Shown piece by piece: positions 1-64,000 of a stretch of DNA of 64,000 nucleotides (the first letter of the stretch is position 1; every line of letters begins with the position of its first letter). Both the position numbers and the translations under genes were made by a program. The notes below the pieces were generated by a model. That model saw only the letters and a list, made by a program, of their open reading frames with translations, had not been told where the DNA came from and ran no database searches. This stretch comes from Owenia fusiformis (lineage: Eukaryota > Annelida > Polychaeta > Sabellida > Oweniidae). The stretch is from contig CAIIXF020000002.1 of the NCBI GenBank assembly GCA_903813345.2, positions 4,750,001 to 4,814,000 on the forward strand. Direction: 5' to 3'.

Positions 1-53
1 TCGCTGCTATATTCAGCAATTCTTGTAGTGAAGCCTAATATTTGAAGCCTCAG

Positions 54-146
54 AAAATGAAATTTCAAAACGATGATGGGCCTGACAACTCTGTGGCTGG
101 GGGACAGGCCAGGGAAGCTGCTGGGGTACACCAAGGTTATATTTAG
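54..146 (+). CDS. Candidate 3'-terminal exon of an unidentified gene (partial)
   Basis: An open frame runs from a possible CAG acceptor at 51-53 to TAG at 144-146 and includes NDDGPDNSVAGGQ. The segment is richer in GC than its surroundings and the codons look balanced. An AATAAA hexamer at 346-351 would suit a 3' UTR of about 200 bases. Against it: the tract before the CAG is not pyrimidine-rich, an in-frame stop lies a few codons upstream of the putative acceptor, and I recognise no family. The rest of the gene would lie to the left of the window. A chance frame of this length is possible. Confidence 0.3.
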   Translation, partial: KMKFQNDDGPDNSVAGGQAREAAGVHQGYI

Positions 147-676
147 TAGGGTTCTAATGTTTTTTTTGTAATATACATGTTTAGGATTTTTTTATCATCA
201 GTGCCTCTCATTGTGATGAGTTCATACATTAACATATGATTCATACATATGTTTCTAATCATGAGTAAAAATTTGGTGGTGTTATCTCTGTTGGTTTAGA
301 TTTTATGTCACTTTCAAATTGGCAGGCACGAAAATCCTAATCCTTAATAAATTAATTAACGCTCAGTAGCTTTTAAAAATAATTAAATAGCGCGCCAATG
401 AGTTAAATTGATAAGTTGCACTATATGAAATCTTTGTTAGCATGTCACATTGTCTCTTATTAATGGGAGTGCCACTGAAGGCAGAATAACATAGACTTTA
501 CCGCTTTGCTCAGGTAACATTACCTGCTGTATCCTTTAACATTACATAAGGTAAAGAACAGGCTGTATTTTGTCCACGTGTATTTAAATTCATTTCATTT
601 TCAGTGAATCTTGAAGGATGGTTCAGGCATTTTGCCAAGATCTTCCTATGTTATGACTGAGTATTATGTTACATCA
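147..676. other. AT-rich flank without a recognised gene
   Basis: Nothing is recognisable here except the AATAAA hexamer at 346-351, a possible poly(A) signal for the frame ending at 146. No convincing open frame or repeat was seen. Confidence 0.5.
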
Positions 677-878
677 CAGGCCTGTAGCCAGGGGGGTTCG
701 ATTGGTTCGAGCGAACCCCCCCTGGCCAAAAATTCTTTCAAAATCATGCAGTTTTTCATCATTCTGGGCACTTTTTAAGTGATTTGGGCCATTTTTGGAC
801 CAAAATTGTCAAAAGTGAACCCCCCTGGAATTTTTCTAAAAAGTGAACCCCCCTTGGCAAATCCTGGCTACTGGCCTG
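677..878. mobile_element. 202-bp MITE with CAGGCCTGTAGCCAGG inverted ends
   Basis: The left end CAGGCCTGTAGCCAGG (677-692) is the near-perfect reverse complement of the right end at 863-878. The interior has G/C-run blocks (ggggggttcg, gaacccccc) and no coding capacity. A close second copy is at 47552-47764, and the same ends bracket 43510-44215. This is a non-autonomous terminal-inverted-repeat element. The ends resemble hAT-like MITEs of marine invertebrates, but no transposase is present and I see no clear target duplication. Confidence 0.8.
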
Positions 879-1014
879 CATAATATTCAACTTCTTAATT
901 CAAAGTAACTCTATGACCACTGTTTCAATTTTTTGAGAAACATTCATAGAAATTCCAGCAAAATCAAAATTGAGAAAGATCTTATAAATGTGGCCAAGCT
1001 GTATTTTGTACATC

Positions 1015-1660
1015 TTGTGTCAAAATATGACACACTGTGTCAAAATATTACACACTGTGTCAAAATGTTACACACATTATATCAAATGAGTATGTATGCT
1101 ATGTTAAAGAAAATATGTACATATGTCATACATGGATTATGTTTAAATATGTTGTTCATAATTATACTAAATCAGAAGGGTACGTGCATGAAGCTTGAGA
1201 TAATCACATTTGTGTCAAACATGGTGCATATTGTGTCAAATATGGTGTCAAACATGGTGCATATTGTGTCAAAACATAGTGCATATTGTGTCAAAACATA
1301 GTGCATATAGTGTCAAAACAGGCATATTGTGTCAAAACATAGTGCATATTGCATCAAAATTATGGTGCATATTGTGTCAAAACATAGTGCATATTGCATC
1401 AAAACATGGTGCATATTGTGTCAAAACATGCATATTGTGTCAAAACATGGTGCATATAGTGTCAAAACATGCTTATTGTGTCAAAACATGCATATTGTGT
1501 CAAAACATAGTGCATATTGCATCAAAACATGGTGCATATTGTGTCAAAACATGGTGCATATTGTGTCAAAACAAAGTGCATATTGTGTCAAAACATGGTG
1601 CATATTGTGTCAAACATACAAACATGGTGCATATTGTGTCAAATATGGTGCAAAGGTGTG
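1015..1660. repeat. Minisatellite, unit about 18-22 bp (TGTGTCAAAACATGGTGC)
   Basis: Imperfect tandem repeats of a unit containing TGTGTCAAAACATGGTGCAT are densest at 1210-1640, with diverged outliers from 1015 and to about 1810. Unit length alternates because the 'ggtg' segment is gained or lost. Three long overlapping open frames cross it and encode repeating VHIVSKHG-like peptides. They follow simply from a stop-free repeat unit and are not genes. Confidence 0.9.
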
Positions 1661-2834
1661 TATTAAGTTGTGTAGATGTCAAGCAAGAAAGAAATATTCC
1701 GCAATAGTGCTAAAGGAGTTGAAATTGTGTTAAAACATTGTATATCATGTCCAATGGTATTGTACATTGTGTCAAAATACTGCACATACCAAAATGTGCA
1801 TATCGTGTAGTTTTATTCTGTATTTGCATGAAAAATGTTGTGTCAGTTTATTGTACATATCATGTCAAATAGGTCAATTTAATTCCAGTTAAAATAAAAA
1901 TAAAAAACCTGATAAAAATGCTTATGCTTATTTCTATCCCTTTTTCTCTGAAAATTAGATGAATTTTAAACAGAGTGTTCACTACATGCCTTTTTACCTC
2001 ATTTCTCGCCAATTTCACTCTTTCCACTCTATTTTGCATTTAATAACGCGACCAGCATGATGTTCATTCACGATGAAAAACATTTCTGCAGACTATGAAG
2101 CTGTAAATAACTGCTTTTCAAACGAAACAAAAAACAAATCAGGGAAATCATGTTTTATTCAAATTCATTTTTATGTATTTTCTGTAAAAAAAATTATTTA
2201 CGAAAAGTAAAAATTACTTACGAAAAGTGTGAATTACACTATGAGAATTAAGGGAGTAAATATTTTTGTTAATTAAGAAAAACATTGTTAATTCACTTAA
2301 TATTGTACATGTACATATATCATGTAATTATGATGTCATATGTTGTTATATATGTATTTGTAAAAAATATTTATTAAATTGGCACTATATTTTTATGTGA
2401 AAAGCTAATTTTGAACGACTATCGGCAAATGATAATATGATGGCTGAAAGTATTGCAATTTACTTTTGTGAATGTAGATTTTTACAACTTTAATTTTCTG
2501 ATCTAAAAATTCTTCCGCAAGTCTGTTTTTAAGGATTTCTTTAAATTTATTTTGAGAAACATAAGCGTTGGTTCACCCAAGAAAAGATTTTTGAATGGAG
2601 TTCTAGAAGATAAAGTTCACAATCCTACAGATTTTCATAAGCTATTCTCTATTGATTCGATATGATTGTTTGTAGATTATTAAAAATTCCTAACAAACAC
2701 CTAACAATCATTCAGTAAATAGAAAAAAACAAGTTTGACTACAATAAAAGAATCATGAATGAAAAGTCAAATAGCTCATTTATGAACAGCTACCTATACA
2801 AGATAGGGTAGTATAAAAGTTATTCATTCACATA
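1661..2834. other. AT-rich sequence, no gene seen
   Basis: Apart from sparse diverged copies of the preceding minisatellite unit up to about 1810, there is only AT-rich single-copy-looking sequence. No open frame with coding character and no RNA gene was found. Confidence 0.5.
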
Positions 2835-3036
2835 CATTAAAACCTGTTTTATCTGAATGCAGATGAGGCTGGCAAAAAGTGTTCAGATTAGCAGGTGTTC
2901 ACATTTCAAATTTTCTTAATACACGAGTCTATGGCATTAATGGGAAATAGGAAACATAAGACTGAAAAGAGAGAGAGGTGTTCAGAAATGATGGGTGTTC
3001 AATTTTGAGAGGTGTTCAGTTATACGGGTTTTACTG
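2835..3036. mobile_element. Short pogo/Tigger-like MITE (202 bp)
   Basis: The left end CATTAAAACCTG and the right end GGGTTTTACTG are inverted, and both are flanked by TA (2833-2834 and 3037-3038). The interior repeats GTGTTCAG/GGTGTTCA motifs like the larger members at 7193-7934 and 36530-37355. It has no coding capacity. Family assignment rests on the shared ends and on the transposase relic in the 36530 copy. Confidence 0.8.
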
Positions 3037-6000
3037 TAATTTGTAGACCTTTATGTTGTGCTATACAGACTGTATATATAGACTGCATGATAAATGTATG
3101 TATTTTTGAAGTGAACATGAATGTGTAAACAAAGTTTCACATGGTTCTATAAAAGTTGCCAAGTTGATTGAGTAAATAAGAGTAATGTTCAATAAATAAT
3201 GAGAATAATTCTTCATGATTATGAGGCGCAAAATAAGCTATACCTATACTTTTTGAACAACCCTCAAACCCATAGTTATGTATGTGCATGTAAATTAAAA
3301 TTAAGTACATGTAGCAGATATTTGCAGACTATTTTGTGAATAAAAGTATGTCTATAAAAGTTAAATTTGTGATTTTGTAATATTTTGGTATTTGTTTTAA
3401 CGAAAATTGACTTTAAGATGAGCAGCAAAATTAGAAACAGTTTAATTAATGACTTCTGCACTGAAGTGAAGGTTTTAAACTCAAACTTGACTAATAGTTT
3501 ATAAAGTGACATGACATTTTTGACAAAGACATGACAGAAGACAACGGAATAATTAATTGAATCAAATGCCAGAAAGTTAGCTCTGTAGGCCTGGGTAATA
3601 TGACACAAATGCCCATTGGGTATTATGCAAATGAGATGCCCAGATGCCCCATTCAGAAATACTGAGAAAATTGGAGAAATCAGCGTGAAATAAATTGCGG
3701 TGCATGCAGAAATATAAACTAGATAATCATAAGTCTAGCAATAAGAAAGGGAAAAATTAAATAATTCAATGTAAAATTCAAGTTTAACGTAAAAGGCGAT
3801 TTTAAGAAAGTTTCTGTGCAAAGTTGCTGTAATTCACATCAACATTACATTGAAATAAATCCATAAATTAATTCAAATCTACATTTTGCGTGATGAGAAA
3901 TGGATATTAAAATTGAATTGCACAATCAAAGTTATTGTTTATGATAATTATACCCAGAGGTGACTTCGTAATTACCCTTTACACCAAACAGGTCATGATC
4001 CTGCACGCTTAAAATCTACGTCTGCTCACACTTATTTCACTCGATTTCTCTCTTAAATTTGAATGAAATATCTGCGAATTTTGCGTTTTTAAACAATTCG
4101 AAGTATTCTCCACCTTACTGTATATTTCATTCCTTTCCGATTCCTTTCTTTCACCCAGAATTTTCTTTAAAAAATTAACATTAATTTTAACGAGTCAATG
4201 TCAGGCTAATTGTTGGTTATATTGTACTCCAGATCTTGTATCGCATAAAATAAATGGTTTTTTTTATTTTAAAATACAATAAAATGACTCTTAAATAAAT
4301 TACACGGATATGTTTCCGAATAATTGGTGTAATTATTGATATTATATCCGTGAATTGTCAAAAGCTTTGTTAAGGATATTAACCCTTAGTGAACCCATAA
4401 ATGTCTCCCATAATCATGTTGAACATGTGTGAAGGGTAGTGAAGAGTGAAAAATAGGTAATAAATAAAAAGATTTGAAATCATCATTCCCAATTATTCAG
4501 AAATCCACACAGAACAGTTAATTTTAATGGTGAAATTGTTTTAAATAATTCAATTTTGCAGCAAAAATGAAAACTCTGGTCAATAGGTTTTTATTTCAGT
4601 AATGGTAACTTCTACAACGAGTTAACCTGTAGAGGCTAACATATGATTAAATTGTCAAACCCAGTGAAAGTGCAGTTTAGATAAATGATTCACCTCAAAT
4701 ATCTAAAATCAAACCTCTAAACATAAAAAAGTAAATATGATCACTTTCTTAATGGTTATGAACAATTGATTTCCTGTGCCCAGTTGGATTTTTGTATTTG
4801 CGCCAATTTGGCTCAAAATCAGATAATAATTTTGCATAACAGTCAACAGAATAAAAATGAATCAAAAAAAAAATGATGAAATACAGTGATTTACAGCGTT
4901 ACTGAAAACATTTCTGACATGATGTTTGAATTTCTGATACTACGAAATCCCAATAAATAATCGACTTTATCAATGAATGAGTCCTCATTGAACTCGTTGA
5001 CAGTGGACAGTCGAGACAGCTTAAATTGGGAAGTAAAATTCGGTAATCGAATGCAAATCCTACTACTACATATACATATGTATATTGGATCCACTACACA
5101 ATATATGCATAAGCAGTGGCTGCTATAGAGCAGAGCTAAACATTAAATATTTATCCTTTTTTCACTGTTCACTAAAATGTTTGCCAAACATCATCAAAAC
5201 GGATACCAATATTACAAACACCATACAACTTGTTTAACAGGGAATGTGCTACTTATTAAAGGCAAATGCAAAATCGCTTAAATAAAATTCAAGGTGGTAA
5301 AATTGTAAATCTAAAATAAGGTGAAAAGGCTCGAAATCAACAAGCGACAAAATAAACAGGCATTTAGTAAACACTTCAAATTGTGTAAAAAGCTAAAAAC
5401 CTGATGCTTCTTTGAAATTTGAAAGAAAATTGAGAAGAATATGAAGCAGAAAATGTTTTAAGAATGAAAGGTGAAGTATTTACTGTAGTTTGGCTATTAC
5501 CAAACTGAATCGAAATCTCAATAGATTTGTGAATGACTCAACTCCCACACACTAAAGATCACATGATTTGGATAAAAGGATGAGTCTGGGAATGAGTCTG
5601 GGTATCGACTTAGAAAATATTGAAAATTGTAATGTCTGAAAAACCAACTCAATCACACATATTATTAAACTTCAATATCTTATCCTTCTTCTGATATTAC
5701 TAAAATATCAATTTGTATCACAATTGATGAAGAATATTGGCATCAAAGACAGTGCATATCACTTTGTCAGAATTGAAAAAAAATCAATGGCAAATATTAA
5801 ATGAGTTTTTTATACAAAAAGTTTGAAACATATCCTCCAAAACATTGCTTATTTTCTTTGTATAGACATTGAATGGTATTTCTGGATAAGTGAATTTTTG
5901 TTTATCTGGGTAATCAAGGGATTATAGTCACTCAAAGTTACTGAGCATCCAATTTTGAGACTTCAATTGTGTTGGTGAAGTTACACATATTTCAGTCAAA

Positions 6001-7192
6001 TTCATGCTGAGCACAACATTTTGGTTTCAATTTTATAATCCCTATACATGACCCTGGTGATGAAGAGTCAGATTCAGTCAAAAAACCCAAACCGGAAAAC
6101 TGTGCTCATTGTGAAAACTAAAAGTGAAGCAACTTTTTTTCTGATATTTCTTACATCAAATGGCAGCCATCTTGTTTTTTTCCCCCTTCAAATTAAACTG
6201 GCGGGAAATTCAAAAATTTGAAAAAAATTTTAATCCTTAAATATATTTCAAAAATATGATTTTCTTTTTAATTCTTCATGGGTCTTAAGTTATTTCTTCT
6301 TTGTATGTCATACATGTTGCCATTGGTGTTTTTTTCTATGATAATGACTATTTTTTGTTTGTTAGGCTACTTATTCTGACTCTCAGCAGGGGGCTAATTA
6401 TGCATCAAAACTCATGAAAAAGTAAATATACTTATCAAATATAACTAGGACAGTAATAAGAACCATATTTCACATACATTTGACTGAGGGACCAAAAGGG
6501 CATATACCCAGACACATCCTTTATGAATGAATTATATACCTTGTGAAGAACTCATGGATAAAAATAACCTGTGTCAACACCTGAATTTGTGTTTGAAAAA
6601 TGTTCCATGATTTAAAACCCAAAATTCCCATTCTGACTTGATTGTGTATGATGTTTTCAAAATGCTTGGCATTCAATTTGACTGTAAAACTGAAAAAAGC
6701 TTCTAGTTTAACATGGCAGGGGTTTCATTAGCAGTATAGGCAATTTTCACCAGTTGTTTTCACAAAATCGCCTGTTATTCCTAGGGACTTTTCAATTTTT
6801 CCATGTTAAATTAATTATTTCCATTAATTTTGCCTTCAGTTTTCATTTATTTGGCCAGTTGTGAGAAATTCTAGTGAAACCCCTGTATAGTGACCATTTT
6901 TGAGAATTAAATCATGTTCGGACATTCCACTTGATATTATTTTAAGAAATGGTTAGCAACATCAGGCATTAACAGGATTATCTTCAAAATTGTTTGGCAA
7001 TTCTAAATATTATTTCAAGGATTATCAAGACTTATTCCTTTCATAAATGATCTTATACTAAAATGCCCCTCAAACGTCCTGATTTTCTCTGTGTACAATA
7101 TGTTTAATATAAACAAAATACAATTGTATAGAACTTTAAACTTGGTCAAGTGCAAAAAAGTGTAGTCATTGAAAGAACACTACAGTAAAACC
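3037..7192. other. AT-rich intergenic or intronic sequence, no gene supported
   Basis: I found no supportable coding exon in this 4 kb. An open frame ending at 6121 (about 36 codons, hydrophilic C-terminus) and frames at 3276-3608 (-) and 4891-5094 (-) lack splice signals and recognisable similarity. No tandem array or inverted repeat is prominent. Confidence 0.5.
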
Positions 7193-7934
7193 TGTATAGT
7201 TGAACACCTATCTAATCTGAACACCTCTCCTCTCCAACCTGAACACTTCTCTCAAATCTGAACATTTCTCCTCTCAAATCTGAACACCTTTCGAATCTGA
7301 ACACCTTTCAAATCTGAACACCTTTGAACACCTTTCAAATCTGAACACCTTTCAAATCTGAACACCTTTCAAATCTGAAAACCTTTCAAATATGAACACC
7401 TTTCATGTGAACACTTTTTTTTCTCAGACCCAAATCTCCCATTGACTTAAATGTTAAAAGACCTTAAAAATTGAAATGTAAACACCTTTCAAATGTAAAC
7501 ACCTTTGAATCTGAACACTTTTAGCCAATCCCACATTTGTGACCACATTTTTCAGTCCTAATTTTTAATCTGCCAGTCAAGTAAAAAGCCTTGAAATATG
7601 AACACCTGGCAATCTGAACACTTTTGGTCAGTTCCAGTGGTGTTCGCATAAGACAGGTGTTCTGTACAGGGAAACATTTTAAGGGAAACACCTGAAGAAG
7701 TTGAAAACCTCTGTTAGTGGAACACCTTTGAGAGTCCCAAGCAAACTGATTGACTTAGTGCTGAGCATAAAAAGTGATATCAAAATTTTTTTTTAAAAAA
7801 CCCCCAACAAATCCAGGTATTTGTTACAGTCCAATTTTAAATAATCCGCTGTTTGTTAAATTAAGATAGAACACCTCCCAAGTGGAACACTTTTTAGGGG
7901 TACCAAACATGTTCCACTTAGACAAGTTTTACTG
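7193..7934. mobile_element. Pogo/Tigger-like non-autonomous element, 742 bp, with internal tandem repeats
   Basis: It starts CAGTAAAACCTGT and ends with the inverted AGTTTTACTG, flanked by TA at 7191-7192 and 7935-7936. Behind the left end is a tandem run of a roughly 18-bp unit, CTGAACACCTTTCAAAT (about 7200-7400), with diverged copies to 7620. Behind the right end are CACCT and GTTCCACTT motifs. There is no transposase. The subterminal repeats differ in sequence from those of the other copies. Confidence 0.85.
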
Positions 7935-9612
7935 TATTTGATAATAGGATGTTAACAATCAAGTTCATGCTGATTTCAGTGTTGTAACTAGGCAAACTTT
8001 CCAAATGTTGAAATATTTACTTATTAAGTGCAATAAGTCCAGAAAAATGATTATATGCTGTGAATCAGATAACCCAAACCCTTCACAATAGCATAAAGAG
8101 AGCCATCAATCTACACTCTTTCAATAAGAGGTAATCATTTCATTAGATCTTATCTTGACCAATCAGAGGAGGTTGATCAAGATCCACCTACCCAATCAGA
8201 TTAACTTAACGCTTTTCAATGGCAAGATTTTGATTTTTTAAACAAAAAAGAGATAATTATTAAGCCTTGACCAATCAGAAGAGGTTGATTAAAATTTAGC
8301 TACCCAATCAGCATTGCAGTCGATCAGTTTTATGCCTTCATAAGGAGCTGGTATTCATGTCTTATTTTAAATTACCATGAAATATCATTATAGCCACTTA
8401 TTAGTATCAACACTGTACATCTATTTGTCAATTTCAGAGGGTTGTAATCTATAGCAATAATAAATTGTTATAATATTTTCTAATTATCATTAGTAACCAA
8501 TTTAGAGTAAAACACTTGAGAAACAATCTATATCTTTTAAATATTTGAACCAATATGATGTAATACAGTCCAAAAAGAAAACTGTCACAAAATTGTAGGT
8601 TAATAATTACACAAATACGAGAGCGATAGACTTCAACCAGTGAAATGTACTTGTTTGGCCCTTTACCTGAGAAAATATGCGATCCAACAGGTAGTATGTT
8701 ATATAAGAGGTTAATCCAACTGACCACAATTCATTATTTCAACAGTTTTACATCCTACTCAATAAACTCCCCCTCACTGTTAAACGCTGCTTACCACTTC
8801 AAAAGTACTCAATTAAAATTCCATAATTTCATAATAAGATAGAAAGTAATCTGTTTTTGTAAAAGAAGCTTAAATTTTTATCTCGGTATCAGCTGAAGGA
8901 TTATATTTTCATTTCTATGATGTTTAATCTAAAAAAGCATTTATGTGACGACATATTATTTATTTATGTGACAACATATTACTTATTAATGTGACGACAT
9001 ATCAAAACAAAAACATTGTAAATCCTAGAAAAAAGATTAACAGATAATTATTAATTAAAATTGTATGAACATTAAATACAATACAAAGTACAACAATCTT
9101 TCCAAAATTAAGTGAAAACCAACTTGATTCACAAGGTTTCAGTCGTTCCAACTTTTGTTATAACTCATTGGAAGTCGAAGATGGTGTAAAACAACAGATA
9201 TAAATGTTTAAAAATCATTTTATAGTTTTATAAAAGTTTTGCATCACAATATATTTTGTTAGCTATCTAGCAGCGTTTTGATACCTCCTCTTTCTGTTTT
9301 GCAATTAGCCAAATGCTCTGATTTCAGATAGACTGAATAGCCTATGAAATCAGCTCATGGGAGGAATATACTGGATTTGTTCAACATGTGTATATAATTT
9401 ACATAAATATTTGCTATTTCAAATGCTGGAACTCATACAAGAAAGCTGACTGACCAACCGACTGACTGACCAACCAAATGACCAAACAACCGACCGACCA
9501 AAAAACCAAGCAACCAATCTCTGAAGGGTATCTAATCTTCTTTTCAGCTTTTTTAGTAGACCCAACTGCCCAAGTAGGTTTTTGTAACTGGTAGTTCCAG
9601 CATTTATAGATA
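7935..9612. repeat. AT-rich sequence with two small local duplications
   Basis: A segment with CTTGACCAATCAGA and CTACCCAATCAG is duplicated in tandem (about 8152-8210 and 8264-8315, offset about 115). A 24-26-bp unit TTTATGTGACGACATATTA occurs three times at 8940-9002. No gene is supported; frames at 8449-8842 have no coding signature. A run of CCAACCGACTGACTGACC at 9447-9500 is low-complexity. Confidence 0.6.
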
Positions 9613-10355
9613 TAGTAAAACCTGTAAAGAACACCTCTGTTAGTGGAACACCTCCATAAGTGGAACACTTCAGAGTCCCATGAATGACTGGCTTAATAAT
9701 AAATGAAACCTTCGTAAGTAGAAAACTTTTCAAAATCCTGCAACCAAGGTCAATGAAAACTCTTTTAAGTTAAGCAGCTCCATAAGTGGAAAAGTGTTAA
9801 AAATCCTGCAGCCTATCATTTGTGACTTATTATTAAGTGAACCTCTGTGAGTGGAACACCTCCCAATAACGCTGATGCGAGTAGGTAGTTACCAGATTCA
9901 CCACCAGGTGGCTCGTTCGGGTCAGATAGCACGGCGGGTATAGTAGAAAGTTCCCTTTAACTTAAATTACATCTATTTGCGTGGTTCAATTTTCATATAA
10001 CCCCTATGTATCTAATAGTTATGCAAATTAAAATATGTCCAGTAAAATAAAATGTTATCTGTCCAATACAAGAAAAGATAATTCACTTTTTGTGATTTTG
10101 TAACATGGGGTCTATGGGGAATCAACCCGAACAAGAAGTCACACTTTCAAAAAAAATTAGATTTTCAAAGTTGATATACAATTTTCGAAACCACATTTCT
10201 AGATGTACTTTTACATGCAGATTTCAAATATCACATCACTTCGACTGAATTTTGAATATTTAATGACGTAAATCAAGATTATTTCTACTCGCATCTAGTC
10301 TATTGGAACACTTTTTAGAGGTACCAAAGGTGTTCCACGTACACAGGTCTTACTC
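9613..10355. mobile_element. Pogo/Tigger-like element interrupted by a second MITE
   Basis: The left end TAGTAAAACCTGT and the right end ACAGGTCTTACTC are inverted and TA-flanked. Subterminal GTGGAACACCTC motifs follow the left end, and GGTACCAAAGGTGTTCCA precedes the right. The element is split at 9874-10295 by another inverted-repeat element. Its subterminal unit (GTGGAACACCTCxxTAA) matches the monomer of the large minisatellite at 11990-13520. Confidence 0.8.
9874..10295. mobile_element. 422-bp MITE with GATGCGAGTAG ends, nested in a Tigger-like copy
   Basis: GATGCGAGTAG at 9874 is exactly inverted as CTACTCGCATC at 10285-10295. Related copies are at about 33482-33857 (diverged, full length) and 54480-54642 (inverted, truncated). 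The shared left part includes GGTAGTTACCAG and CACCAGGTGGCT. It is non-coding. Insertion into the 9613-10355 element makes it the younger of the two. Confidence 0.8.
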
Positions 10356-10746
10356 TAATTCTTTTATCATGGAGTCAATGGTCTATGCTATTTTACAGGA
10401 AATGAGGATGTCTTATTGAGATTGCTTCTATACAAGCTGAGGATGTTGATCATGAAGTGCCCATGAGGTTGGTAACTGATACATTGAGCCAATGATGGTA
10501 ATTGCTCAAAGGAAAAAGAACATAGTGTTACATTGTCATGTTACACTTGTTTGTAACTAGGTGACATTCCAATATATAAGTATAAGAATAATAGACACGT
10601 AGACACCTCCTTCCATCTTAGAATCATGCAATCATGAAATTGTTTAAAAATGCCATTACATGAGTAATTTCTGGAACCTTACTTGCATTCGTATATCATC
10701 GTTGGTGTTTTGGTTAATTTTTATCAGGAATATTGGCTGGGTATCT

Positions 10747-11207
10747 GTATGGCACCAGACACCTGGCCATATGTGATTAAAGATACAGACATGGCCTAAT
10801 ATGGCATCAGACACTTGGCCATATGTGAGTCAAGATACAGACATGACCTAAAATGGCATAAGACACCTGGCCATATGTGAGTTAAGATACAGACATGGCC
10901 TAATATGGCACTAGACACCTGTCCATATGTGAGTAAAGATACAGACATGGCACCAGACATCTGTCCATATGTGAGTAAAGATACAGACATGGCCTTGTAT
11001 GGCACCTGGCCATATGTGAGTAAAGATAGACATGACCTTGTATGGCACCAGACACCTGACTATATGTGAGTAAAGATACAGACAATGCCTAATATGGCAC
11101 AAGACACCTGGCCATATGTGAGTAAAGATAGACATGGCCTTATATGGCACCAGACACCTGGCCATATGTGAGTAAAGATACAGACATGGCCTAATATGGC
11201 ACTAAAC
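10747..11207. repeat. Tandem array, unit about 52 bp
   Basis: About nine copies of a unit contain CAGACATGGCCTAATATGGC and CACCTGGCCATATGTGAGTA, with a few units shortened by about 8 bp. A diverged outlier is at 11267-11305. Overlapping minus-strand open frames (such as 10796-11335) merely reflect the stop-poor repeat and are not genes. Confidence 0.9.
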
Positions 11208-11640
11208 TCATACCATATACGTAATCTAAGCAAATACATATACCTAATGGTAGCAAAGACCTGAAAGATAAAGACCTGATTTAATATGGCATTAGACACA
11301 TCCAAAGGTATGAAGCCACATACCTTGCCTTTCAAAACTTATAGGGCCTTAAACAGGTTGTTTTGACAAATTGATTGATAGAAGTGAGGTTTATTTCATA
11401 AACTTTCAATTTGCCATATAATCTTTTCATTTATAAATGTCAACATGTTTTAGATCATTTGCAGTAGACAGGTTCCTTTGACTTGTATAAGAATTCATCA
11501 TTTTGGAAAGGAGGAGGAAAACCCCAGAGTTCAAGGATGACCTCAACATCAATCGTTTATATATAGAGATGACCTTCATTGCTATGACTGGAAGATTTGT
11601 CAAACCGCTTCAAATAATGTAATGTTAATTCACCAATATA

Positions 11641-11985
11641 CGAGGGTTGATCCAAAAGTTCCGAACTGTTTGCTCTCAAAATATTAATACTTTATGAAAA
11701 TTGTTCATATTTGGCCACAACCACCCCATATATAGAAGTTTCATTTTGTGTAAAAATAAGCAATAAATTTATCGTATAGCTTGTTATTTTATGTCAAGAT
11801 AAAGAAGGAATACGTTTCCATTGATTAAAATATCACATAAACGTAAGCTATTCTGAACCTATATGGTGGAAATTTGGAAAAACAAAGGTGGTAAACAAGA
11901 GAGGTAATTTTGAGGTCATCCCTAAAATTGGGCCTCTAATGAGAAAATGTATAAATATTAGGCCTCATAAGTCATTAAGCAACAG
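11641..11985 (+). mobile_element. Possible mariner-type element end, truncated
   Basis: TA at 11639-11640 is followed by CGAGGGTTGATCCAAAAGTT. This resembles the terminal repeat of many mariner elements (established family knowledge, recalled from memory). No matching inverted end and no transposase were found before the minisatellite at 11990, so only one end would survive. The end coordinate is arbitrary. Confidence 0.4.
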
Positions 11986-11989
11986 TATT

Positions 11990-13520
11990 CAGTACAAACT
12001 GTCAAGTGAAACACCTCTATAAGTGGAACATCTAGTATATAAGTGGAACACCTCCTTGAGTGGAACACCTGGAGAAGTGTTACACCTGTATAAGTAGAAC
12101 ACCTCTATAAGTGGAACACCTCCATAAGTGAAACACCTGTATAAGTGGAACATCTCTATAAGTGGAACACCTCCTTGAGTGAAACACCTGTATAAATGGA
12201 ACACCTCTATAAGTGGAACACCTCTATAGTGGAACACCTTTATAAGTGGAGCACCTCCTTAAGTGAAACACGTGGAGAAGTGGAACACCTGTATAAGTAG
12301 AACACCTCTATAAGTGGAACACCTCCTTAAGTGAAACACCTGTATAAGTAGAACACCTCTATAAGTGGAACACCACTATAAGTGGAACACCTCCTTAAGT
12401 GAAACACCTGTATAAATGGAACACCTGTATAAGTGGAACACCTCCTTAAGTGAAACACATGGAGAAGTAGAACACCTCTATAAGTGGAACACCACTATAA
12501 GTGGAACATCTCCTAAAGTGAAACACCTTTATAATTGGAACACCTCTATAGTGGAACACCTATATAAGTGGAATGCATCCTTTAGTGAAACACATGCATA
12601 AATGGAACACCTGTATAAGTGCAACACCTTTATAAGTGGTACACCACTATAAGTGGAACACCTCTATAGTGGAACACCTATATAAGTGGAACACCTTTAT
12701 AAGTGGAACACCTATATAAGTGGAATGCATCCTTTAGTGAAACACATGCATAAATGGAACACCTGTATAAGTGCAACACCTTTATAAGTGGTACACCACT
12801 ATAAGTGGAACACCTCTATAGTGGAACACCTATATAAGTGCAACACCTTTATAAGTGGTACACCACTATAAGTGGAACACCTCTATAGTGGAACACCACT
12901 ATAAGTGGAACACCTCTATAGTGGAACACCTATATAAGTGGAACACCTTTATACTGGAACACCTATAAAAGTGGAACACCTCTATAGTGGAACACCTATA
13001 TAAGTGGAACACCTCTATAAATGGAACACCCGTATAAATGGAACACCTATATAAGTGGAACACCTATATAAGTGGAACACCTCTATAGTGGAACACCTAT
13101 ATAGTGGAACACCTATATAAGTGGAACACCTCTATAGTGGAACACCTATATAAGTGGAACACCTCTATAGTGGAACACCTATATAAGTGGAACACCTCTA
13201 TAGTGGAGCACCTATATAAGTGGAACACCTCTATAGTGGAACACCTTTATAAGTGGAACACCTCTATAGTGGAGCACCTATATAAGTGGAACACCTCTAT
13301 AGTGGAACACCTTTATAAGTGGAACACCTCTATACTGGAACACCTATATAAGTTGAACACCTCTATAGTGGAACACCTATATAAGTGGAACACCTCTATA
13401 AGTGGAACACATCCTTAAGTGAAACACATGCATAAATGGAACACCTGTATAAGTGGAACAACTCTATAAGTGGAACACCTGTATAAGTGGAACACCTGCT
13501 TAAGTAGAATACCTTTATGA
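11990..13520. repeat. 1.5-kb minisatellite, monomer GTGGAACACCTCTATAA
   Basis: This is a continuous array of 15-17-bp monomers, GTGGAACACCTCTATAA and variants (TATATAA, CCTTAA, TTTATAA). At 13085-13400 two monomer types alternate as a 33-bp higher-order unit, which yields an 11-residue repeating open frame (13104-13418). The monomer equals the subterminal repeat of the pogo/Tigger-like copy at 9613. A degraded end-like motif, CAGTACAAACTGTC, sits at the left edge. No gene is present. Confidence 0.95.
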
Positions 13521-14512
13521 GTGGACCACCTCTAATGTACAGTATAATAAGGGGTGCTATCAACATTTGGACCTATACATTTTTTTTTTATTAAGATAAA
13601 TTTATTTCATTATTTTCATTACATTAATTAACATTTATCTGCTTTCAGCAATCTCAACTGAAACAGAAAGGGGTATTTTTATGACATGATTGTAACAAAA
13701 TCCAGCATTTATGTTCAGATACCTCTTGTTGGATATCAAACAAGAGAATTAGCTTCCATTTCAAGGCATCAAACAAAGGTTTGGGTATGAAACAATAAAA
13801 TCAATGAATAAAATATCGGTCAAGTGACTATTGTTATCTAAACAATATATAAATTATAGGTGATTTAAAAAAATTAAAATAACTTTAATTGAGGTCGCAT
13901 TTCCTGAGAAGTCAATGTTCTCTAGCCTGAGAAATTGCATCTTGGCAAGTTTTCTATTGTTTGGACACTATAATGAACTTTGTTAAATTTTTTAATTTAA
14001 AGTGCCAGTATACAAGTAATGTTCCAACAGTAATGATCACCAAGATTCCTCAGGATATTTGGCTATTAACCTCAGTCTCCTAAACTTTAGTATATGTGAA
14101 TTTTTGTATCTATAACATATATGAAATAAATGATTATAAAAAATTAAAATTTTAGATCCGCTAATTATTATTCATCTGTTAGTCTATTTATATATACAAT
14201 ATGCATGTATGAATTATTAGTGATGTTAAAAAATTAAAAGGACTTTAATTCAGATCACATCTTCTCAGAGGTTGATAGCCAAATATCCTGAGAAATTTTG
14301 GTGATCTTTCTTTTGTTTGGACACTTGAACTTTTTGGGATTACTTTTTGGGATTAATTTGTCACAGCATATTTTTGGTATAATCATAACTTAATAAAAAG
14401 TGGGGTCGGAATATACTTATTTATACTTTTTTCTGTTCTATATAATCCCGAAATAATTTTTTCTAACCAGTAATGCCTTTCAGTGTACAAATTTTTTTTT
14501 TTTCAATTCAAT
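13521..14512. repeat. AT-rich sequence with a diverged duplication and hairpin
   Basis: Segments at about 13862-13980 and 14222-14340 are diverged direct copies (shared AAAAAATTAAAA, CTTTAATT, TTGTTTGGACACT). A segment at about 14035-14085 is inverted relative to 14270-14320 (AATATCCTGAG/CTCAGGATATT). This suggests a small decayed inverted-repeat element. No gene seen. Confidence 0.5.
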
Positions 14513-14572
14513 TATTTATTTCATAATTCTTATATAATATACACTATAAAAACAAGCCGCTAGACACCCTAG
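14513..14572 (+). repeat. 60-bp dispersed repeat, identical to 60125-60184
   Basis: The block ending AAGCCGCTAGACACCCTAG is identical over 60 bases to 60125-60184 by eye. Flanks differ on both sides. The conserved end plus an AT-rich side suggests the terminus of a mobile element rather than a gene. Confidence 0.75.
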
Positions 14573-16102
14573 CCAAGTACTTCTTACTATTATAATTACC
14601 ATTATAACTCAGAATATTTACTTTTGCTCAATTCAAGACTTATCTGTTGTCATAGTAACTGATTATTGATGTTACCATGGTATTACTGATACTTGTATAA
14701 CCCAAAATATGTTTTTTACAAGATGTTTATAAATGATCATAAGTATGAATTTGAAGTCAATCTGACCATGAATTCTCAAATGATCACTTTGTTACAAATT
14801 TTGGACATTTTTCAACATCCAGAAATATGTTGAAACTTTATATGGCATTGTGTAGACAGTACAGACAAGTCAATCTGTTGATGGTTCGTTAAGTTAATTG
14901 TACTTCAATACTTCTTGGTGGCAAATAAACAAAAAACAAACAATGTGTTTAAAGAAATTGGTTATCATAGAAGACCTCCAAAGCACTTATATCCTGTGTG
15001 AAACCGAACATCTTGTGAATTCGCAATCGCTACAAATACTTCAACCGGACTTTAAACTTTGCGATAAGAAATCTTGAATGGAGCAATGTCATCAGCCAAT
15101 CACATCTGAGTCATGTGATTGATTATCGTTCAGGTAGTACATCAATATTATTTTCGTCATATTATTTATATCCATGACCTAGGCATTATAAATCATCTAA
15201 ATATATTATGAACATGAGAAATGTAGAAGTGACTTCTAGGTCATTTCTTAAATGAAAATAAAGTGAAAAATGGAAAAAGAGAAAAAAGTATGTTATGCCT
15301 CTTTATTTTTTATTTTTTTTATTTTTTTTAAATTTTTTATTTATCGTATGATCTGTAAAATGAAGCCCTCTGATTGGTCAGTTCTTGTGCTGTACCAACC
15401 TTATGCCTCTTTATATAGCTGTGCATCATGCTGTAGTTTTTACATATTTTTATAAGTAAATAAATGAATAAAAATACGTAAAACATCACAAATTAAGTAA
15501 CTATGTAGGTATCACGACCACGAATATGTAAAAATGTTATTATGTTTAATAAAAACTCTTCTTTCTTCTCGAATTTCGAGAAAAGATTTTATTTAGTAAA
15601 TAAATAAAATAAATCAATTCATAAATCATGGTAATTGTTCTTCCTTATTGAGCTCTGAGAATGGCCAATGATATAATACTTAGAATTTACTTTTCCTGAT
15701 TTGCGAATATCAACAGCCAATCAGAGTCTGTTTATGGGTCAGCATGTCAAATGTTGCCCATAGTGTTAAAGAAATGAATGCTTGGGCAATAAAAGGTATT
15801 TTAAGTACTGTAAAACCATCATACTTTTTGAACAAACATAATTCAGGAAAGTTGTTTTGTTAAATCAGAGAATCTTCATTGCAAGACAAAAAAGTGCAAT
15901 GACTCTCAATATGGGCCATTTACTGAGAAAATGGAATGATGTCAATTAAGCCAGAAGTACCTGACTTGACATACATCTATTGTTTTATTATCTTGTGACG
16001 TTTTTGATTACCTTATTGTTTTTACGTACCTATAAATACCTTTTTGCTTACCTAATCCCTATAAAGTGACAAGCCTAGGCTGGAAGTTTTATTTTAAAGC
16101 AT
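14573..16102. other. AT-rich sequence with one dispersed-repeat fragment
   Basis: At 15340-15400 a block (TCGTATGATCTGTAAAATGA, then TGGTCAGTTCTTGTGCTGTA) recurs in reverse orientation at about 35895-35957. The frame at 15270-15455 runs through a poly-T tract and that repeat and is not a gene. Nothing else is recognisable. Confidence 0.5.
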
Positions 16103-16304
16103 GTGATCTCACCAGCATTAAAGCAAGTGGGTGTAGCACCCACCTGAGATTTTGAAAATAGGCTTGCACCCACCTGAAAATCCCTTTGTAACCACTTGAA
16201 AATGAGAAAAATCATGAAAAATTGGCATGTTTTGTCCAATTTTGGTCTGAATTGTGAAAATGAGAATTTTGCACCCACTTGAGAAAAAACCCTGTGGAGA
16301 TCAC
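16103..16304. mobile_element. About 200-bp MITE with GTGATCTC ends
   Basis: GTGATCTCACC at 16103 faces GTGGAGATCAC at the right end. The interior repeats GCACCCACCTGA/GCACCCACTTGA motifs. The same ends and GCACCCAGTTG motifs bracket 52869-54059. It is non-coding; the 16075-16320 minus-strand frame is contained in it. Confidence 0.65.
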
Positions 16305-16796
16305 TGTAAAATGTCTCCATATATTTGATGTTCTGTGTATATTTAACTACTTATGATGAAATAAAATTTAATCGTCCTAATCTGATTGGTTAAGGCTAGA
16401 TCAAAGGAGTATCTCTTTTTCAAAGAGTGAAGATGAAGCTCTCTTTTAAGAATCACAATCTATCTATTAAAATTGAGCTTCTGTTGAAGTCAGAGTCAAT
16501 GAACTTGACTCGTTAAGTATTTTATTAATTGCTGCCTTAAAACGAATTCTCATGTCACGTTACACACCTTGTTTGCAAAAATGCTCGAGAAAAATCATCA
16601 AATCATAGAGCACAAGGTGCATCCTGGTTAGTGATATAATTGAACGTTTACGCGATATATATGTATCAAAATAAAAATTCTTGTGTTATTTCTTTAGCTA
16701 TTTCATTATCAGTTGAAATTCTTGATTCTTATTGGTCAATGAGTGGTCAATAGTATGGACAATTAATTGCAAAATGCATTGCCATGATGAATGCAA

Positions 16797-16985
16797 GGGC
16801 GGATCTGGGAACCAACAAGGGGGAGGGGGCAAATATCTGGTTTAAGAAAAAAACTTTGGGCCCCTAAAACCAAAAAGTGGGCCCAAATTTGAGGCCGATT
16901 TTCTTCAAAATTTGGCCTAAAGTTAAAAAGTAAGGCCTTAGAAGGCCCTGTAATGACCAAAAAGGCCTTTTTGGCCCAAAATTAT
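16797..16985. repeat. Dispersed GGGCCC-rich repeat (GGGCGGATC type end)
   Basis: It begins AAGGGCGGATCTGGG and continues with repeated GGGCCC/GGCCTTTTTGGCCC blocks. A related half-element is at 23973-24130 (GGGGCGGATTCG, then GGGCCCAAA blocks). The shared start motif suggests one end of a TIR element; the other end was not identified. Confidence 0.6.
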
Positions 16986-19900
16986 TTTTTGATGTGAGCA
17001 TTTAGATTGCGTTAAACTTTCTCAATTTTTATCATTGATGTAAGAAAACAATCATATATCTCTCTATTTGATAAACTGTCAAATTATATTTCTCTTGTAT
17101 AAAACTCAACCCGCAGTCTCGGTTTATGGTACATAAGTCAACCTCTAAATTGTATGCCGCGAATTATTAATTATTTTCAAGACTTTCGGTATATGAAAGA
17201 TAATACTTTTTATACTTGAATGTGGCCTCACATGACCTCTTCAAATTGAAGAAAAAAGCAAATTCTAATGGGAATTAGACGTTTTGAAACTGACTATGAA
17301 ATTTTAAATACAAATAAAATGTTTGTCAGAGCCAAAAAAGATAAAGATAAAAAAAAAAAAAGATAAAGTGATAGGGAGTCAGTCATAGAGACTAAGTCAT
17401 AATTCAGTCAAAAACAAAGGATCGTACTTAGACATCTGACCTGATATTTGCTAAATTACACGCATTCAGTCTTTTTTAGATTATTGCTGCCAAAAACAAC
17501 AAAAGACACAGATATGTTATTCAATAAATTATTCAAAAAGTCTTTCAGAAATTGAAAACATCGACTGTTTGTCTTTTAAATGTCAGTGTCAAAAATGTTT
17601 GCTATCAATTAAGCATGTCTGTCAAATCATCTGTGTGGCACGCAATCGTAGTTTTCCATTTTAAACCATGCTCTTTAAGAAACTCTCATTGTTTATCGCA
17701 GGGGCCAAAACGACAAAAATTTAAATGAGCAACCTGTTTTTGGCAATTCTAATCTGTCAGATTAATTCCATGATAGTTCCACTTAATTTCCCTCTTTTAT
17801 GCTTTTATTATCATGTACACATATCCATTCCATTCACGGGCATACATGTGATAAATGTAAAGATTATACACCTTTTGTTTTCAATGGTAACCATGACAAT
17901 ACAACTACTGAAGTGAAAGTCGACATCTATTGTTCCAAAGCTTTGCAGTCAATTATATATTTATTATACAATTATTATAGCCCAATTACATGTGAACTCG
18001 ATATCTGGAATGTCAGTATTTGCAGTGAAACCATTTTTTCTACACTCTGAAACAATGCACCTTTACAGAGATCACCCTGCCTTAAAATTTCGTTCCCATC
18101 AATGCATTCCAGGATATTTCTAAACAAAACTAAGAATATATGTTAACATCTTTATATATTTCTATACAATTAAAAATACGAACTTTGAACCAGTGTTCTT
18201 CATTCCTTGCCGATTCCACTCTTTTCGGCTCAAATGGCGATTTTAAAATATGACTTTCGTGTCATTTTATGCGGGTGAAATCCACTCCCTATAGTTTGTA
18301 TTATTTAAATTACCCAGATTTCTCTGTTTAATTCCGAACTGATACCATGACTACATTTCAAGGACATGCTTTTTGCATTCAGAATTTATTTATTTTAAAT
18401 CTTATCCTCATTTTTTAATTTTGAAGATTAATTTAACATTTGTCTATATTGGGTGTGCTTTTTTAATTTTTTTTTCAAATTGTATAATAAATCATGCAAA
18501 CATCACATTTATTTGAATGAAAAAAATACAAAGTCTGTGTAGGATTCTTATCTGAATTCAAAAATCCAAAAACTTTGCAAAAGTTTATACAAGCAATAAC
18601 AAACATTTAAAAAATGCAAAATCTGAATTTTGGTAGCCTACACAATCAAAATATCATTATCATCATCACCGTAAAACCTGTCTAATCAGAATTAAAATGC
18701 CACTTGGACCAGCCTAAAGTGTTCAACTTTTTAGGTTTTCATAACAGAAAAATGACTATAGAAAACATTGTATAGAAAAGTGATTTTTAAATATAAACAC
18801 TTCATTTCTTTATCTATTTATTTAAATGTTAAGTGTGTAATTGTTACTTTTTTCTCCCCTTGCTCCACATCTTTTTCATTCATGGAATATGCTATAGCTA
18901 CTATTTAAAAATAGAGAAAAATATTAGAACAAATTATAATTAATCCATATAAAAATGTCATAATTTACATAAATAACAGAGTTATATTAATAATTTTACG
19001 CAGTGCTGTGTAGTCATATTATTTACAAGATCTGATTCAACCGGTAACTTTTTTATCATACTATACACTTTGTTTTAAACAAATACAAATTTCAACATGA
19101 GTTTAAAAAAACATTCATCACAGGTTGTGACCAGTGTTTTTGTCAATAATGAAATGCAAAAAATTAATTACCTTGCTAAATGAGTATGTTGTCTTACAGA
19201 AAAAATGTTATTTTTTGCAATCGAGTAAAGCTATCTCAATATATGAACAAGTATTTTTATTTTCATCGACTGAAATGAGTATTCTATATCAATTATATGC
19301 ACCTATAATTCATATAGCTTTAGTATGGCATCATTTCAAAGATGTAGTTTTTAAATAAATAAATAAATAAATAAAATAATAAATTAATGAGAAGAATGTA
19401 TCGAGGTTAAAAATGTTATGTATCATAATCATTTCATTCATTTCCAAAGAACAGTTTAATAAAAAGTGCATTTAAAATATAATGGTAAATAAAAATGAAT
19501 TGCTTTTATTTCACAAACTTTAATTTTGGAATGCCAAGTTTGCACAAAATCAACCTTTTTTAAATCATTAACTAGTTTTGAAATAATCACAATGAAAAAA
19601 AGAAGAAAACCAAATTTAAATCACAGTCTACTTTATTTTATTTTTGATTTAATTCTTATGAATTCTGAAAAAATGAACTGTTTTTTTAACTTCAAAGTTC
19701 TAAATTCATAGGGTAATTTATCTATAGGGTCATAAGGCAATGGTTATATTGTAAATTAAGACCCCCCCCCATTCTACCTTCAAGGGCACAGAAATAGATA
19801 ACCTTAATAATAATGATAATAGTTATCTCTTGTTTTGGTTAAACAAGAAATGATTTTTTGACTGAGCCTTTAAAATCATTTAACAATTACCCCTTCCAAA

Positions 19901-21039
19901 AGATTCATTTTCCTCTTAAAAGAGAGCTTCATATGTTTTATTCTTAGCCTCTGGCACTTGAGGTAGTCAATAATAAAATTTGATATTAAAATCAAATTTT
20001 TAGGTTATTTTTCAGAGAAAAGGGGAGCAACTATCATAAAACTAATACATGCTTTAATTTAAGGCAATATGAAAAGGAATTCATAGACTCTGGTTCATTT
20101 TGTTCCTTCAAGAAAAATACAATAAATCACTAACTTTTACAAACATCTTTATGTTTCATCTCTCCGGTTTGAAGATCATAGTTGTTTACCAGCAAAAAAA
20201 TATTTTACAATTTTGTGGTTAACTTCTTGTAGTTGAAAACCTCTGTGTAAATCAGTCACTACGCATTTATTTGCTACATCTTAAATTTGTTACCATAGAG
20301 GTCAAAATGACATAAAAAATGCTTAAGGTAATGAATTGATATTTGACATTTTATCCCTTTTATGATCAATTAAACATCATCCGATTGTACCTTTTTTAAA
20401 TAAAAATCTACCTTCATTTTTTGTAAATTGAGAAAGGTTTCCATTAAAAATGAGTATAAGAAAAGAATTCAATGACCTATTGAGTCTATTGTCTTAAGGA
20501 ATTGGGGGGGGGGGGGGTTCTATCTGGGGTCTTTAAATATTTTCTACATTTTCCTAAAGTCTCTTATATTCTTTGATGTTGTGGCCATTTTACATGCATA
20601 GTAGGATACAACAGTGTTTTTGTACAAAAGATACAAAATATCAAACCTTAATTAAAAAAAATGTTTTCGGAAGCTCTAATCTTATCTAAATAGACCTCTC
20701 CAATAATATTCATAATTGAATAAATAAATAGAAACGGAATGCAAATGGGACCAATTGAAAATCAATTCAAATACTCATTGGAGTCTCCGTTATCACCAGC
20801 TGATAATGGTATACAATAATGGTATTACATATGTCTTTTAGGTATTATTAAAATATTTTGATCTTATCAGCACTTCAGTTAAGGAAACCACTTGTTGATT
20901 TGTTTTAGGTTTTATATCAGCTGAACGGATGTTTTATTGCTATAACAACAAAATTAAACAGTTATTGAAAATTATAGTTAGATGTGGTAATGAACCAGTA
21001 GCGCAGCATTAATAAAAAAAATTGCATATCATTCGGGTT
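16986..21039. other. AT-rich sequence with simple repeats, no gene supported
   Basis: It contains an A-run (17349), a (TAAA)n stretch at 19350-19378, a C-run at 19763 and a G-run at 20505. A fragment of the Tigger-like family end (GTAAAACCTGTCTAATC) is at 18671. The open frames at 17725-18050 and 19134-19711 show no motif, no splice support and AT-driven composition. Confidence 0.5.
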
Positions 21040-21215
21040 TAAAACAATGAAGGTTTTTATAAAAACAATGAAGGTTTTTATTAAAACAATGAAGGTTTTT
21101 ATAAAAGCAATGAAGGTTTTTATAAAAGCAATAATACTTACAATGACATTTTTTGAAAAAACATTGGAGGATTTAAAAAATAATTGAGGGTTTTGAAAAG
21201 CAATAGAGGGTTTTA
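21040..21215. repeat. Short tandem array, unit AAAACAATGAAGGTTTTTAT
   Basis: Four good copies of a 20-22-bp unit are followed by several degraded ones (to 21215) in which GAAGG becomes GAGGG. Non-coding. Confidence 0.85.
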
Positions 21216-21416
21216 GTGGCTAAGAACATAGAATAGAACATAGATAGAATGCTGGCAGTATTTAAATGATACATTTGATGAGTATCATATATTTGACCAA
21301 ATTTTTATCTTTATAATCTTTTATTTATAATTGATAACTGTATATTTGATTAAAATTTTTATCTCTATATGCTCATTTAGAAACAAGTGATTTTTAAAGA
21401 GCATCGGCATAATCAA

Positions 21417-21508
21417 GGTTATTCAAGGTCACATTTAGAGTTCAAGGTTACATTTAGAGTTCAAGGTTACATTTAGAGTTCAAGGTCACATTTAGAGTTC
21501 AAGGACAC
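21417..21508. repeat. Short tandem array, unit TTCAAGGTTACATTTAGAG
   Basis: Four to five direct copies of a 19-20-bp unit, differing mainly at GGTTAC/GGTCAC. Non-coding. Confidence 0.85.
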
Positions 21509-24246
21509 CAGGAAGATTAGAATAGAAGGTTAGAATAAACATTTTCATTCAAATTGAGAAAAAATTTAAATGAAAGTATCCGTAAAATATTTATTCCCCC
21601 CCAATACTTGTTTACCCGCAGGAAATAGGTGTGCACGAGATGAAAGCATAGTTAACACTTGAGACGTATGATATATGAAGTACGATTGGACCATCAACTG
21701 ATATATAAGTTATACAATAGCAGAATATACGAGATAAGAGCAAGTATTCTGAAGTATTGAGTACCCACAACGCTCATAATTATCTTAATAATTCTATTAT
21801 AAACTTGATTTCAGGTAGTAAAACAACATAACATTCTCCCCCTCAGTTATAAGTCCATAAATTACTTCTGTAGTATCTTAAAGGCCATTTGAAATTTTGT
21901 ATTTATCATTCAAATAGTATTTTCATGATTAAAAGTTGTTCCTGTAATTTTTAAGGCCCTGTGTAAAATTAAAATAAATGCAAATTGACGTTTTCATCAT
22001 CCATTTACTATTTTTCATGAATTGAAAAGTTATCTTAGATATTCTTTCAATTCATAAATTCAAATCTTTCAAATCTTAAATTCAGTTTTTGATACCCTGT
22101 GCTTTGAATTTTGATTGTAAAATAAAGCACCACCCACTGTATGTTGTGGAAAGTACGATTGATAATTAATTAGTCAATTTAATTGATTAATTAGGCCCTC
22201 TTTTTGATATAAATAATCAAAACAAAATTAGAACTTATGGAAAAGATTTCATTGTTTATTTCACTGTATATTTGGAGTCGTAAATATGTCTAAAAGAAAA
22301 CTAATTTTAAAGCTGTACACACATGTACCAAACACTTTCAAAAATTCCCAACAGACTTTAAAATCATTTATCTCTTTAAGTGTCCTTACTCATGAGGAAG
22401 AAATTCAAGATCACAACTTAAGCATCCTGATACGCAAACACCCATTCTTACATATAAACAGCTATCAAAATAGATACACAGTAAAACTTATTATATCCAA
22501 ACACCTCTCAAATCTGAAAACCTCTCAATGCGAACACTTTTTGAGGTCCTTATATTTTACCCTCTCCCATTGAATCATAAAATAAGAAACCTTAAAATGT
22601 AAGCACCTCCTCATATGAACATAGGTAGCATTCAATCAGATGGTTTTTTTATTTTGAGTATAATAAGTTTTATGTAAAGGATAATTATTTTTGTTTTGAT
22701 ACTGATATTTTTTGGGGTAATAAGCTACATAACATCAGAAATGTCAATGATAAACCTGTTTCTCTTTGCAAACATTCAGAAATTAGTAACTATTATGCTT
22801 TTTTATCACTAAAAACAAAACTGAATGATGTCATTTCTTTTCATCTCAAAGTTTGACCTTCATAAGATGGTTGACCATTGTGTGAAGAAAGATAAATAAA
22901 CAAATTTTGACAAAGCCCCTGGTCCTGAATCTACACCCACTCTACTTAACCAGACTAGCATCAAGAAAATTAACCCACTAAAAATTCTCCAGGGCAGGTC
23001 CTATTTGGATCATCACCCACATGACATTCTGACTCAGCAATCTTTTACGAAAAAACAATTCTATGAAACCAGGGTTGTTAGCCCTGCAAGAAAGTGTCTG
23101 GGTCATGGACACAATTCCTGAAAGTTTTACACCTACATACTTGTGGATGTCATTAGTTAAAGAGAGAATCAGAGATAGCGAGCAGGCCAAACAAAAAATT
23201 GTCTCAATTTTAGAATATTTTTGGCTCATGTCATTCCTTATCATGTCTATTTTCTAAAAATCACAAAAGTGCATTCTTTATTCAAGGAAAACGAACGATT
23301 TTTACAACAATGTATTATTTTTCTATAAGAATGGTTACCATTCTTATTATATTTGGGAGAATTTAAACATTTTTCACCCATTTTTGCACTTTGAATCATC
23401 AATAACTTCACGAATTTATAACATAGTGTGAATCTTTTGGGAGATAGTGTATTTGATATTGTAAGGAATAGATTGGTAGGTCAATTATGCACGTTGCTTG
23501 TAATTTTGTCACCCTCTACAGATCTGATTCTGCCTTTAAATAGATAAGTGCATGATGCCCTACAATTGGAAGTAAAGTTGTTTTTTTCAAATACCTATAT
23601 AAAATATATATTAATCAAAAATATATATTAATCTATGTATACATTTTTGGGAAATTAAAAAAAGGAAAAAGGTGGTGGTAAAGTTGCTTTAAATGATTAC
23701 ACAAAATACTTAAAGCGTCAGTACTTTTACTTGAATGCACTGTCTCAAAAATAGAAGATCTGGGGGGGGGGGGGTAGGGATTTCAAAGTGTACTAGCATG
23801 CATATCATTATGAAGCAGCATTATTGTTTTTGCCAGTGTTTTGTGTTACTGAAGTTTTATAGTGGGACAAACACTTGCAAAATATGGCAAATAATAAATT
23901 TATTTCAAATAATAATAAAAGCAGCACCATGTATGGAATAAGGCATTAATATGCAAAATGTTACCATCTACAGGGGCGGATTCGAAAACTAAAAAGAGAG
24001 GGGGGCCAGATTTTCAGTCCTTAAACCAAAAATTGGGCCCAAACAAGGCCCAAAAATTAATTTCCCAAATTAGGCACACTAATTGGGGCCCTACAAACTT
24101 TTTGGGCCCAAATCTTTTCTGGGCCCACCACTTGAAATTGAAGAAGTGGAAGATAACATTATGATAACACATACTTTAAGACCCACTATCTTTAAAAATA
24201 TTTGCAGCCAATGATTCAAGAGGTTAAAAGAATCCATAGGCTAAAA
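21509..24246. other. AT-rich sequence with repeat fragments, no gene supported
   Basis: A fragment of the Tigger-like family is at about 22478-22620 (CAGTAAAACTT, then AACACCTCTCAAATCTG). The segment 22897-23255 is open in several frames on both strands and slightly richer in GC than its surroundings; I could not assign a product. A G-run is at 23761. The half-element at 23973-24130 belongs to the GGGCCC-rich repeat seen at 16797. Confidence 0.45.
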
Positions 24247-24410
24247 TGAGTAGGTGGAAAAAACTTTTGATTGACTTTCTAGGAAAAATTACATCAATTC
24301 GTTTAGTCTAGGTACCAAACTTCAAATGAGTAGGTGGAAAATTAAAATTTTTGACTTTATAATTTCTAAGAGAATATATTACATGATTGTTCTGTCTAGG
24401 GACCAAAGCT
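24247..24410. repeat. Tandem duplication, unit about 79 bp
   Basis: ATGAGTAGGTGGAAA occurs at 24247 and 24326. Each copy is followed by a similar roughly 79-bp block ending in a TCTAGGxACCAAA motif. No function inferred. Confidence 0.7.
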
Positions 24411-24814
24411 CAACGAATCACCATGGTAACCTTGACCTAAATATGTTCATTAACATCACACACACACAAACAATGCCTTCTCAGAAATTGCGATATCACA
24501 AGAGTTAAACAATGTAAAATAACAAATATAAATGACAAGCGTTAAAGGGGCAATTAAACATAGAAGATGTAAAATGTTAAAGGCAATCTTGGATAAAAAT
24601 TTTCTACTTTTCTGTACAATTTCAAAATATCTGAAAAATTGAGATATCTGATATTATATGGACGTTATTGAAAATATATGATGCAGAAATATCCAAATTA
24701 ATCAAAATCAAAAAGAAGGGTAATTTTTGTCAAATAAACTTGAAATAGCAATTCATTATCAATAAATAAGCAGAACTCTTGGTCTAGTAATGCTAGAAGC
24801 AAAATAATATAATA

Positions 24815-24965
24815 ACAAGCCATTAACATGTAAAATATCACCAGCTGCCATTTGTTACAGGTGCCAAACACCAACTGCCAAACAAAGAACACCAACCACC
24901 AACTATTGCCACAAATAAGTTGAAGACTATAACAATATGCCACCATTTGTGGTAGTGACAAACCT
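24815..24965 (+). repeat. Dispersed repeat (GGCATTAACATGCAAAATGT family), copy 1
   Basis: This is one of at least five copies: here, 29776-29910, 32843-32975, the tandem array at 45790-46571, and reversed at 60663-60765. Shared blocks are CATTAACATG, CCACCTGCCATTTGTTAC, runs of CCAA(C/A)xACCAA, and AAGTTGAAGACTATAAC. It has no coding capacity. It could be a SINE-like or MITE-like element; I cannot decide which. Confidence 0.7.
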
Positions 24966-27900
24966 TGGAAAAGTTTTTAATAAGGTTATCCTCATCTTAT
25001 CTCTTTTCTTTGTTGTCCCTTTAAGTGTGTAGGTAGATGTTTACCACACACGTACACAGTACAAGACACCCTGATTCTATAAATCCAATTGTTTAAATTC
25101 TAAGAAAAGATTCCAAATAAGGCCTGAATATCAACAGAATTCGTTAAAATGTCTGGGTGTAAAAAAACATCCCCACACCCTTCATATTTTGCACGTGATA
25201 CTTAACATGCACTCTTTGTTGAATAATGCAACTGAAGATCCAGGGATATGTTCTATGTATGCCATTCATTGTTTCCTTATCAAGATGATTAAGGGTCAGA
25301 TGATCTTGGAGGGGAGGGGGATAATCTATTTTCAAATTTAATAAAAATTATTTATCTATTTACTCTATTCTATTAGAAAAAATAATTTGTGAGAATATCA
25401 TTAATATGATATTTAGTATAAAGTTGTTCAAATAACATGTTGTTCTTTTGTGAATATTTTAGTTTGAAAATTGAGAAGAAATAGGAACATTAAAATAAGG
25501 CATTCAATCAAAACATTTAAAGCATGCACCCCCATAATATATCATTGAACATATTCCCTTTCTATAAAAGTAGAATATGTTTAAACACAATATTACCAAA
25601 ACTAAATTGCCGTAATATTAAAGGGATGCAAAAGAATTGCTTTTATTACAATACAGTAACAGTACCACCATTTCTATGTATGATAGGGTTAAGGTAAAAA
25701 ATAAATGAAATAAAAACTATTTAAATAACTAAAGTGTGTTTCCACTTTCAAGTTTTGCACTTATATACTCTTAGAAACTCTAGTATTAAAAAGAAAAAGA
25801 AAAATACAGAACAAGTTTGTTGTTTACATATGCTAAAATAGCTTTCAAGTTAATAGAGCTTACCACAATAATTCAAGTAAAACAATAAACTTATCTGTTA
25901 TCCATTAGGTAATCATTATTAAGGTGAAATAAAAAATTCCCCAAAAACCAAATCATTATGTAAAAACAACAAGTATTTCACATAAATTATATTTAAAGCT
26001 ATGTATTTAGAAACTTTCCAAGATATCTAAATTATAAAATACCTTATCATAATATATAGATCTCAAATGAATATTTGTTAATTTCCATAAGTTACATCCA
26101 TTTAGAAGCATGGTTAAACCTCTAAAATATGTCCCACCACTTTGATCGCAGCTATAAGTGACTGCGAGTTAGTAACGAGGCCCCACCTTTGTGCCCGCAT
26201 TGCTATCTATCAGGACCTACTTTCGGCTGATCAAAGAACTGAAGGAACTACTTTATAAAGGGATGGAGCACTAACCTGTCACAACATAGGCAGAGCGAAC
26301 GTCAAATTTCTAATAAATCTCATCTTCATTGTTTTATCATGTGATAATTTCAGGGTTGTCATCGTATATTAAAAAATAGTTCCCTCCCGAGCCCATTAGT
26401 GAATACATTCGTCAAATCATCTTTTGATTAATAACCCCATAAATCTCAATTTTTTACGATGATTTTTTAAGTATACAACACAGACAAAGGGATGCTACGA
26501 CCATATGTGAAAAGTCGGTGAAATATGGACATTCTTAATTTTATAATTATAGGGATATTTAGGTTATATAGGGACAGGGCTTGCGTTAATTGCGTCAAAC
26601 TGTCCCATCGACGCAAGATCTCGATGTAAGTAATTCTTATGTTTTGTTTTATACACGTCTATTTGTTTTACATATTCTTTATGGTTTTGTATTAATGAAT
26701 ATCGCATTGTCACTTTATAGTGTATTAGTCTTTTTATGATGCACCCCTCATAGGTGTGCTTCACTTTGTAGAATGTGAACCCATCTCATAAATAAATTAC
26801 AAGGAGACTGCTTCTTTTTGTTCCCACTTTTCGTATTCTTTGAAGGTAAGATTATGTATTTTATACTCAAATATATAGAGGTATGCACATGAAAGTATTG
26901 TAATTGTAAACCCATGCTATTTTAAATTTTTCAAATATTTTTTATAGCTTGACCAACAGATTGTTTTTCTCTGTATATATATATCTTTTATCAACTCTTT
27001 AGATGTCATATCATGACATATTAGTCACTCAGGTAGAGCAGTTCTTCCCATTGTCGAGTTGAAGAACTGGTATCTTTATCCTGGCTAGAACCATAGACAA
27101 TTCTAGCCAGCGCCAGCCTTTTATCGAGTTAGCAGCACTCTAGTAATCGCCGGTATAGGTCAGCAGTCATAGGTCAAAGACAAATCACAAGAAGTGCTGT
27201 GACCTGGGTTTGAACTGTGCTGTCAAATCTTTTGGATATTCAAGGCGACGGCTATTTCTGTCACAAATTCGATCTCCTTGGCAGAGTGACAGTTATGATC
27301 TTTAACAGAATTTTTGGCAGAACTTTGACAACTTTTATCTAATCTACATTAATTATTTTCTAAATGTGTATAATAGGTTTATTTGTCATAATCTTAAAAA
27401 AACAAATTACACCTATTTAAAAAATACTTCTTTTAGATGGATGGAGTCCCTTGAATTAAAAAAAGAAAATCGAAAAAATATTTGACAGCGTATTGAGATA
27501 AATTTCACAAAACAAGACATTTTTCAATAATGATGACATTAATCACATGTTAATCCTGCGATAAAATTAAAATAAGCAGGTAAACTAATAAGCGTTGTCA
27601 AAAAATCGTTTATATTCAATTACGATTGAATAAGTGGGTGTTTGTTTTAACTCAAACAGGTATATAATGATAAAATCAATTGTGAGGTGGTCGTTTAGTT
27701 TCCAATTATGACAGTATGATAGCATCGTTGAATGTTTTTTTCAAGCTGAAAGTGCCAAGATTCGGAGTTCAACCTCATCACTCTTTATTTGAATGGTCCC
27801 TTGTGATATGAAAATATATGAAAAACATCTGGTTATTCACATTTCACAGGCAGCATTGAGATATTAACATTGCCAATTCAAAAGCAAAAAACAAATGCAT

Positions 27901-29775
27901 AAAAAAAACATTACTTTGGATTAAATAAATAGATTTTTTATACAATTCAAGTTATTTCAATCTAAATAATCACTTCCTAAAAATAACCATGGATACTAAA
28001 TTAATGTAAGCAGCAATTCTGATGTTTTGATATTTTAGTTTAGTTTTTTGTAATGTTTTGATGTATACAGTAAAAAAATAAACATCCTAAGAATTTATCA
28101 ATGCTACCATTATTTGTAGAAAGCATTATAAGAATGAACAAAAAAAATAATTCAATTTCCAAAATAATAGGTTTATTGTTCTTTGAAAATCTCTCTGGGA
28201 TCTATGGCACAAGATACATATGCTTAACATTGCGGTGAAATCAGGTGGAAGGGAACAATCATTGTCAATTACATTTCATAGGAAACATCACATAGATCAA
28301 AGTCCGATCTTTAGGATTTCATAAATAAGCCATGGCAAAAAAGATTTAGATATAATCGGAGGTATTACAACCAATTACACTTTTATTATGACGATTTGAT
28401 TGAAATGTGGTTGCTGATACAAAAAGGGTTTAAAAATGACAGAGTTTCTATGATTATGTATTATTTATTACGATGAAAGATTCACTTACTTATACGTCTT
28501 ACTCTTGTGTTTTCTAAATGCATTTTGTGGCATAAAACTATTTTGTTTGAACGCTGCAAAAACATAAAACATATTATGCATACCTGAGTTTGTAAATTTT
28601 TCATATTTTTATTTACTTTTATATTCTACAAAAAAAGTATTTTAAAACATTGTGAATTATATTTTTTTATCTTTTCACTTTTTATTTTTGATTTATTTTT
28701 TCAATTTTAATTTGTCTATTAAAAATGAATTAATAAGAAGATGATCATATATAGATTATGGTTTCTCCTTTAGGAGTCAATGGGATACCAGATAATATCA
28801 TTTGGTCTATTAATAGGGTAAAAGGTGGAATTACATGCAGTGTACTCAATGGGATAGTTTGTTCAGAAGAATTTTCAGAGCAACATTCTAGGATTTCGAA
28901 ATTTTTAAGAACATACATGTATTTTTTTCAATGTCATACTAAAATTATGATTTTTGAATTTTTTTACAAGTGCACAGAATTACAGAAGACAAGGAATCAA
29001 TTGAAGGTGTCGAGTGACATTAATAAAATGAATCAATAAAATGACCAAAAACTTCATATTTCCACAAAGTTGAAAGTATTCCCAAACTTGCACAATATAA
29101 AACTGTTTTTTTTGCAATAATTTAATTAATGATATAAATAAAACTACTGGTAATTGAAGCCAAGCTCGTTGGTTTGTTGATTTGTGCAAAAGAGTTTTCG
29201 TAACCACACGCAAGTGATAACATTAAATATTTTGAGTTGCATATACAATGTATTCCCATTTCTATTTTTTGCTTTTATTCTGGGAGTCTCTAAGTTCATG
29301 CATAAGGCACAAAAACTGAAAAAATAAAATGAGTCACAAAATGTAGGTCATTCATAAAAAAATGAATACCAATTCAGAGGATGTCTGTCTAGTTAAGAGA
29401 CGGATTTTAATTTTTACTCTATTCAGAAAACACCTAAAACATCACTTGGGAAAATATGTTTTTTGATTTTCTTTTGATAAAAAATGCAATTAGTAGAAAC
29501 CCCCAATGTAATAAGTAATGTACATGTAGGAGCATACTACGAATATATTTCCTTTTTTGAACGAATGTTAAATGCATTTACAGGGCAGAAAGCAAGCTGC
29601 AAACAACACCTGTTAGTCAAAATAAGTAAACATGAGAATAGCAAGAACAATGCGCAATGAAACCCTAAGCAAATGGGCCTCAATTCAATCCTCTGACTTA
29701 AACCATTCATTTTACAGTTCAGTATCAACCAATCAGAGATCATAAGCAAACCATGTCAATATCCAGTAATTTAAA
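24966..29775. other. AT-rich sequence with one GC-rich island, no gene supported
   Basis: Most of this stretch is featureless. At 26131-26310 the composition becomes markedly less AT-rich and one plus-strand frame is open for about 48 codons, but it lacks splice signals and similarity I recognise. At 27021-27230 there is a tRNA-like A-box pattern and a GGGTTTGAAC motif 185 bases apart, too far for a tRNA gene. The frame at 28758-29039 has no coding signature. Confidence 0.45.
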
Positions 29776-29910
29776 ACAAGGCATTAACATGCAAAATGTC
29801 ACCACCTGCCATTTGTTACAGACACCAAATGCCAACCTCCAAACATCGAAAACTTCCACAAAAAAGTTTGAGACAATATGTCACCACCTGTGGTATTGGT
29901 GATGAAATAA
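29776..29910 (+). repeat. Dispersed repeat (GGCATTAACATGCAAAATGT family), copy 2
   Basis: It shares GGCATTAACATGCAAAATGT, CACCACCTGCCATTTGTTAC and the CCAA-rich middle with the other copies. It ends near GTCACCACCTGTGGT, which is partly inverted relative to the start (CACCACCTG). Confidence 0.7.
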
Positions 29911-32842
29911 TAAAATCAACACAATCTTTAAGGAACTGCAACAGGCTCTGATTGGCTGAATGACTCATTGGTTTATCACCAACAGTTGGAGTAAAAACCA
30001 AATTTGATCTTGCAGAGGGTAGATATGCAATAAATTCGTTTCTGCACATTAACATGGTTTAAGTATTTGAACTTTTTGCACCAGAGAGAACACAACGACA
30101 TATGTCTCATTTTTACAAGAATTCTACTCAGTGTTAGCAGCAAGAACAATAGTGACCTATAACCCTACTAGGAAGTCGTTCAAGAAAGCCATCATATACA
30201 GTTCACTTCCTACACAATATTGCCTTATGTGTTTTACGCAAGACCTGGGAAATAGACATTTAGATTATTTTTTTGTTTACTGGAGCAGGGGATATTAGAG
30301 AAACTGATACTTGAATTTGGTTTTTAGTGATATCCCTTTTTAAGATGCATCTCTTGTAAGACCTGGTTTTCTAATTGTCCATTCCAACTTAAAGGACTCA
30401 TACTAATTTTGAAAAAGAAAAGTTTAATCATTCAAATGCAACTTTTCATGACTTATAATAGCTACAATCTTGACACATTTGACACAACCAAATATATTGT
30501 CAATTATAAGCTGCATCTTTGTAACATTTATTTTCACTTGGCGCAGCATGAAAACCATGAAATAAAACATTTATTTTCAAAAGATTGAATTTTGGACTTT
30601 TTTTGATGGCATATAGCCTTTAAAGGTTTGCAATAACATGCGATGTTGTTACAGAAAAAACAAACAAAAACATGTTCCCAAGCATTTACGAACAACTAGC
30701 TACAAAACAAAAAGTATCAATGAATAACATTAGCTGACAAAAACAGTAATTTATTTATTCTCATATATTGTTTTCTTTATTGAAAAACTTATGCGATGTA
30801 TTTGCAAGTATTTCAACCATGTTACGTGCTTTAAAAATCCAATATTTTTTTACTCTGTTACATCTTTTAAATATCACAGCCAGATATTTATTTCCAAAAG
30901 CTATGGATATCATTTCAATAAGAAACACAGACATTTCCATAAGAAACACAATACATTTCATTTCCTTTACTGCTATCACATAGTACACATAAACAAACCA
31001 GATTACTCATGGGGGTAATTTTTTATATAAGTTTATTTTGAGGATAATTATCACTACAGATGGGGTAGATCCTGATCTGCTAAAGGATAACACCAGAATC
31101 CAGGATCTTTTTGACAGGTCAATGCCTAGGATAATTTATCTGCTCTTTCAAGTGGGATTTTTTTTGTAGTAGGCTGAAAACATGTGCTGAAAAAAGGGTT
31201 ATTATCGGGTCATAAAAGAGACAAAATGGAAATGCAAAAAATGAAGTTATTATGGGTTAGATTGGTGCAATGGAAATACATATGCATACTGTTGCTTAAA
31301 TTACTTGTATTTAGGAGAGGCACCCAGGATCCTTAGGTGAGGTCAATTTTCATAGGTGAGGCAAAATAAGCCAAATAAAATATTTTGCCTCTACAGGAAT
31401 GATCTTTACAGTTTAAGTCATTGAAATGCTGAAAAAATATTTTTAAAAACTTTTTCCGGGGCAAGCTGCCTCTCTAGCATATTATATAATTCATATTTAC
31501 TCAGATGTGGATGCCCATCAGCCAGCTACATTAGTTTGAATGCTTATGAGGTCTTGATAATCTCAAATGAATCATTAATGGCCTTTACAGGAAACCTTTA
31601 AAATCAAAATGAATTCCTATAATGAATTTATAAAATTATTGAAAATTAATTTTGTTTTATGAATATCATAATGAATTAATTTTCTTAAAAAAAGTAAAAA
31701 AAGCTAAAGTTTAATTAATTGTTTTGCTTGTTTTAAATTACAATAAAATAACGATAAAAGTGCAATAAAAGAACAATAAAAGTAGGCTTAACAAAGCAAT
31801 TATCCGATTTTGAGAAAACTGATTCATGTATGAGTAAAGTCTGACAACGCCAAGTACAAACAAAGCAGACATGACGTAAATATGTTAAATAATGGAAAAA
31901 GCCATTTGATGAATCAATTGAAACATATGTGTTCCTGATACCACTGTAAGTGTAAACACAATTTCAAAATCTGGAAACAGCTGATCGAGCCATTAAACTT
32001 AAATAAGGCGAAATATGTAAATCCAGATGATGTTTTTGTAGGTACTATCTGGAGAGGTGATTTTGAAAGCTGAATGGTAGGCAAATGAATGTATTTACTC
32101 CAAGGTCAAACCTTGGGTGGATGGTTACTATAACGCACTAAATGACCCTATTTTGAGGCTCTGTGGTGAGAAAATTATGAATGAAACGATCATCAGGGAA
32201 ATACTGGTGCCAAAAATCAAATAAGATGAAATCAGATAGCATTCAAATATACCTGCCTGTTTAATAAGTTATTTGAGAGGCAAACATTTTATTAGTTCAA
32301 TCGATCGAGTACCGTTTGAGAACCATTTTGAAAATCCTGTTCGGCAAAATCTTCCTTTTCACTCATTGACAAAAAAGAATTTTAAAAATGGATCGGAGTA
32401 TTAGATGACTTGTTTTGCTCCTATACAGCTCTGCATCCGTAACCTAGTCCACATTCAATATAACATTTTCAGACATATTATCAATAGATAATATTTGTGG
32501 TTTTTAATTTTCTTTTTTATATTTATTTATATTTATATAGCCCCCAGCTTATTTTTCACAAACATGTTTGGAGAACAGAATTTATATAAGCTTACTTTAC
32601 AAAGAAACTCAATGGAAAAGCAAATCCAAGCAAATATGTGGCTAATTCCAAAATCACTATCGTTATGATTATAAAGCCGCACTTAGTAGAAAATTATTAG
32701 AACTCATTTGAAGAGTTACAGATATGGCCAGATATTGATATCCATTGATGGATAAAAGTGATATTCCTCATAAAATATAGGATTATCCTATACATGTACT
32801 TGCAAACTTGTAAAAAATAACCCAATATAATATACATGTATA
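29911..32842. other. AT-rich sequence, no gene supported
   Basis: I see no gene, RNA or organised repeat. The opposing frames at 30761-31018 overlap one another and reflect the AT-rich composition. Confidence 0.5.
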
Positions 32843-32975
32843 ACAAGGCATTAACATGCAAAATGTCGCCACCTGCCATTTGTTACTGACACTGACTGCA
32901 AAAAAACAAACACCAACTGCCAACCAACAAATGCCAAACACTGTCCACAAAAAAGTTGGAGACTATAACAACTTC
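32843..32975 (+). repeat. Dispersed repeat (GGCATTAACATGCAAAATGT family), copy 3
   Basis: The shared block GGCATTAACATGCAAAATGT is followed by CCACCTGCCATTTGTTAC and CACCAACTGCC motifs, ending near AGTTGGAGACTATAAC. Confidence 0.7.
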
Positions 32976-33481
32976 TGGTGAATTTCAGACAAAATTTAGG
33001 ATACAAGCATGATTGAATAGACCTATCAGGGGTTTCATTGAATTTTTTACAACTGAAATGCAAGAAAACAACTAGGAAAAATATGGGAAATTACAATTTT
33101 AACACTTGCAAATAAAAATTCCTCAAAACAAGAGCCGATTTTGACACCTGTTGCTCCCTGGTGATGAAACCCCTAATTATATTTTCAGTAATCGTAACCA
33201 GGTAAAAAATCAACGATTTGTTTCCAGGTAACAAAAGCACAAGACGAACGATTGTGGTAATTTTGGGGTCATTCGGTGCATTCTCATTAAAAATACCCCA
33301 AAATAATTTTTTCAAATCCAAAATAGGCTTGTGGTATAGTGGCTAGTAATCTAAATGAAAGACAGCATCGATCAAAAATATGATTTATACAGAAATTTTG
33401 GCAGGTGCCATGAGTCATTCGATATTTGGAATTCTACCTGTGCTGATTTGGGAGATATACTTGTACGAAAGAAATAAGCGA

Positions 33482-33857
33482 GATGCCAGGTAGTTACCAG
33501 TTTCACCACAAGGTGGCTAGTTCAGTTCATATAACATGGCAGATATGTAGTCGCAAATTCCTTTAAACCTGAAACATCATCAGTTTTAGACGTGGGCTTT
33601 CAACTAGATTAGTGGATTAATTTACAGAAATTATCCTATGTAAATATGTTCAGTAAAAGAAAATATTATCTGTCCAATATAAGAAAAGATATTTCATTTT
33701 TTGTGATTTTAGAACAAGGGGCCTATGGGGAATCTCCCTACTAGTAGAGAGAAAATAATATGTAATTTTACATGTAGATATCAAATATGATATCACTTCG
33801 GCTGAATTTTGAATATTTAATGACATAAATGATGATTATTTCTACTAATGCATCTAC
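33482..33857. mobile_element. Diverged copy of the GATGCGAGTAG-end MITE
   Basis: The left part, GATGCCAGGTAGTTACCAG and CACAAGGTGGCTAGTTC, matches 9874-10000. The right part, GGCTGAATTTTGAATATTTA then TTTCTACTAATGCATC, matches the right end of the 9874-10295 element. It is non-coding and decayed. Confidence 0.7.
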
Positions 33858-34177
33858 TCTATGGTATGACTATTTTGACATTCATGCAATAAATATTATT
33901 GCTTACATGCAAAAGCTCAACAATTATATGGCCTTAAAATTAAATGCGCTGAGAAACAGAGGTACTGTTGCTCCAAGTAAAATGGAATAATATTTTCCTG
34001 TTACATTGTAAATTGAGCATCATTGCTGACATTCAACATGCATATAATAGTGCCTTACATGTTTTGAAAATGTACAGATTGGTGAGATGAGCTTGTAAGA
34101 AAGACAAGATGAATGAGCAATGGGCAAGGTCACCTAAAGGGTAAAAAGGGTAAAGGGAAGTTAATCTGACTATCATT

Positions 34178-34245
34178 TCTCATCCTTGGCCCAAGAGTAA
34201 TTCATTGCATTGAAAGCAGTGAAGGACCGATCTTGAAGGATGATG
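34178..34245 (+). repeat. Short dispersed repeat (CATCCTTGGCCCAAGAGTAA), copy 1
   Basis: A 65-70-bp block from CATCCTTGGCCCAAGAG to GACCGATCTTGAAGGATG recurs at 62571-62650. Its ends CATCCTT and AAGGATG are inverted. Probably a very short MITE. Confidence 0.6.
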
Positions 34246-34426
34246 ATTTCTCAAGTTATCCACATATCGTACATGTATAACTGTATTACAATAATGTAAC
34301 ATGATACAACTATTGAAAACTAACAAACACAAAGATACCAAAAAGATCATAGCAATATATCATGACCTTTTTGTGTCCTTGTTTTTGAAGATTGGTTCAA
34401 TTTACATGTATATGATATGGGGTCAA

Positions 34427-35640
34427 CCCAGTTGTCCGAAACCCAGTTCTCCGAAACCCAGTTGTCCGAAACCCAGTTTTCCGAAACCCAGTTGTCCGAA
34501 ACCCAGTTCTCCGAAAATTAGGGAGATCTTATTTGAAAAATACAATTTTTTTTAAACGAACCTCGTTGTCGCAACCTCTGCGAATCACAACATAACATTG
34601 GAATAACGTTGACATTGCAAAATTAGGCTAAATATGCTAAGTCAAGACGTTAATTCTTTAATGTTGAGCCTACGAAAGTTCATATACAGGTGATATAGAT
34701 GTTCAAACAAACAAAGTTAAATTATGTTATTCTCATTGTAAAATAACGTTTACACAACATACATAGGGGTCTACAATTTTTAAACCAATTTTCTTTATGG
34801 CCCATGGGCCTTCTTTGAGAGGGAACAACGTTTTTCCAATGGGTGATGGGCGTTCATAAAAGGAAAAATAGCTTTCCCAAGCCAGTGGGCATTTATTTAG
34901 TAAAGTTAACATGTACATCTTTTGAAACCAAAACTTATTCTTCACTTACGTACTCTGTTCGAGAAATAGAGATTAAATTAAAAGGATGAAGTGAGTACAT
35001 GGCGAATATGAAACTTCTTGCGAATGGGAGAACATCCATTTTGATACGAGGACAGCCTGCCTTCGTTTCCAGTTGATCCCAAGTGATTAAGTTAAGAATG
35101 TTTTGTTCTTTTACGATTTGATAAGATACAGAGACTAAGAAATTAAATGCGACGAAATATTTTGACAACGTAATATGTATACTGTTTTATTCTTAAAGTA
35201 CTATATGCGTAAACTTATTTTATCTGTTTCAAAATGATTCATTTTATTTTGCCTACATGTATATAAAAGAGATTGAAGAAGATAAGATAAACTGTTCCGT
35301 AATATATATTGTGTTTTGATAACCTTTTTTTAGAATCACAATGTAAAATAAATTACCCGTTCCTGCCATTCTGGTAACGCGTGCAATGGATGCAATTCAA
35401 AGTGAGAGAGAGATCTATGAACATCAGAATGCGTCCATGCCATTAATTTGGCCAAATACATGGCATGAAACTGGCCTAAGCTTAAGTACGTCTCCCCTTT
35501 CTCTGGTAAATTATGACTTTATTTTTTCGGAGTAATGGGTTTCGGACAAGTGGGTTTCGGACAAGTGGGTTTCGGAGAACTGGGTTTCGGACAACTGGGT
35601 TTCGGACAACTGGGTTTCGAACAACTGGGGTGCACCCATA
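34427..35640. mobile_element. Foldback-type element with arms of 15-bp tandem repeats
   Basis: The left arm (34436-34520) is about six copies of a 15-bp unit, CCCAGTTGTCCGAAA. The right arm (35528-35635) is about seven copies of the same unit in reverse orientation (GGGTTTCGGACAACT). The outermost sequences (ATGGGGTCAACCCAG and the reverse of CTGGGGTGCACCCAT) are also inverted. The interior of about 1 kb encodes no transposase I recognise. A minus-strand frame (34935-35168) in the interior ends near a GTAAGT donor-like site, perhaps captured sequence. The Pro-Lys-Pro-Ser-Cys repeat peptides over the arms are artefacts of the repeat. Confidence 0.85.
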
Positions 35641-35652
35641 TGATATTATAAG

Positions 35653-35788
35653 TTATTGAATGATTTGAAGTGCAATACAGGATATATTCTGCTCGAGAAA
35701 TTCCGTATTGGCACGAGACGTAGTCGAGTGCCAATACAGAATATCGAGACAGAATATATCCTGTATTGAACTTCAAATCATTCAATAA
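35653..35788. repeat. Long imperfect palindrome (arms about 60 bp)
   Basis: The arm from TTATTGAATGATTTGAAGTG through ATACAGGATATATTCTG to CGTATTGGCAC is mirrored by GTGCCAATACAG...CAGAATATATCCTGTATTG...CTTCAAATCATTCAATAA, around a short centre near 35717. A second hairpin lies directly right of it (arms about 35806-35832 and 35877-35902: CTGTATTGCTACTGAGATTG and its complement). Confidence 0.85.
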
Positions 35789-35980
35789 CGTTTTTATCGT
35801 GCGATCCTCTGTATTGCTACTGAGATTGTCCTCTCCGTACCAATATTTTCTGTATTGCGACGGAGTTGATCAACGGGGACAATCTCAGTAGCAATACAGA
35901 TTGGTACAGCACAAGAACTGACCAATCAGAAGGCTTCATTTTACAGATCATACGATAAACATATATACATGTTCATATAC

Positions 35981-36527
35981 ATTGATAAGATCAATAATAT
36001 TACATGTTACAGAAAAAGAACAATGTTAAGCACAAAAATATCAAAAATGGAGACCATTACGATATATAATAATATCTTTTTGGAAAATACACAATTTGGT
36101 ATGCTCGTAATTTCAAGATTGGGATGAATTCATATATTGATAAGATAAATGATATTACATGTTACAGAAAACAATGTCAAACAAATAAACAAAAAATACA
36201 AAAAAATGGAGACCATATATGACAATATATTTTTGGAAAATACACAATTTGGTGTCCTCGTAATTTCAAGATTGGTTCAGTCTTATGAATTCATATATTG
36301 ATAAGATCAATAATATTATATGTTACAGAAAAAAGAGCAATATGTCAAACAAACAACAAAGATTACCAAAAATGTAGCCCATATATAATAAAATCTTTTT
36401 GGAAAATACACAATTTGGTGTCCTCATAATTTCAAGATTGGTCAATCTAATGAAGTCATCTATCGATAAGATCAATGACATTACATGTTACAGAAAAGAA
36501 CAAAATCAAACAAACAAAAAATGACAA
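35981..36527. repeat. Tandem array, four copies of a 155-165-bp unit
   Basis: The unit start ATTGATAAGATCAAT recurs at 35981, 36136, 36297 and 36462. Each contains ATTACATGTTACAGAAAA and TTTTTGGAAAATACACAATT. The last copy is cut short by the Tigger-like element beginning at 36530. Non-coding. Confidence 0.9.
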
Positions 36528-36529
36528 TA

Positions 36530-37355
36530 CAGTAAAACCTGTCCGATGGAATACCTCTCTGTAGGGAAAACCTATGAACAAGGAATGCTTTTCAAAAGAA
36601 CCAAATATTTTTCCATTGACTTACATGTTAATGGACCCTCTCTGTAGGGAAAACCTGTGAACAGGGAACAAGGAATACTATTTTGGTGCAAATTATGAAA
36701 ATTCACATGTGAACAAGGAATATGGAATATTGGTGACACTGTATATTCCATTATTTTTCAGAGGTGTGAAAGTCTTAAGCCAATATCTGATTCTAAAATG
36801 CTTGGATTAATATGATTAAGATAAGCCAATTGTTTACATGGTGAAGCATCCCACCCACTGTTAATTACCCTGATATATTTTAAAACTAATACTAATCTGT
36901 TACTTATTATCATAACACTAATTCTTCCTTTCAACAAACCTAATTACATCTAATTAGTTGTGATAATCTAGGGATTGACACAATTGTTTTCATGTTTTAT
37001 GGAGATAACAGATAATTACATGTGTCATGTTGAGCCAAATCTATTACAACAACTAGACATCATCATACACCAGCAGCAGCGGCTAAAATCAACATCGGGA
37101 GAATGCTCCTTACCCTCAGCAAAAGGAGGGAGGTGGGACACCTTCATACATCTTCCAAGATGTCACAACAAGGTCTAGCAACCAAGTATGGAGTTGGCAT
37201 TGGTAAAATCAATTAATGCCCAAATATATACAAAAAAATGCTTATTCGGCATATCTGAGTTTGCTGAAAGTGCGACCCCTCTCTATAGGGAAAACCTCTG
37301 AACAAGGAAACTTTCCTCCAGTCCGAAGAGCATTCCCTAATCGCAGGTTTTACTG
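36530..37355 (+). mobile_element. Pogo/Tigger-like element, 826 bp, with transposase relic
   Basis: It begins CAGTAAAACCTGTCC and ends GCAGGTTTTACTG, with TA on both sides (36528-36529 and 37356-37357). Subterminal repeats are of the type CTCTCTGTAGGGAAAACCT at both ends. The interior carries a decayed start of a pogo-type transposase (37103-37216). This copy provides the family assignment for the other CAGTAAAACCTGT elements in the window. Confidence 0.9.
37103..37216 (+). pseudogene. Relic of a pogo/Tigger transposase N-terminal helix-turn-helix
   Basis: The frame from 37103 reads through LTLSKRREVGHLH and MSQQGLATKYGVGIGKIN to a stop at 37214-37216. This matches the pattern of the CENP-B/Pipsqueak-type N-terminal DNA-binding domain of pogo-superfamily transposases: a basic segment, then 'K-x-S-Q-x-x-(L/V)-A-x-x-(F/Y)-G-(V/I)' (recognised from family knowledge). 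No second DNA-binding domain and no DDE catalytic domain remain, so it is dead. Confidence 0.75.
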
Positions 37356-37357
37356 TA

Positions 37358-38749
37358 CATGTATATCACTATACTTTGAGTGATGACATAAAGCAAAAAA
37401 TTCGGAGTCCTTGTGATTTCGATAATTGTACCTGTTGCACAGTGAGCAGAGCTTAGAGATGCTTGTAACAAAGTAACAAAAAGCTTCCTTATGACAGTTT
37501 CTGTGCCTGTGTAACATCTAAAACATCCCTATTTAGAAAGCTTCTTGTCAAATACTTCGCAAAGAAGCAATTTAACCATACACTTCTGTGTAACAGGTAC
37601 CATATTGGCTAAATCTATAGTACCTGTGCTGGCATCTATTGACAAGATCACCATGCTATGTTATTAATGACTTAATTCAGGTATTACAGGTAGTTGTGGT
37701 ATGTTAGTAACCACTGCCCAATTGAAAAATATCACCGTGGTTACGATTTAAAACACAGAATAGAGAGAGAAAGATGGGAATATGCATGAAATCAAGTAAA
37801 CTGAGCTAAATGCTTCATCCCAAATCATATAGAAATTGCTAAAAATATGACATTTATTCACATCAAGAGAAAAGGTGAGATATTGAGGAGAATGAGGCCA
37901 AAATTTGTGGTTGTGTGGTATGCTCAGTGGCAGGGTGGTCAAATGCACTCAATGACCTCTCAAAATATTTTGTTTATATTTTGTCGATTGAAAACACAGT
38001 AAAGACTGTCTTTAACACTTCTGCGAGTGGAATACTTTTTAGAATTCCAGTGACTCAACCTGTAGCGTTAAATGGATCCCTGGGAACGGATCTTTAAATG
38101 GAATGCCTCCAATGGAATATCTCCAAATTTAGTTGAACACTTTTAAAGTACCAACATTTTAACATTATGCAATCACGAAGAAGCAATTATCTTTTGATGC
38201 ATTAAGAGATTGAAAAAACATAAGAAAGCATTGCCACAAAAAAAACCAGCACCAAACAACAACAACAATAACAACAACAACTTATAGAACCAATCTACGA
38301 AACAGTATAGTGACAATGAAAAAATTATTCAAAAATCATACTTTAATCTGCAAAACTTTTAAGTTCGAAAAATAAGCCAAAATGTCTATTGAATGAACTA
38401 AATTAACAAGTAGGCCAAGAAAGTAAAATAACAATGTAGCACTATGTTTGAATTTATTTTGAATTCTTACACATTACATTTGCACATCAAAAGAATGCAG
38501 AAGCAAAACGAAAGCAGTAATTAATAAAATATTGGCTCCCAATTCAAGATAAGGCACGGAATATTAGAGATATAAATAATTAAAGTGGCATCTGAGTCTA
38601 AAATACCATAAGATAAAATAAAATACAAAACAACTTACGTATATCTTAATTGTTCTATTGATAGACTTTGATACTAGGCCTAACCTAATTTTCTCGTAAT
38701 AGAGCATTTTGAAAAATGGGCCTGGATAGTAATTATATCAAATTGTATT
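37358..38749. other. AT-rich sequence with a Tigger-like fragment
   Basis: CAGTAAAGACTGTCTTTAAC near 37997 followed by GAGTGGAATACTTTT is a fragment of the Tigger-like family; its right end was not found. An (AAC)n stretch is at 38257-38281. No gene supported. Confidence 0.5.
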
Positions 38750-38930
38750 GTATTTTATCGTACTATTGTATTGTATTTGTATTGTGTTGTGTTATATTGC
38801 ATTAAATTATACTGTATTATATTTCATTGTACTGTGTTGTATTGCATTGTATTGTATTGTATTGTATTGTATTGTATTATATTATATTGTATTGTAATGT
38901 ATTGTATTGCATTGTATTGACATATTATTG
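38750..38930. repeat. (TATTG)n microsatellite
   Basis: Pentanucleotide TATTG repeats are pure at about 38840-38880 and degenerate on both sides. Confidence 0.95.
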
Positions 38931-38941
38931 CCTTATTTCGA

Positions 38942-39065
38942 GCAATAGTGTAAATGATTTCCCCTCAGGAATATCTTCTAAAACATAACATTCCCTAACC
39001 CTGGCTTCGGGGATAGTAAATTTCAGAGGATATTCCCTTGGGGAAATAACTTACACTATTGCCCT
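38942..39065. mobile_element. About 120-bp hairpin MITE
   Basis: GCAATAGTGTAA with TTTCCCCTCAGGAATATC on the left is mirrored by GATATTCCCTTGGGGAAATA with TTACACTATTGC on the right, leaving a short centre. It is nearly all inverted repeat and non-coding. Confidence 0.8.
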
Positions 39066-40176
39066 CAATGGCAGTCACTATTTGTATACTGTAATATGAC
39101 AAAAGTATTCAGATACTCAAATCACCCTTTTTATGCTTTTATAATAGAAAAGGATATATGGGCCAATTTCCCATATTATGCTAAGTTAGTATTTGTCCCA
39201 AAACCTAATACTGTCCTCTGCTTAATAATAGGCCTAGTGCATGCAAAATACATTGATTTAACGGGGCAATTTGTAGATTTGTTTCTTTTTTGTAGTTACG
39301 TTTTTGCAATTTTTGCAAGTGGCTCAATTCGTGCCAGGAGTACAATTTAAATGTGCAGCATGCATCCGTTATTCGCGATTTTACACAAACACAAATGTCT
39401 GCAGCACCCTATAGCGAAAGGGAATAAATGTTGTATTTTTATTACCTCTTTGGGTTATACTCCACATACTTGCGGAATTAAGTTAACATCAATCGATAAT
39501 ATTAAGTGAAAAATTAAAAAATTGCAAATTTATGAATAGTTAAACACCCAAATAGAAATTTTGTAGACAAACTGCCTAAGGTAGAAAATGAAAAAAATAT
39601 TTTGTGAAAACACTTCATTATATAAATGAATGAAATAGAGTTATTAAAATTTCCGCAAGTATTCGGATCTAAATTTCTTCAATATAAGTTCGAATATTAA
39701 TCCGATATTTATTGGTTAAAATTCATAGTTTGAACGGGGAAAATGTGTAACTTGTTTTTGAAATGTACCTAGTGACATACCCCAATTCTTGTGACACTTA
39801 TACAAAGTCCCATAAGTTCATATATTTCACATAAATATGAATGTAATAAGTTCTGATGACATCGTCACCGTTATCTCAACAATTCGGTTTGTTATCTAAG
39901 GTTGTGATTCGACAACAGGATAAGCTGTGAAAAACTTGTACTGTACTTGAAAGTTGATAAAATAAGTTAAGTATTTCTTCTAAGAAGCAGATCTGAAATC
40001 TCATATACAAAGAAAATAAATGTCGATTAAAATTCTAAAGTGGCTTAGCCTCTGGCTCTGATATTCTCAAACACATTATACAAATAAAAGTTCATACTTT
40101 TTTCGGTGAATACCTGTTCATCTTTCAATGATTTTAGCAAGGTTTATTCCCCCAAAGCGCCAGAGGAATACACATT
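39066..40176. other. AT-rich sequence, no gene supported
   Basis: The frame at 39096-39350 (84 codons) has hydrophobic stretches but no splice support or recognisable domain. Nothing else is notable. Confidence 0.45.
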
Positions 40177-41441
40177 CACGGTGCCCATGTCAAGCTGCGC
40201 GCCTACTTACAGGTAGGCGCGCAGTTTGTTTCGATCACAAACTGCGTGCCTAAGAACATTGCATCATTTAAGTTGGAGTCTGTATTTTCAAACGTAATTT
40301 AAAGACATTTATCCTGCATTGTTTTCTTGTTCAATGCGTTCATTCTGTGGCGAATATACGAATCTTGCAAATACTAGCAAAAACTATGTGCAAATGAATC
40401 TAAGTTTTAAAACATAAGCAGATTAAAGGCATTTTCGTCACTGATTTAACGGGAATGTATATAGTAAATCGATCTAGCACTTTAAACATAAATGACAAAT
40501 ACTTTAGACTCGTTTTATATTTAATTCCTTACACATTTATCATGTATAATTCAAAATATTTCGAGATAAAACAGATAATCAGGAGATTAAAAAGAAATAA
40601 TTCACAAACTGCGTGCCTATTTTAGCCAGAAATTACAAACTGTGCGCATACACTATTAAAACTACATATTATCATTTGAATTTCTACAGAGGCACGTGTA
40701 GGTGTTTTTCATGTAGCTTTGGAAATTTTGCTTTATCATCAGATTTTATGAGATTTTCATATTGAAAGTCAAAATGTATAATAGAAGTGTCAATTAAGTT
40801 GGGAACGAAAAAAACTTTTATTTTCAGATCACCATCTTGGTGGATGGACTCTCATAGTGTTTCAATTATGGGGTTCTACTATTAGACACATATGTGCCTT
40901 GTATGGCGCTTATGTTTTCTAATAATACAAAACAAGCTTGGATAAGCGAGCAGTTTGGAAATATTAGGCACGCAGTTTGGGAAATACATGTGAATATAGG
41001 CGCGCAGTTTGACAAGAAAAATGTTTAAATCACGTTTATGGCGTATTATCGTTTTGAACACAAACTTTGCTGATTTAATCAGATGGAGGGATCCTATATA
41101 TTCTAGCATACACAGACACAATGGCTGAATAAACGGCAAATGACGATAAAAAGACATAGATATAACTTTACACTGTAAATTTTGAACACAGAAGTTACTT
41201 AAGACCCTTATATTGAGATAACTAGGTTTAAAGCGGGAAAAACATTGAGTACTTTGAGTAAATTAAATTCATCTTCACAGAATGGTACTATCTTTAGAAC
41301 GAGACTAACCTTGTATTTTTCGTATTTTGGCTCTTTTTGGGAGTCATGTCCTCCTCGTCTCACATTTTGAAATATGCGCGCAGTTTGTCAGAGTTTCAAA
41401 CTGCGTGCCTAGTAGGCACACTGCTTGACATGGGCATCGTG
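40177..41441. mobile_element. 1.27-kb non-autonomous Transib-like element (CACGRTG ends, 5-bp TSD)
   Basis: The left end CACGGTGCCCATGTCAAGC (from 40177) and the reversed right end CACGATGCCCATGTCAAGC (to 41441) match at 18 of 19 bases. The flanks are the same 5 bases, ACATT (40172-40176 and 41442-41446), an apparent target duplication. A CACWRTG-type heptamer plus 5-bp duplication is typical of Transib/RAG-like transposons (family knowledge); here position 4 is G. Subterminal GCGCGCAGTTTG motifs recur in both orientations. No transposase-like frame remains. The A-rich nonamer expected in RSS-like ends is not obvious, so the superfamily call is provisional. Confidence 0.6.
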
Positions 41442-41446
41442 ACATT

Positions 41447-43509
41447 GCGGAATCATTTAAAGTGCAACAGGTATTCACTTAAATAGAATGAAATATTTGT
41501 TTTATTATTCACTGTTATATTCAACACTCTCTCACTGTTGGGAATGTCTTAGAAGAACAAGAATGATTAGATTTTTTGTATCACTTTCAGATTTACATTG
41601 GAGGAAATGATACAACTGGTGAAAACGCCCATTGAACACGCCTTTTTTTCTGACCTTTTTTTCCGTGTAGACCGATGAGAGAGTGGGGAATATGACATTG
41701 ATATAATAATAATTTATTTTCACTTTTTTAATGCAAAACATTGTCACTTTTGAAAAGACTATACAAGATGCACAAGGTTTTTTCAGAAAGGGAGAACTTG
41801 ATTATAATAGTTCTTTGATAGTGTAAGTTACAAATTATAAAATTTTATTCATTTTGAAATTAAATAAAAACAACTGCCAATATTTCACTATATTGCCCTT
41901 TTAAATGACATTAGTGTTATTACCACCGTTAATGACCAAGACTGAAACAGCAAGAAAATCTTACGCACTAAACGATATCTAATTTCCCGGGGAAAATTGC
42001 CGGTCATTAATTGGATTCTTGACCACCACTATGACGTCACATATTGCTCAGGTCGATATAGTAAAATGAATGCCTTCTAAACTAGCACTTAAAACCCCTA
42101 GAACTGGCCCGGCAAGGTGGTAATAATCATCATAAAAATCGTAATAGCCTCATTCCTGCACCAGAACACATTTTGCTTTGGGAATCCCCGTTCAAGAATT
42201 TACCTTTTTTTGTGAAATGGTCAAAAGAAAATGTTTTACGAGTCAGAGGCAAGTACAAACTAATTTGTTTTAATTTTACTATAATTTGTGACCTTTCTGA
42301 ACTTTCAACTTGAGAGAACTTCCCAGAAGTTCTTGTTTACGTTAATTTACTCACTCCACTTCAGTTTTATCTCCAATTTCTGACAAAGGGTATCGATAAG
42401 TACATGAATTAGACTCAATAAATAAGTTTTAAATGAATTATATTGCCACTTCGGCACGATTACATCTAATAAAGAAGGTATTAGTTGTCATACGTTAACA
42501 AAGGTCAAAAACCAATTCATAAAACATGATATTATTTAAAGAACTTGAAATGCTTTATAAATGGATATTCAAAATCAAAATCAGAAGGACTCGCCATTGA
42601 GTAATGTTGTAACAGGAAATAAAACTGAAATTTCAAATATGATGACTTGGACAAGAAACACATCTTATTTCCTGGCCTTAAATGTAGAATGGGATCTCAC
42701 CCAAGTTTTAACTTCAAAATGAGATTGTCCATTCTTTAATTAACTCCATACACTGAACTACAATGTAATTTTTATTAATTAATTGTTGAAATGACAATGG
42801 ATAGCCCTATTTATTGAAATAAATCTAATAAAAACTACTCCATGTACAGTAATTCATATTCAAATTAATTCATAAGGAAATATTTTTATGTGGATTCTTT
42901 GAAGAAATTAACTTGAACACATAAATTAAAGCATTTTACGCCAATTTTATTGGTCCACAAAATGTATTTATACGTGTATAACAATTCACATGACATTGAC
43001 ACCACAACATTAAATGCTAATTTTCAACATACATTTGCTTTTCTTGCATATATAATACTGCAAAAAGATATAAAAAACATATTCAATTTGCTCTTTCCTG
43101 TTTAACTTAATAACTCGAGTGTTATTTGTTTTAATTCTTTTTATAAATTGGGACTTTACTTCAAAGAACTGAAGAATCTTATAAAAAATAGGATTCTATT
43201 TCTGAGAAGTTGATACATTAATTTTTTTAAAAATATTTTAGAAATATTTGAATCACTTGAAATAAAACAAGTTTAATTTCTTTTTACACTCATCTAAATT
43301 CTGAAGTAATAAAGTTAAACTTAAAATTCAAACTGCATATTCTTTTACTTTAGTACTGTCTATAAGTTAACTACTTTTGGCAAATGTGTCTATAATGATA
43401 TTTATAAAAAATGCAAAACCTCAGATCACAGATCTTCATATTTCAAAGCAGATAGGGAAATAATTCAATGTATAATCATTGTTTGAAATTGTCCATATTG
43501 CATCCGCAG
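41447..43509. other. AT-rich sequence, no gene supported
   Basis: Nothing is supportable here except isolated motifs, such as a perfect CRE-type TGACGTCA at 42032-42039 with no gene nearby. Confidence 0.5.
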
Positions 43510-44215
43510 TAGGCCTGTATCCAGCTTTTGCCCCCAGGGATTCACTGTTACAGTATATAAACCTTGATGGGGATCTTTGGCGCCTTTGGGGTATTTTTTA
43601 ACATTTGGGATGGGAATAGTCCCAAATTTTAGGATCTGGTATGAGAATGACCCGATATATATAACTTCTGAAGTACGGCACTCTTTAGATCTTCTTATTT
43701 ATGAATTTGAGTTTTCCCAGGAAATAGCCTAGTTTGGATCAAGTTTTGCAAGACTTCTCTTGAGTTAAATACAAAGCCTGGCACTAAGAAAATGGATTAG
43801 AAGAAAATGTCATTGGACATCTGGCATGGGATTGGTCGTATTTTTGGACATTTATGGCATTGGTCCTATTTTTGGACATTTATGGCATTGGTCCTATTTT
43901 TGGACATTTATGGCATTGGTCCTATAATGAGACATCTGGAATGGCTTTGGGGTGTTATTTACATGTACCTGCCAATTATATCATACAAATTAGTTGGTGT
44001 GGGAAGATGTTGAAATTTGACACATTTGTATGGCAACATATTGTGATATCTGAAGACTCAGCTTATAAGAACCCCGCAAAGGTTTGTATTGAGTGAACAA
44101 CCCCAAATAGGATATCTTTGCCCCAAAATCACCTGAAATGTGCTCAGAATAATGAAAAATGAATGATTTTGAAAGAATTTCTGACCATCCCAAACCACCC
44201 CTGGCTACAGGCCTG
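43510..44215. mobile_element. CAGGCCTGTAGCCAGG-type MITE split by another element
   Basis: AGGCCTGTATCCAG on the left and CCTGGCTACAGGCCTG at 44200-44215 are the ends of the family seen at 677-878. The copy is interrupted by the 43539-44098 element. It lies just downstream of the UCHL3 stop codon and may contribute to its 3' UTR or terminator region. Confidence 0.75.
43539..44098. mobile_element. Nested TIR element with internal minisatellite (copy 1)
   Basis: The ends (GATTCACTG... and ...GAGTGAAC) and the interior (GATCTGGTATGAGAAT, CCTTGATGGGGATC) match the better-preserved copy at 47999-48590. Three copies of a roughly 29-bp unit with GGCATTGGTCCTATTTTTGG lie at about 43850-43925. Non-coding; the frames at 43807-44096 read the repeats. 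Confidence 0.75.
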
Positions 44216-44471
44216 ATCAACATACAGAGGAGTTTGCAAGCAAATATTATGTGCTGTTAATATCGGCGCATTATAAAGCCATGTATGTTACAATGTCCAA
44301 TAAAATGATCCAATGGCAATAGGTCCATGTATGTTTGTGTTTAGTGTAGAAGATCACAGTCTCACAGACAGCTTTTATGATAGCTACATATATAATATTG
44401 CACCTGCCTGTCAACAGGTGGTAACCCATGGCAACTTCAATATGGGGTGGTTCATGGATCATTGTGGTGGC

Positions 44472-44555
44472 TCACTGTTTAGCTAGGGCAACTAACGTGA
44501 AGTTCACCTCATCTGGGTCTCGTTCCATGAATCCTTTCACAACTGTGCAAGTGTC
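44472..44555 (-). CDS. UCHL3: UCHL3 coding exon 8 (C-terminus and stop)
   Basis: The acceptor is TTATTTTAG. It encodes 27 residues including [15 protein letters not shown], ending ALAKQ and TGA at 44474-44472. It starts in phase 0 after exon 7. I did not find an unambiguous AATAAA downstream on the minus strand; the next 700 bases are transposon-derived. Confidence 0.95.
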   Translation of the reverse strand, partial: DTCTVVKGFMERDPDEVNFTLVALAKQ

Positions 44556-47500
44556 CTAAAATAACAGATAAAAGTTTGTTAGCTTTATATTACACAAAAA
44601 CTACACCCTCCTGGGGGTTTCACTCAAATATACCTCTTAATACCTATGTGCCACGCCAAAGACGCCCTTTTAAAGCATTTTTCCATGTCAATTTCCACTC
44701 AAGATTTAAAGTATCCATGTATATTTCCTCTCAGACTTATAAAAGGGAGTAAATTTCCTGAAATATTGGTATACTAACTACAGAATCTTTTTGGGTGATT
44801 TGTCCAAGACCTCGCCAACCGATTTTAACTATGTATTACCATTTTTTGTAGAGAAACTGAATTTTCACTTAAAAAAGGCTCTCTCCACGACAAATTTTCC
44901 ATGTTTTTTTCCTCTCAGATCAACCAGGTTCCATGGTTTATACCCTAAGCCAAAATTGCCCATGCTGCACATACCTACCCAAATTATTTAGAGTGAACCC
45001 CCAGGTACCCCCTTTGAAAGGTTTGATTTTAATCTCATAATTGAAAACCCCAGAGTGATGAAATTTTTCATAAAAATAATGGATTCACTCTTTTGAGAAC
45101 TATGGTGACAATGTAATGCCACACAATTATTCACTAAAATTGCTCAGGCTTTGCCATTTTAATCCAGTCTACACAAATTATTCATTATTAAATATGTAGA
45201 AAGAGCTGATGCTCACATAATATTCATCAAATTTAACATCACATTGTACATGTCAAAAACTGGCAAAAAGTCATAGAGTTGAAAGAAAGCAATCAGAGCC
45301 TTGTTACCATTTGTAGCCTTCCGGATTTCAGGGTACACAACTGAAACATGCATGTCAAGTATAACCTGTCAGTCTATACTTCATAATCATGAGTACCTTG
45401 TAGGTAGGGTAGATACTTTACTAGTGGCTATAGTAAGTGACATGAGTAGAATGTCATTGTGTTCAAATTTCTTTGAAATATCATTACATAAAAATGGTAG
45501 CATGGGCTTTCAACATCTCTGATGGTACTGATGTAACGTAAGTGGGACAATTAAATCCCAACAGAAACCGTTTCCCATCTGCTGTTGTTGCATCAATTTC
45601 CAAAAAATTCAAAACAAATGACTGAAAACGGTGACTGAAAACCGAAATCATTTTGGCAATCACACCCCCCTTGACTGAAAGCTGGCTCTGCCCCTGACAT
45701 GTAATGATGTATAGTGTTAAATTCCTCAGTTACTATGACTCCAAGGTCAGGGTATACGCGCCAGGTCTTATTAACCATAGTCACAAAACGAAACTAAATG
45801 CAAATGTAAAACAAGGCATTAACATTCAAAATGTCAAAAACATGCCATTTTTTACAGACACCGACCACCAAATGACAAACACCAACCACCATCCACAAAT
45901 AAGTTGAAGACTATAATGTCACTACTCCTGGTGGTGACATAATAATGAAACTAGATGCAAATGTAAAACAAGGCATTAACATTCAAAATGTCAAAAACAT
46001 GCCATTTTTTACAGACACCGACCACCAAATGACAAACGCCAACCACCATCCACAAATAAGTTGAAGACTATCATGTCACTACTCCTGGTGGTGACATAAT
46101 AATGAAACTAGATGCAAATGTAAAACAAGGCATTAACATTCAAAATGTCAAAAACATGCCATTTTTTACAGACATCGACCACCAAATGACAAACGCCAAC
46201 CACCATCCACAAATAAGTTGAAGAATATCATGTCACTACTCCTGGTGGTGACATAATAATGAAACTAGATGCAAATGTAAAACAAGGCATTAACATTCAA
46301 AATGTCAAAAACATGCCATTTTTTACAGACATCGACCACCAAATGACAAACGCCAACCACCATCCACAAATAAGTTGAAGACTATCATGTCACTACTCCT
46401 GGTGGTGACATAATAATGAAACTAGATGCAAATGTAAAATAAGGCATTAAAATTCAAAATGTCAAAAACATGCCATTTTTTACAGACATCGACCAGCAAA
46501 TGACAAACACCAACCATCCACAAATAAGTTGAAGACTACCATGTCACTACTCCTGGTGGTGACATAATAATGAAACTAGATGTAAATGTAAAATTGACAA
46601 AATCCAAACTCCCAAATAAAGTGGTTTTGTTCTCAAATAACCTAAAGTAATGCTCCCAATACATGAATAAGACCAGATACTAACAACCAGATCCTTCTTA
46701 GTAAAACGTTCCATGATAACTGACACAAATTCAAGAGAGGAGGGGGGAGGTCTTCCCAATTTGTAATAGCTCCCTACTTTCTGTTTTTAATTGAAATTTT
46801 GATACACTCTCCTAGCATTACCATGTAGTGGTATTATATACATTTGACCCCTACCTCCAACAGGCTGTCTTTTGTGGTGGGTCCATGGTTAACAGGGGCC
46901 GATTTTCTACCATCTGAAAAACATTCAAACACATTAATAAATCAACAAGATTTCAACCTGACACATGTAAAATATGCAAACAAGGTTACAACTGGTTGTA
47001 TATCCATCATTTATATGTATGTTTTTTGCAACACCTATGGAGCCACAAAATGCATAATAAAACCTGTATATAGTGAACATACATGGAGCCACAAAAGTGT
47101 TCAGTGAAGGTAGGTGTTCACTACACAGAGGAAATTTTAAAGTGTTGTTCACTAAACACAGGAGACACAAGAGAGAGGTGGTCACTGAGACAGGTTTTAC
47201 TGTATTCATTTTAGGTAAGTGTTCACTACAGAGAGGTGATCTTGTACACAAGTCAGTAGAGTTTGTGCTGGGAAGAACTAAGACAGGTTCTACAGTACTC
47301 TAAAACAGATAGCATGTATGAGGTTAAAACAACCAAACATAATGTATCAAAAAATAAGAATTTGACAATTTGTTAAGAAAATATGAACTAACTTAGATAG
47401 AGGGCAGCACTAGACAATGAACAAAATTAAAAGGGTTTTAACTGACATCTATAAGAGATGTACACACATACAGGTTAGTGTCATTATAAAACAGTAAAAC

Positions 47501-50500
47501 CTGTCTCAGTGAACACCTCTCTCTAGTGAAAATCTGTCCCTAGTAGACACCCAGGCCCCTGAGGGTGGAGGGGGGGAGTTCTATGGGTTCGAGCGAACCC
47601 CCCCCCCCTGGCCAAAAAATCTTTCAAAATCATGCAGTTTTTCATCATTCTGAGCACTTTTTAAGTGATTTTGGCCATTTTTGGACCAAAATTATCACAA
47701 GTGAACCCCCCTGGAATTTTTCAAAAAGTGAACCCCCCATTGGCAAATCCTGGCTACAGGCCTGACATCCTTCCTTCCCACATACTCAATGGACTTCTGT
47801 ATAAATTACCCTCTCTGTAGTGAACACCTACCAGCACTGAACTTTTTTCTCAATAAATTTTTACTAACTTTCTTTAAAATTATGATGAAGCTATTGTAAA
47901 TGCATGGTTAACAATTATGGATCTAATCCCTTGATTATAATTTGCTTAGATCAATGAAATGATGTAGGGCAAATTTATGCTATTTATTGCCCTAGGAGGT
48001 TCACTGTATACAAACCTTGACGGGGATCCTCAGTGCACATGGGGTACCTTTTTTGACATTTGGTATGGCAATGGCCCCATACTTTAGGATCTGGTATGAG
48101 AATTCCCCAGAAATCATGAAATTTGAGATATGGTAATGGTCGGATTTTCAACTTTCTGCTATGAGAAAAATATGTGACGTCACACTTGTGGTATGGCATT
48201 GGTCTTGTAATTACACATATCTTTAATTTGAGGTTGTTTTGAATCATTTTTCTCAAAGATCAACGTTCTTCTCAGGTCTTCTTCAGTTTGAATATTAGTT
48301 TTTTTCCCATTTGGTATATTGGTCTTATATATGAACATTTGGTATGGCATTGGTCCTATATTTGGACATTTGGTATGGCATTGGTCTTATATCTGAACAT
48401 TTGGTTTGGCATTGGTCTTATATCTGAACATTTCGTTTGGCACTGGTCCTATATTTGCACATTTGGTATGGCTTTGGGCATTATTTTGGTTGGTATGGGA
48501 ACACATTGAAATTAGTCAGATTGGTAAAGGAAAATATTGATATCTGAGGGTTCAGCCTAGTACCCCTGCCAAACTTTGTATACAGTGAACATATCATGCA
48601 AGAGCATAGACAGGGTTTGAAGATATATTTATGCAATTCATGTATTTTGGTGTGTCAATTGCCTCACCTGCATCAAGACTGGCTGTGTTCATGTTAATAC
48701 TATTTTTGAAAATTAACCTATTTCACTTACCCATCTCATACAGAGTGCCATCACTGTGAATAAATGTAACAAAATGTAGTTTCACTTTTTCATCAATAGA
48801 TGGTGCTGCTGTCTGGCCTTCCTTAGCAGATTCCTCATGCGCCGATCCAATGCACTGAAAACAGAATGATTTAAACAGCCATAATCTTAAATGATTTGGA
48901 AATGAAATTCATCTATATCTAAAATCTATATATGTGTAGAGTATAGTATATTGTGCCATGTTCAAAATGTGCCATCATCACAATGTGCCATGACCACAAT
49001 GTGCCATGGTCATAATGTGCCATCGTCACAATGTGCCATGGCCACAAAGTGCCATGTTCAAAATGTGCCACTATCACAATGTGCCATGGCCACAATGTGC
49101 CATCATCACAATGTGCCATGGCCACAATGTGCCATGGTCAAAATGTGCCTTGGTCATTATGTAGAATTATTTTTGAAGATGAAGTATGTCATGCATGTTT
49201 TGGCTCCGACTATCTTACAAAAAAACCTTGATTATGTATCAGAAAACCAGCTATAGAACTACCAAAAGTGTATTACAAGTTACATATTACATACTGCGGT
49301 GTAGTCTAAACAAACACTGAAACCCGAACGGCTATTCAAGTGAGGAAGCTACATGTATTTGTATATAGGCAATTTATACGACTATGTTGCCATTTTGATT
49401 TAAATACTTTAGTCTAACTTAAATGAACAAAAATTGCTTTAAACGGGAATCCTATCGACACAGGTGCGACTATTGTTGAAATATGGACAGACAGACTATT
49501 GTTTGCAATAGTTCACCATGTGACCTAAAAATCTGTGCATACCTCATCTTCTTCCAAAAGTTTGGCACGCTCTTCAGGTGTCAGGGAAGAACTCTTGCTT
49601 AAAAGTTCTTTAAGGTGGGCTCCATCTGAAATGATGTTAGAATGAATTTTCCCCCAGTACTAGTATTTAAATTAATAAGTACAATAAACAGAATCTAATA
49701 ATGTCAATTATTTGGGATTACAGACATATTCATGAATAATAAAAAATACATATAAGGAATAATATTTAATTGGAATGTAATTGTAAAAGACAAAAAGATG
49801 ATGATGATCAAAAAAGTGAATGAAAATGATGATGAAGTCATAATTTTTATTGCTTGAAGTCGAACTATATCTATGTTTTTCACAAAAGCTGCATTTCAAA
49901 ATGCAAATGCCTCATATTTATACATTTAAATTTAACACTTCATCCCCTAGGACGTACCTGGCAAGGTAATACTGTCTGTATTGTTGAGGAATGCATGTAT
50001 AAGACCTATAGTTCCACAGGCATTTCCAATAGTTTGTTTAATGAAGTATAGGGACGTGCCAGGGTCTTGCTTCTCATTGGGGTCCCCCTCTGACTGAAAA
50101 TGAGGAATGCATGTATAAGACCTATAGTTCCACAGGCATTTCCAATAGTCTGTTTAATGAAGTATAGCAACGTGCCAGGGTCTTGCTTCTCATTGGGGTC
50201 CCCCTCTGACTGAAAATGAGGAATGCATGTATAAGACCTATAGTTCCACAGGCATTTCCAATAGTCTGTTTAATGAAGTATAGCAACGTGCCAGGGTCTT
50301 GCTTATCATTGGGGTCCCCCTCAGACTGAAAATAAAACAAAATATAAGGGTAAGAGAGCGACGGAGGGGATGGAAAGATATTCTACTGAGAATTTGAAAT
50401 AGTTGAGGTAAGCCATTGTGACATCCTAATCAATGACAAATTGTCAGAAAAATGTATCATACATCCAAGAATCAATCCGTGTATAAATTGTCAACAAAAT

Positions 50501-51495
50501 CAATGTTCTACTTTTTTCAAAAATAGCAAAAAAGATAGCAGCAGCTTCATAAAACTGAAAGAAATATGCAGCATAAAATATATAGGGATGGGCAGTACAA
50601 TGTAGATCTCCTATATCAATTTTGTGAAGCTATGGTTGCCGTACGCCCACCATAGTACAGCAAATGTGACTGAGGCTTAACTTACATTTTCTTTTATGGG
50701 GTATAGAAAGAGAACTGCAGCGACTGGTCTGGGAACCATGGCGAGTAGGTCTGAATCCATTCCAAAAACATCACAGAAGCTCCAATCATCAGGAGCACCA
50801 AGATTACGGACATACTAAAAATATTTTGATTAAATCATTACAATGGTGTTATACAGGGAACCAGGGAAATGATTCTATCATTTACAAAGGTTGTCTTCGT
50901 AGTTGCATGATAACATTTAATATCATAAGGTTGAACTTTTACTTGATTCTGATAATAGATAATGTTTTACAAATGTGACACTTTGGTGATCTCTAAAGTA
51001 CAATCTAGAACAGATTATAAATATCACACCCAATGTTTTCATTTTTTCATATACTGTTGCAATAAAGTCATTTGATTGCTTATTTTTTAAATTCAACATT
51101 TAAAATTTTACTGTAATAGATTGTATTTACAATCCTCAGTCAGACAACAAAGACAATTTTCTTTGTTTACAACTTGCAACTCAATCAGTAATTTCAATAA
51201 AGGACTGGCATAATTAAATCACGAGACGTTAGCAGCATTGAATAAATTGTGTCGTCTGCATAAATTTTCATAAAGCCAGTCATTGTTTCCAAACCCATAT
51301 TTGAAATATGCCAGCACTTTGCACCAACCTTGTTCATCACCTGAAAATAGAAAAACAACAATATTCAGTCCAGTTGATCTCACATATTTCATGCATACTT
51401 GACTTGAATTCTGAAAGATTTTATCCAGTAGAACTTCAGAAAACTGAACTTACATCGGGATTGGATTCCAAAGGTAACCATCGTTGCGCTGCCAT
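44472..51495 (-). CDS. UCHL3: Ubiquitin carboxyl-terminal hydrolase, UCHL3-type (complete, 8 coding exons)
   Basis: This cysteine protease of peptidase family C12 cleaves small adducts and peptides from the C-terminus of ubiquitin (and of NEDD8 in characterised UCHL3) and acts in the cytosol and nucleus. Eight exons joined by GT-AG introns (51495-51454, 51340-51329, 50814-50686, 50093-49958, 49625-49543, 48854-48731, 46913-46855, 44555-44472) encode 222 residues, against 230 in human UCHL3. All exon phases agree. Visible landmarks are N-terminal [11 protein letters not shown]; active-site [16 protein letters not shown] with Gln81 and Cys87; [12 protein letters not shown] after the crossover loop; His161 in KLHF; Asp176 in DGRK; and C-terminal FMERDPDE. 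All four catalytic positions are retained. Paralogue UCHL1 is less likely because of the RWLPLE start and the length. Introns are repeat-rich, and exon 4 is preceded by two decoy copies. Confidence 0.97.
44610..45005. mobile_element. 396-bp MITE in UCHL3 intron 7
   Basis: The left end CCTGGGGGTTTCACTC and the right end GAGTGAACCCCCAGG are inverted (one-base length difference). The interior has repeated TTCCATGT and CCTCTCAGA motifs. Non-coding. Confidence 0.75.
45790..46571 (+). repeat. Five-copy tandem array (157-bp unit) in UCHL3 intron 7
   Basis: Unit starts fall at 45790, 45947, 46104, 46261 and 46418, with a fragment of a sixth at 46572. Spacing is exactly 157, 157, 157 and 157, then 154. 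The unit is a whole copy of the dispersed GGCATTAACAT repeat, ending CTACTCCTGGTGGTGACATA. Copies differ by only a few substitutions, which indicates recent tandem amplification. Confidence 0.95.
46855..46913 (-). CDS. UCHL3: UCHL3 coding exon 7 (catalytic Asp)
   Basis: The exon encodes [11 protein letters not shown]...SLLE; the aspartate (residue 176, its codon split across the exon 6/7 junction) aligns with the general-acid-orienting Asp of the family. Acceptor TTTTTCAG, donor GTAGGG. Human UCHL3 has KPFP where this protein has KSAP. Confidence 0.95.
47055..47202. mobile_element. Short Tigger-like MITE in UCHL3 intron 6
   Basis: Left AATAAAACCTGTATATAGTG faces right GACAGGTTTTACTG, which is followed by TA. 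Subterminal GTGTTCA/GTTCACTA motifs lie between. The left CAG has decayed. Confidence 0.65.
47492..47830. mobile_element. Tigger-like element fragment carrying a nested MITE
   Basis: CAGTAAAACCTGTCTCAGTG with GAACACCTCTCTCTAGTG on the left and CTCTCTGTAGTGAACACCT to the right belong to the Tigger-like family. A 213-bp CAGGCC-end MITE sits between them. The family's right terminus was not located. Confidence 0.6.
47552..47764. mobile_element. CAGGCC-end MITE, second copy
   Basis: Right end CCTGGCTACAGGCCTG (47749-47764). The interior is almost the same as 677-878 (TTCAAAATCATGCAGTTTTT, TTTTTGGACCAAAATT). The left end is partly scrambled by a G-run. The high similarity points to recent activity of the family. 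Confidence 0.85.
47999..48590. mobile_element. 592-bp element with perfect 16-bp TIR GTTCACTGTATACAAA
   Basis: GTTCACTGTATACAAA at 47999-48014 is exactly inverted at 48575-48590. The interior includes five to six copies of a roughly 29-bp unit with GGCATTGGTCTTATATCTGA (about 48305-48470). A related copy is at 43539-44098. Non-coding. Both copies lie within 5 kb, one inside UCHL3 intron 6. Confidence 0.85.
48731..48854 (-). CDS. UCHL3: UCHL3 coding exon 6 (catalytic His)
   Basis: The exon encodes the end of the active-site crossover loop ([21 protein letters not shown]) and [10 protein letters not shown], whose first His is residue 161, the catalytic histidine. Acceptor GTTTTCAG, donor GTAAGT, leaving one base to be joined to exon 7. 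Confidence 0.96.
48950..49165. repeat. Minisatellite, unit AATGTGCCATGGTCAC, in UCHL3 intron 5
   Basis: About thirteen copies of a 16-bp unit occur in variants (CATGGCCAC, CATCATCAC, CATGTTCAA). Open frames on both strands here are by-products of the repeat. Confidence 0.95.
49543..49625 (-). CDS. UCHL3: UCHL3 coding exon 5
   Basis: The exon encodes [18 protein letters not shown] and RAKLLEEDE, matching the helix preceding the crossover loop. Acceptor ATTTCAG, donor GTATGC. The first codon is shared with exon 4 (phase 1). Confidence 0.96.
49958..50093 (-). CDS. UCHL3: UCHL3 coding exon 4 (catalytic Cys), functional copy
   Basis: The exon encodes [17 protein letters not shown], then [18 protein letters not shown] and [10 protein letters not shown], ending with donor GTACGT. 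Cys87 lies in GNACG and Gln81 six residues before it. Only this copy of the three tandem copies has the [10 protein letters not shown] segment and a donor, and only its acceptor (CTCATTTTCAG) gives the correct frame into exon 5. Confidence 0.96.
50105..50209 (-). pseudogene. Partial duplicate of UCHL3 exon 4 (copy B)
   Basis: It repeats the first 105 bases of exon 4 at a 116-bp offset with about three differences (Ser75 codon becomes Leu; one synonymous change), including its own CTCATTTTCAG-linked acceptor. It runs straight into the acceptor of the functional copy and has no donor. If used, translation shifts frame and stops. Confidence 0.9.
50221..50325 (-). pseudogene. Partial duplicate of UCHL3 exon 4 (copy C, first in the transcript)
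   Basis: Offset 116 bp from copy B, it shares B's Leu variant and adds Glu68 to Asp. Its acceptor, TTATTTTCAG, is the original-looking intron end. Reading on from it gives an intact SEGDPND...GLIHAF, then out-of-frame sequence with a stop after MPVEL at 50122. That product would have Cys87 but no His or Asp. Confidence 0.9.
50686..50814 (-). CDS. UCHL3: UCHL3 coding exon 3
   Basis: The exon encodes [18 protein letters not shown], then [18 protein letters not shown] and LYPIKEN: 43 codons, phase 0 at both ends, with donor GTAAGT. It covers the strand-rich N-terminal half around the ubiquitin-contacting MVPRP segment. Confidence 0.97.
51329..51340 (-). CDS. UCHL3: UCHL3 coding exon 2, 12-nt microexon (VMNK)
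   Basis: The acceptor CTATTTTCAG precedes GTGATGAACAAG, then a weak donor GTTGGT. The four codons fill exactly the gap between exon 1 (NPD) and exon 3 (YVRNLG), where vertebrate UCH proteins have four residues of the pattern [VM]-x-N-[QK]. Without it the protein would lack those four residues but stay in frame. Confidence 0.85.
51454..51495 (-). CDS. UCHL3: UCHL3 coding exon 1
   Basis: The exon runs from ATG (51495-51493) through [14 protein letters not shown] to donor GTAAGT. The start sits in AAAATGG, a good Kozak context, and the first residues align with the start of vertebrate UCHL3, which fixes the initiation codon. Confidence 0.96.
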
Positions 51496-51530
51496 TTTGA
51501 TTAGTCACGTGATTTGCACTTCCGGTTTTG
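51496..51530 (-). promoter_or_regulatory. Putative compact UCHL3 promoter (E-box and ETS sites)
   Basis: Immediately upstream of the ATG (minus strand) are a palindromic TCACGTGA E-box (51505-51512) and CCGGAAGT, an ETS/GABP-type site (51518-51525). The start itself lies in AAAATGGCAG, which resembles a YY1-type initiator context. This arrangement is common at housekeeping promoters. The 5' UTR is probably very short. Site identity is by motif only. Confidence 0.5.
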
Positions 51531-52868
51531 AATCAGTTTACTCATTTACTGCATGTGGCTCTAGAAGGTTTTGACAATCCTATTTCACTAAATAAAAACA
51601 TTGCTGTTACATTTTAGCACCTGCTTGAACTATTCTAGTACACAATCTCTGCTTTATTTTTGTAAATGAGATCGATGAAATATATTTTCGGAAATACTTC
51701 TAGTTCGATATTCCGCCGCTAGGTGTCAATGACATTGTGAAAGAAAAGTTGTACGTTTTGTAACATCACTACAGTTTTTAACATTTGATGTGATAACATC
51801 ACATCTAGAACAGTTCCTTGTAAGTATAATAAGTTCAATAGTTATTCTATGTTCGAACTTAATGCCATATGATCTAATCAAAGTCAAATTTACACTGGTC
51901 AACTTTTTCTGATCTCTGAAGAAAATTTTTTAAGTTCTGAGGCAAGGCTGTTACTCCAGCAAAAATTTAACTTTTATAATTGTTTCTCATAAATATGAAT
52001 TCAGTGCTGTAGCCAGAATTTCCCAAGGCCTGGGGTTCCTTCATATTTCAGAAAAGGTGATCGCTCCTGGGAGGGTGGGGGGTTCGTTTTACAACAAAAG
52101 GGGGATTCAAAGAGAATGGGGGTTCGCACAAGCCCCTAGTTCAACGTCGTTAAACTCAATAACGGCGTTCTTTATTATTAGGAATTTTCTTGGGGCCATT
52201 ATTGAGTTTAACCTCCATGCTATTCTTTCCTTTGATGCAAGTTGTGGATCTATCGAAACCATTTTTCCTCGCTAATATGACACTGATACTTAACAATAAT
52301 ATAAAACCACATTTCATCAGGCGATTTCACATAATATTATTGTGTTAAATGTTCATTTTTAATCGTAAAATGAGTCTTATTCTTACCAATTTATGAGACG
52401 AATATTTCAACCGGCAATGTCTGTCTGTGCGTCGCCAAAGTAAACTTGGTCAGCGAAACGAAATTGTTCTTCAATATTGATATTTATTATAACCATCCAG
52501 TATGACACGAATCTTTGCTTTATTCAAACAGCGCGTGTATTCACCCAAGTTTACTCTATTGTTATTTATAAAAACTTTAAAAAGCAATACTCGCAACATT
52601 ATTGATGCATTTGATTACTGGTAATTTCAGCTCAAAGAAATATAGATGTCATTGATTGTGCTAGATTGTGATTGTGTTGAATAATTGTGCCTAAATATTA
52701 AATTATGGTAATTGTTCATGGTTTTCTGCTTGCAAAAACGTACCTAGGAATACACTCAATTGTTTATAACTGGGATCATGTATTTTACTCAGCATACATG
52801 CTTTGTAACAATTGTTACATTTTAATAACTTCAATGTGGTGATGTATTGTGATAAGATTACATGTACA
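51531..52868. other. UCHL3 upstream region; one perfect hairpin, no gene
   Basis: At 52149-52212, GTTAAACTCAATAACGGC is mirrored by GCCATTATTGAGTTTAAC (one mismatch) around a 28-base loop, inside a G-run-bearing repeat that starts near CTGTAGCCAGAATTT (52006). No open frame is supportable. Confidence 0.55.
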
Positions 52869-54059
52869 GTGATCTCCCCATGTCACTTTTACCGGGGGCT
52901 CCCCCTACTTGAAACCAAAGGCCCCCCAGTTGGCACCCAGTTGGCATCTGCACTTCAACTTCTGATTTAAAGAATGAGTGAAGTAAGCACCTACACTGAG
53001 ATATTGTGAGCGTAGCGAGTGCTGATTTTTTGGCTCACACAGTGAGCCTATGGGATTGACCAGGCGTCCGTCCGTCCGTCCGTTGGTCCGTCCGTCCGTC
53101 CGTCCGTCAACATTGGCCGCACAAATTAAAACTGCTATTCGGATTGAGTCATATCCACATTCATTTTATGCATATTCATAATGCCTATTTGACCTATCAT
53201 CGCCATTTCCCAAGTTCGCCCGGTTTCCGAGAAATTGCGGATTTTGACGTCAAAAAGTCAAATTTTCTGTAAATACTAGACACTTTGTTGAAGTAGAACT
53301 TTCAAATAACTTTTAGTAGTGGGTGTATATGCAGCTTATGTCCTCTGAAGATTTCAAAGCTCTTGGAATTACGGTTTTTGGTGTTTACTCTATAAAATTT
53401 GAAAAAAAGTAGGACTTCGTCATTTTCAGGAAACTTTCTCATGTATAAAGTCACTGGCAGGTTTTGTGATTGACAAGATTCTTAAAGTTTGCCTTATACT
53501 TGATCATTTCCTGTAATAAATTACATCATTAATAGATTTAAGAATTCCCTACATATTTCTCAATATATGTCAGCATCAAATTTTTACCGTTTTTGAGATA
53601 TTTGACGTCAAAAAACAGTAAAAATAAGTTATTTTTCAACTTGCTTCAATTTGACCAATCTTCATCTTGAAAAGCATCTACAAGTTGCCAGGAGTTCAAA
53701 TCTGACATTAGTTTTAGGATTTGACCTTTACTTACCTTCAGTGACCTTCAAAAGGTCAAAAAAGTTGATTTTTCAAATTGATTTTTGGATGTAAATTTTG
53801 GTCAGCTTAATCACAAAAGACCTTACTGAGCTCTGAATAAGTAAAATTTTCAAGGTCAAAGGTCATCAAACTAGGTCACACAACTATGCTATCTAATTTT
53901 CTCAAAGTTCGAGACTACAAATCCAAATCAATATTTTTGTTTGAAAGTCAGGATATTAATTCCTCTGAAGGTTCCAACCTGTGTGAGCACAGGACCGTGG
54001 GTCCTTCATTTAGACTTGAAATCTTGCACCCAGTTGAAATTTTTTTTTGGGGAGAACAC
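52869..54059. mobile_element. GTGATCTCC-end element split by a nested insertion
   Basis: Left GTGATCTCCCCATGTCAC and right GGGGAGAACAC are inverted, and the internal CACCCAGTTGG/GCACCCAGTTG motifs match the family member at 16103-16304. About 980 bases at 53030-54010 interrupt it. Confidence 0.65.
53030..54010. mobile_element. About 980-bp nested element with (GTCC)n near its left end
   Basis: It begins near GGCTCACACAGTGAGCC, followed by a (GTCC)n tract (53066-53108), and ends near CTGTGTGAGCACAGGACC. CTCACACAG and CTGTGTGAG form inverted ends. The interior has repeated TTGACGTCAAAAA and AAGGTCAAA motifs. Non-coding. Boundaries are approximate. Confidence 0.6.
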
Positions 54060-55484
54060 TGATGTATAAGCATGGTTGTTTTATTCCTAGCTCTTAAATG
54101 TATGATGTTCTTAATAAAATTAAACAGAAGTTTTGTTTATGCTATTTTATAAAACATATTTTTCTACAATGATATTTCATTTACTCAATGAGAGAAAAGT
54201 TAAACACATGTGTTTTATCACGATATTGGAGCAAGTAAATGTACTTTTAACCTATACTTCACACCTGATTTATCTCGATACCTCCAAATCTGATTTTTTC
54301 AAATCAACACTTTTCAGCTTTTTTCGATCTCATTACTCTAATGTTAAAAAACCTTACTTCAAAATGATGTCATACTATCTAGTATTTGAAATGTACATGT
54401 AAAAGTACATCAAGAAATATTGCTTCAAATATTGTTGATCAATTTTGAAAAATTTTTGTTTTGGAAAATGTAAATGCTACTACGGGGAGATTCAACATAT
54501 AAAGTCACAAAAAGTGAAATATATTTCTTGTATTGGACAGATAATATTTTCTTTTACATTATTTTAATTTGCATAACTATGTCATGCTATGTGACCTGAA
54601 TGAGCCACCTGGTGGTGGAACTGGTAACTACCTACTCGCATCTGAGTTATTACAATGGGAAATCACTGACTTTCTGGGAGAGAAAACTTTGGCACAATAT
54701 ATATTTAAACATGTTAAGAAAAATATCTAATTATTCAGTATCACATGCTTGCGTCTGTCCAAAGATGTTGAAAGCTTTAGCATTTTAGCCAGAAATTTAC
54801 CATAATTCAGAAAATAAAACAGGAAAAAAAGTAGGAAACTTAATCATGTTTATCGCAAGCCTCCTACAGTATTACAATATTTTGTACTTATATATAGGAT
54901 AACCGGGGTTCGTTTCGTTTTATGAACTTGTTTCGTTCAGTGTTGCTAACGGCGGTTTATTCCTGAAAGGATTTGCCATTTCGATGTTACCGGAACCAGA
55001 ACAGAGTTTTCTAAACTAAGAAAAAGCCTTCTCCCAACATTTTCATAATTATACATCGATGAGGTTACAGGGGGGTATGTGATGATTTGTATTTATTCAT
55101 AAGGTATGTATGCATGCGTTGATCACATTATTTCTGTAACGATACCATCTTATTACGGTTTAATTAGTTCCGCATGTCGAAACCTGCTGAACGATTAAAT
55201 GATCGCATCAAGGGCAAAATCATCATGGAAGTTAGACCTAGCCGGGGCCATAAGACATGTCAGATAAGAAACGAGGCCCAGGCTAGGTCTAATGTTGTTG
55301 GACTAACAAGCCCCACGATCACTCTCTCGCTACGCACATGGAATTGAAACGTAATTGACAAAATTTTTCGATTCAAGGTAAATAACTACAAGAACTGATA
55401 CCTTGAATATGAATATGGAATCATGTCGTTGAAATTATTTGCAAATCTACAAAATACAGTGGGGAACATAAAGAATTACTATAT
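54060..55484. other. AT-rich sequence with a truncated MITE and a hairpin
   Basis: 54480-54642 is a reversed, truncated copy of the GATGCGAGTAG-end MITE (its end CTACTCGCATC at 54632-54642). At about 55228-55294, AGACCTAGCCGGGGCC is mirrored by GGCCCAGGCTAGGTCT. No gene supported; the frame at 54133-54402 has no recognisable domain. Confidence 0.5.
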
Positions 55485-57660
55485 AGGGTGTCCCGGAAGT
55501 ATGGGGCCCCCCCTAGGCAGACATATTCCAGTGTCGTCATAGTAAGTGTCATATATCATTTTAAAGCTTATCCAAAGTTACATTGATTCACCAAGTATCA
55601 TGGTTCAACTCTCAAATGTGAAAAAATTACAGGCATTTCAAAATTTAGTGTTTGGTCAAAATTAAGTTCAATTTTATGCCAAATCACTAGTCAATGTGTC
55701 CTCCCGGGCCATCTTAACAGCAGCAATTCTTTTCGGGTCGGATGGATATTGAGTTGGAAAAAGAGAATGGTGAGGGTAGAAACTCCAAGGAAACTCTTCT
55801 AAAGTCCCTTAACAGGTTTTAAGAGGGTTATAAAATTCCACACTCCTATTTGAAGGGCTTTAAAGCACTGTTCCACAACTGGATGACTCTAACTGCAGTT
55901 AGCTTCATTCAAGATGGTTGACAAAATTCGTTCGTTTTCGATAAATCTCCAATTACAGCCAAACCAAGCTGAATCTTGATCCCAAAAGTTTCGCCATGCA
56001 AACTAATAAAGATTGTAAACAACCACAAATAAAGGCTCAAGCACCCGCGATATTAGAGAAATTGAAAGAAAACAGCTTCACTTAGAATGACTCTAACTGA
56101 ACTTAGTGATGACGTAGGAATGAAGCTAACTGAAACGGGGAATGAAGCTAACTCAATGGGATGAATATATGGACGGCCCTGTCTGTTGTTATAAGATATC
56201 TAAATGTTATTGACTGTTGTTATTGGTTGTAACCATTTGTATTTTGACATGGAGTGAGTTTCTATTCAATCCCATGGCCGGTGATCGTAGAAATTGGACG
56301 GAGGGGGAGCAGACAAATTCTGGTAGAAATTTCAACAAATCTGGAAAATTTACTTTTTCAAGGCAAAATTTAGTTTACGATTGAATGGCCAAATGAATAG
56401 GCTTACGGTATGGTAAAATATTGTAAGTATTCTAGGATTAAAGTATATGATGTAAAAGGCGAAATGCCGCAAACGTCCGAAAGTCAATGTTTTGCTAGTC
56501 AAGCAAGAATGGTCTACACGACCTGTAATTAAAAAACTTGTAAGTGACATTATCGTCACAAAATTAATGTCATTGCTGAGCAATTAAGTTCCCATACGTA
56601 ATATAAAAAACAATTGAAGGGGTGGAGGGGGGGGGGCAATATTTATATTATTCTTCTATTACTATTTTTATTTCTATTACAACTTCACGAAAATTCTTGT
56701 ATTTCAAAAATGAACTCATAAAACGTACAATGTAATATGAAGCTGGATTTTACAGCTCTGAAGAATGAAAAATGGGGAATTTTAAGTTATAGGACTTCAA
56801 GTCTAGAAACATCTCTTATCATGTCTGATATACATAAATGCTCCCCGATGCTCAATAAATAAATGACTTATCCATCACAGATAATCGTCACATTTTTTCA
56901 AGTAGACTAGATGAAGTGGGAAAACCGACTGCGTTCGTATCGACTGTACGACAATATATACAGGATCATGTTCCCCCTGGGACTATTAGACATTAGTCAG
57001 TTACTGAACATGTCCCTCCATTAATTCACCCGTCCCCTTCTTGGCGGTACCAGGCTAGGCGTATACATGTACTGAAAACATGCATACCAGCATACAAATA
57101 ATTCAACAAAAGGGGTACTGGTAGGCTGCATGATACTTCAAGACTTGAGTGACTTCGTTAAGATAAAGTAGCAAATGTAGGCTAATGACGTACTCTTTGT
57201 CGTTATTTGCGGTAGTCTAGTGTAAAACCAAACTTTCCATAAATTGGACAAATATTGTGCTTTTGTGTTATTCTATCAACAAGCTAAATGATTTTAATTT
57301 GAAATATACTTAAATAGTAATTATATTTAGTTTATGTAACTGGTTTCCCGACCATCAATCATTTATGTATACAGAGTTGCAGAATGTGAGTGTCATCTCC
57401 CGGGTAAAGTAAAGGCATATTTTCTGCACTAAACGAAAATAAATCGTGTAATGCCGCTAAAGCCTGTATATTATAATTGGTTGGAAGTTTTTTCAAGTGA
57501 GTTTCAACTATTATTCAATATATCTTAACTGTAGTACCGTAATTAGCATAAAGCATGTTTTTGATAGACGTAATCATTATTTTCTTGAATTTTAACACTG
57601 AATCTCACTCAACCGGCATCGTTTGAACCACATCATTTATTTATGCGGAGTGGCTCCAGG

Positions 57661-58935
57661 ACCGACAATTGTCGGTACTGGAGACTGTCCAGGGGTATTT
57701 GCTGGGGTACCGACAATTGTCGGCACTCTTTCGTCACCTAGTAGTGCCAGATAGAGAACCGACAGTTTAAAGCTCTTTTCTTGTTCTATCTAATGGGTCG
57801 ATATATACAGTTAGGGGAGGGGATGCTTTCGCCCCCGTCGCTCTCTACCCTTACTACGCCATGGCACAGGAGAAATATCTCATTTGGAATATATCACTGT
57901 TTACTTTGCGTTTGGTAGCTCTCTCATGCGAGATGGAATCGTGGCCATTAACTAAGGGAGCCAAATGCAACTTCCATCAAAAATTGTGCTATAAGGTATG
58001 AGTACCGTAATCCAACACCAAATTCGAAAATTCATAACAATACTTTGCACATATGGCGTTCGTGACCAACCATTTGAACCGCTTACCCCCCATAGTGTTA
58101 TATATCAAAATGCACCTGTCCATATAGGGGTTCGATTGACCTACATCAAATTATAGGGAGTCAGGTTACTTTTTGAGATATCAGCGCCCATTTATTGTAA
58201 CTCGCGTTTGCTACCACTTCCTCAATTCTGATATGACGGGCAAACGCGTAGTAAACATGCTCACGTTCGGAACTATTTTGACCTACATCGCTATTTTCGT
58301 AATTCAAATGAAAGTTGAACTCCTCCTCTTTATTTTGATACCAAATAGTGGCATACTAGGTACCCTAGAAGCCAACTATGGGTTATTTAGAACGATACCA
58401 CAGGTTTTTAAATGGACTATATAGGCGGATGGATATGGAACCTCATACCATAAGCTTCAAATAAAAAACATTCTAGCTATTTTCTTCTATCTAATGGGTA
58501 GCAAACGCCCCTTTCTACGCCTGATCGGCTCAGGAGAAATATCCCGTCTGTTTAGAATATGGTCGTTAGAATATACATATATAGCCGTTTACTCTGCATT
58601 AATAGCTCTCTAACGTCTTACTTGTTCATGTTTTTTATTGGGTTTTCAACGTTTACTACCATTCCCTGTTCCCGGGCTACCATTTTTTGACTTGGTTTGG
58701 TAATCCCCGGGTAACCGGGGCTAATGCCCTCCCCGGGTTTTGCACTTGTTCCCAAAATATTCGTATGATATCTGAAATATCCCCCCGCGCATTGCGCATG
58801 CGCCAGAAAATTCGAAAATCAATATTTGTCGGTCCTCTAGCGTGTAAACACAGCATATCTCCCGTACCGACAATTTATTTGTCGGTCCTCTAGCGTGCCA
58901 CCATATCAGAGTCTTGAGAACCGACAATTGTCGGT
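57661..58935. repeat. Cluster of 16-bp palindromes ACCGACAATTGTCGGT
   Basis: Perfect or near-perfect copies occur at 57661-57676, 57709-57724 and 58920-58935. A looped version is at 58866-58886 and half-sites are at 57758 and about 58825, usually followed by ACTCTAG or CCTCTAGCG. Between them, two diverged direct copies share TCTATCTAATGGGT and CTCAGGAGAAATAT (about 57780-57935 and 58485-58615). The segment may be a separate element nested in the long-TIR element. Confidence 0.85.
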
Positions 58936-59079
58936 ACTCTAGCCTTTTATTTATGAACCTTCTTCACAAGCACATGAGCAAATTTAAATTATAAAAGTTG
59001 AATGAAAGTGATTTATTTCTAAATAAGATCACATGAAACCTGAATTTGTCTGTATATCCATCATTCGCTTACAATTTAG

Positions 59080-59265
59080 AATGATAATATTCCCCGGTGC
59101 TATTCGAATCGGGGAGGGGGGGGGGGTGCTTTTTGATAGTTTTTTTTAGAAAATCGTGCGAAAAGTGCTCAGAGTGGTGAAAACCTGCGGGAATTTGAAA
59201 TAATTTCTGGCCAGGGAGGGGGAAACTACCGAACCTCCAGCTTCCCCTGGTTACGGAACTGCTTA
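59080..59265. repeat. G-run repeat related to the CAGGCC-end MITEs
   Basis: A G-run near 59110, GTGCTCAGAGTGGTGAAAA and CCCCTGGTTACGG near the right edge resemble the interior and right end of the 43510-44215 family. Ends are degraded. Confidence 0.4.
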
Positions 59266-59840
59266 TTGGTAATCTCCATTCAGTTAGAGTCATCAATGGT
59301 GAAAATCTGTGTTGGAGTTAGCTTCATTATCAACCTCAGTTAGAGTCATTCTAAGTGAAGCCGTTTTCTTTCAATTTCTCTAATATCGCGGGTGCTTGAG
59401 CCTTTATTTGTGGTTGTTTACAATTATATCTTTATTAATTTGCATGGCGAAACTTTTGGGATCAAGATTCAGCTTGATTTGGCTGTAATTGGAGATTTAT
59501 CGAAAACGAACGAATTTTGTCCACCATCTTGAATGAAGCTAACTGCAGTTAGAGTCATCCAGTTGTGGAACAGTGTTAAAGGTCATATCTGAAAATAATT
59601 GCCGCTCTTAACATGGCAAAGGGGGGACACATTGACTAGTAATGTGGTGTAGATTGAACTTTATTTTGACAAAACACTAACTTTTAAAATGACTGTAACT
59701 TTTTCCCATTTGGGAGTTAAACCATGATACTTGGCAAATCAATGTAACTTTGGACAAGCTTTAAAATGATATATGGCACATACTATGAGGACACTGGAAT
59801 ATGTCTGCCTAGGGGGGGCCCCATACTTTCGGGACACCCT

Positions 59841-60290
59841 GTAGCTATGAAAAATACATGCTGTCGCAAATGTAATAAATTCTTACCTCAGTGTATTCAG
59901 TGCTCTATTTTCTCCATTCTAGCATGAATTTGTGTCCATAATGACAAATAGGAACTTAAAGATTTGAAGTGAAAATTCACATGTTAATGCCGACTCTTCA
60001 AATGTTGAGGGGATTTTGGAGCCGGATTACGCCGCAAGTAGGATTGGCTCCCAGAATGCAACATGACACGTGTCAGCTTTCAAAATGCTGTTCCTCCATT
60101 TTGAAACCTGTCTCAATTCTATTCTATTTATTTCATAATTCTTATATAATATACACTATAAAAACAAGCCGCTAGACACCCTAGTGGGTATATGTTGCGG
60201 TTTAACAGAAATTATTAAAATGACATCTAGACTACATATAATTAAGAAAGCACTTAGTCTCGAGTAAATAAGGTTAACTGATGTTGCATT
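59841..60290. repeat. SMIM12 upstream region with repeats
   Basis: It contains the 60-bp block identical to 14513-14572 (60125-60184) and an inverted pair around it: GGCTCCCAGAATGCAACA (60047-60064) versus TGTTGCATTCTGGGAG near 60273. The block therefore sits inside a small inverted-repeat structure. A GACACGTGTC palindrome lies at 60066-60075. Confidence 0.6.
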
Positions 60291-60377
60291 CTGGGAGTCG
60301 ATCCTCCTTGGATCACAAACATGGCGATTCATGAAAACATTCGTTTGATTTGGTAGAAATTTATCCATCATTTGCAG
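60291..60377 (+). promoter_or_regulatory. Probable non-coding exon 1 of SMIM12 with a short uORF
   Basis: TTTGCAG/GTATGA at 60377/60378 is a good donor, and TCTATTTTCAG at 60791 is the matching acceptor before the coding exon. Within the inferred exon, ATGGCG at 60321 opens a 12-codon upstream frame that ends at TAG 60356. The AACATGGCGATT context also resembles a YY1 site. The 5' boundary is unknown. Confidence 0.45.
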
Positions 60378-60662
60378 GTATGAAGCTTTGGATTCATTTA
60401 TTGTGCTACTTCAAGTGAACAGGAATTATTTTTCTACCACTTGGGAGAGTTTGAGACACGAAACTTAGAATTTAGCTCATTGTGACAACTTTTGATGGTT
60501 GAGGTTTATTAATGTCTCCGACTTTACTTCCATGCTGGAAGCCTTTCTGTGATTAATAAGTATATGTGCTTAAACACCAGCAGACTACATTAACATATAT
60601 ATATATATATTTACTATTGTAGATGAGAAGAACTTTGGTTCAGATGTTACATAATTTTTATA

Positions 60663-60765
60663 TCATCTTATCTCCGTTTGTTGGTGTTTGGCAATTGGCG
60701 GTTGGTCTGTAACAAATGGTGGTGACATTTTGCGTGTAAATGCCTTGTTTTGTATTGTGATACAT
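60663..60765 (-). repeat. Dispersed repeat (GGCATTAACATGCAAAATGT family), reversed copy in the SMIM12 intron
   Basis: It reads GTAACAAATGGTGGTGACAT then TGCCTTGTTTTG, the reverse of the family's start. It lies between the inferred donor at 60378 and acceptor at 60791. Confidence 0.75.
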
Positions 60766-60905
60766 GTACACTGTAACTTCTCTATTTTCAGGAGGCTAAT
60801 CCCAGTCTACACTCTCATAAGCGAACAAAATATTGACTAGGCTGCCCAATATATTCAATACTGTACATATTCATGTGTATATGAGAACATCAATAAAACA
60901 ACATA

Positions 60906-61184
60906 ATGTGGCAAGTTTTCATGGCATTAGGGCGTACATGGGCCCCTTATGTTCTGCTCCCTGTGACGATCACAATCGGAGCAATCGGATATAACTTAGA
61001 AGGACTTCTACGTGACAGATACACTCCATATAAAAATAAAAGTATTAAGGATGAGAGAGAGGAGCGTCTCCTTAATGAAAAGAAAGATACAACAGAAGAC
61101 AAGCCATTGGATTTGAAAACATTTATTCCTAATACGGTGCTAGGAAGAAATGATCCTAATATCTTACATGAAAAGAAAGAGTAA
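60906..61184 (+). CDS. SMIM12: Small integral membrane protein 12 (complete)
   Basis: The single coding exon gives 92 residues, the same length as human SMIM12. It has the N-terminal pattern MWxVFxxxxRTxAPYV, one membrane segment at about residues 12-33 (LLPVTITIGAIGYNLE), a charged stretch (KSIKDEREERLLNE) and the conserved-looking C-terminal FIPNTVLGRNDPN. The molecular function of the family is poorly known; a single-pass membrane protein is predicted. The start is fixed by alignment to the vertebrate N-terminus; the acceptor at 60790-60791 lies about 115 bases upstream. AATAAA occurs at 61383-61388, consistent with a short 3' UTR. It is divergently oriented from UCHL3, 9.4 kb away. Confidence 0.95.
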   Translation: MWQVFMALGRTWAPYVLLPVTITIGAIGYNLEGLLRDRYTPYKNKSIKDEREERLLNEKKDTTEDKPLDLKTFIPNTVLGRNDPNILHEKKE

Positions 61185-61382
61185 AAACTACCAAGGAAAG
61201 ACAGACTTTAAGCAATTCACTCTTTAATGACAAAACGATCATATCTACTACAAGAAGCGCTGTGACTATAATGAACCACTGAAATGGAAATGGAAATTAA
61301 ATGGGGAATCAGTTTAACTGGAACTGTCTTTGAGTCACAATTTTCCCTCAAATGAGTGGTAACACCCCAGGGGTAACACATC

Positions 61383-61388
61383 AATAAA
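61383..61388 (+). terminator. Candidate poly(A) signal of SMIM12
   Basis: AATAAA lies about 200 bases after the stop codon. It is the nearest canonical hexamer downstream on this strand. Confidence 0.45.
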
Positions 61389-61517
61389 AAAGGACCTCAG
61401 CTAGAGCTTTGACATGTTTTTTATTCATTGACAATTTTTACCAACTACATTAACTTTTGTACATTTGTAGTTGTAGCAACTAACATGGTGTTGGCATCTG
61501 CTGAATCTTACATGTCA

Positions 61518-61757
61518 AACCAAGAGGAGGGAAAACCCCATGATTCAATTGATGACATATGATTTTCTCCTTCGCGCACCTCCTTTCCCGGAAGTATGCA
61601 TAAAACTTACCCTCCATTTTGTTTTTCAAAGTTTTCAAATTGACCTAGTTTTAAACCAATCAAGCTAAACCAATCAGCGACGATGTCATCTCAATACAGA
61701 TTTACATTATAAGCGTATGTCATCTTTGAACCCTGGGGTTTCTCCCCCTCTTTGTCA
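61518..61757. mobile_element. About 240-bp MITE with GAGGGAAAACCCC-type ends
   Basis: Left TCAAACCAAGAGGAGGGAAA with ACCCCATGATTCAATTGATG faces right GTCATCTTTGAACCCTGGGG with TTTCTCCCCCTCTTTG. A single end of the same type is at 11508-11560, and two further partial ends face each other at 61846-61950. Non-coding. Confidence 0.6.
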
Positions 61758-61950
61758 AACCATACAATACATGTACTGATTATGTGTTTATATTTGATAT
61801 GGTGATAAATAGATGGCAGGGCTGTTGTTATGTCCATTTTCTGTCCAAGAGGGGGAAATACCCCAGAATACAGAGATGAACCTCTTGAGTATCATCAATA
61901 CATAGAAATAGATTCATCTATGAAATCTGGGGCATTTCCTACCCTTCTTA

Positions 61951-63039
61951 TTATCCCATTGATCATATTAGCACTAATAACTTAAGATACTGTGTGAAAT
62001 TATAATTGATATTACAACAATACTGTACAGCATCATGATTTGAAGTATTGCTAATTTTGCTATAACTTTTGTTCTCTTGCGTTTCTCTTCATGAAACTAT
62101 CACAAGGTGAGGAAAATATATTTCCTCTTATCATATTCAAATTTCTTGACAAACAATTTAGTTGACGAAGAAATGGTTACCATCATGGTAACCATTGTCT
62201 GGTTACTATGGTAACCATTGTCACGGTTACTATATAGTAAAATTAGCAATACTTTGATTGGTTGATTGATTGTACATGAATGCATCATTGGTGATTTGCT
62301 GTTTGGCCTTAACAAATTAATTGTTTGTTTAGTGGTGTAGTTTCTTCAAAACTAATTCCCCGTATCCATTTAACAAACAATTACACTTGACAGGTCGAGG
62401 GAGTCATTAAATCGACTATGCTCAATTGCTCATATATGTATTCTTTACACATACTTAATCAGTAAATGCAACTTGCACATTGTTATATTGTTTTTTTTCT
62501 TATTGGAACTCAAGACAATAAGAAAAATAAGGTGCAAAATGAAATAAGAATGCAATAATTAGGCTACAATTCATCCTTGGCCAAAGAGTAATTCATTGTA
62601 TTACATTATGCTCTACTATGAAAGCAGTGAAGGACCGATCTTGAAGGATGGCTACAATTGATTTGTTGTAACTTTTAAAAAGGGAAATAAATACAATTTT
62701 TTTTATATTTGATTGAATTATTCTTCCAAATTACTGTAGGCCTATTGTTCAAATTATGATGTGTACTGTACTATTGGATATAATTTGAAACTACATAAGC
62801 TTGGGGAAAATGCAAATGTCACTCAACTTTTTGGTGATTTTTAAGTCATGTTTGCACTTCACATTTCAAAATCAACTTATAAAAGTAATATGAAACCAAC
62901 TTCTAATTTGATTCACTGACCTTTTATTTTTTCTCAAAGCATTTGTCTCAAAATCAGGAAATTAGGGTGATATGCAGTGGAATTTTGTAGGGAATTTCAG
63001 TCACAAAAAACGAATGGCACACTTCCTCGAGTGCAATAA
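61951..63039. other. AT-rich sequence with small palindromes, no gene
   Basis: At 62173-62232 three inverted copies of ATGGTTACCAT/ATGGTAACCAT lie in a row. The short dispersed repeat CATCCTTGGCC...GAAGGATG recurs at 62571-62650 (compare 34178). No supportable open frame. Confidence 0.55.
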
Positions 63040-63444
63040 CACGCGATCCTAACTTCGACCATTAATTTGAATTTTTGACCTACCAGGTGCTTGAAAATCA
63101 AGGATTGCGAGACTCATACTGCACCGTTTTTCTTCAAACTTATACCATTAAAAGCAGAACAAAATTGCCTTTCTGTCGGTGCATTACTTTATTGTAAAGA
63201 GTCCCTCGTTCTAGCAGCGTTTTGGTCCCCAGCTGTTAGAAGGCCTTACAGCTGGGGACCAAAATGCCGCTGGAAGTAGGGACTCTGTTGAAGAGAATAA
63301 TGTACCATAAGAAATGATTAGTGTTATGCTTTGAATGGAACAAGTTTGAAGAAAAACGGTGCAGTATGAGACTCGTAATCCTTGATTTTCAAACATCCGG
63401 TAATCTCAAAAATTCAAATTAACGGTCGAAGTTAGGACCGCGTG
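63040..63444. mobile_element. 405-bp foldback MITE (arms about 190 bp)
   Basis: CACGCGATCCTAACTTCGAC at 63040 is mirrored by GTCGAAGTTAGGACCGCGTG at 63444. The arms continue through AATCAAGGATT, GCACCGTTTTTCTTCAAACT and CAGCTG..GGGGACCAAA to a centre near 63240. Almost the whole element is inverted repeat, and the opposing frames at 63091-63396 read the same arm twice. Confidence 0.9.
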
Positions 63445-63548
63445 AATAAGTAGAAAAAACATTAAACAACTGAACACAATAATTTGAAGGAAGCTGCATG
63501 AACCTCAGCATTCACATAAATTACATCTAGAACATCTAGACAATGTCT

Positions 63549-63770
63549 TAAGTTATTTTTGTTCAACATCAATATAGAAAACCCCCTTATGTGGCCCCCT
63601 TATGACTCCTGGTTCAAAAGCTCGCCTGTTTTCAAATTGGCCGCCATTTTTGTCTCGTGAAATTTACTTTTGGACCATTTGCTTTAAAACTTGTGTCGAT
63701 AGGATTCTCGTTTTAAGTTATTTTTGTTCAACATCAATACAGAAAACTCCCCTATGACTCCTGGTTCTTT
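63549..63770. repeat. Tandem duplication, offset about 163 bp
   Basis: TTAAGTTATTTTTGTTCAAC followed by ATCAAT and AGAAAAC...ATGACTCCTGGTTC occurs at about 63549 and 63712. The second copy overlaps the end of the minus-strand frame at 63718-63963. Confidence 0.75.
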
Positions 63771-63963
63771 CTTTGTTTATGTTTTTTGGTCGATCTTGTG
63801 CCGCTGTTACACCATCACGTGCGTCAATATCAAGCCATTCTGTTGGGAAGTTCAATTCTGTAGAATTATCTGTGTTATTATCTATCGTATCGACAGTTCC
63901 AAGTCCAACCAACAATATCATTGTTAAAGTTAAGTACATCATCATCATGAGTTTCTGCCTCAT
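63718..63963 (-). CDS. Candidate small secreted protein or first coding exon
   Basis: From ATG at 63963 the frame gives 81 residues. The basic start MRQK, a hydrophobic core (LMMMMYLTLTMILLVGLG), then a polar region with two N-glycosylation sequons (NNT, NST) and a basic stretch near the end (NKERTRSHR) form a plausible signal peptide plus secreted segment. An upstream in-frame GTG at 63984 is not needed. The last about 18 codons lie in a local tandem duplication, so the true exon may end earlier at a GT within codons DARDG. I recognise no family, and chance remains possible. Confidence 0.35.
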   Translation of the reverse strand: MRQKLMMMMYLTLTMILLVGLGTVDTIDNNTDNSTELNFPTEWLDIDARDGVTAAQDRPKNINKERTRSHRGVFCIDVEQK

Positions 63964-64000
63964 CAAAATATACGAAATTGTCACATTGTACAGTGTTGTT

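Follow-up and report, generated by a model that had tools for sequence, protein, structure and literature searches.

A tandemly tripled intron-exon border in the UCHL3 gene of Owenia fusiformis, with predicted decoy 3' splice sites

What becomes of a gene when the border between an intron and the exon encoding its active-site cysteine is present three times in a row, each time with a splice acceptor and only once with a donor? The question is raised by a 64,000-nt stretch of DNA from the annelid Owenia fusiformis (contig CAIIXF020000002.1:4750001-4814000, assembly GCA_903813345.2; hereafter the window, in whose own positions all coordinates are given). A sequence-only reading of the window had proposed that the supernumerary acceptors tune the level of the enzyme UCHL3 or else give rise to a fragment bearing the cysteine alone. 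Here we re-examine the locus against the whole assembly (498 Mb in 525 contigs). The likeliest explanation is a tandem-duplication mutation of an ordinary kind, in a genome prone to such duplications and a UCHL3 gene that looks otherwise intact.

The array spans positions 49985-50332 of the minus strand, at the border of intron 3 and exon 4. Repeat comparison resolves it into three head-to-tail direct copies spaced by exactly 116 and 116 bp, and TRF describes it as 116 x 3.0 with 97% matches, 0 indels and a score of 663. The three 116-bp units first noticed on this strand are thus borne out; their locus was right, the array extending slightly beyond the 49989-50325 originally assigned to it. 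Copy C (50217-50332) comes first in the transcript and adjoins the unduplicated part of intron 3, copy B (50101-50216) is in the middle and copy A (49985-50100) is last, with B 97% and C 96% identical to A. Every copy opens with the final seven bases of intron 3, TTTTCAG, and goes on with the first 109 of the 136 bases of exon 4; the earlier description of each unit as an acceptor plus exon sequence holds, except that it counted 105 exon bases. The remaining 27 bases and the donor follow copy A only. A three-copy array is real, far beyond chance.

That the copies differ at few sites had also been seen, and they do so at five positions of the unit, C being singled out by 10 and 28 and A by 48, 49 and 67, which makes two differences over 116 positions between C and B, three between B and A and five between C and A. 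Copy C has TCT, GAT (Asp) and TTG (Leu), and copy A has GAG (Glu), TCC (Ser) and CAA; TTG is common to B and C, the shared Leu variant of the original reading, against TCC in A. Copy B agrees with A at its 5' sites and with C at its 3' sites. A split this perfect has a probability of 0.2 by chance with five sites, and it is only suggestive of B being a hybrid from unequal exchange between two diverged copies. Four of the five differences fall in the third base of a codon, which is equally no more than suggestive (uncorrected chance 0.045); such a bias would fit an origin of the differences in coding alleles. The array junction, read from the copy alignment, shows about 1 bp of shared sequence, which would fit an end-joining duplication.

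By sequence similarity the gene is UCHL3, in agreement with the initial identification, and lies nearer to UCH-L3 than to L1, L5 or BAP1. Our model has eight exons running from 51495 to 44472 on the minus strand and yields 222 amino acids via acceptor A; with this acceptor its introns, all GT-AG, measure 113, 514, 592, 332, 688, 1817 and 2299 nt. Exon 1 (51454-51495) holds the start codon and is followed by exon 2 (51329-51340), a 12-nt microexon encoding VMNK that is required for collinearity with human UCH-L3. After exon 3 (50686-50814) comes exon 4, which for the full-length product covers 49958-50093 (136 nt), encodes Gln81 and Cys87 and ends at the donor CAG|GTACGT at 49957. Exon 5 (49543-49625), exon 6 with His161 (48731-48854), exon 7 (46855-46913), which completes the Asp176 codon with its final two bases, the exon 6/7 junction falling within that codon, and exon 8 (44472-44555), which ends at the stop codon, complete the model. 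The seven exons other than exon 4 are open, and we saw no lesion in the gene model other than the array.

The 222-aa product matches the whole of Pfam PF01088 (Peptidase_C12; E 4.7e-66, profile 1-211 of 211). Residues 1-220 align, near end-to-end, with human UCH-L3 (PDB 1uch), and among relatives of solved structure the bit scores are 266 for UCH-L3, 199 for L1, 61 for L5 and 36 for BAP1. Gln81, Cys87, His161 and Asp176, which we take to be the catalytic residues, all align with the human enzyme within this collinear product. Unlike its human counterpart, the annelid gene has two extra partial copies of the Gln/Cys exon upstream. Ten matches to the C12 profile were found in the genome, on three contigs (C2 five, C5 three, C6 two); the five on C2 all fall in the UCHL3 gene, three of them being the exon 4 copies. 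TRF detected no array at two of the eight cut loci with C12 matches (L006 and L003, contigs 5 and 6).

Whether the extra copies matter to splicing depends on the signals that they carry, which we scored with a Shapiro-Senapathy-type matrix not trained on this genome. In the gene model the exon would begin at 50325 after acceptor C, at 50209 after B and at 50093 after A, precisely the positions named at the outset. With this matrix acceptor C scores 6.0, the 99.6th percentile of the 6274 AGs in the window, and B and A score 4.2 each (97.7th percentile of the same set). The six other acceptors of UCHL3 range from -2.0 to 9.7, an interval that includes A, B and C; since the lowest of them is the real acceptor of exon 3 (-2.0), the matrix discriminates weakly. 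Each of the three acceptors has a candidate branch point (yUnAy) 20-26 nt upstream with no AG between, their other yUnAy motifs being 8 nt away or past other AGs. Upstream of acceptors B and A, the yUnAy motif and most of the pyrimidine tract derive from the exon (CTTAT, CATTCCTCA), and because the exon sequence supplies both elements, an exon-derived copy would make a good acceptor. The two upstream acceptors, C and B, are therefore predicted to be usable. Donors present a different picture. Between acceptor C and the exon 4 donor, which is included in the count, 13 GTs were listed; that donor, at 49957, is the sole one with a good score (5.5), none of the remaining 12 exceeding -3.9 on a scale where UCHL3's own donors score 1.8 to 5.5. 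No good donor is thus predicted within the array, and the claim that only the last copy carries the exon's 3' end and donor stands. Mutually exclusive exons were considered and rejected, as the copies do not have a donor each.

Joining exon 3 to acceptor A in silico gives the full-length 222-aa UCHL3. Joining exon 3 to C or B instead throws everything downstream of the copy out of frame, and translation ends prematurely after 128 residues, 41 past Cys87, much as the sequence-only reading had anticipated. For route C the stop precedes the end of exon 4 by 164 nt and the last exon junction by 430 nt; for route B the distances are 48 and 314 nt. Under the standard distance rule, a stop far upstream of the last junction makes a transcript a candidate for nonsense-mediated decay (NMD), and on these positions the C and B transcripts would be NMD substrates: judged by where the stop falls, use of the alternative sites would create the NMD-type stop that characterizes AS-NMD. 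Their potential to act as poison sites, proposed at the start, is consistent both with these stops and with the competent scores. Copy A has Ser at a site where human UCH-L3 has Ser and B and C have Leu, and its protein version scores slightly higher against Pfam (223 bits against 220.7 for that of copy C, a small margin of 2.3), both of which would be expected were A the coding copy.

How often each acceptor is chosen is a separate matter. In human genes, according to a study of competing 3' splice sites, the upstream site is preferred when two compete, and this preference is significantly weaker under exon definition (PMC9225289). UCHL3 resembles the human cases described there in having one donor facing several acceptors of similar strength, and departs from them in that its acceptors are near-identical duplication copies 116 nt apart, the alternatives to A being non-productive. 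Productive UCHL3 splicing might be rare if the human preference applied here, C being also the highest-scoring acceptor. With A looking like the coding copy on one side, and C being the strongest site and the upstream preference on the other, we expect acceptor use to be a mixture in which a share of the transcripts is wasted.

A look at the wider genome indicates how unusual such an array is. In a sample of twelve 10-kb stretches (120 kb), with TRF rows merged and a period of at least 60 as the threshold, we counted 19 arrays. Ten stretches held at least one and two held none, six of the 19 arrays lying in a single stretch (L012); in six of the 19, the first TRF row showed at least 94% matches. 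The 64-kb window has five arrays of period at least 60, two of which reach 94%, the UCHL3 exon 4 array and another at 45790. Tandem arrays are thus frequent in the sampled stretches of this genome.

We consider it probable, with confidence somewhat above even, that the array arose as a tandem-duplication mutation and left passive decoy acceptors in a gene that still makes UCHL3 from acceptor A at the price of some wasted transcripts. A 116-bp segment, made up of the extreme 3' end of intron 3 and the initial 109 bases of exon 4, would have been duplicated in tandem, and two copies would then have become three, perhaps via unequal exchange between diverged copies. Each new copy would bring a competent 3' splice site, by virtue of the exon's own branch-point-like CTTAT and pyrimidine tract, and no donor. 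Whenever exon 3 is joined to acceptor A, functional UCHL3 should result, with C and B reduced to plain intron; splicing to C or B should give a frameshifted, NMD-prone mRNA. On such a course C and B would be passive decoys only, and this haplotype would probably yield less UCHL3 for their presence, with no need to invoke evolved regulation. Counting against this account, both upstream AGs are still in place, where a harmful decoy of long standing might have been expected to lose its own.

Several other explanations have to be weighed against that of passive decoys. If C were used nearly always, little UCHL3 would be made, and the array would mark a loss-of-function or strongly hypomorphic haplotype, possibly polymorphic. 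C is indeed the strongest of the three acceptors by the splice matrix, and human data generally favour upstream 3' splice sites (PMC9225289). Yet an old null lesion would be expected to have been followed by others, and the seven other exons are intact with no visible decay, which leads us to regard this outcome as unlikely. More doubtful still is the idea that C and B are evolved poison acceptors, retained because they commit a fixed fraction of transcripts to NMD and thereby tune UCHL3, copy number perhaps serving as the dial. The two sites are intact and score as competent with the splice matrix, their stops are placed as NMD would have it, and the third-position bias (four of five differences; uncorrected chance 0.045) would agree with it, but is also expected of coding alleles that diverged before the duplication. 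A regulatory function has no positive support in the one genome at hand, arrays of this kind abound in the stretches sampled, and passive mutation fits equally well; the tuning role attributed to the acceptors at the outset is unsupported. One could also envision a minisatellite straddling the intron-exon border as a splicing rheostat, in which each 116-bp unit adds a non-productive acceptor, UCHL3 falls stepwise, and unequal exchange generates 1-, 2- and 3-copy alleles, so that the dose of enzyme varies across the population. This scheme has a low probability, which we put level with that of evolved poison sites. The proposal of a purposely made Cys fragment of 128 residues without His or Asp, for instance as a ubiquitin-binding decoy, draws on the open frame of equal length that starts from both C and B; a stable product of this kind is nevertheless unlikely, and one made on purpose most improbable, because the stops are of the NMD type (430 and 314 nt ahead of the final junction) and the C-route product matches only positions 1-103 of the 211 of the Peptidase_C12 profile before ending in a frameshifted tail. 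Finally, the array might be an assembly artefact, a single real copy having been misassembled from divergent haplotypes or repeats: the copies resemble one another at the 96-98% level that alleles might show, and it is the assembled sequence that was examined. Against this speak the exact 116-bp spacing, the clean junction with its shared base or so, and a middle copy that matches neither neighbour throughout. A 551-bp query of the assembly, in which gapped stretches could hide another copy, returned a single match, the window itself, so no second contig with the locus was found, and the window contains no N. We hold an artefact to be very unlikely.

A further alternative is intron gain through AG|GT tandem duplication, in which whole repeat units are spliced out and the exon is restored. 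AGGT occurs once in every unit (GT at 50237, 50121 and 50005), and the routes would run from TAG|GTCTTA in C to the same motif in A, removing 232 nt, or from B to A, removing 116 nt, after acceptor B. To look for such rescue, we let exon 4 start from acceptor C or B and then allowed a single additional array-internal intron, with 40 nt as the minimum length. The scan returned 36 in-frame, stop-free options, of which only two give exactly 222 aa; these are the two routes between AGGT motifs, in line with the Rogers model, with a summed score of -6.3. The candidates as a class are poor and were rejected, the best summed score being -0.6 and the best donor -3.9. By the splice matrix the AGGT motif itself rates -5.2 as a donor, the 41.6th percentile among the 6796 GTs of the window, where the donors of UCHL3 range from 1.8 to 5.5; as an acceptor it rates -1.0 (75.7th percentile). 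No donor adequate for intron gain is predicted in the array with that matrix, and we consider this route highly improbable.

The closest precedent by analogy is the potato RdRp gene. Its tandem duplication of an intron-exon border handed the copy a branch site, a pyrimidine tract and a 3' splice site; a cryptic GTAAG donor completed a new intron, whose splicing 106 RNA-Seq reads confirmed (PMC4974935). Both loci duplicate the 3' end of an intron together with the 5' part of the next exon, both inherit the acceptor, and in both the copies differ at some sites (ten in potato). Potato has two copies and UCHL3 three, and potato formed an intron with its cryptic donor, whereas UCHL3 shows no good predicted donor and use of its extra acceptors would shift the frame. 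The UCHL3 array would thus represent the potato case minus the donor, with acceptor competition as the consequence rather than intron gain. The AG|GT mode of gain associated with Rogers and Hellsten is illustrated by ATP2A1 and by fission yeast 24-bp arrays (PMC4974935), and intron-gain cases from Drosophila and fission yeast are described as using AG|GY or AG|GT motifs (PMC2891723, PMC4974935). UCHL3 shares with this mode the exon-derived tandem units, the AGGT in each, and the possibility that inter-unit splicing could restore the ancestral mRNA; it differs in that its AGGT scores poorly as both donor and acceptor, and extension of intron 3 to A is better supported. Among the matches listed, judged by titles and abstract openings and with subscription journals mostly outside, we recognised no earlier report of the UCHL3 array. 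Three of the papers listed bring together UCHL3, molluscs and splicing, among them an oyster heat-tolerance association study that names UCHL3 nine times (PMC10778899), and one that combines UCHL3 with nonsense-mediated decay and alternative splicing deals with human oocytes (PMC10778858).

Nothing new is implied for the UCHL3 enzyme itself. The value of the locus is that of a natural duplicated-3'-splice-site experiment, setting three near-identical acceptors against one donor, in which the diagnostic differences between copies let cDNA reads tell which acceptor was used. It could show the fate of border duplications, whether they pass harmlessly into the intron, behave as hypomorphic mutations or can turn into regulators.

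Other repeats were seen in the gene, in the rest of the window and on other contigs. The second well-matched array of the window, at 45790-46593 in intron 7 of UCHL3, is a 157-bp unit repeated 5.1 times with 97% matches; its matches in the twelve sampled stretches were short, reaching at most 37 and 53 bp in two of them. Intron 5 contains a 16/48-bp minisatellite (48952-49156) lying within a 116-codon plus-strand stop-to-stop frame, and a 17-bp minisatellite of about 91 copies occupies 12004-13534. A 162-bp tandem family occurs on contigs 3, 5 and 6 (L014 7009-8008, L017 1948-2401 and L019 5974-6772), where best local identities of about 95-100% between arrays mark it as a dispersed satellite-like element.
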